A stretch of 64,000 nt of DNA from Branchiostoma floridae (lineage: Eukaryota; Chordata; Leptocardii; Amphioxiformes; Branchiostomatidae): contig NC_049993.1 of NCBI RefSeq assembly GCF_000003815.2, positions 12,823,189 through 12,887,188 of the forward strand, given 5' to 3'. The position numbers and the translations under genes are program-made. Below are positions 1 through 64,000 of this stretch, piece by piece; position 1 is the stretch's first letter; each line of letters starts with the position of its first letter. The notes beneath the pieces were generated by a model that searched no databases, had not been told where the DNA came from, and worked only from the letters and a program-made list of their open reading frames with translations.

Positions 1-56
1 TATACTGAACCGTGCGATTAAGAAAAAGGGAATTCGAAAGGTGTAAAATAGTAATA

Positions 57-3000
57 ATGTCTCATTCAGAAGACACATCCTTGGACAGCAACCAAAAATG
101 CCTATCCACAGTGATAGAGGAAGACGACACCAGTCAGGTAGGCGAGGAAGAACCCGTGTCCAGTCCGGAGGACGATTACTCGCAACAGGTAGCAATGCAG
201 CCAAGTAGCGGCCCCAGTAGTCAGGCGGTTAGGGTACAGATAGTGGGCACTCCTGATGACTCCTACTCTACGCTGTCTGGTACTTATGCAGAAGCGCAGA
301 CAGCCCAACCTAGTAAAGTCCCCTCTAGTCTGAAAGTTAGAACAGAAACAGAGGCCGGCCAGGAAGAATCGTACTCGACGATATCAGGAATCTATGATGA
401 CCCAGAAATTGTAGCGGTTAAGTCAGGTAATGCCCAGGTTAGTCTGACAGTTAGGACAGATACAGAGCCCGGTCCAGAAGACCATTACTCAACCGTGTCA
501 GGAATCTATAACGACCCAGAACCAGTGATACAGCCAGGTAACGCCCCTACCAGTTTAACAAAAGCAGCGGCTAGTCCAGAGGATTGTTACTCTACGATAT
601 CGGGTATCTACGAGGAGGCAGAAACCGTAGAAAAACAGCCGCATGACGACCAGCCTGGAAGAACAACTGAGCAAGAGCGGATTCGATCCCCAGAAGCATC
701 GTCTGATCGTGCCGATCCGCAGTTAGGTAAGTAGACTACAAATACGTTATGTTTTTCACATAGCTATATCAAATATCTATCTTTATCTATATATAATCTA
801 TCTGTCTCCATCTCTCTGTGTGCCCACCCCCCACCCCACCTCTATGCCAAGTATATAGACTTTACTAACCATCCTTTTGTGCACGTATAACACCCAAGAT
901 ATGTCATCAACGTACCCACTGTCGGGTTCCCACTACTAAGCTTACATCGATATCTTTTCACATTTCAAGTTCCAAATCCTTAACTTGCACAGCACATTGT
1001 GTACCCGAAACCTCTACTCACTATATATCTAATGCTTTGGGCACTTCGGAGGCACGATATTGCATTTGTTGGCATTTACGTATCTAAATGGTTCAAATGT
1101 GTTTACAGACAACGTAGGGGAGGAATCTCTCCTCTGCTTTTCCTCGAGGGCCTCGCTGGTTGGTGCTTTCATCACGGTATCAGTAGTTGCAGTAACATTA
1201 GCGGTAACGCTGGTTGGACTCCTCATTGGTGGACACATGGAAAACCGTCTTTTGGACCATCATACCGCACCGCCTCCTTGGGATAATGAGGTAAAAGAAT
1301 TTCGTTTGTTTCCTTTCTGTGTTCGTGTGACACATAGCTTTTAAGATTACTAGTATATGGTCAACTATCAGTATTCTGCCTGATACCCTATAGATGGCTA
1401 CATATACAATCTGCAATGAAGACCACGCTTACGCACTGCTTTTGAATGGGGAACACTTCTGCTAGAGACAATTTGCCTTTTGAAATCTCCATGCAGATCC
1501 TACGGTGTCAAAAGATAGTATCAAAGCTGGCTAAGGAATATGGCCGGCCAAAGGGAGTCAAACGGGCACCGGTAGCGAAACACGCTCCTTGGCCGGCTTC
1601 ACTCCTCTGTCAGCTTTTGATACTATCTTTTGCTACCGTAGGATCTGCTTGGAGATTAACCTTTTGCATAGGGGGCACCCTTCACCTTTGCATGGGGGCA
1701 CTAGCTTGCATCTATATATCTGCTTGGTGATTACTCAAGCTCCAAAACGCATGGCGCCCTACTTTGTTTAATCTCCTGCCATGATTGGTCTGTACCTATA
1801 TTGTCTGTAATTCCACCATCCGCATGATTTGTTCATTCAATGAATACATTAATTTGTTGGTAAGAATAAATGTGGGTTAAACTGTGGTCTGTTTCAGCCG
1901 ACAATCGTGCAAGGTATCCCGAGTGACCGCTCCTGGCAGGATACCTGGATTTCCACAATCAACACGACGACGGCAGCTGTACCTGGATCTGCTTGCAAGA
2001 CCGTGAGTACATCTGACTTATTCACACTTTCTTCGCTTTTCTTTAATTCATCTCCTCAACGAGAAGGCCGTGGCCTGGCTGCAGTACTGGCACGGAACGA
2101 TATGATGATGATCTCCTCAACAACAAGAGTTCGGAGACCTCATACCTCCATGAAATATTTTGATTATGCAAATGACTTTCACATCTGCATAATTTATGCT
2201 TGGTTATGTACACATACACAGGTCACAATGTTAACAATCCAATCATTTACTACATGCAATTGGATGAATTAGGACACTTTCACATTAATTATGCAAATTA
2301 GGAACTTATTTGCATAAGGCCACAGCAAGTGAATTTTATGGATGGGCGCATTAATTTTTGCCTAATTTCAGAAAAAAAACCCAAGAATTTTTGTCTTCTG
2401 CAGAGATGGTCAACATGACAATAATGTGTTGTAGCCTAATAATTGTAATTGTAGAAGTGACACTTGCGAGGTACCCAGGACTGTAGTTGTAGAAATGAAA
2501 CATAGATTGTTGTAAAAGTACACCAATATGGAAGCTATGAATGTGGTTACCAAGTTCATCACAACTTTATGGTGCCTATTTTTGAAAATGTAGCCATCTT
2601 GTTTTTTTTCTCACCCATCTTGATTTTTTTGGCCCTATCGCACTATTTTTGCAGTCTGCAGAGGATGTCATCCATAAAATTTACTTGCTGTGGCCTAACT
2701 GGTATCTGCTAATCTTCCACCTACCAGAAAGTACATTCCTATAATGGAAAACACATTTACAGAGAGTCCGAACTACATTTGAATAATCTGTCAAAGTATT
2801 TTGATTTTGAAATTGAAAGTGCTTTTTTTCTTCAGGCATCAATAAATGCATTGTCTACCCAAGGCAGAACCACAAACACGACATCGACATTGGAGCCTAC
2901 AAGTACAAGTACAAAAGTTACAGCTACCCATGAGGTCCTGTCCAAAGCAAACAACACTAAAGGTAAGGATACATCCATTCTAAATGGATCACAAGTTACA

Positions 3001-4009
3001 CTTGTCATTGAACGTACATGTGAATCAAGAAGAATCAGGGCTAGATATTTTATAAACCTGCTTTAAAGTGTTTTTAATGACAAATATTTGAGTTATCTTT
3101 TCGTCTCAGATTTTCAAATGGTTCACAGAGGTATCTTTTAGTAAGTGTGAATGATCTATATACGACACTAAAAGTTTGTCATTTGTTCCCACAGAGATGC
3201 CAGGAAAATACACTAGCCATCAGCACATCACGTTTGCTGTTGGTGGATCAGGGCAGAAAATGTTGCGTGGAATCGCCGTGTCGTCTGGAAACGAAATATT
3301 CGTGGCCGATTCGTACAAGAATAAGGTCCACATCCACAACATGGAGGGCGCGTACGTTCACCACTTCTCAACTCTTCTGCCTGGTCATCCTGATAGAGAG
3401 ATGATGCCGCAAGATGTGTCGGTTGACGGGAAGGACAACCTGTGGGTCATGGGGCGCATTTCGCTGCTTTGTTATCGAGTAGTGCAGTACAGCAGGGATG
3501 GCCAAGGACTGTTCATGTTGGAACCGCAGTGCGGCATGCGATTTGGCGGAATTGCGGTGGACCCTCGCAACAACAACATTGTCTTGAGGAGGCGAGACCG
3601 CAAGTTTGAAATCTGCATCTATCGCCCGGATGGCTCGTTTGTATGGAAGTTCGGAGAAGGGCTGTATGCACAAGCAAGCTTTGTTGCTGTCAACATAGAT
3701 GGAAGCATTCTTATGCCCAGTGACAACACGATACATGCCTATAACCAGACCGGGTCGGTTCTCTTTACTTTTGGTGACCATGGAAGCCATGGTGGGGGCT
3801 TGAGAGGCATCTGTACGGACAGTTCTGGCCACGTTATCATAGCGAACAGGAGAAACAGGCGGGTCACCGTGTTCACAAGCCGCGGGCTGTTTGTTCGCCA
3901 CGTTGACATTGGACTGAAAACAGTTGAGCGCGTTGCTGTGGGACCAGAAGGACACTTGGTAATCACGTATCAAAATGATGACACTATCACTGTCTTCACA
4001 TCATACTGA
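57..4009 (+). CDS. NHL-repeat type II membrane protein with cytoplasmic tyrosine array
   Basis: Exons 57-726, 1109-1290, 1898-2002, 2836-2962 and 3195-4009 join at GT-AG sites with matching phases to give 632 aa. Residues 1-223 are acidic and cytoplasmic by prediction, with four tyrosine pairs (Y70/77, Y106/113, Y144/151, Y178/185) in YST[ILV]SG[IT]Y motifs at a 34-38 residue period; several second tyrosines sit in YDDP or YNDP. Residues 240-263 form one TM helix. A Thr/Ser-rich stalk follows (about 285-361), then an NHL-type six-bladed propeller (about 362-632), closest in style to the TRIM2/3 NHL domain. There is no signal peptide, so topology should be N-in/C-out. I start at the ATG at 57 because the frame upstream has only a GTG; a further 5' exon left of the window cannot be excluded. 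The exact family and ligand are unknown. A poly(A) signal lies at 4336. Confidence 0.85.
1483..1659. repeat. MITE-like inverted repeat in intron 2 of the NHL gene
   Basis: Arms at about 1484-1528 and 1612-1657 are inverted copies (AATCTCCAWGCAGATCCTAC at the ends). They are flanked by CCTTTTG at 1476-1482 and 1660-1666, a probable 7-bp target-site duplication. The centre holds GGCCGGCC-type palindromic sequence. No ORF is credible. Confidence 0.75.
2317..2696. repeat. MITE with AGGCCACAGCAAGT termini
   Basis: The ends at 2317-2345 and 2668-2696 are inverted copies beginning AGGCCACAGCAAGTRAATTT. The element fills much of intron 3 of the NHL gene and is A/T-rich inside, with no ORF. I could not define a clear target-site duplication. 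Confidence 0.7.
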
Positions 4010-4335
4010 ACAGATGTATAATGTCACTTTGTCATTTCAGATGGTGACGTAAGGCCGTCAGCCCTGTACATATATGTGGGAGCTTTAGGTGTCAATTCTC
4101 AAATACACTTATAGAGAAGAGTAGGGTGGACCAGTGTGATTGTCTATAAAAGTGAGTCGTAGTGAAGCCACATTACCAGCAGCTACTGAAGAAGCATCTA
4201 CCACTATGCTGGTCAATTGAGTTTTGATGCCTGTCACTAGGCTGTCAGTACATGTAGGGCGTGTGCGTGTTGCTCAAATTAAGCTTTTGACTTTAATAGT
4301 GATTATCAGCAGTATCTTTTATCATTTGTCATGTC

Positions 4336-4341
4336 AATAAA
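4336..4341 (+). terminator. Poly(A) signal of the NHL gene
   Basis: AATAAA lies 327 nt after the stop codon. A second AATAAA-like hexamer sits near 4449. Confidence 0.55.
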
Positions 4342-5562
4342 GATTTCTATTATTTTTTCATCTTATGAATACATGTTGGTGTATATTCTCAGCCACTGTA
4401 TAGTGAACGTTTGATCAGATAAGTCACGTTTCAAGGATTGCATGCACAAATAAAGCGACAATGTGTACTTCTTTGCATATTGATAAAAGAGAAACACAAA
4501 TAAAAAGTAAAATGATGAACTGCAGTCATTTGTATTTCCTTTTAGTTTGCATACGTGTAAGTTAAGTTACTATATGTTGCCGGTACATCTGTAACATACT
4601 TTGGGGTAGTGCCCATATCCATTTCTGTAGCCCTTGGTTTAACTCCCACTCATTACTAGTGCTGAGTGCTAAGCAGAGAAAGCAGCAATGCATGTACCTT
4701 TTTTTTTTTTTAAGTCTTTGGTATGACTCAGCGAGGGATCAAACTTACGACCTACCAAATACAAGGTGAACTCCACCTATTATATCTCTAGACTGGTAAA
4801 AAATGGTCGCAACAAGAAAGCCACAAAGGTATATTTCATCTGTCTGTACGTTGACAAACTGAACAAAATCCAACCAATTGAGAAAGCTTAGACCATACCT
4901 GTTCCTTCCTAAAAGAATCCACATTGCTGATTGGGCAAAAATTGCCAAGAAAAAACAAGGTTATCCCATGTGCGACTTGACAACTGACTCACCCATATGA
5001 AACCCCTTTTCTGCCCGTATCCATACAATCCCACCGTACCAGCTAAAAATATCCCGCGTACCTGTTTCTGCTGTACCCACTGAAATATCTGACGCACCGA
5101 CCTTTTCCGCTGAACCCAATGGCTGCCATCGCTATTGAAATATAGAAACAAAACTTCCCTTTGTTGCACCAACACAACAGGATTGTACAGTCAAACCTGT
5201 ACTAGTCATCACCTCTGCATAAGGACTACCTAGCCATTGTGACCAAATCTTGGCGGTCCTGTATATCATTTTTTAATTGACCCAAGCAATAAGAATTCTG
5301 TCTACAGTGGTCACCTGTCTACTCTGTTTTCATCCTCTCACTTAAGTGGTCACTACTAACAGGTTTGACTGCTGTATGAACAAATAACAAAACCACAACA
5401 AATGATGTGAAGATCTATTTATTTCCATGGAATTCAAACTTGACAGAGCTGTTGCCTGATGTTCTGGCTCAATTCCACTGTGGAGTGAAGTAACTGGAAA
5501 TGCAGATGTCACAGGTGCCAGCTACAGCTGTCCATCCCAGTATCAGGTGCTTGGGTTGTCAT
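4342..5562. other. Convergent intergenic region, no gene seen
   Basis: This is the spacer between the NHL gene 3' end and the RPL37 3' end. It contains a dispersed low-copy repeat around 4600-4740 (shares CTAGTGCTGAGTGCTAAGCA-like text with a segment near 37570-37690) and the RPL37 minus-strand poly(A) signal at 5418-5423 (TTTATT on plus). No coding exon is supported. Confidence 0.5.
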
Positions 5563-7880
5563 CTAGGACTTGGACACGGCAGCAGCGGCTGCGCCCCTCT
5601 TGCGTGGCTTGGGCGTAGTTCCTTCACGGAAACCATTGCTGCAGAGGAAACAGTCACATAACAACTTAATAAAAGCTCCAATTTTGTTGTTTTATATGTT
5701 ATGTAAAAAGATGAAGCCTTGGTTCACAAAATTAACTGCGTAAAGCTCTGAAGGCCACATTGGCAGCTTCCTGTCCAAGACTAAAATTGTACAGTGTACA
5801 AGTATGATGGAGGTATAATGTCTTTTCTGGAGTCTTATATGTACTTAGTTTGATGTCTATGTCACTTGTACCATGGATGAAGTGAAATCAACAAAATAAA
5901 CCTGTAGCAGTGTTGTTGTTAGAAGCATTGTACATCTCTAGAAAATAGTGTTCCAAGAGCACCATTGATGAAATCTTGGCTTTAACTTTAGCTGTGTTGG
6001 GGTGGCTGTTTCAGGTTTAGGTTTCTAACCAGAGTCTTTTCTACTTCAGTATACAGGTCTCCAACCCTATTGCTAGGAAAACTTGTACTTACTCGAATCT
6101 ACGCTGCACCTGCTTGAGATGACGCATCCTGCCAGTACCTGTCATCTTTCTCCTCTTGGCCTTCATGCTCCAGTTATCTACGAAGGAGAAATAATATTAC
6201 AAATATAGTTATTATACAGCACATGGCAGTCAAAATTTTGTTGTACTACCAATAGATCCCACACAAAATATGATCACAACATTAACAAATCTTCTATGTT
6301 GACAGAGAAATGGAAAACTATGACTAAGTTATGCACATGTTACAGAATATATAGAATCAGACAATCTTACTAGGACAGAAGATCATGCAAGAATGTTAAA
6401 TTCTGTCACTGGTTCCATTGATAGGATTGTGGAATGACGACAGGATAAGTAGCAAAATGGAGTATGCAGAAATATCACGCCAGTCGTGGGACTCATCAAC
6501 TAGTGATGGAACATTTTCACTACAAAACTGAGTTTGTTCAAAATGCACATGTCACGAGGTGTTGTGGTCAATACGGGGTCACCATTTTTTTTACAACATA
6601 GGGCACAGCGTGAGCTCTGGGTCTGTGCGTGTGAACAGAAAGCTGACTGACTACTTTGGCATATGTCATTGTCGCACAACCAGAAATTTTCCTTGTGTGA
6701 ACTGGCCCTACGTAACGATTACTGTTCATCAATAATTATTCAATTTTGCAAGTTTTGGGAGATTAAAGGTTTTTGCTTCTGTGTTTAAAGTTTGGGGTTG
6801 TTACAATATTGTAGCCAAAAAATACCTTGGCTATTTCCTATTCACAGTGTCATAATTTCACGGTAGAGGGGTACCACTACCAGGAAAATATAAGTTCCAC
6901 CATGAACATTTCAAGGCTTACTCTCATTTTTTATTTAACAACATAAAAAGTACTTACAGCTCCGCATCTTCTTGCTAGGGTAACCGCAGCCGGCACATCT
7001 CTTCTTCTGGATGTGGTAGGAGCTCTTACCACAACGTCTGCACAGAGAGTGCGTCTTCTGGTTCCGCTTTCCGAAGCTTGATGTTCCCTTCGTCTGTGGG
7101 GAGGGGGGGTGAGAACGAAGAGTTGTGAGGCCAGGGATATATAAGTACTGGCACAATGTTTCCGGATATACAATAAAAGGCTCTTTCAAGAAAGCTACAT
7201 GTAATGAATTAAATGGTGTCACTGTAATAATTTTTCTATGCACAACATTTTGGTTGCAGCATATGATATGTATTACTTCTCTATCATGTTTTGCAAATTT
7301 AGATCTTTAGGATATTTATAGCAAATTTAGATCTTTAGGATATTTTAGCTTATCATAAATTTCACTTCTTATTCACCAAAGACTTTTATGAGTCTTACTT
7401 TTCCTGACTATGCCAAAATATCATCACATAACACGACCTCTTCTTAGATTTTGGATCGTATGCTGACTGAGGTGTACCGGTTTATACGTACGAAGAGCCC
7501 CCACCCAAATAAATTCTTCACTATCTACTTTATTCTATGTGGGGTAAAAATTACGACAATAACTTTAACTACATAACCTGTAGCAGCTTAGAACACAGTA
7601 TACACTGGTAATAATGAATACTTAAGCGTCAAAATAAGTGTTTCTTACAAATCAGAAGTGTGTGTATGCGCATGTCTGCCTAGAATTGAGAAAAAGCAGC
7701 ATCCATCGACAGGATATTTTGACGAATATTCTCTCATATCGGCACGCTTAGGTGAAAATTTTTACGTTTAACACAACGCTAACTATCTAAGGAATAGGTC
7801 TGTGGTGACAAATTTTTCTCGATGGTTCCAAAAGCCTCGATTATGGCGGATTTAAAAAGGCATTTGGCCAAACTCACCAT
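5563..7880 (-). CDS. RPL37: 60S ribosomal protein L37 (eL37)
   Basis: Exons in transcript order are 7878-7880 (ATG only), 6958-7093, 6093-6177 and 5563-5638, giving 99 aa, close to the vertebrate 97. The protein opens [11 protein letters not shown] and carries the zinc-ribbon cysteine pairs CRRCG and CAGCG. The basic middle [10 protein letters not shown] and the tail [14 protein letters not shown] match eL37, a component of the large ribosomal subunit. A first coding exon holding only the ATG fits what I recall of vertebrate RPL37. The residue spanning the last junction reads Asp (RRFDNGFREG), where human has Arg. The gene is head-to-head with FBXO4. I found no convincing box C/D snoRNA in its introns. 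Confidence 0.97.
7293..7346 (+). repeat. 28-bp tandem duplication in RPL37 intron 1
   Basis: GCAAATTTAGATCTTTAGGA is repeated at a 28-bp interval (7293 and 7321). Confidence 0.9.
7843..7849 (+). promoter_or_regulatory. YY1-like ATGGCGG site near the RPL37 start
   Basis: ATGGCGG in the start of RPL37 intron 1, about 30 bp from the ATG. YY1-type motifs just downstream of the start site are common in ribosomal protein genes; function here is inferred. Confidence 0.4.
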
Positions 7881-7891
7881 CTTTCAGACGT

Positions 7892-7908
7892 GGGAAGGAA
7901 AAAAGAGG
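7892..7908 (-). promoter_or_regulatory. 5' TOP pyrimidine tract of RPL37
   Basis: On the minus strand CCTCTTTTTTCCTTCCC lies 11 nt upstream of the ATG. This fits a terminal oligopyrimidine (TOP) start typical of ribosomal protein mRNAs under mTOR/LARP1 translational control. The exact transcription start is not shown by the sequence. Confidence 0.65.
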
Positions 7909-8329
7909 CTGGGGGTCAGCCTCGTTTTGAATCATGACCTTTCAGGACATTATTTTATAATTTTTCTACATATTGCCAAATTTTCAGATTGTAATCTTGA
8001 ATGAAATATAAAAAAGATTAAAAAAATGCATATTTAAGTTATAGAAAAAGAGATGATACAATTTTCTGGCATGAAATGGTAATTTAGGTTAAAGGTTAAA
8101 GGTGAATGAGTCATGTCTATTTTGGTGCTTCCACGTTGGCCTGATCCACGCGTTTGTTTACACGTCGGGTTTCCCTCTAATAAAAGACGTGCACACGATG
8201 ACATCAACATAACTCAGTTTTCCAGAGACCAGGGAAGTCTCACAAGCCTTCCTGTACCTTTTGTAAGGATTGGCTTACGTTACGCGTGGCGCGAAACAAG
8301 GTAGGCCCCCCTCCCCCACCATATCCCAG
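7909..8329. promoter_or_regulatory. Bidirectional promoter region RPL37/FBXO4
   Basis: About 420 bp separate the RPL37 TOP tract (minus) from the FBXO4 ATG (plus). The segment holds a GACGTGCACACGATGACATC stretch with ACGT/TGACATC cores. Shared promoter use is inferred from the head-to-head layout. Confidence 0.45.
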
Positions 8330-11300
8330 ATGTCCGTGGCTGAGACCGCATCTTTTTGGCCTCATATCATGCAGCCTGCCGGGGACGAAGCCTCGTCCGT
8401 CCCGTCCCTTCAGGACGTGATAGAGGTGTACAACAGGGTGTATACAGCAGTGTGGGACGTAGGGACTCATAGATCACAGCAACAGAAAGCCGGCTGTCAA
8501 CCAGAAAGCATGGAAAGAAAACAAGAACAGGACGACAACTGTGATGAACATTTAGAGTTAGACGACTTACCGGTGAGTTGGTTGCCCTTGCAATATTTTT
8601 TTTCTGTACTTGTTGTTTTCCCTATTGACAAGGAAAACCACATAAGATGTAAAATTATGCCTTTTACCGCATGTCCTTGTGGCACCAGTGGTAATGCAAC
8701 CCAACTCCTTGGACACCTGAATCAAATTCCATTGATTTGTGGGCCTGAGTTCATTCCTAGGGTTGGCTCATCTCAGACATGTTGTGTGGAATAGCATTCA
8801 TCTTTTCAACTTCAAGTGTGTTGAGTTCTTGTAGGTGCAGAGGTTTGATGTTAGCTAGATGCTTAAGCGAATACCTGATCCTCATACACCGCATATACAT
8901 TTGTATTTATATGCAGCCAGCTTTATGTAAAGTCATTATCCAAAAGGGGAGGATTGCCAAATCATCTTTTGGACTCTCTTGAATCTGTTCAAAAGCGTTG
9001 TATGAGAATCATTGGACTTTCTGCTGACTCTATCCAAACACTAGCTAGTAGACGCGAGAGAGCTACACTGAGAACTCTTGAACATATCCTTCAGGATGAG
9101 TCTTCTCCACTCTGGGCATTCTTAACCAGCCCCACGGATACTCACTACGGTCTACGCAACAGAAGACCATATCGTGCAACAATGATCAGCAAGACTAAAA
9201 GACATGCGTTGTCCTTCATCCCACGTGCCTTAGATCTACTGTATGCAAGTGGCGACTAGTGTCCGAAAGTGTATCTTAGTCAATGTCTGTGTAAACTGTC
9301 GGAATATACCGTGTAAATTTATGCAGAGATTCAATAGCCTAGTTTTATTCACGATGATTGTGTTAATTTATGTATGTGGAGATAACCCACAATTAATATA
9401 ATGTAACTCGCAATTCAGCTACCTAGCTGCAATGTTTTACAAATAAAATCATTCATTCATTCATTCATTCAAAAGGATGAGGGTGTGCTTAGTTGAAAAC
9501 GTGTCCAGTGGCATGACTGCCTTCAGTTGCATGAATAACCCTGAGATTTTACATAGATCTAGGGATGTGGTTGCATTTTATGTAAAACCGCACATTGAAT
9601 CAATATTTTGCTTTATGATTTAAAGGAGCCAGTGAAGTTACACATCCTATCCTTCCTGGATGTTAAGTCCATCTGTCAGCTGGCCGCATCCAGTCGAGAC
9701 TGGAGGATTCTGGGTAATGACAACATCCTCTGGAGAAATCTGTTGGACAGAGATGGGCCTTCCTGGTCATCCATTGGTCACAGGGGAGGAACGGACTTGA
9801 GTAAAGATGACCATAAATGGAGGTAACTGAATATGCATTGTCTGTGTGTAATCTACATCGTTTTTAAGCAAAGTTGAAGTGTAACTTTGAAAATTGGACT
9901 TGTTATGATGATCTTAATGATTTAGTTATAACTTTAAGTATGCCATGGATGATGCTATTCTTCAAGCTGGTATGATACACTGGGACTCTAGGACTCTAAA
10001 TGGGAAATGCAATCTTCTCAAGGCAAGCTTCAGAAATTTCCTGACCGGAAATTTCCTGACCAGGAAATTGAATATATATGGTATTGATATCTCTGCACAG
10101 TTACAGTTTGTTTCACAAAAGTCAAATCTCTGTGAATAGAAACTGATTCATGCTTGATGACTGTGACAGTAATCCTGTTAAGTTTGTGGATCAACAAATC
10201 TTTGTATTGATCATTTGATGAAGATTTTTTTCTTCATTTTGTCAAGGTATGTCCAGTGCTGTCCTGAGGCACAGAGGCACAAAGAAGCTTCTTCCATTGG
10301 TTCCCAGCTCAGAGGTTACCTGAGGTCACTGTTTCCTAAGACCCTCCCCATGGTAGCCATGTTTGGACCTGGCCTGAACACCAACACTTCTCAGATAGTC
10401 CGAGCGATCATCAGCGGAAAGGAGGGAGTTTTCAACACTAACATGCAGAGTACCATGTGGCAGACAAAGCTCCCAAGAAGAGGTGAATATCTTAACACAA
10501 TTATTAGTGTAGTATGTTATCTAGTGGTTTGCATCTTATCTGAACCACAAGACCATAAAAGTGTTAATGTTATATTTAACATTAAAAGGCTGTAGTTTTG
10601 TACCTGCTAAGAGTGGAGTCGTATGGCATAACTGCAGTTTTTCGGCCAGAACCCAAAGGTCCTGGGTTCAAATCTTGCCAATTTTGCTACCAATGTTGTG
10701 CTCTTGGGAAAGGCACCAATGCAGGTGTAAAAATGGGTACCAAACTTTGGTTGGGGAGTTAATTTGCGGTGGAAGGAGCAGAGTAGGCTCTGCCTCCCAA
10801 TACTGTGCCCTATGCGCAGTGATTATAACAACCCACTGCCCCTATGGCCTTAAAAGGCTATGGGACTACCTCTACCTTTGCCTGCCTGCTCAGAAAATGT
10901 AAGACAAGTACAAACAAACCTCATGATATTTTTTTATATGACAGTGTGACTTTTGTTGTGTTTCAGGAGGGGGAGGAGGACTTGCCATCAAGTTCAGAAA
11001 CAAGCAGGAATTCTTCCTCATCACTCTGTACTCAGGAACCAGGTGTGTTTCTCAAACTGAATATCATTTCCATGATGCAGATAGTGAACAACAACAAGAA
11101 CTTATTAGAAAATGTAATGCTTTCACACTCTTGACACAGTAACGGTTTCTAGAAAGATTTGTTTTGCTATAAAACTATTACATGGTCCAATTTTCGTATT
11201 AGAAATCAACCCTTTCCCTACATAAAAATATATATATCAACAAGCAACTCGATAAATTCTCTAAAGAATCAGATGTTTCAGATAGCATCCAAAGTGGATT

Positions 11301-12958
11301 TTATTTTATTTTAAACATCTTCCTCTGTAGAGAATTTATCCAGTTGCTCAAGTTATTTATGATATGTAATGTTCTACCTGAATGGCTAAACTGTATCACA
11401 ATTCATTCAATACTTACTAAGACACTTTTCTGGTAGCTTTTAGCAATACCTTTTGTTGGTGCATAGAGAGCAGCAGTAGTAGCAGTAATATCCATTATTT
11501 GCTGCTGGGATCCCTGACACACGGGTAGGCAGCAGTCGGCTAGTCTTCACAGGTATCGTGCTTCTATGCTACTCTGTCCACTGGGCTCACCCTAGCTAGT
11601 TATTAGACCACACCTTGATGTCCCTCCTGATGTGATGCCCACAGCAGAAAGTTGTATGTAAACGAAATATTAAATTTCAGTTTTTTTTCTTTGTACAGAA
11701 GAGAACGTGAAGGCCAGTCTGCAGCAAACAAACTCCTAGTACCCAAGACACCCACCTCTGCAGATGCCGAACCAGAATACGAGCTGAAACACACCTTCCG
11801 CCGGCTGTGCTCTGAGGTCGCAGGCTTCATATTCGTGGTGGACGCATCACTAGGGATAGACCATGGTGAGTATATGGAGCATGGTGATACAAATGTAACT
11901 AAAGAGTATGGGACGCTGTGAACATTATGTGAGGTGTAAAGCTTAAAACTGGACAAAGTTCTGTATCTGAATGCATGTGTTATCTAGAAGAGTATAGGGT
12001 GAACCGGTGTGCTTGGCCGTAAAGGTGAGCCGTAAATCTGCCGCGTTGTGCCACTAAAAGTGTCATGTTTTGTCGTCTTTCTGAAGTCGACCCTTTTTGC
12101 CTTTTACATGTTTAATAAACTGTAGGGCCTGCACAGCAGAATTTCTTGGTGTTTCTCTTATGAGGATAAGATGTTACAAGTTGATAGGGGAAATTTTTTT
12201 TCAGTAAGCAAAAAAATTAAAGGGTATACTACAGGCGTATGTGATGCTTTGTTTGTTGGTATCAACTGGTGACAACTCATTTGCTTGGAAGGCAATCATA
12301 ATTCTTTCTGACAAGTTTCTTTGATCTGTTATGATAACACTGTAGACCCTTTTGTAACTGTTTTGTTTTTATCTTCTCCTGTAGTTGAGTCAGGATTAGC
12401 AGAGCTGCAGGCCATGACTGACCAGCGCTGGACTCCGGCCTCCACCCCAGTCCTGGTGCTGTCCTGTGTCCCAGGGGAGGGGGAGACCAGACTGACCTGT
12501 ATCAAGGTTATGGAAGCCTTACAGCTGGGGAGCATGACCAGACCATGGCAGGTAAACATACAGGCCAAATTCTCTCTGCATCTTCAATGTTTATGGTACA
12601 TCTCTGTATACAAAAGGGTAGTAAAAAATGCTTAAGTCCCAAAACCCTTATGTTCCAACACCCCTATGCTCTAGATCTGACCACTACATGTTCTAACATC
12701 CCCTTACATCAACTCATGGTACATACAGTACAGGTGTCAGAACATTGGGGTGTAGGAATATAGAAGTGGTCCCTATGTAGGTCTTTGTTTAGAGGTGATG
12801 ACTTGTAGTTGAGTTTGTCTGTATGTTACTATGTGTGATGGGAAACAGTCTTCATGACATTGTGTTTATTCTTGTAGGTGCAGAACGCAGTGGCAGGAAG
12901 TCTGCAGGATGTAGATACGGGTGTCGAGTGGCTCATGAACAATATGCAGGGTACGTGA
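8330..12958 (+). CDS. FBXO4: F-box only protein 4
   Basis: Exons 8330-8572, 9626-9822, 10247-10482, 10967-11042, 11699-11865, 12385-12551 and 12878-12958 join in phase to 388 aa (human 387). An N-terminal region of about 81 aa precedes the F-box (EPVKLHILSFLDVKSICQLA, about 82-130), which would bind SKP1 in an SCF ubiquitin ligase. The rest is the atypical small-GTPase-like substrate domain of FBXO4: MFGPGLNTNTSQIV, the Gly loop GGGGGLAIKF, LITLYSGTR, FIFVVDAS, VLVLSC and the C-terminal RPWQVQNAVAG. In vertebrates the substrates include TRF1 and cyclin D1. The start is the first in-frame ATG (only TTG upstream). The stop lies in exon 7 although GGGTACGT there resembles a donor; the length and C-terminus agree with the family. 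Confidence 0.95.
8948..9469 (+). mobile_element. 5'-truncated non-LTR retrotransposon (LINE) 3' end
   Basis: In FBXO4 intron 1. The frame ending at 9259 reads LPNHLLDSLESVQKRCMRII and on to ARALDLLY-like text, the C-terminal thumb region of a CR1/Jockey-like reverse transcriptase. An untranslated tail follows, ending in an ATTC microsatellite (about 9448-9470). CAAAAGG at 8941-8947 and 9470-9476 is a plausible target-site duplication. The element is dead: no endonuclease and no RT catalytic core. Confidence 0.8.
10600..10890 (+). mobile_element. tRNA-derived SINE
   Basis: In FBXO4 intron 3. A box A-like TGGCATAACTGCAG and a box B GGGTTCAAATCTTG lie near 10624 and 10662. The tail (GAAGGAGCAGAGTAGGCTCT to TATGGGACTACCT) is shared with a copy near 40220-40330 and a related head near 35440-35560. 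Confidence 0.7.
11986..12045 (+). repeat. Dispersed repeat, GAAGAGTA..GGTGAACCGGTGTG family
   Basis: This segment in FBXO4 intron 5 resembles 4114-4165, in the 3' region of the NHL gene (GTAGGGTGGACCAGTGTGAT, then a TAAAAGTGAGTCGTA stretch). Two copies in the window suggest a dispersed element of unknown class. Confidence 0.5.
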
Positions 12959-14957
12959 TGTCCTGTGCTCAAAAACTCTGTGTCACTGTCTACTAACTGT
13001 CAAATACTGTACGTTTGTTGGTACTCAAAGCATACATTTGCAATTGAGGCAATGGTACTTAAATGTTTTTGATGTAAAAAATTACAAGATTTACTGTACA
13101 AAAAGGAACATCAACCATTAACAATGTAAGCAAATACTGTAAATGAAGGAGACTTGAGTCTTGACTTGACCAATTTATTTCCTTTTGTTTGCTAGATTGA
13201 CTTCCCTAAAAAATCTGAATGCTATAGAACAATAGATTACTAGTAGTAGATTCTGAAATGGTTTGGTGTTCTTGCCTTGGGACCAAGCAATTGTTAATAA
13301 ATGATTCTGGTTATCTTTTTGTACTGTTGTTTTCATCTTATATACAAGGTAACAAAGATGTATTATGTTCTTGTATGTCCAAAGTTATTTTTAAATACTA
13401 TTGACAAAACTTACCATGACTACTAGTACATGTATATGACTCTGATAAAAGAACTAGAAATAGTTAATGTCAGTGACAGAAATGTACAAAATGTTCTTCT
13501 CATTACATGGAATGTAACGGAAGGTTGTCATAAGAATTCCTTTACTGCAGTAGATATATAACTACCCTTATATGTAATATACTGTATATAGATAACAATG
13601 TTATTCTGAGAAATGTCTCTCTATACTGTATAATTTTGTACATTGTATATAACACATCATGATGTCTTCATAATAAATGGTACTGTGCTATCTCTCTTGC
13701 AGCAGTGCCAATTGCTAAGCAAAAATTCTTTCAAGTGTCCATCGTTTATTACAGAGTTACTAATAATGATAATACTAATAGTACTCCAGTGATGATGATA
13801 ATTACAAGATATAAAATACAACTCAAATGGCAAAACTCTAATATATTACAACTCTCTACACAAACAACATGAAAAAATGGAATTATTTTTTTGGATTTTT
13901 CATCATTTGAAAAAAAAATGCACATAAAATGTTACATTTTAAAAGTCACAGGGAGCTAGATAAACCTTTCTCACAGTTAACTTTGGTCAGATTGTAAGAT
14001 ATATTAGATTATTACAGATTCAGACCAACTCTCATTTATGTATCCCATTGGTATACCATCAGACTTATCATTAATATTTGTAGTATGCTATTATGCTATA
14101 TGGCTTATTTACATCGTTGAGCACCACTACCATTCTGTTGAGGTGACCGATATGTAAATAAAACAAAACTCTCTTAAGTAATTGAAACAAATTTCATTGG
14201 TAAGTGTATTTTGTAAGCTTTACACATTTTGTTGTCTTTTAAATCATACTTCAACTTCATGGATCATATTCCAATCATGCAGTTATAGCGATAAAAGAAT
14301 ACAGATTATACAGATTTAATTTGGGTCATTGAACGGTCTCCATTCAGCGATGAGCCTAAAACTAACGCAACTGCTGCTCTTATAAAAAAGGCATGCTCTA
14401 CCAAATCAGCACCATGCTTTTTTTACATTATGATATAGACTGAGATATGTTCTTGAATGTGCAAGTTAGAAGGTCTCTCCCATGATTTAGTCAATTCCTT
14501 AATTAGTACATTCACAAACATAACTAAGCCCATTCGAAAGATTAAACATTTTTAATTAATCCTCGTTTACAATCACAGCCGCATGGTGAGAACACACTGT
14601 CCTTGACAGGTAACAAATAAATATCTATAAATTACGTAGAGCTACTTTCATGTGTATGGTGTAACATTAATGAATTTCCAATTACTGACTGGCGTTGTAA
14701 ATGTGTATCAGTCTTAGATCAGAAAATGAAATTATGTGGCCATTCCTTAATGTATTGTATTGTGTTACTTGGCCACTTTTGCTGTACTGCATTTGTTATA
14801 ATGTATAGTATTGACATGTCTATTTCAAGACCAAGTCTAAACAAAGCCCTCGGCTTCTCTGTCTATTCTAAGCTTAGATCTACAGTCCATATTCTTCAAG
14901 GTGGTGTCATTTAATATGTGTTGTCAGCCGGTATCAACTTTGAAAGTAGGTTGCTTC
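12959..14957. other. 3' UTRs of convergent FBXO4 and Tie genes
   Basis: A/T-rich with no credible exon. AATAAA on plus at 13296-13301 suits FBXO4, and another lies near 13672. TTTATT at 13745-13750 (AATAAA on minus) suits the Tie gene, implying a Tie 3' UTR of about 1.2 kb. Confidence 0.5.
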
Positions 14958-32598
<17,641 letters not shown>

Positions 32599-34282
32599 TG
32601 TAAGCCTCTGCCACTGGCCGATTCATGAATGAAACTCGCAAGGACTTTTGGGACGTACGCGCGTGCAACATCGGATGAACGGATTTCCTCTCACCGAATC
32701 CTGTCCACCCCTGGCTACAGTTTGGTATCGCCCTATTAGTTCAACGCTAGCAAACAGTGTTCGATGTTTTTGGGTTATGCTATTTGTCCTGGAGGTATGT
32801 TCCGAAGAAAAATTGCCACTCTTAATGGGAAGTGAGTAGGTTCCGGTTCCAGTAGCACGGAAGAGGCCGGATATAGACAAGCAGTGTCAGAAGATGTTTG
32901 CAATACTGGGACATACAAAATAACGTCAAATTCACAGAATTCTGAAAGCCCCTTCTTGTTGCAGTTTAGGAAACGTGTCCGAGGATGACAAATAAATGTA
33001 CAAAGATCCTCTATTGTTTCTCTAATATAAAACAGTAAGAAATTTATAGCAGTTGCCTTATGAATTGAGAAGAAAATATAGCCATTCACAAGTAGGTCTT
33101 GCCCTCTTCTACATGTACAGATTATGAGCAACAGGATAAGTGGTGCAGGAATGTACAAGATTTGAAAGTGTGTTATTGACATTTCTGATGTAACTGCATG
33201 TAATCTTCATTTCAATGATCGACGTTTAGGAAGTGACAGGCTATTGGCATGGGGATTTTCGTAATAATTGACATCTCAAAAAAGTACTCATTGACTAAAT
33301 GTTAGAAGAAAATCATAAAAGATCTACATCAGTTTGTCCTTTTAAGTCTCATATTATTATAAAGGTATTCTGGCAATTGAGCTTACCCCCACCAAAGGTT
33401 TCAAATGTAATACTGTATCGCTAAAGGGTGGAGGAGGGGGGGGGGGGCGATTTCTATAGAGGTCATGACTTGGTACTTGACTTGACTCTCCCGATGGAAG
33501 GAAATGATTCAAATGCTGTCATGGCCTTCCATAAGGTCACTAAGAAAGGGCACATTCTCAGAAACTACAAAGAAAAGCCGTTGTTGCTTGAGTAATGTAT
33601 TTTCCAACATGCTTTTTGATGACTTTTGTATCATTCGTAAAGACTTTTTATACTCAACTTCTAAAAACAAATGTCAGAAAACATAATAACCTCTATCACT
33701 GTAGTAGACTATGTGAAAAATTGCACTCATTTTGAAAAGAAAATGATATTTCAATTGTACACTTGCTGAGCACAGAAACATTACCAGCTTTCACACAAAT
33801 ATACAAACAAACTCACACATTTATAAGGAATAAATTTACAACATATGTTCCTGTTAACTTCTAAACCATACTTTGAATAATTCCACAAAAGTGAAAATAT
33901 GTGTGATTACAAACTGGAATGTGAGGAAAGTTATCTCTTACTGGGTACTAGTACTTATTCATAGATATATTACAATGGTGCTACTTTGCTTCATTTTAGG
34001 GTAGAAATTGCGATCGGGCAGAATCAAGGACTCTACTGGTGGAGACTGCATGCAATCAGAGATGCCTTCTACAGAGACTCTAACCAGGATCTCTACCATG
34101 TAGAATAGTCATTTTCACTGAGATATATCCCGATTGCGATCTCTGTCGACAAAGAATCCAATCGTAGAATAGACTCGTAGACAATTGCTGATTCTGACAG
34201 ATCGCCATCTCTATATCAGTTTTGCTATGTGAGAAGACAAGAGTGTTCCCCAGTTAGGTCCCATCTCCTGCTGAGTCCCAGG
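32599..34282. promoter_or_regulatory. IFT74-Tie spacer: Tie promoter side and IFT74 3' side
   Basis: No coding exon is seen. The part nearest 32599 should hold the Tie 5' UTR and promoter (minus strand). A G-homopolymer lies near 33430-33448. A short inverted pair around ATTGCGATCGGG (near 34009) and CCCGATTGCGAT (near 34128) lies close to the IFT74 3' end. Confidence 0.4.
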
Positions 34283-37200
34283 TTAGGCTACAGGCCGTCC
34301 ACTCAGCTGATCCTGCAGCATCTTGTTGTACTCCTCCACAGTCTTGGTGACCTTCTGCATGGTCGGACGGAAATCACTCTCCATCGTCTTTGTGGCAATG
34401 ACTGGAGGACTGGTTAAGGACAAATCAAGTAGGCATAGAACACAAAAAAAGGATTGGATCATTCAATATCTGTATCAAACAAAAACTGTTTGAGAAAGTT
34501 TCTTTGAAATTTTCTTGCTAAAATTTGACTTTCCCTTTGAAATGAATTTAATTTCCCATTTGTCTCAATATTTCTAAACACAGCTATTTTAGGACACATG
34601 TTAAAAATTTCCTATTTTAGAGATTACACATTTTATAGTGGTGGTTGAATCATGTAGAGATTATAAGAGGTTAATACCAGTAAAGTGAACCAAATGAACA
34701 TTTAGGAGTTTCCTATAAGAGGAAGTAGAAATGGACAGGGGAAATGTTACAACATTCTATTGAAATCCCCACCCATAACGTGTGGGGTCCACAGGACTCT
34801 TAGTCTAAACAGAGGATAGGCTCCAACTGTTTTTTGACGTTTTTTAAGCCGTTTTTGCCAGACGTTCTATTTTGTCAGAGTTTTTTTTTGTCGGCAAACA
34901 AATGGTGACAAAACAGACAGCCTGATAAAAACATCTAAAAAGATCAGCCGGAGTCTAACCTCTGCTTGGACAGTACCTTGAGCCTACCCCCAGGAGAGTT
35001 TCTATGTATTACATGTCTGAGTGAGATGTCTGTGGCCAGACTTCCTGTCAACACCATGTTTATCACAGGAAACATGTCTGTGTCATCGCTACTCTTCCTG
35101 CTACTAGGTTGGCACAGTCTCTATTACATACAAATTAGAGGTACGAGGGGCGTTCAATAAGTAATGGTGCGTTCTTGCGCCGGATCACTGCGCGACACTC
35201 AACTGACTCCATTTCACACCTGACTCAGTTCAAACTCCTGTAAATCAAAAACCACAATTAGTTCAGAGCTGTTTTTTGCAACATGATCTATAGAGATATG
35301 AATCATTACACATATACAATTTCATCTAGATCAGACAACTAGAAGTGGGTCAGGACCATTACTTATTGAACGCCCCTCGTATCAAGCCTAAGCATGCTGT
35401 CTGAAATACATTTACAGTTTTAGTACATGATCATCAGCGTTGTGTAATGATTGGTGTGCAGTGCCAGAATCATGAGGTCCTGAGTTCAAACCCTCTGTAG
35501 GCAGTGATGTTATGCCCTTATGGAAAGACAAATTTCGCACTTCAAAGCTGGTCTAGGGTATGTTCCCAAGCAGCCTTTGTAACCCCTTCTCCTCCTGGGT
35601 CAGTTGGTCCTTATTACTTGTCTAGTTAAATGGTGACAGATAAAAAACATCAAAAACCTAAATGATTGACTCCCTAAAGAGTGCAACATTGTTGATATGT
35701 TACTGCAAAAGTGCAATAGCAAAATGTGCATTGGTATTGACCTGGCAGCATAGTAGGAGTCTGTATGGGGCCCTGGAAGTCTGAAGGTCCTTACTATGAA
35801 TCTGTCACTCACAGGAAATGTACTACCAACAAGTGAACCCATCCAAAGGATACACTCCTTCATGACAAAGTTGTTCTGCTCGTGGTGCTGCCACTTCCGC
35901 TGGAGGTTACTCAGCTGGGTGTGGGTCTCGTTATCGCTCAGCTGTGCCTTCAGCTGGTCGTACTGCGCCGAGAGCTCAGACATTCCTGTAAACATAGCGT
36001 AAAGCCATTTTAGTGAAGAGCTTTCCAACAAACTTGCATTAGAAAATACAGTAGGGGTCTCTTTAGACAACTACAAACTGCAGTTAGATTTAGATATGAA
36101 TGGTTAAGTAGATGTGACAAGTAGTCTAGTGTAATACAGTGTAAGCTGCCACTGCATTTCTGAGGAGCTACACAAAATCGAGTGTTACACAAAATGATGG
36201 TTATACTGGCTAACAAATTTGGTATCAGAGATCATACCAATAAAAGCTGCATAGGTATAACTTCTTTGACAAACAGATTGGAATGTGTGGGTCTTGAGAC
36301 ACTATCAGAAACACAATGTCATATCACTTACCTGTTTTAAACATGTCCCTCCTCTTCATAAGTAACACCTTGTCCTCTTGGAGTTTCTGGATTAAGAGAA
36401 GAAATACAATGTCTTCAAACAACAAATACTGAAAGCTCCACCACAAATTGTTTGAATTTCTTAACCAGGAAAAAATGCGCCTTGCTTTGTGCAGTTTTCA
36501 AACACGTTTGTATCATCAAAACATTCAGGTTTTACTTTGTAAAAACATAAAAAAGATCAATAATGCATAGAATAAAGCTTAAAATGTTTAATTGAATGAA
36601 TGAGAACATACCCTTTTCTTCTCCTCATGATGCTGCTTCAGTTTGTCCAAGTCTTCGTATGTGGACAGTTCCTCATTCATCTGTTGTATCTTCTGTTTGA
36701 GTGACTCCAGCTCTGTGGTGATCTTAGTCTCCAACTGTTCCACCTTAGCCAGGTCCATCTGGAGTTTCTGACTCTCTGGAGGGTACAGAATGTAAAATGG
36801 TTCAGTAGTTAAAGGCACCTGATACATTATTGCAACATTAAAACTGGAAATATTCTGGATAAAACAATCGGTACAATATTGACATTTACATAATCTTACT
36901 AGCACATTTCTATCATTATTTCATACTTTGAGCATTTATCATGTATGCAAAACATGCTGCAAATGGGTTCCTTTATATATTGTACCCCACAACAAATCAG
37001 CACAGAATCAAGCCAGTAACAGTTTCCCATCTGTAATTTTCGGTGATTTCTGACTGTACGAGTTGACTGGGCTCATTGAATCTGATTCACGCATTTGCGA
37101 ACCAAACCTGATTCGATGAAGTGACGATACCTCCGGAAGCGGGCGAGACTCATTGGTCATGTTCACGTGCGTTCCAAAAATTTGAAATAATGGCCGCCCC

Positions 37201-40200
37201 AAAAGTATGGGTGGCACTCAGATTTGTAACGGGTTCTCACCACTCAATGACGTTGCATCTTTGCTCAATGATGTTTGATATGCAACAATGGATAGTGTCA
37301 TTTCATCTTACTGTGTGTAAACATGACTTGAAAATGGAACCCCACTGTTACAAGGGCCCTGTTACACACCTTCAGCCAAGTTGGCGGCAGTGGCCTTGGA
37401 CTTCTCCATCTCCGTCTCCTTAAAGTTCAGGTCGTCTTGGAGAGTCCGCAGCTGCTGCTGGGTCACACCTGGCAGGTGTCTGGCGCGGGTGATTTTCTGT
37501 CAACACAAACGGAACATAAATACAAGTTGAAGTCCTTCTTATACCAGGTGACATATCGGGTGACACTCATCTCCGTTTCTGTAGCCCTAACTTTGTGCGA
37601 TCACTACAGCAGGGGGCTAGTCCACTGGTATAGAGTGTGTGTTAAACTACCATATACTGTTTCCTAAATACTTAGTGCTTAGCAGAATGTGCTATTTTTG
37701 AACGTCTTTTGTACAACTTTTGTACTAGCTTCACTCACCCTGCTTGAAGCCTCCAGTAGTGCCACAATGTTGCCCTCAAGTTGTCCTTTGGTTTCCTGCA
37801 ATGATTGTTATGAAACTTAGATGTAGAACACTCATATCATAAAGCAGCATGTAGCATCATTTGATGAAGTGAATGTTATTCACGAGTTTTATAATTTTGC
37901 TGCCTTAAAGAGTCAATGATTTTCATACCATAACATGAATCTTAATTACATGTAGATGGGGAAAAAGAGTATTAACCTCTCTTTCATTGCAAGTTATGAT
38001 AGAAAGGACTACTTTCAAAGCTATGTACGGACGTAGAACGAACCAGTTCTGAACCCTTGGTCTGTTCAAAGCTGTTCAGGAACTCATCCATGGTTTCTTC
38101 TCTCTTCTTCAGCTCCTTGTACTTCAGGTTTCTCTCACCTAAAAGCAGAACATTGTTACAGTCTCTACTGTATATCATTAAAAAAAAAAAATTGTAAGCA
38201 TATATATGGGCCAATAGAATACAATATATGCACTACATATAAGAGTTTCATAGTTACATGGTTACAGAGGGAGACAGGTTACCCACCCTGGTGTTCCTCC
38301 AGGTCCATGTCTAGCTGGCGGATCTCCTCCTGCAGAGCGTTGATCTTTTCTCGGATCTCTGTTGTTCTGAGGGAACAAAGATGTGCATCACAAAACTGGC
38401 CTTACAAGACTTGTTCTAAACATACAATTTTGTACAACTAAGAAGACTGGCATAATTCTAATGAGTTATCTAAGCACAAAACAAGCTTCAAATTGGAAAG
38501 ATTAATAGTTTGAACTAAGGGATGGACCAAGATGAATCTCATGGGGGTAACCGGTCGTTTCGTTACATCGCCTTTTCGTTACAGTCGATTCGTTACATCA
38601 CGACTAGTCATTTCGTTACACATGGCAAAGTCTTTTCGTTACACTTGATTATTATCCTATCTTGGTCGCATGTTAAACGCTATAAGTGTTTTCCTGTTAT
38701 CTTTTTCAGGTTGATCTTCCTTGGTTGACATTAGAGACGTGACTGGACTGGCAATTTTACGTTTGGTTTTGGTTACATGTTTGTTTTTTATCGTTCGGTT
38801 TTGTTCCGTTCCGTGATACCAATAGACACATATCATTCATCCCTAACACGTCCCTGTTTCTCATATCTCTCCACTAACACTGTTCAATGTTTCTATATCT
38901 TCAAGAAAGGGTATTCGATTAAGTCTTTACCGGGGAAATGCGAATTCGGAAAAGGTAAGTCGGGGAATAATTTGCGGCTCGGCTCGGATCCAAGATGGCG
39001 GCCCGACTGGGTCGGCTATCCCAGCATGCACAGCGATTGCAAGCGGACCATTTAGAAGAACTTCTGTTGCTGTAATGTATCTTAACCCGGCTTTACTTTG
39101 AATCTTTCATATTTATATTCAGTCAGAAATACACAACAAGATTATCGTTCCATTTGGGTTACCCACCGACCTTTGTCCTGTCATTACTATTACAGTACTA
39201 CGTACGTGGTGGGAAGGAGGACAGTGAACCCTCGAGTCATGCAATGCATGACGGTCTAGCATCAGTTGTCGACAAAGGAAAACATTTGTGTGCGTTTGGT
39301 TGTAGGAAATGTACAGAAACATGATATTTTCTCCGTTTAAACCGGCACATGGGTAGTGTTTAGTAAGAAAATTGCTATGGAGAGATATCAGCCTGAAATA
39401 TTTAATTTGAAGGGGTATTGAATATCGCTTTTTTGGCAAGTTGTCGGCGCCGAAAGTGCGTGCCCGCCGATCTAACAACAATAGGTTCTTTACTGCGCGC
39501 GCTGTATATCACCGATACTAAAAGCATTTAATCGTAATTTATTGTACACATCACAGCATGTATGATAGATGCTCAAGCTACTACATAACGCAGATAGGTT
39601 CCACAGATATAATGTGTAATCGCTCCTTGGTTAAGATGACCGTTCAAGTATCCACACTGGATTTCGATTTGTTTTGTGTGCGTGGTATGAAATCGTTTCT
39701 TAATTAAGAAAATACATGTATACCAGAAAGCAGGATATTTCCACAAAAACGAAGTAGATTATGTCACGTATCTTCCTAGCAGCCTGTGTATATTGATTTG
39801 ATCGAACAGTCAGCCGACATTTATTAATACATGTACATCGAGCGGGCGCACCCGGCAGTGGACCCGACGGGCCGACATGCAGCGTGGCCCGTCAACGCCT
39901 CCATCGCTTAGTGGCGTTCAATACCTGCCGAAAGAAAGAAAAAGAATTGAATTTTGAGTGCCGGCTGTTTGTTAGTAATTGTAAGAAGTACTATAACGAC
40001 CTGAATTTAATCTGTAACGAAAAGACTTCATGATGTAACGAAATGACCTCATGATGTAACGAAAAGACTTCATGATGTAACGAAATGACGTGTAACGAAA
40101 AGACGATGTAACGAAACGACCTGTATTCCTCATGGGACACAGGATCAAGAGGTTATGGCTACTTCAACACAACTTTACTTTCTCCTACCACCCATAGACC

Positions 40201-43200
40201 AGAACCTACCAGCCATGAGTTGGGGGGGTGGTAGAAGGAGGAGGATGGGCTCTGCCTTATTATACCATGCACAAGACACCGTGGATGACAACGCACTGCC
40301 CTATGGCTATAGCCTATAGGACTACCTTAAGTTTACCTAAAGTATTTACATTGTGCGATGTTCCATAAATGCATTTACTATTGCAATGGTTTTATTTCAT
40401 GGTAGAGGAAAAAAAGAGACTTTTTCGATGTTCCAAATTCATGGTTGAGACAAGTTTGCAGACAGTAGTAATACATGGTTATTGTATCATTGAACACTAT
40501 TTGAACACATAGTTCTGCCTTCTGGTGTCATGAATTGACGGTGGAGAAGTCTCTGTAAAAATTGAAAAACCTAAACTTTTAAGTTAAAAAAAAGAAAGAA
40601 GTTTTCTAGATTTCCAGTTAGTACTTACTGCCTGTCCATGCTGGCGATCTCCTGGTTGTCCTCCTTCACCTGTTTGAGGAGTTTCTCGCGCTCCTCGGCG
40701 GGCGAGCCCTTGGCCTGGTCCTCTGCCATCAGGTTATCCCGCTTCGCCTCCAGCTCGTGGAGCTGCTCGTACAGACGCACAGCCTCCTGTTTGATCGTAG
40801 ATGTCGACAGCTCCTGCAAAAACAACATGATGTGCACGAATGTTACATTTACATCATTCATGCCAGTGTTTTGCCCGATCAAATGGACTGTTTTTCCTTT
40901 AACCATCAAAGTGTAATGAGATCCTCTATGACCTCGGTTTGTGTTTAACAAAGCAGCAGCCAGCAGGAGACAGTTAAATGACTGCCATCCAGTAAACCTT
41001 ATTGCTACCCCGCCCACCAGGGACGACAGATGATGATGATGATTGCTACAAACTAGCGTATCTTTTGAGTACGAAGATTCATCATGTAATCACATTTCCA
41101 TTCAAATTTTGTATGTAACATTTGTATGACATTGTGTTCATTCATAGCTACAATATGAAGGATTTTGTTTCGAATGTTTGTGTTTCACCATTGTTGTGGC
41201 ACCCCAAAATCAGCTCAACCAGGTTTGTTATTATTTTTTCTTATTTCAAAGTAAAATAAAAACAATAAATGTGTACTCACATCTTCCAGGTTCTCCTTCT
41301 TCATATTAAGAGAATCCAGCTCTTGCTGTTGTCTCTCCAGATCCTAGAATGTAACACATTGATTCTTAAAACTGAACAACAATGTATATTGAAGAGCTCA
41401 GTACTTCTGTATTTGATGCTGAAATTACAACACACAAATGGAAATCAAACAACCAAAAGTATGTCCACATGTATGTGTTATGGTTTCAGATGATATGACA
41501 AGGAAGCGGAAAATTCCTGACACTAACAAATGTAACAGTAGCTAGTTTTTGTAAACCTAAAAATGTAAAAAATATTGTAGACCATACCTCCAGCAATGTT
41601 AGGTTTGCTTTCTTTAGCTGGTTGTACAAGCCCTTCTTGTCTGGACTCTGTATTAAAACAGGGAACAAAATTCATCATTGCCATTTGCTAGTGACCGATC
41701 ATTAAACTAAAGAAACAAATTTTAAATTGTATCAAAATTAAAACCGTTATACGAAATACGTACCATGCCTTCAACCAGGCTGTCCGTCAGACGGCGCTGC
41801 TGTTCAATCTCTAGTTCCAGCTGTCTCAGCTGTTCCTCTTTCCTGTTAAAAAAAAAATAATTTATCACAATCTTTTTCTCACCAGCAATACATATAAATG
41901 TAACTGAGCTGGACTGTACTATAGCACAGAAATTGCCTGACTTATTACATCCTGTTGTTAATATAATTTAACAGGTTTCCACAGCACAAACCAAACTAAG
42001 ATATTGGATAAAATAAACTCACTGTCTTCTCTCAGTAAAGATGGTGTCCATGTTCTTTTCTTCCCTGTCATTCTGGACTTTCAGCTGTAAAAACAAGCAA
42101 TTAATAGTTCAGCAAAATGTCTTTTGCAAGACTATAACATCACATCTTAACATCAATTTTATTTTCTGTTCCAATATGGATCAATCTTTTCCAAGACAAC
42201 TTTAGCCTTATGGAACCATATTTAATATTCAACTTCTCTATATGCTATCTATCAGTGTATTGAGGCTTATCATGGATGCCTTGCCTTGCCTAGTCGACCC
42301 CCGGAGGGGACGGGGTAAGTCCATGGATGCCTTAGTTATAACTTGAATTCCCTGGCAGCCATGTTGGTGGGTAATCAGATTTTAGCAGCTGCTTGCAAGC
42401 ATGTTTAAACAGATGTACACTGTAATACAACATGGTCAAATGATGTTGTATGAAGAGCCTGTATAGCAATACTGGAGCAATGCTTTTAAAGTACTTACCA
42501 TGTTGTAATCCTCCATGACTTCTTCCATCTCTGTGTCTGTATTTATCTTGTCAACAAGCTGGGAACAAGGAGGAAATTATTGAAATGTAGTGAATCAGCA
42601 CAAACAGCCTTTCATGAAAGACAAAATTTCCATACAAAGAGAAAAAAATACTGATGCCATTTGTGATAATGATAAAATACACACCATATTGTAGTCTGCC
42701 AACTCTCCTTGCAAGCCTCTGAGTTCACTGGCCAGTGTTTCAGCCCTAGATGCAAATTTCATCAATAAGTGTTACTTAGTTACCATTCAACATGAAGCGT
42801 TTGTTTCAAATTATAATTTAACACTTTCAGAAATTCACAATGATTATTACCAAGATCGATACCATTGCTGTTTTTTAAAATTTGACCAAATACACTTTTT
42901 TGGACCTACTCCCATACATGTGTATGTAGCCCTGGTGCTCAACCCATGAATGTACAATCATAACAAATAAAATTTCCATTGATATACAATACAATGTATT
43001 TGATAAACCACTCACAGAGATATGAACAACCAAATCTATCATCTTTTTAAGCTTAATTTGTTATTTAACAGCAGTTGCCATAACATGAACAAGAGCATTG
43101 ACAGTCTCTGCTCAAGAATTAGGTCCAATACATTGTAAACATTTTCTGCTGAGATATTGCTGATCGTTTTAACACTTTGAGATGTCATAGTCAAACCCAC

Positions 43201-46200
43201 CTTTTCTCATAAGACAGGTAGGAAGAGTTCTCCTGTTCCAGATTCTCCTTCTCTCTTGTCAGCCTGGTCACCTCAGCCTGCAGTTCCTGGATTTTAGACC
43301 TGCCATGTAGGGGGAGCACCGGACATTAGTGTCAGCTAAGCCATATCAAGAGCAGACAACACATTTCACAATGCCCTGTGATGTTAGAGTTACATTTTAA
43401 GATAAAGTTTACAGTAAATCTGTATCTTACCGTAGCTGGCCCAGCCAAAAGGATCGGTCTTGAACTTGTCTCTGTGGACCTAAGTTAAAAGATGTGGTTT
43501 AGTCATTTAATATGCCGCCATATTTTCTGTTATGTTAGATTAGTATACTGTTGTATACAGTTGTAGATAGTTTGTAGTTGTTAATAATACAAGTTACATT
43601 GTATCTGTTGCAATCGTTGTGCAATAAACTTTACTTGACTTTAATAATTACAAATGTATAATACAATCGTGTATGTACGGATTGATCTTTTGTATGTGTA
43701 CTACAGACTGNNNNNNNNNNNNNNNNNNNNNNNNNNNNNNNNNNNNNNNNNNNNNNNNNNNNNNNNNNNNNNNNNNNNNNNNNNNNNNNNNNNNNNNNNN
43801 NNNNNNNNNNAGTCTGTAAAGTATAAAACACAAATTACACGCCAGCTTTTTACTATATAGCTGGTACAACTGCACTTCACGATAATAAGTCAGCTACGAT
43901 GATAAGTCAGCTTTGCACAGCAGCAGCTGGTCATCTCGACCTGTCACACCTAACCTTTGCACATCAAGCTGCAAACATTGTTTGATTTTAAGCTTTCTTA
44001 CAAGGATGTCCCTACTGTATATTTCTATATACCTTACCTTTAGCTCCTGTCTTCATGCCACCCAGGCCCTGCTGGGTCATAGGTCGGTCAACGACCCTCA
44101 CTTGAGAACCAAGCACTAAAGAAGGACAAAGATACAAGATTTACTACAAAGATACAGTAATACTAGCAAAACACACACTTACTTACATTTCTTACAGAAA
44201 AATCCATCTGTCTGCAAGCATATGGTAAAATATCTTAAAGCTCAAAATTTAGCCTTCCATTTTGATTTGGCTTGGGAACATAAGTTAGACCTTAAGTTAG
44301 GTCAAAGCTCAATGTATATAACCATTCCAATGAAGATAAGTAAACCTTAGTGTAGACTTAGATATAGACTTAAAGCAGTGTAATTGTCCCTTGTATGTAT
44401 TTTTGTACATAATTATGCGTCACCTGAGCCACCTGCAGCACCTCCACGTGTACCTGGCCGGGCTGTACCAGGTGCCTGGGGAAACACAGCGAGCAAGGGA
44501 TTATCACTTTTTTTCATACATTGAAATATGCCTAAATCAAGACACCAAAATAGACAGTTAACTGCTTGCTACGTGTATATCCATAGCCTGGAATCCAGCC
44601 CTGTTAGGTTTAGTCTACTTCTGAAGGTAACTTTTGTAACCCACTTTTAGAAGTAGAAGTGGACTAAAAGCACAAAGTGAACAAGGCTGCTGGATTCCAG
44701 GCTATATATGTAGCTAGTATATCAAGGAATTAGAAAGTTGTCAATATCATTGATAGTGTGCAGGATTCAAAACAGGATAGCCCATGAATAGACATAACAA
44801 TGAATCTTTACAAAACTGTTTCAAACAAAAGATTGAAGAGTATTATACTTTAACTATGGACACTCACCCCAGTTCCTAGTCTCATAGCTGTGGGTGGTGC
44901 TCGAGACATCGCTGTAAGAAAAATCAAACAGTGAAATTCCAACAACTTGTTCACAATACAAACATATGTTCCTGCATAGAATATGACTTATTTTGGTCAC
45001 AGGAACCACTAGATCTAGACCTGATTCATGTTAATGCACATGTAGAGTAAAGTTTTGGGACAGACCAATATTTAAATAAGGAGTTTTGATTCTGACTTTC
45101 TGTATGTTCCAGGCAAGGCTGCAGTGCCCCCTGTTGACACATGGGCGATAGGCCATCGAGTTTTTGTTGAAATCGCTGTTGCTATCTTTGTACGTATGTA
45201 CTCAACACACACTGTATACAGTAATACCATAATGTGTACTCAGTCCATTAAATCAAATAGTAAACAAGATGCTGAGCTTGAAAGACGCACTGTGTACGCC
45301 GAGCTCCGTTTGCTGCGTCGTTCTAAATTTAGATCACGGGATAGTTCACGCAAAGGCCGACGGGAGTAGAACAGTTTCGCAGTTTGCTCGAACGCGTTCG
45401 CGAAGCCCTGCTCGACCCGATGAACCGCCAAGGGGGCTAACTTCACTAACTACATATAAATGACTGGGGTAGGAAATGCTACCCGGCAAGAGCGTTACCA
45501 ATAGGGGTGACCAGCANNNNNNNNNNNNNNNNNNNNNNNNNNNNNNNNNNNNNNNNNNNNNNNNNNNNNNNNNNNNNNNNNNNNNNNNNNNNNNNNNNNN
45601 NNNNNNNNNNNNNNNNTTTACGTGAGAATAGTTTTCAACGTGGCTGGTTTGACCAAAGGCGATAGGCCATCGAGTATTTGTTGAAATCAGTATTACATGT
45701 ACTTTGTCGTACTAAAATCAGACTTTATGAACTCAAACAGTGTGTACTCGTTCCACAGAGATTCCTGAGAATCATACACTGACTTCCACACACTCAGTGT
45801 ACTCGGTCCTCTCAAATAGTCCCCAGAATCATACATTGACACACTCTCTCTGAAAGAATTCCGAGAATCATTGACATCACTGTGTACTCAGTCCACTAAA
45901 AGATTCCCGAGAATCATACACTACACTATTACACTATAAAACACGCGGTGTGTACTTGGTTCACTGAAACTTTGGCGGGAAATCTGAATCTCGCGTCTCT
46001 CTGATTGGCTAGCAATGATGTAATTGTCTTGTGCAGCAGCGACTCTAGCGGCCAGATATGGTACTGCTGGTAACGCTGTTCCCCGGAAATCGGACTTTAC
46101 AAAATGTTGCATATCTTCTTTATTATTAGGTGTTGTGTCCCAAGTAATCTCACATAGCTAGTAAGTAACACCCAGATAATAAGTAGTATCGACGCGTTTT

Positions 46201-46956
46201 ATTTCATTGCGGCCTTTCGCCGAAAACAAGGGCTTTTGAAACGGCGTTTCCTACCTATTCATTATTGTTCCTAACACCAAAGCGTTCGGAAGTCGGTGTT
46301 CGGTAAACTTCGGGTGATTTCGGCAACTGTTCGATTCTTTGGAACTCGGCAGTTCGTGTAACTGCTAAGTGTACGATTCTCGGGAATCTTTCCGTGGACC
46401 AAGTACACAGTGTGTGTAAATGTACGATTCTCGGGAATCTTTCCGTGGACGAGTACACAGTGTGTGTAAGTGTACTATTCTCGGGAATCTTTTCGTGGAC
46501 CAAGTACACAGTGTGTGTAAATGTACGATTCTCGGGAATCTTTCCGTGGACGAGTACACAGTGTGTGTAAGTGTACGATTCTCGGGAATCTTTTCGTGGA
46601 CCGAGTGCACGGTGTGTGTAAGTGTATGACGATTCTCGGGAATGTTTCAGTGGACCGAGTACAAAGTGTATGTTTAATATAGTGTATGATTCTCGGGAAT
46701 CCCATGGTGGAACGACTACACACTTTGAGTTCATTAGAGTAGGATTTTTATTACAGCAAACTAATACTGATTTCAACAAAAACTCGATGGCCTACCGCCT
46801 ATGGTTGACAGTTACGAAAAGTACAACTAAATACAACAACATTCTAGCAGGTGGTTGCTATGTACGAGTGTTGCTGAATTTCACAATGTACCTGTTGGCT
46901 GTCTGGCTGTTCCTCCTGCCCTGGAACCCGGTCTGCGTCCTGAACTTGTTGGCGGT
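34283..46956 (-). CDS. IFT74: Intraflagellar transport protein 74
   Basis: Exons in transcript order: 46892-46956 (probable), 44868-44911, 44424-44475, 44038-44115, 43431-43479, 43201-43299, 42685-42745, 42499-42558, 42023-42084, 41764-41842, 41588-41647, 41281-41343, 40629-40813, 38287-38366, 38044-38138, 37739-37795, 37370-37496, 36612-36775, 36332-36386, 35854-35985, 34283-34401. From the ATG at 44909 this gives 572 aa (human 600). The basic Gly/Arg/Pro N-terminus, which in human binds tubulin with IFT81, reads ARPGTRGG and [20 protein letters not shown]. Long coiled coils follow, with [30 protein letters not shown] and [15 protein letters not shown] all diagnostic for this IFT-B subunit. 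The exon at 46892-46956 ([16 protein letters not shown]) joins in phase but needs a start exon further upstream, not found. The donor GTTCGT after 38044 is weak. Confidence 0.94.
35144..35379. repeat. mariner-like MITE
   Basis: The ends read CGAGGGGCGTTCAATAAGTA and its inverted copy, with TA on both sides (35142-35143, 35380-35381). This is the classic mariner/Tc1 end pattern. It is 236 bp with no transposase, in the IFT74 last intron. Confidence 0.92.
35430..35600 (+). mobile_element. tRNA-derived SINE fragment
   Basis: A box A-like TAATGATTGGTGTGCAG and a box B GAGTTCAAACCCT are followed by a CTTATGGAAAGACAAATTTCGC body. Same general type as 10600-10890. Confidence 0.6.
37150..37205 (+). 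promoter_or_regulatory. CCAAT/E-box/YY1-like cluster in an IFT74 intron
   Basis: CATTGGTCA, CACGTG and AATAATGGCCGCC occur within 50 bp in a locally CpG-rich stretch. This resembles a compact promoter, but no supported exon starts here. It may be a cryptic promoter or an old insertion. Confidence 0.3.
38546..40128. mobile_element. Non-autonomous DNA transposon with TTTCGTTACA arrays
   Basis: The TIRs share GGTCGTTTCGTTACATCG at both ends. Subterminal regions carry many copies of TTTCGTTACA, inverted at the right end (38556-38645 and 40010-40115). CTCATGGG at 38538-38545 and 40129-40136 is an 8-bp target duplication. The 1.58-kb interior shows no transposase; it includes a CCAAGATGGCGGCC YY1-type site at 38990-39003. 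The element lies in the IFT74 intron between exons 40629-40813 and 38287-38366. Confidence 0.88.
40190..40345 (+). mobile_element. SINE 3' fragment
   Basis: GGAGGAGGATGGGCTCTGCC and CACTGCCCTATGGCTATAGC match the tail of the SINE at 10600-10890. Confidence 0.55.
43711..43810. other. Assembly gap (100 N)
   Basis: The gap is bordered by ACAGACTG and AGTCTGT, inverted to one another. It lies in an IFT74 intron; no required exon is missing. Confidence 0.98.
44584..44704. repeat. Short hairpin MITE, TAGCCTGGAATCCAGC ends
   Basis: The ends TAGCCTGGAATCCAGC are inverted, and the interior arms (TAGTCTACTTCT and AGAAGTAGAAGTGGACTA) pair as well. The terminal 16 nt differ by one base from the MITE at 18523. 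No clear target duplication remains. Confidence 0.8.
45517..45616. other. Assembly gap (100 N)
   Basis: The gap lies between two direct copies of a GATAGGCCATCGAGTWTTTG segment (45149 and 45661), in the IFT74 5' intron. The duplication may be real or an unresolved haplotype. Confidence 0.98.
45653..46812. repeat. Large inverted repeat with GATTCTCGGGAATC minisatellite
   Basis: The left arm (GCGATAGGCCATCGAGTATT onward) and the right arm ending near 46812 are inverted copies. The right arm contains seven units of about 50 bp, each with ATTCTCGGGAAT, at 46375, 46426, 46476, 46527, 46577, 46631 and 46688. The left arm has about four diverged inverted units (45760-45920). The unique centre (about 45960-46370) is CpG-richer and contains TGATTGGCT. 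It probably derives from a long-TIR transposon; no transposase is seen. Minus-strand frames over the array are shadows. Confidence 0.75.
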
Positions 46957-47655
46957 CTGAAGTCAGCCCTACAGACATACATTTTGATTTTAAAATCAAA
47001 CTTCTTTAAATGTCTCTCCCCCGTAAAAGCAAAATGCATGCACACTGGCACTGCAGCAAAGCATGCTTTCTCTGAAAACCTTGCCATGCTCCATTTGACT
47101 ATGTACAGTGATTTACAGTCATTTGATTTTTGTTTCATGGTGTTTTGTTTCCTTGCTTATTTCTCACTTTTATTGAAACAACACTGAATTTTTAGTTAAC
47201 ATGGTCTAGGCAAAATACATAATATATGTATATGTGTGAGCTGTTTGGAGACTTGATCTTAAAAAAATTCTCTTTTTTTTTCCATCTTTGATATACATTT
47301 GTATCAAGATTCAAATCACTGGGTTCAGAGTGTCAGCATTGCTTACACATATCTTGTGATTTTTTATCTAACTTTTGAACTGTTTCCATTTCTACATGTA
47401 GCAATGTGGAATGACATGAAGTGGTATTAGAGTGCTGCACACGTGGGGTGGTTCTGACAACAGTAAACCTACATGTATAAATTTGAAGTCATTTAAACAT
47501 GCACCAGTGGCAGGTGGTGTGTTGTGTGTTATGCAGTGCAGAATGCTATGTCTTTCATACAAGTGTACTGTTAAGCTTCAGGGTCTTTCACTTATATACA
47601 AATATGGGGGTCTGCATGTGGGGAATTGAGACAAATGATTGGTATTATGGCAAGT

Positions 47656-47979
47656 CAGGGATAAACAAGTCCACTAGCCCTATTGTCCAGGGAAAGTGAA
47701 AGTGCTGTTCGGGCAAGTGCATGTCCTACCCCACTTGTCCGATCGGGCAAGTAAGATTTTTCCATTGATTTTAGTGCAATTCTGATATACTTGTTACTTT
47801 TTACAGTCATGACATCAAGCAATTGTCTACAAAGAATTCCATTGCTGGAAGTGAAAATGCATATACTAGTAACAGTGACATTTGAATTTTGGGCAAGTGA
47901 AAAATTGGTTCGGGCAAGTACATTTTTTATGTGCTTGCCCGATAGGACAAGTGGATTTTAGAAAACTTGTTCAACCCTG
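47656..47979. repeat. MITE with CAGGG(T/A)TRAACAAGT ends
   Basis: Inverted ends CAGGGATAAACAAGTCC and CAGGGTTGAACAAGTTT, flanked by CAAGT on both sides (47651-47655, 47980-47984). Repeated TTCGGGCAAGT motifs inside. A 5-bp duplication is short for hAT, so the class is uncertain. Confidence 0.7.
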
Positions 47980-48221
47980 CAAGTTCTGAAATCTCCAGTC
48001 CTAATGTATTCTGATGAATTAATTACGAATTGCCATATTAATTCATTTGAAGATCTGAATAAGTCAGACTCAGACCACCCGTTAATTAAGTTTCAGAATT
48101 AGACTAATTCAAAAAGGAAGATTTAAAAGTTGATTGACACGAAGGAAGGCATGCAGATCCCCATGTACAAGCCAAACCCATGCATTGCAGCCAGTAAAAC
48201 ACTCCGAGCCCATAGACCTGT

Positions 48222-48562
48222 AACATGCTGGGAGACACAAGGCACAATGGGTAGTGCAGGGGGAACAACATCATTGCAATGACAACACATTATGATTTTG
48301 ATGTATACCATCTACTGTAAATGCATTTAAGTTCGCGGGGATTTAATTTCCCGCTAGTGGAAAAAAAGACTTTTCGCGGTGGTTTTAATTTCGCGGTAGC
48401 ACCATGCACTGTAGTATCTTAATGCCCTGGAAAAATGTTCGCGGTGGTTTTAAATTCGCGGTGAAGCGGACAACACTAAAACCTCGAACATTAATCCACC
48501 GCTAACATTTCCGCATTTACAGTATTTGTTACCCATAGTGCCCCAGATCTCCCAGCATGCAG
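48222..48562. repeat. Nested inverted-repeat elements
   Basis: The outer arms (ACATGCTGGGAGAC near 48222, TCTCCCAGCATGC near 48548) are inverted. Between them lies a second element, 48313-48524, with TACTGTAAATGC ends and internal TTCGCGGTGGTTTTAA boxes. A diverged copy of the inner element is at 53056-53223. Confidence 0.65.
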
Positions 48563-48943
48563 TGAGATCCTTTGATCATTTTCATTACTCCGTCTTTGTC
48601 CTTCTGCAGTACTTAATAAACATCATTAGACAAGACGAAGAAATGATAATTACATGTTCTATGCCATCTTGTCTTGATCAAATAAAACCCACACAAGCGC
48701 ATGTAATTACTGTATAAGCCAAGCTACTGCAACTACTGCACTAAAATCTACCAAAATCCCGCTTTACAAAGAACATGAGACCTTCTACTTAAGTCTCAAG
48801 ACTTAAGACGTTGATTTTCCTCCCGACTCACTCCTGCTTGACGTCTCACGGCAAAGCGTTGGTGTAGGTTGTACTGCGGTACAGAGAGAAGATGTGACTT
48901 ACCTGAAAACAGTCTTGGGGTAACTTGAAAGTCATAATTATAT

Positions 48944-49155
48944 GCCCTCTCACAGAGATCAGAACGCATTTGTGGCAACGGGAATTCTAGGTAATATGTC
49001 AAAGGTAAAGGCCCAGAAAAAGAAAACACAAAGTTCTTGTCTTGACCATAATTTGTTTCTATTTGCATAACAAGCTTCAGGTTGGTTTTGTTTTCTTTTT
49101 CGGGGTTATTACCTTTGACATACCTCTCGCTGCGTTCTGATCTCTGTGAAAGAGC
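48944..49155. repeat. Inverted repeat (CTCACAGAGATCAGAACGCA)
   Basis: The left arm 48944-49008 and right arm 49107-49155 share CACAGAGATCAGAACGCA and TATGTCAAAGGTAA in opposite orientation. MITE-like, with no ORF. Confidence 0.65.
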
Positions 49156-49606
49156 TTTATATTAAATAATATTAGCAACGTTGTTCACATTTGAGTTTAT
49201 AAAACTGTTATATATTATATATATACATGCTGATCCAATTTTTTAGCAATTCAATTCACTGGAGCTGTGCCATCACACTCTTAAAAGATGGTAGAATCAG
49301 ATTTTTAACATTTAAAACGTCATTTTGTAAAACTTTTAATTTGAAGGCCAAAATTCAAAAGTTTTTCAGGTTGTCAAGCAACGGCCCCCCTCCCCTCGCT
49401 CGCTTTCTTCGACGTCAACTTTCACAACGCTTGATGTTAATACGAGACCAATTCAATTAAAGTAAATCAAAGAGATCGATATACTTACATATTTTGGTCA
49501 GCTTTACCCACCTACAATAACATATGGCCCCAAAACGTAACGATGAACGCGATGTCGAGAACAGTGAAGAACTTTTGGAGCGTTTTTGTTTTCTGCACAA
49601 AAATGT

Positions 49607-49636
49607 GCGCAAAGGATGATGGGATTTGGAGTAGTC
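49607..49636 (-). promoter_or_regulatory. ZNF143/Staf-like promoter motif, possible IFT74 promoter
   Basis: On minus this reads ACTACTCCAAATCCCATCAT followed by CCTTTGCGC, close to the ZNF143 (SBS) consensus ACTACAATTCCCAT. It lies upstream of all IFT74 exons found and downstream of NAPG, so it may mark the IFT74 start. Confidence 0.4.
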
Positions 49637-49987
49637 CATTACGAAATAGGGGTCACATTGACTAAGGACCTGAGGCAAAAAGGGTCAAATGATTGACAGA
49701 TTCATCAATGACGTATCCTTACTTATGGATTAGAACTTTGGGAAATGTGAAATAGCGTTTGAAAATAAACAAACCTACGGAAAATGATGATTTCTGACAA
49801 TAACAAGACAATGGACTGACAGGTGTAATGTTACACCAATATGAGTCACCCTTTATTTCTATAGCTGACGGTACAATTTCTTAAGACAGTGGAAGACACT
49901 GGGTCATAAGAATTGAGAGTATTTAGTTTTGTATACATGTGTAATTCTAAGAACACCCAGAGCCAAAATGTAAAGGTGTTGCAATGC

Positions 49988-49993
49988 TTTATT
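49988..49993 (-). terminator. Poly(A) signal, probably NAPG
   Basis: TTTATT on plus is AATAAA on minus, about 1.2 kb beyond the NAPG stop. The 50000-51190 stretch between them holds no exon that I can support. Confidence 0.45.
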
Positions 49994-51190
49994 ATGTTGA
50001 TAAAAGCTCCTTGTGGAAAGTAACACAGCGACTGGTACAGTAGTCAGTTATCATGATTTAAAAAGATCACATGACGACAGTTCTACTACAGCATACTAGA
50101 GGTACGATGGAGCATTGCTAAGTCATGACATGGGCTCAGATTCACTGCTATGAAGAACTTTTATTAATATTAGCTATGACCTTTAGTGTAAGTAAAAGTA
50201 AATTCACATCACTGGTGACAAAATTGCTAGCAATAGAAATACAACATCATACACATATACTTGACAAGTGTAAATGTATGACTCTAATGCTTTCTGGCAT
50301 AGTTATGGGTCATGAGATATTTGATGCATGTAAGTAGTCTTTTTTGTAGCTTCCAATTCCTGACAAGACAAAGCACTCAAAATATTGAATTTGAGGTATC
50401 TAGTTGAGACTTCTGTTTCAACTCATACAATCACAGATCACTCAATCACAAAAAGCACAGTAACTTCACATGTTATACAATTATATTGACACACTGAAGT
50501 ACATCACATCTAATAGCAATACAACTTATATAGATCTGTTGATACATTCTAGTCATTGTCATATCTATTTCAGCTATATTAACACATGTACAATGATTAA
50601 ACATTTGCATTTTTATACAGTGCACTGAGGTCAAACAATGTAATGTAAGATATTGTTTAAGTTAAAAATGAGACCAAAAAAATACAAGCCTGTTAATCTT
50701 ACAAACTTTTGGAATCAAACTTAAACTTCCTGTTTTCTTACTTACATTTCAATATTAAAGCATTGGCAAGAAGCAAATTTGGAAAGCTTTCCTTTATATT
50801 AAATTATGCATTTATGAGTATACACGAAAGTGTAACTGTACTGTATGTCAAATGATTGACATACTGGTGCTATACTTTACAATATAAAATCATAACTCTA
50901 CAGTGCATACTGATACAACAGTAATAAATTATGTCTGCTGCTTTAAGTCCATTGCTGATACCACACTTCCATTTAGGCCACATGACATAGGCTTTGGGCC
51001 ACTTCAACTTGAGAGGGATCAGAGGACTGATCCAAAGCTTGTTGCTAAGCTCTTTACTTTGCAAATGGAAATACCATGTTAAGATTTTTACTACAACATA
51101 TATGTTGATGATACCATCATGGATAAGCCATTACACGTAAATGTATAGTCTATTTTAGATTGATTTTTTTTTGTTTTCAGACACAAAAGA

Positions 51191-52162
51191 TCAACATAGT
51201 CCTCCAGCAAACTCATCCTCCTCCTCTCCTCCTCCATCCTCCTGGTTCTCTAACTGTCCCTTCTCCATCCCTTCTTCAATCCCCTCGTCTAATAACTCCG
51301 CCTTCTTTTTCTTCCCCCCTTCCCCACCCCCTGGGGCCTGCAGACCGCGGGCCAACTTGGCATAGTCATTGTCCATGAACTTGAACATCGGTCTCGCTGC
51401 GACGGACGAAAGACGCTCCTGATCGTTCTCGTCATACGCATCCAACAACTCTGCCAACTCCCGGCAGTGATCGCTTTCTGTGAACCCCGGTATGCCGTAG
51501 GCATCCTTGTATGCTTTCTCGGCTGCGACAAAGTCACCTCTAGCAAGCTGACACAGTACCAACTCTACAGTCACCCTGCTCACTTCTGGTCCATTTTCGC
51601 CTTCAATCTGGAACTTCTTCTCGACCTTCAGGACTTCAACTGCTCTGTCGTAGTTCCCCATTCTTACAAGAAGCTTTGCAGCTTTCTTCTGGAAGTCGGC
51701 TGCTTGTCTGGGTCTGTCTTCACACTCAGTTATATCACTGCCTATCAGGTAGTACTCCACTGATTTCTGTGGGTTGGTAGGCTCTAGTAGCTTGGCCACT
51801 CTATCAAATGTAGAAGCTGCGGTGTCTGGTACCCCATGCTCTCTGTAGAGGTGCCCTGCTTTCTCAATCAGCTGGGCAGCTCGGTTTAAGTCGTTTAACT
51901 CCTTGCACATCATACCTGCCTGTTCGTAGGCTTTCCCTGCATGGAACATGACGTTGTTTTGGACGTTGCACTCTGCCGCTTTTAGGAACGCTTGCCTGGC
52001 CTGGTCGTAGGACTTAGCCGTCTTGAAACATGTACCTGCTTTGGTGTAAGCAGACGCTGCACCGTCGTAGTCGGCCTTCCACTTGAAGAAGGACGTTTTC
52101 ATGCATTTTTCGGCTTCTTTTAGGTGCTCTAGTCCCTCAGCTACACGTCGGTCGGCAGCCAT
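51191..52162 (-). CDS. NAPG: Gamma-soluble NSF attachment protein (single exon)
   Basis: One uninterrupted frame of 323 aa from the ATG at 52160-52162 (human 312). The frame extends further upstream only with non-ATG codons. The protein is an alpha-helical TPR-like SNAP: RRVAEGLEHLKEAEK, then GKAYEQAGMMCKE, LIEKAGHLYREHGVPDTAA, FKFMDNDYAKL and the family's C-terminus DEFAGGLC. SNAPs recruit the ATPase NSF to SNARE complexes for disassembly after membrane fusion. Vertebrate NAPG has many introns, so the intronless form suggests a retrocopy that replaced the parent or lineage-specific intron loss. No frameshifts or premature stops are seen, so it is probably functional. Divergent from TSEN34. 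Confidence 0.93.
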   Translation of the reverse strand: MAADRRVAEGLEHLKEAEKCMKTSFFKWKADYDGAASAYTKAGTCFKTAKSYDQARQAFLKAAECNVQNNVMFHAGKAYEQAGMMCKELNDLNRAAQLIEKAGHLYREHGVPDTAASTFDRVAKLLEPTNPQKSVEYYLIGSDITECEDRPRQAADFQKKAAKLLVRMGNYDRAVEVLKVEKKFQIEGENGPEVSRVTVELVLCQLARGDFVAAEKAYKDAYGIPGFTESDHCRELAELLDAYDENDQERLSSVAARPMFKFMDNDYAKLARGLQAPGGGEGGKKKKAELLDEGIEEGMEKGQLENQEDGGGEEEDEFAGGLC

Positions 52163-52719
52163 GATGAAACTGGCCACATCATTAAAATTTCTTATTACGC
52201 GAAGAAAGAAGTTCCCCAACCCATAATCTCAGGCTATCTTTGCCCTAAAAAGTGCTGTTTTAACACAGAATACCATGGATGATTCTATATATACATAATA
52301 TAAAATGTCATGTTCTAACTTTATGCTATCGAGGCTTTTACTTGTCCCAAAAAAAAAGCAAAAGCGCGGAGAAATATCAAACCAGGCAGTGATGTGCCCA
52401 TCGACCTTCCCAAAATGTCAACAATACATTTCTAACAATTTTAATAAAATACAACATGACGATACAATATCTTGGCTCAAACTATTAACAAATACATAAT
52501 TTCTCACCAAATATTAGGGTCTTTCCAGATATACGATTGCTTTTGTCTCGCAACTTTTCGTTTCATCAATTAACCCCCTATGTTTATGAATGTAATATTC
52601 CAGTAAACTTTGACCTTCCAGCACATGCAATCACATCTGCAACTTCTGTCAACACACATCGGAAAAATCAAAATATTCTGTGGTCTATAAGATTTTCTGT
52701 AGACTCGTAACTAACTAGA
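52163..52719. promoter_or_regulatory. Bidirectional promoter region NAPG/TSEN34
   Basis: 557 bp between the divergent start codons, mostly A/T-rich, with one GCGCGGAGAAA patch near 52363. No motif decides the start sites. Confidence 0.4.
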
Positions 52720-55211
52720 ATGATAGACCTGTACCTGTGTCACGGCCACGTGTACGTCTGGAACGCTACAGACGCCTGTGACCTGCGGGAACATCACAGA
52801 ATCGTCGGGACGTTTGTGGGCGCTCTTCCACGCTTGCCCCGACAGAACGTCCGACTAGGACGGCCTCTACAGCTCATGCCTGAGGAAACCACAGTACTGC
52901 TGAATAAAGGCATTGCCAGGTATGCTACAAGTAAATGAACTGAAAAATCCACCACTAGTCGAATTTTTTTTCTATTTTTGCAAAAGTTTTGTTTGATGGT
53001 CAAGAAGAATGGTAATCTCCAAGCAGATGTTGGGATGGCACTTGTCACTGATCCCAGTACTAAAGTTCTAGTTCGCGGTGGTTTTAAGTTCGCGATAGCA
53101 CCATGCACTATAGTCTCTTACTGCCATAGAAAAATATTTGCTGTGGTTTCAAGTTTGTGATGAAGTCGCCACCACGAAAACGGCGAACATTAGAGCACGG
53201 TGAAAGTTTCTGTATTTACAGTAAGTCAGTAACATTACTATGATACTAGTACATTGTAGTGTAACACTAAAATGGGAAATTTTACTAAGTGCCACTTGTA
53301 CGCCAGGTAGGAATGGAATATGGCAATGGACGACATTTATTTACAATTAACCCTTAAACTGCCAGAGTTTCAGCCCTATAAAATGCTATCAGTGTAAGGG
53401 TTTTAAATGCCGCTGACCTCCCGAAAGAAACAAGGCCGAAGTCCCTAACTTCCAGGGTTCGTGCGCTACACGCGCGCAAAGCTGCTACTTTGGGGGAATA
53501 TGCTATCCCAGATATATCCGGGCACGGCACACAGGACATGTATATGTTTCTTTATTTCTTTATTTCTTTATTTGAATTTACCACATGCAAAAACAAGTGG
53601 AAGGGAGGACAAAACAGGTGTATCAACACCTTTACAAGTTGTCCTCCCAAACCTGAAATGATAATAGAAAACAATACGAAACCAAAATCAAACAATAAAC
53701 ATTAGACATCAAAAGTCAGTAGACATGAAAATACAATTCGGCGACAATTATACACAGAACCGATTATATACAAAATCATCAAATATCATTATATACAGAG
53801 TAAAAAACTAATTACAATACTAATGTAGCCTTAAAGCAGTGCAAGAGGCACACCCACAAGATGAGGACCAAGAGCAGGGGACGTCGATATTGAACTGGGT
53901 GTCAAATCTCACAAACGTGGCTCTCACAAGCGATCGCTTGAATGTCAAGATGTTGGACTTTTCAGTGGCTTGAACCCCATTATGTGTGCCAGATATATCC
54001 GGGTTTGGCAGTTTAAGGGTTAAAACGTTAGTACCAATATAGCCTTCACTTTTGACCTTATGCATGTGTACACTGGCTTATAGCAATGACTTATTTTCCC
54101 AGGTTGCTCGATGGCAACATCCCTCCAAAGACTGGTGAAGATGTTTCCCAAGCTATAACAGAACACAGACAGCAGAGTTTCAGGGAACAAGCCGAGATGT
54201 GTAAGAGCGACAGGAAGAGGAAACTACACGAAATGGCCAGCGTCATCGCCAAAGGACGAGCAGCTAAGAGAAAAAAGCTTGCACAGAAGGCAAAGGAAGA
54301 AAGTTCAAGTTCAGTGTCTACAAGTGATGTCTCAAGTTCAACTTGTGATCAGCCAGAAGATGAGGAGCCAAGCTTGTCTGTGGAGGAGATGAAAGAGTTA
54401 GAGGCTAAGCTTGAAGAGACTACAGGTTACAATGAACAGGCCTTTCTGGTGCAGATTCTGACAGGTAAAACGTTTAGTGACTCCATGGTCACTATGAAAT
54501 AGTCTTAACTTAATGTCGATGTTGTGGATCACATCTTTGCTACCTCATACAGGCTTTTATACGATAAAACCTGACATCCCCATAGTTAAGTAGGATTTGT
54601 GATTAATGGTACAACACAAGTAAGAACTGGATTTAAAGTTTTGACTGTTAAACACATCTTTGTCAAGAATGATCTAATCCGTTGCTTCTATTACTTAATG
54701 TTATAGTAACTAATATGCAAATAGGATATGTGGCTCAGTAAGCAGTGGATTAAATGTTGAAGATAGTCTTTGGCATCCAACATCATTGGATGACTTTTGA
54801 GCCTTGAAAATGAGTTATATTCTGTTCAAGCTTACCTGTAACTTGTTTTCCTTCGTTCTACCTACAGAACAAGTTTCAGAAGAAACTCAAGACGCCATTC
54901 CCTGGAAGTACCCAAACACAGACAAAGAGACACTGAGATGCAACGTTTTCCAAGACCTTTGGGAGAAGGGCTACTTTCTGACCAGTGGTGGGAAATTTGG
55001 TGGGGACTTCCTGGTGTACCCCGGGGATCCTTTCCGGTACCACTCCTTCTACATCGCTGTTTGTCAGCAGAGAACTGAGAAAATGGAGGCCTTGGATATA
55101 GTGAGGTTGGGAAGACTGGGATCCAACGTGAAGAAAACTGTGTTGTTGTGCTCAGAGAGCGAGACCGGAGAGATCAACTACACATCACTACAATGGACAG
55201 GGATGAACTGA
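52720..55211 (+). CDS. TSEN34: tRNA-splicing endonuclease subunit Sen34
   Basis: Exons 52720-52919, 54103-54464 and 54868-55211 join in phase to 301 aa (human 310). The N-terminal domain reads VGALPRLPRQNVRLGRPLQL and LMPEE. A long charged linker follows (RKRKLHEMASVIAKGRAAKR, then Ser/Glu-rich). The C-terminal nuclease domain has KFGGDFLVYPGDPFRYHSFY and NVKKTVLLCSE. The catalytic triad inferred from human Y247/H255/K286 is Y238, H246 and K277, all present. Sen34 cleaves the 3' splice site of intron-containing pre-tRNAs within the TSEN complex. The first intron carries two transposable elements. ATTAAA at 55407-55412 may be the poly(A) signal. Confidence 0.96.
53056..53223. repeat. Copy of the TTCGCGGTGG / TACTGTAAAT element
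   Basis: Diverged copy of 48313-48524. It shares GTTCGCGGTGGTTTTAAGTT, ATAGCACCATGCACT and the end ATTTACAGTA. Located in TSEN34 intron 1. Confidence 0.7.
53351..54019. repeat. piggyBac-like non-autonomous element
   Basis: Ends CCCTTAAACTGCCA and TGGCAGTTTAAGGG, flanked by TTAA at 53347-53350 and 54020-54023. The subterminal box CCAGATATATCCGG is also inverted between the two ends. The interior (about 53537-53650) carries a TTTCTTTATTTCTTTATTT run plus a GGAGGACAA..TTGTCCTCC hairpin, which looks like a LINE 3' tail inserted in reverse. Confidence 0.85.
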
Positions 55212-57267
55212 GAAATGTGTTGTTTCAAGTTAAAGATAATTTTATGATGTGATGTTACTGCAAATGTCCGGTCACTTTTGTAGCCATTTGTTGCATGGAT
55301 TTACAGTGTACTTCTTCTTTGATGTTGTCAATGCCTTATGCTTCTAAAAGTAACCTTCATGTCCTCACTTTATACACTTGATATTGTACTGCTTGTGTGG
55401 ACATGGATTAAACCTGATACGCATTAACTTTCTATTCCAAAACCATATCCAGTAACTACTTTTTTGTGTATTTTATTACCTGGACGTCTAACCTACATCG
55501 ATGTAACTTTGGAGTCTGTACCTTTCAAGAGTATTACTGGTATTTGCCATCCTTCTAAATTGACTGTGGTATGTAGGTACGAGATGAAGAAGCTAAAGAA
55601 ACAGGGATACTTGTATCCAAAATGAAGTACCGGTAGATACATTGTAAGTGTGCAAGGAAGCAAAGTTTGCCACTGTGAACTAGAGACATGCTACAAAAGC
55701 CGTCCTAGGTCCTATAACTATTTGGTGGCATATCAGACTCACCAGCTTTGACAACGAAATATAGCAGAATTCGAAGAAGAAACAAAAATCAGAGGCATAA
55801 AGCACAAATTGATATATTTTGCATCATATCCATGTAAGTTATATGTACTAGTCACTGACATAAGTACAAATATCACCAAGTTACAAAGACTAAAAAGGAA
55901 AGTTAACATGTTCATAACTAAAATTAATTTTACTTTTGTGTATCTTTAATATTATGAAAAGCAAGTCTCTTGCCTTGTGTAGATGATGCAAACATTTTCT
56001 TTTGATACATGTACTTTTCATATTCACAATTACCATTTGCTATTGATAGCTACAGCATAATTTTTATAGGCCAACAAGCCTTTCTATTGCAATATATACA
56101 CTACAAAGTACACACAAACATCTCACATTGCACACCAATACACTGTATTGTAATTGTAACCATGTCTGGTTTTGTTGTATTTTTTTGTTGACCTCTGCAT
56201 GCTTTTTTACATTACGATGATTCATAATCATCAGCAAATATAATTCATATAATCATCAGCGAATGACAATAATTCGCTACTACTGCCAAACACTTTCATT
56301 GCAAACAAAACATTTTTCATTTTACATCTAACATTATGTTTTATCACAATAAGAATATTTTTGATTTAAATTTGTCTTATATAACGTTATACCTTCTTTA
56401 AGGTTTCAATTACTTTTTCAAGTAAAAAGATTGTGTTGTATTTTGCAAAGAAAAATTGGAAAATGGTGGTATACCCAAAACCATACATTACATACAATGG
56501 CATAATCTTCATGCAGATGTCCTTCTGTACACATTTAACCACCTCCCTGCTGCCTTGTTTTGTAACCAGTACAAATTGGTGCCAAAGCACTACCTTAGCA
56601 GGTAGAGAGTTAATCTCACTAAGAGCATTACAATGCAACTATACAGACATTTCTTTCAGTCATCATCATCATGGGCAAGTTGCCCAGACCTGGTCCACTC
56701 TCTCCCTCCTGACATCTTTCTTTCATTAGTGTGCTCTATACGTCTCAATCTTCATGCCATTGTAAAACGTAGGCAATTTCTTAACATAAACTTTGGTGTT
56801 GTCATGCTACAACTTCTATAAGTGTAATTGTTATACAAATAATACAATCATGGAAGGCTGCATGCATGTATTTAAACCAAACGTAATACATATAGCTCTA
56901 GACCTGTGGCTCTTAGCTTCCTAAAGAAACTAAACAAGCTGTTACACATGTACAAGAAGTCAAACTTTGCATGAAATGATAGTAGTAGATTAGGAAGCCT
57001 TGCATAAAGGTTTTCTCATTAACTATGGATAAAATTGTTCTTTTCATAACTTTTATGCTGTGCAATGCCATAAAACTGACTAATGTGCATGTGTACTGTT
57101 ATAAACTGCCAAATAAGACACTGACACTACTACCGATCCCACAACTGTGTCTCCATACTATTTACACGCTATAGTTTTAACTGTCTTTAGTAGGCCCATC
57201 ATTTCTTTCTTGAGATTTCTTATCCGGACTGTCAGTTCTTGAAGCCTTGTGTGGTGCAGACTAGTCC
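55212..57267. other. Convergent spacer TSEN34/PRKAA, no gene seen
   Basis: A/T-rich 3' UTR-type sequence. Near 55480-55510 is a fragment (TATTACCTGGACGTCTAACC) also found near 20970, a dispersed repeat. No exon has support. Confidence 0.5.
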
Positions 57268-60200
57268 TCAGCGAGCCAGGGTGGTGATGAGAGCAGCACA
57301 CATCTCGAAGAACTCCAGGGTGTGGTGGACCCCGGCGGAGGCGTGGTGCGTGCCGGTCTGCTGGGGGTGGGTAGAACCCGTGGGGGTGGTGGGGGTGACT
57401 AGGGAGGACTGGCTACCCGAGGGGGTGGACGGTCTGCTACCATCACCTGGGAGACAATGGTTTTCATTGTTAGAAGAAAGGAAAATGATTTTATGGATGA
57501 CATCTACCTCATTTGCATACTCTTTTAGTGCAAGAGTAAGAGTATTTTGTTATGCCTTGTTTGTTCGATTCTTATTACATTTGTCAACAAAGATTTTGGC
57601 ATCTTGTTTTCTTTACAACCAATCTCGTTCTGTCTTGCATTACATTTTGACTTCTTAAAGAATGTGTCGATTTAGAATTGTTGGTCCTCATCATAATTAC
57701 CAGGATTAACAGTCTCAAAAAGCACTGCTATAAGGTCTTGTCTTCTTAAAATGTGAACAAGACTGTCTCTGCTCAACACACAAAGAAGTTCCCAGACATA
57801 CCAAAAAGCTCTGGGCTGCACTTTTCATTTGCTACAACTATTCCCTAACCATGAACATCTCAAATACACGATTGACATTGGTTTTCTTCTTTGTTTATAT
57901 TACTCGTGGTTTAGTGGAAGAGCTAAATGCCAACATACTGCTTCCTCCTCCATCTTCTGGGTCAGGAGCATTGCTGAGGCTCTTGAAGTCCAGCAGGTAA
58001 CTCTTCTGGTCCACCTGGTACAGCTGCAGGCTCATCTTGGCCTGCAAGGGGGCGCCAACCACACACAGATTATTAAAGGTGTCAATAGAAAATGTAGCAG
58101 ATTGTTTCAAGATCCTGTAGCTACCGGTAGTTGCTCTAACAGTGATATTACATACTCCATTTCTTGTTACATTTCATACTTATTACATTAAGCTACATAG
58201 AATTTTTCTGAATCAGTAAAATGTTAGTTGCTAGTTATTAAGATTGTACTGTATATCAAATGGTAAAACTTACATATCTTTGTGTGACTGGGTTTTTCCT
58301 CCTTACTCTCAAATGAAAGGGGTTCACCATTTTCCACTCCTGTGGATGAAAGGAGAAATCATGAGTAACAAAAATTCTATAACAATTGAATTTTTTTCAT
58401 ACTGAAGAACAACATTTATTAGCATTCACACTAACACTAGAACTTGCTTGAAAACACATGCAATCCATACTAAGAAATTATTGTCCTATGGACACTGCCT
58501 TGCTGGTTTTAAAGCATATGCGAGTACTAACTGCAAATGTTTACAAATAACTTACATAGTTCAGCTGCTTCATAGCTCTGTACACCTCACTCATTATGTC
58601 ATGGGGCTTGCTTTGAGAGCGAATACCTGAAATATGAGATTATACACAAGATACAATGAGACAAGATACCTGAACATCTGAAGTTCTTCGGACTAGATAG
58701 TAACAAATAAAGAACAAATAAAGGGTTTCCATAGATTTAAGTAACAACTGTGAAACATCATTTGTAACAAATAAATGAAATATACCACATTTACAAAATT
58801 TGACAGGAGAAAAAGACTGTACAACTACCATCATAAGAAGTTAGTAGAGATATTTACCTAGGTGCCATTTAGCCTTCTTGGATGGGGTAGGTAGTCGTCT
58901 CTCTGTGGATATAAGAGTGTCCAGGGCCGAGGAAGGCTGGACCAGAGCTGTTTGGGTGGTGGTACAGCACAATAGGTTACAATTAAATAATTAGTTCCCT
59001 CAGTCTTGTTAGTAGGATTCAGCAGTTAATGGTTAGTGAGCCATTAGGGTAACTGGCACTAGACATAAACATATATTGACAGTAGATTATTGGTAACATG
59101 GGTGATTTTCTCTCATTGGAGGATTGGCATTTCTCAAGAATTAAAAGTTTTTATCTTCTGAAATATATTGAAATGGGTACACAAATTTCTCTCAAGTACA
59201 GTTGTGAATCATAATAAATGGAAAAATGTTAGTACTAGTAATAATTTTTCTATCCTTAATTTAAGTGTTACTGTTAGGGCAAATGATGCCTGAAATAACC
59301 TTTACAGATATTTTTTCTCTGTGCCACAAAAATCATGGTTATCATCATTTGTGTCATTTAGTGATTATCCTATCAGAGTATCACATATGTCTTCTAGAAG
59401 ACATTTGTTCTTCTTCAAATTTTGACTTTTGGCTTTGATAAATGTGACTGTGAAGAATCAGTTAGGGTTGTCCCCAGGTCTCACTTTTGCCAGTCTGGGA
59501 TTCTGGATGGATTCTTAACTGTTACTTGTCAAATAATCTTAAAAAACTGTTTTAGCAATATATTTTCAGCAATTTACCAACCATTCATGCGAAGTCTTTG
59601 ACAGAAGCCCATTCAATAGGCCGATCCCATAGCCATAACATCCTCTGTCGAAATGTAGAGATTAACTTAAAGCATAGAAATACAAATATTTGATGGACAT
59701 GCAGCAACTTTTTGATTAGCCAAACCACTAATTGCCATGCTATCATTGGTTGGCTACTAATTATGATGGACAGTCAGAATTGGTCGATTCCATCCAAACT
59801 CCCAGTAGGTGCACATGGGGAGAACCCTGTACGTAAGTGAAAGTTGGAACAGTGCTTACTCTTCCCTCCTGACGTGGGCCGCGAAGTCCGAGCTTATGTA
59901 GGAGGGACAGAAGGTTAGGCAGAATTTAGGGACAGAACTGAAAAAACTTTCTCAAAACTGTCCACAAATTTATGTGGTACGCATTATGGAAGGAAAATCC
60001 TTCCTCGTCAAAAAAAAGATTTGTATGATTGAAGTGTAAAGATACGTAAAAGATTTAAAATGTGTACCTTATTACTGTACATAACACCTAGTTTTACAAT
60101 GTATTGTTACTAAACAACTAGATTGTGACACTAACAACAGACAGACTATGGAATTAGATTTGTATATACAGAAAACAAAAAAGGAAAATACAGCTTCATC

Positions 60201-63200
60201 AAACACAATCATGCATATTTCAAAAAGTCAGTGCAAGCAAAGTGTGAAGTTTCATTCTGATAAGTACAAACTTAAAAATTTTGGAGTGCAAAAATTTGGC
60301 ATGCTACATTCATAATTATATTTTTGATGACACTCAAGCAAAGCAACTCGTAACAAAATCTTTAAACATTTCTGACTACTCATGGCAAATAAGATTTCAG
60401 CTGGCAAAAAACTACATGATATCGCTGTATCGGCATCACATTTTATGTATCACTGCTGGCAAAATGCAATCACAGTCACAGCATAACATTACATCATGTC
60501 GCTGATTTTTGAACGGCTAAAGAACAGGAAAAGTTTCACCGAGTTGTGCACAACACAAGAAGACGTGGAAGATGTCGGCTTACTTGGTCTGTCCGGGAAA
60601 GGCTTGAGGGGCGAAATAGGAGGAGCAACCTGTGAGTGTGAGTATAAAATACACGCATAACACTTCCCACTGTACTTAACCACCACCACCATCGCTGGAC
60701 TGGCTACAACTTCAACACAAGGCTCCCTGCAGTGCTAAATGTTTTGTCTATACTTTCCTCTTGATAGATGCAAAGAATTTAGGAGGTAATGTTGAACTAA
60801 ATTTTCTGCATTTCAAGGGGCAAATTCAAAACAGCCTCACCTTAATTTGTTTGAATCTGTCTTTCGGTACGGAATAGTTGGATTTTGTCTCCAAACCAAA
60901 CAACATAGCATGTATATGATATTGCATACAGCTAAATCTGGTTTCATGAGAAATTTTACCATTGTGACTCCCAATCTCAGTGATATGAGTCTCTCTATCA
61001 TGATTGTAACAAAATGACCCATCATAGAGTCTATGTACATATCTTACCTTGTCAGCCTCCAAGGTAAGCAAAGAAACAAAAATTAAGCTCCTATTAGCCA
61101 CAACTGGGTCCCTTTCAAACACTACTCATTCTAGAATTTCAAACACACTACTTAAATAAAAAATGTCACAATCATTAATAGCTAAGTTTTCAATGATACA
61201 TAGTGAACATGGCTACGACTAAATCTTCTACGAGAATACAGTTCAAACTAATATTACACATGATAAAAAGTATACACTCTTTTGCATTCAGGAGTGCCCC
61301 CTTCTCCTCTTCCCCCTAGTAACACCCTACATGTATCTCTATCATACATGTAGAATGTATACCTACCATTCTCTCCTCAATGAAGGATGTCTCGGGAGGG
61401 GGGCTTGTTGCAAGGTACCAGTCCTTCATCTTCATGTTCTTGGCAGCTGAAGGTCAAAAAGGTCATCACTAAAAGCCAGATTCTACTTCATCTTATGGTA
61501 GCATTTCTTAAGAATGTTGGATTCAAGGCAATAAAAGATACACTCAAAAGACAGCTCCTCGTTTTTAGGAATGCAACCATTGGATAATTACATCTTGCAA
61601 CACCTGCCCAAATAAATTTCATCATGACACTTGCATACATAGCACGGCAAACCATGTCCATTCATCAAATACTGGCATTCTCTTTACATCAACAATTAGC
61701 AAAGACACACTTCTTGTTCCAAGCAATTTGCTGTGAAACAAAATTAGACTAGGCTTTAGACTAGGCTTGGCTGAACGTAGTTAAGCTGGTTAAATTTTGG
61801 TATGAACTAAGGAAAGTCTTGCATTATCTTGCACTATTTTCAAGTTTAACTTTTTAGCTGCGGCAAACCCTGTTTATTCCTGAGATGATCTGAGAAAATA
61901 CACGAGCTTGTAAGTACTGTGCTGCAAAACATATCCGTAACATGTACCTTGCAGCTGTTGTACACATTTTTTCAACTCTACGTGAAGGACAGAGAGAAAA
62001 ATAATGAAAAGAAAAAAGGAAATGACAGAATCAAAGAAAAGCTCAAAATGAAGCAAACCAAACTGCACATTTGGACAGAGACACAAACAAAATGAAAAGG
62101 GAAAGAAATGAACACATAACTATCAGACAACAAATGTCCTATTATGTGTCTTACTGATAGAAGCTGAAGATTTCATTGACAAAGAGAAGACGATATATAC
62201 TACCTACTACCATTAAGAAATTACAAGAGTGACATTTTTCTGTTATCATTTGTGTATTCTATTACGTCACACAATTCTACAGGTGTACCAGGCTGGACTA
62301 TACCCCTGACCAAAATATACCCAGGGTACAATTTAGTCAGGGGTATTTTCTGGCCTTTTACACTGGTGCAAATTCATTAGCATAATTTCTGAGTGCTCTA
62401 AAGTAAGACACAGTAGAACAGAGAGAATGACTGAATGTGTAGGGGTGTTACCATCCGAGGGTAGAGACACACTGCGAAGGAAGTTGTACCGTGAGCTAGC
62501 AACTGTTAGGGGAGGGGGGTGCCGGGTACAGGTGAACAATACATGTAGCGAAAAGAACAGAAAGAAAAAGAAAAGAAAGAAAAGATGTCAGTGTATGTGG
62601 AGTAATCATGCAAATGTATTCAAGGGTAAAAGATGCAAGTCAAAATAACTGGTTAAAACAGACTGCTGTTATTGTAGCTTAATGTATACTAGGGTTTATA
62701 GTAAATAATTCTTCAATGACATTTATTTCAGGTACAACATAAGTGCTGCAAGACATTGAACTGGACAAAATGTACAGAGAAAAGTATAAAATCATTTGAA
62801 GAGTTTCAATCCAAAATACTTAGTGCATTTATATATATTCTAAAGGGATGAAATATAAGTTGGAAAGAAATGGAAGTGTACGAGAGATTTACAGCATTAA
62901 CTGACCTTCTCTCTCGATGCGCTTGTTGTCCACGATAAGATGGTACGCCACGGCGAGCGGGTTGTGAGGGTCTCCGCCCAGGAGGCCACTGATCACTTCC
63001 GTCTCCTTACACTCAAATTTCTATTGTGGAGAAAGAGATATAGTGAGGTCAAGGACATTCAAGTTTGATCCACTCACACCCGGATGGACCCCTACTCTTA
63101 TTATTAATGTGTGTTCTTTAATGTGCAATTATGACTCTTTACCAACATGGGCCACCGGCTTTATATCCCATTTGTGATGAAGTCCCTAACCAAAGCTTGG

Positions 63201-64000
63201 CACTCATTTGCATAAAGCATGAGGTTAACAAGGCTACGAGAACTACATATATATCTATTATCTTTGTGTTTTCATATGACAAAAAAAAGATATAAAATAA
63301 GAAAAAAAAAGACTTTCAGAACTAACTTTGTTAAGGTAAGCAGCAAACCATGTCTAAAGTCCACATTAGTTGTGTTTCTTATACAACTATTTTCTAGTGT
63401 GTGCGCTAACTAAAGAAGAGAAGCAACTTCTATTCCCTGCGATGAGCTGCGAAGATCCTTACATGCAGTACCTCACACACTTCCCTCACAGCGTCATAGT
63501 CTACCACGTTCGTGTCTTGCTCGTCCAATGGGAACAAGTACGCGGGCATGTCAATCTTTGTCCACTCGTGTTCTCTACAGAATAAAGAGGACAGACAAAT
63601 TGGCTGTTAAAGTGTTCACATATCATTTGTAATTGCTACCACTGTAGCAGGCTAGAATGTACCCCCAGTGAAAATAGACCCAGGTACATTCTGGCCAGGT
63701 GTATATTCTTTATTGCTACACCTTTAACTGTTGATTACACCTTTTTAAGTTATTGATTACCACTGCATTCTATAGTTGCTAAGTTGCACATTTTTACAGG
63801 TGACATAGGCCAGAATATAACCTTAGCAAAACCATACAATGTACATTATACTTTCTGGCCATGTATATATTCTTTACTGCTACACTGCTAACTTCAGGCA
63901 TTTATGCATTAGATGCTAATCTTCCAACACACGTGTTCATGTAAGTACAACTTAAACAGTTTTTTTATGTGTTTCGTGCTGACCTGATCTCAGGGATGGT
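57268..64000 (-). CDS. PRKAA: AMP-activated protein kinase alpha subunit (3' half, partial)
   Basis: Exons in transcript order: 63984-64000 (cut by the window edge), 63472-63574, 62906-63020, 61367-61446, 60584-60629, 58858-58947, 58556-58626, 58274-58339, 57939-58041, 57268-57446. They encode the last 289 aa in one frame. The piece starts at the end of the kinase domain (TIPEIREHEWTKIDMPAYLF). The UBA-like autoinhibitory domain follows (EKFECKETEVISGLL, DPHNPLAVAYHLIVDNKRI), then the regulatory linker. The C-terminal beta/gamma-binding domain contains KKAKWHLGIRSQSKPHDIM, EWKMVNPFHLRVRRKNP and KMSLQLYQVDQKSYLLDFK. The tail is LEFFEMCAALITTLAR. AMPK alpha is the catalytic subunit of the cellular energy sensor. 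The linker has a Pro/Ser/Thr/His-rich insert (ST loop region). The kinase domain lies beyond the right edge. Confidence 0.96.
59860..59892 (-). CDS. Candidate 33-nt cassette exon of PRKAA
   Basis: Between exons 60584-60629 and 58858-58947. Acceptor CATAAG and donor GTAAGC flank 33 nt in phase 1-1, which would add TRTSRPTSGGK-type residues without shifting the frame. Inclusion is unproven. Confidence 0.45.
62283..62376. repeat. Dispersed hairpin repeat, TACCCCTGAC..GTCAGGGGTA family
   Basis: ACTATACCCCTGACCAAAAT and AGTCAGGGGTATTTTCTGGC form inverted halves. Diverged relatives lie at about 63645-63720 and 63800-63890 (TTCTGGCCAGGTGTATATTC, TTCTGGCCATGTATATATTC). Confidence 0.6.
62452..62502 (-). 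CDS. Candidate 51-nt cassette exon of PRKAA
   Basis: Between exons 62906-63020 and 61367-61446. A pyrimidine-rich acceptor (CCTCCCCTAACAG) and a GTAACA donor bound 51 nt in phase 1-1, encoding VASSRYNFLRSVSLPSD just after the autoinhibitory domain. It keeps the frame and reads as plausible protein with an RSVS basophilic site. Confidence 0.55.

Follow-up and report, generated by a model that had tools for sequence, protein, structure and literature searches.

Gene structure of the NHL locus

The locus at the start of the window raises the question whether an exon with repeated tyrosine motifs and an exon coding for an NHL propeller belong to one gene, and whether this gene encodes a signalling receptor with the propeller outside the cell. 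The window is the whole stretch of 64,000 nucleotides of the lancelet genome that was analysed (C15:12823189-12887188 in the searched assembly of 513,431,437 bases).

A spliced model built from the DNA gives a five-exon gene at window positions 57-4009 on the forward strand with 632 codons without a stop (Table 1), by which the gene structure and the order of the domains are established at the DNA level. All exon borders are GT-AG, the phases are 0/1/0/0/1, and the frame of the ATG at 57 is preceded by a stop codon at 6-8. With an approximate consensus, the donor sites score at percentiles 95.4-99.8 among all GT sites of the window and the acceptor sites at percentiles 83.5-100 among all AG sites. 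Exons 2-4 contain a single methionine, Met267, and because it follows the transmembrane (TM) helix, these exons require an upstream start, which is supplied by exon 1. As far as the DNA can tell, positions 57-4009 hold the full gene.

Table 1. Features of the tyrosine-tailed NHL gene with their positions in the window
Feature	Position	Strand	Evidence
Exon 1, cytoplasmic tail, residues 1-223, acidic and S/T/P-rich	57..726	+	Spliced model; related tails at 11 other genome places
Tyr pair 1, YSTLSGTY (Y70/Y77)	264..287	+	Translated model, motif scan
Tyr pair 2, YSTISGIY (Y106/Y113), followed by DDP	372..395	+	Translated model, motif scan
Tyr pair 3, YSTVSGIY (Y144/Y151), followed by NDP	486..509	+	Translated model, motif scan
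Tyr pair 4, YSTISGIY (Y178/Y185), followed by EEA	588..611	+	Translated model, motif scan
Exon 2, juxtamembrane and transmembrane segment	1109..1290	+	Spliced model; exon of the C6 paralogue 68% identical
Predicted transmembrane helix, residues ~240-264	1156..1230	+	Hydropathy peak 2.62
Exon 3, stalk with N-glycosylation sequon NTT306	1898..2002	+	Spliced model
Exon 4, Thr/Ser-rich stalk, sequons at 333 and 358	2836..2962	+	Spliced model, composition
Exon 5, predicted six-bladed NHL propeller and stop codon	3195..4009	+	Pfam PF01436, PDB relatives, AlphaFold model
Blade-4 sequon N545-Q-T	3743..3751	+	NxT kept in 10/12 family members

The tyrosine tail

The tail carries Y41 in addition to the four YST[ILV]SG[IT]Y pairs, as the first-pass annotation had described. 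When the tail was shuffled 20,000 times, not one such motif arose. The four copies are spaced by 34-38 residues, and a 74-nt DNA repeat covers three of them. In the six possible pairs of repeats, the eight core codons show Sd/S values of 0.41-0.89 and Nd/N values of 0-0.14, whereas Nd/N in the flanks amounts to 0.27-0.59, with few sites per comparison in both cases. Since synonymous change in the core is high and amino-acid change low, unlike in the flanks, the tyrosine-pair motif has probably been held by selection since the copies arose.

A PDB search with the tail found no solved relatives, with three chance matches at E 0.36-0.39, and no relatives were found in viral_contigs. The ITAM pattern YxxL/I-x6-12-YxxL/I has no match in the 632 aa, and no ITAM family was recognised in the Pfam scan. 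The ITIM pattern [SIVL]xYxx[ILV] is absent from the tail, its only match being located at residue 453 inside the propeller. Both readings of the tail were therefore rejected. The invariant S-T-x-S-G could equally serve as a Ser/Thr kinase site.

A family of 12 tail loci

Searching the own genome with the tail resulted in 24 matches at 12 places, own locus included (genome match counts, here and below, are lower bounds, as the best candidates were scored), and a tail query taken from another family member led to the same 12 places. At all 11 other tail loci an NHL exon is located downstream of the tail on the same strand, with 38-84% identity to the NHL exon of the window gene; for the locus C158a this match consists of two pieces 3.5 kb apart. 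Because order and strand are shared by all 11 other loci, tail and NHL exon are assigned to one gene, and the first-pass annotation was correct in joining them and in expecting an expanded family. Between these two exons, ten of the 11 loci have a TM exon; none was found at C158a, where the stretch contains 1,058 unknown bases. The tails of C158a and C158b are identical and their NHL exons share 95% identity, and the two may be alleles.

The closest paralogue, C6, has kept all five exons and their phases, with 683 codons open. When the genome was searched with the window propeller, nine of the 11 other tail loci were among the scored matches and both C19 loci were not. A tree of the NHL sequences comprises three groups, namely the window gene with C6, the two loci on C19, and eight loci on C12, C7, C158, C8 and C9. 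At C12b, a stop codon is present in the first listed tyrosine unit, so this gene may be broken or may start later.

Motif grammar of the family tails

In total, 70 tyrosine units were collected from the 12 tails, with 4-11 units per gene, among them five duplicates through C158a/b. A unit was accepted if it matched four or more of the six core letters and had a tyrosine, a rule that biases the core letters, not their neighbours. Both tyrosines are present in 63 units. An acidic residue (D/E) is found at -3 in 65/70, at -2 in 58/70 and at +9 in 67/70 units, and V at +13 in 64/70. At position +3 of the first tyrosine, P occurs 31 times, T 11, V 10, I 6, A 6, L 3, S 2 and R once. The second tyrosine is followed by E (45) or K (16), then by E or D, and then by A (35), P (25) or G (9).

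The family rule is thus an acid-framed tyrosine pair with a spacing of seven, in which YxxP is commoner than YxxI/L/V. The residue at +3 normally determines the choice of SH2 domain. The emphasis previously placed on YxxI/L/V as key motif has to be revised, as I, L or V occupies this position in 19/70 units; what has been conserved is the Y-x6-Y pair within an acidic context. A hemITAM as the rule of the family was likewise rejected on account of the variable +3 residue.

The NHL propeller

In the window protein, Pfam PF01436 was detected with an E-value of 2e-11 and 43.7 bits (gathering score 20). The Pfam scan of the 632 aa returned propeller families only, and neither a RING nor a B-box was found. 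Solved NHL relatives identified in the PDB search include TRIM3, thin, TRIM2, TRIM71 and brat. The best of five AlphaFold models computed from the single sequence has 24 strands forming six blades of four (pLDDT 64.6, pTM 0.69), while the pLDDT of the other four ranged from 34.6 to 48.3. Sequence and single-sequence model together point to a six-bladed NHL fold.

For the NHL exon, dN/dS is 0.25 in comparison with the closest paralogue and 0.36-0.60 in seven further pairs. The C158a/C158b pair exceeds 1, a value that derives from 12 changes and is uninformative for what are perhaps alleles. The propeller is mainly under purifying selection, contrary to the positive selection suggested before, though some 25-codon windows have pN at or above pS in the four pairs that were slid.

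Transmembrane segment, stalk and topology

All of the 15 most hydrophobic 19-residue windows fall on one site, with the best at residues 245-263, and among the best hydropathy windows no hydrophobic stretch is located upstream of the TM helix. In the stalk (residues 265-361), 30 of 97 residues are S or T, and in residues 301-361 the share is 25/61. The stalk is probably both O- and N-glycosylated.

For the window gene alone, there is no clear positive-inside balance in the 15-residue flanks of the helix (N side one K/R and three D/E; C side one and 2-3). Summed over ten of the 12 family genes, C19a and C158a being left out, the flanks contain 40 K/R and 15 D/E on the N side and 14 K/R and 23 D/E on the C side. 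As the N side is the more basic one, an orientation with the N-terminus inside is favoured.

A second line of evidence is the blade-4 sequon, which occurs as YNxTG with x = Q, E, L or G in 10/12 family genes. It is also present in three of five scorable other TM-type NHL sequences (L045, L048-L051), those of L044, L046 and L047 being truncated. It was found in none of seven TRIM-like or other NHL proteins of the same genome (L001, L002, L004-L008; L003 was omitted because it represents the L001 gene again), judged by position without alignment and with some sequences incomplete. Since the scored NHL proteins are related to each other, their counts do not represent independent observations. One of the seven, L007, itself contains a TM-like stretch and is without the blade-4 sequon. 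Flank charges and sequon, both features of the sequence only, support a type II single-pass topology with an extracellular propeller, in agreement with the layout proposed earlier.

A probable wider class of NHL genes with tyrosine tails

NHL sequences are very common in this genome, with at least 150 matches when the best 150 of 1,675 candidates were scored. The window propeller as query gave at least 143 matches (142 of 691 candidates scored), about 60 of which, counted by hand, contain an open NHL frame of 261-345 aa. Eight further loci outside the tail family were examined, L044-L047 being picked from the first of these searches by frame length and L048-L051 from the second by frame length and closeness to the window NHL; upstream content was not used for the choice. 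At each of the eight, a tyrosine-bearing ORF is followed by a TM candidate and then by an NHL exon, all on one strand. Taken singly, a TM candidate says little, because random stretches of the window yield one under the same thresholds in 22-49% of cases (65-70, 92-95 and 138-148 of 300 stretches for 2.5, 3.5 and 5 kb, respectively). In six of the eight, the TM segment is conserved between loci (L044/L047 79%, L049/L050 86% and L048/L051 69% identical); for L045 and L046 it is predicted by hydropathy alone. Between TM and NHL, the best 30-residue window has 37-70% S/T, with exon borders not worked out.

The tails of these loci differ from that of the window gene and are of three other kinds. 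L048-L051 contain VYENDDD arrays, where 34 of 47 tyrosines are in YxN. The tail of L045 has HVYDNE/HIYEND and RPLPSIP, and those of L044, L046 and L047 have, in part, NPMYxQS or NPIY, and QPYAVxYQ. YxN suits the SH2 domain of Grb2, RPLPxxP suits SH3 domains and NPxY suits PTB domains. The eight loci represent about three subfamilies and are not independent. Judged by sequence, these loci seem to form a class of type II NHL receptors whose tyrosine tails are interchangeable, and the 12-locus family appears to lie within it.

Proposed mechanism and alternative explanations

It is fairly probable, in our view, that the window gene encodes a type II NHL receptor of a 12-locus family within the wider class, whose stalked propeller binds a ligand and whose tyrosine pairs are phosphorylated by a Src-family kinase and dock SH2 proteins. 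Ligand binding, the kinase, SH2 docking and the sign of the signal are what we infer. The propeller on its stalk would bind a surface or soluble ligand, by which the receptor would be clustered. A Src-family kinase would then phosphorylate the paired tyrosines in Y-S-T-x-S-G-x-Y, a target with acidic residues on both sides and 4-11 copies per family tail, and the phosphotyrosines would dock SH2 proteins in number. Two precedents from amphioxus make this mechanism plausible. According to excerpts of PMC8211107, Lck phosphorylates DDYATV, HDYSEV and HDYDDP of the receptor BbLcLRR, which binds SHIP1 and, to a lesser extent, SHP1/2 in stimulated Jurkat cells; in excerpts of PMC10199209, amphioxus Grb2 is described as acting in phagocytosis. 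The tail of the window gene contains YSTV and YDDP.

Its EDHYSTV and GIYDDP resemble the three BbLcLRR sites (PMC8211107, in part), so that one could consider an inhibitory receptor, in which SHIP1 or SHP phosphatases would be recruited to the phosphorylated YxxV/YDDP sites and signalling would be damped. We regard this as unlikely, as the ITIM pattern is missing from the tail and few of the family units have I, L or V at +3. An activating receptor that, like Dectin-1 and CLEC-2, recruits Syk through an N-terminal acidic YxxL/I/V motif would fit the window gene, in which all four first tyrosines match [DE][DE]xYxx[ILV]. In the paralogues, however, position +3 is mostly P or T, which limits the fit to the window gene and the smaller part of the family units and renders this explanation rather improbable. 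About equally doubtful is an adhesive function as in teneurins, where the propeller would make homophilic or heterophilic contacts and the tail would anchor cytoskeletal adaptors. The predicted layout is that of teneurins, for which the available part of PMC5851990 describes a type II receptor with an exposed NHL propeller setting homophilic specificity. The PDB search, however, brought up 42 sequences at E up to 10 without a teneurin among them, neither an EGF nor a YD family was recognised in the Pfam scan, and the word 'tyrosine' is absent from the main text of PMC6428715 on teneurins. An adhesive role for the window gene is still compatible with these points.

An artefact of the gene model, with tail and NHL exons in different genes or a cytosolic NHL protein translated alone from Met363, is very improbable. 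False fusions are documented in lancelet gene predictions (PMC4967905, in excerpt) and Met363 opens exon 5. Against this stand the identical order at 12/12 loci, the five exons and phases retained in C6, the position of Met267 after the TM helix as only methionine of exons 2-4, and the conserved sequon in the propeller.

For the receptor reading preferred here, a broader interpretation can be offered tentatively, and we would not yet count on it. The lancelet NHL propeller may have become a large, diversifying class of cell-surface receptors with tens of genes, in which a single ectodomain fold is joined to exchangeable tails with multivalent phosphotyrosine motifs (Y-x6-Y pairs, YxN arrays that suit Grb2, NPxY-like and SH3-ligand motifs). 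It would be a system of recognition and signalling in parallel with the Ig-, lectin- and LRR-type receptors found in other chordates. The label 'immune-type' given in the first-pass annotation has no direct support here. If these proteins signal as their anatomy suggests, the NHL propeller would join the ectodomain folds of multigene chordate receptor families, and one receptor class would be trying several tyrosine-motif grammars behind a common ectodomain. The evolution of phosphotyrosine tails would then be testable in a single gene family of a basal chordate, for which homologues of Lck and Grb2 have already been described (PMC8211107 and PMC10199209, both in excerpt).

Comparison with known systems

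Among the nearest solved NHL sequences are the TRIM-NHL proteins TRIM2, TRIM3, TRIM71, thin and brat, which have a RING/B-box before the NHL. The window gene has neither according to the Pfam scan, and instead a TM segment and stalk before the NHL as well as a glycosylation sequon. Membership in the TRIM-NHL group was rejected on this basis. Upstream, no RING or B-box was recognised in 14 ORFs of at least 100 aa within 9.9 kb (Pfam scan of 4/14).

Dectin-1 and CLEC-2 are likewise type II and have a hemITAM in the N-terminal tail, which in Dectin-1 follows a tri-acidic sequence. They differ by a C-type lectin ectodomain and a single motif, and the lancelet family is without the conserved hydrophobic residue at +3. 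With BbLcLRR, the window gene shares a tyrosine tail with YxxV and YDDP sites, which are phosphorylated by Lck in BbLcLRR; unlike the window gene, BbLcLRR has, in the part of its description available, an LRR ectodomain and a C-terminal tail without repeated pairs.

The first-pass annotation had regarded NHL propellers as normally cytosolic or as secreted-enzyme modules. This does not hold for teneurins, type II receptors that, by the excerpts of PMC5851990 and PMC6428715, expose an NHL propeller of six blades. The likeness to them lies in the type II single-pass layout with an extracellular six-bladed NHL, which for the window gene is predicted from sequence. Teneurins have EGF repeats, an FN-plug and a YD shell, none of which was recognised in the window gene (Pfam scan, E up to 1). 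The window NHL is closer in sequence to the TRIM-type NHL, with no teneurin match in the PDB at E up to 10, and the gene also differs by its length of 632 aa and its repeated tyrosine tail. A lancelet NHL receptor was not found among the papers listed by one open-access library, which does not prove absence from print, and the group of 12 loci for probable NHL receptors is apparently undescribed. In principle, type II receptors with an NHL propeller are already known from the teneurins, and the window gene would represent a type II receptor that combines an NHL ectodomain with a tyrosine tail.

Gene neighborhood of the receptor gene

The stretch directly upstream of the window (L043) contains two occurrences of intelectin-like exons, one of which matches PDB intelectin-1 (E 1e-41), and an ORF with a TM-like segment, a short basic N-terminus and a coiled-coil appearance. 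From these features, type II intelectins are perhaps adjoining the receptor gene. Within intron 2 of the receptor gene, an inverted repeat with 42-nt arms (93% complementary, spaced 90 nt) is a MITE-like element.

Pieces with kinase and fn3 matches, among which a TM-like ORF is located, may constitute one receptor tyrosine kinase. Three further sequence matches in the window were assigned to ordinary neighbors (ribosomal L37e, SNAP and tRNA intron endonuclease). About eleven PAEEQ repeats are found in one ORF.

Location of the features in the window or in the source assembly (G000)
Feature	Location	Strand
Upstream stretch L043	C15:12813300-12823200	
TM-like ORF	L043:4281-4616	
Intelectin-like exon	L043:5936-6364	
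Inverted repeat	window 1484-1657	
Ribosomal L37e	window 6935-7306	-
Kinase/fn3 pieces	window 17677-26401	-
TM-like ORF	window 19628-20005	
PAEEQ-repeat ORF	window 27316-28221	+
SNAP	window 51191-52228	-
tRNA intron endonuclease	window 54801-55211	+
C12b	C12:4816735-4817280	+
NHL cluster	C17:18.3-18.97 Mb	
L007	C15:20700238	

Tail family and other NHL loci

In the tail family member C12b, the tail contains a TGA, which may reflect an assembly error, a later start or a pseudogene.

Outside this family, several tens of clustered NHL genes were found on C17 among the matches listed, most of them single ORFs of about 530-620 aa. L006, the one gene examined in this cluster, has a non-TRIM N-terminal region with a coiled-coil look, and no TM was seen in it on inspection by eye. 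At the locus L007, one ORF combines, as judged by eye, a RING and a B-box with a hydrophobic segment resembling a TM and with NHL, possibly encoding a membrane TRIM-NHL protein.
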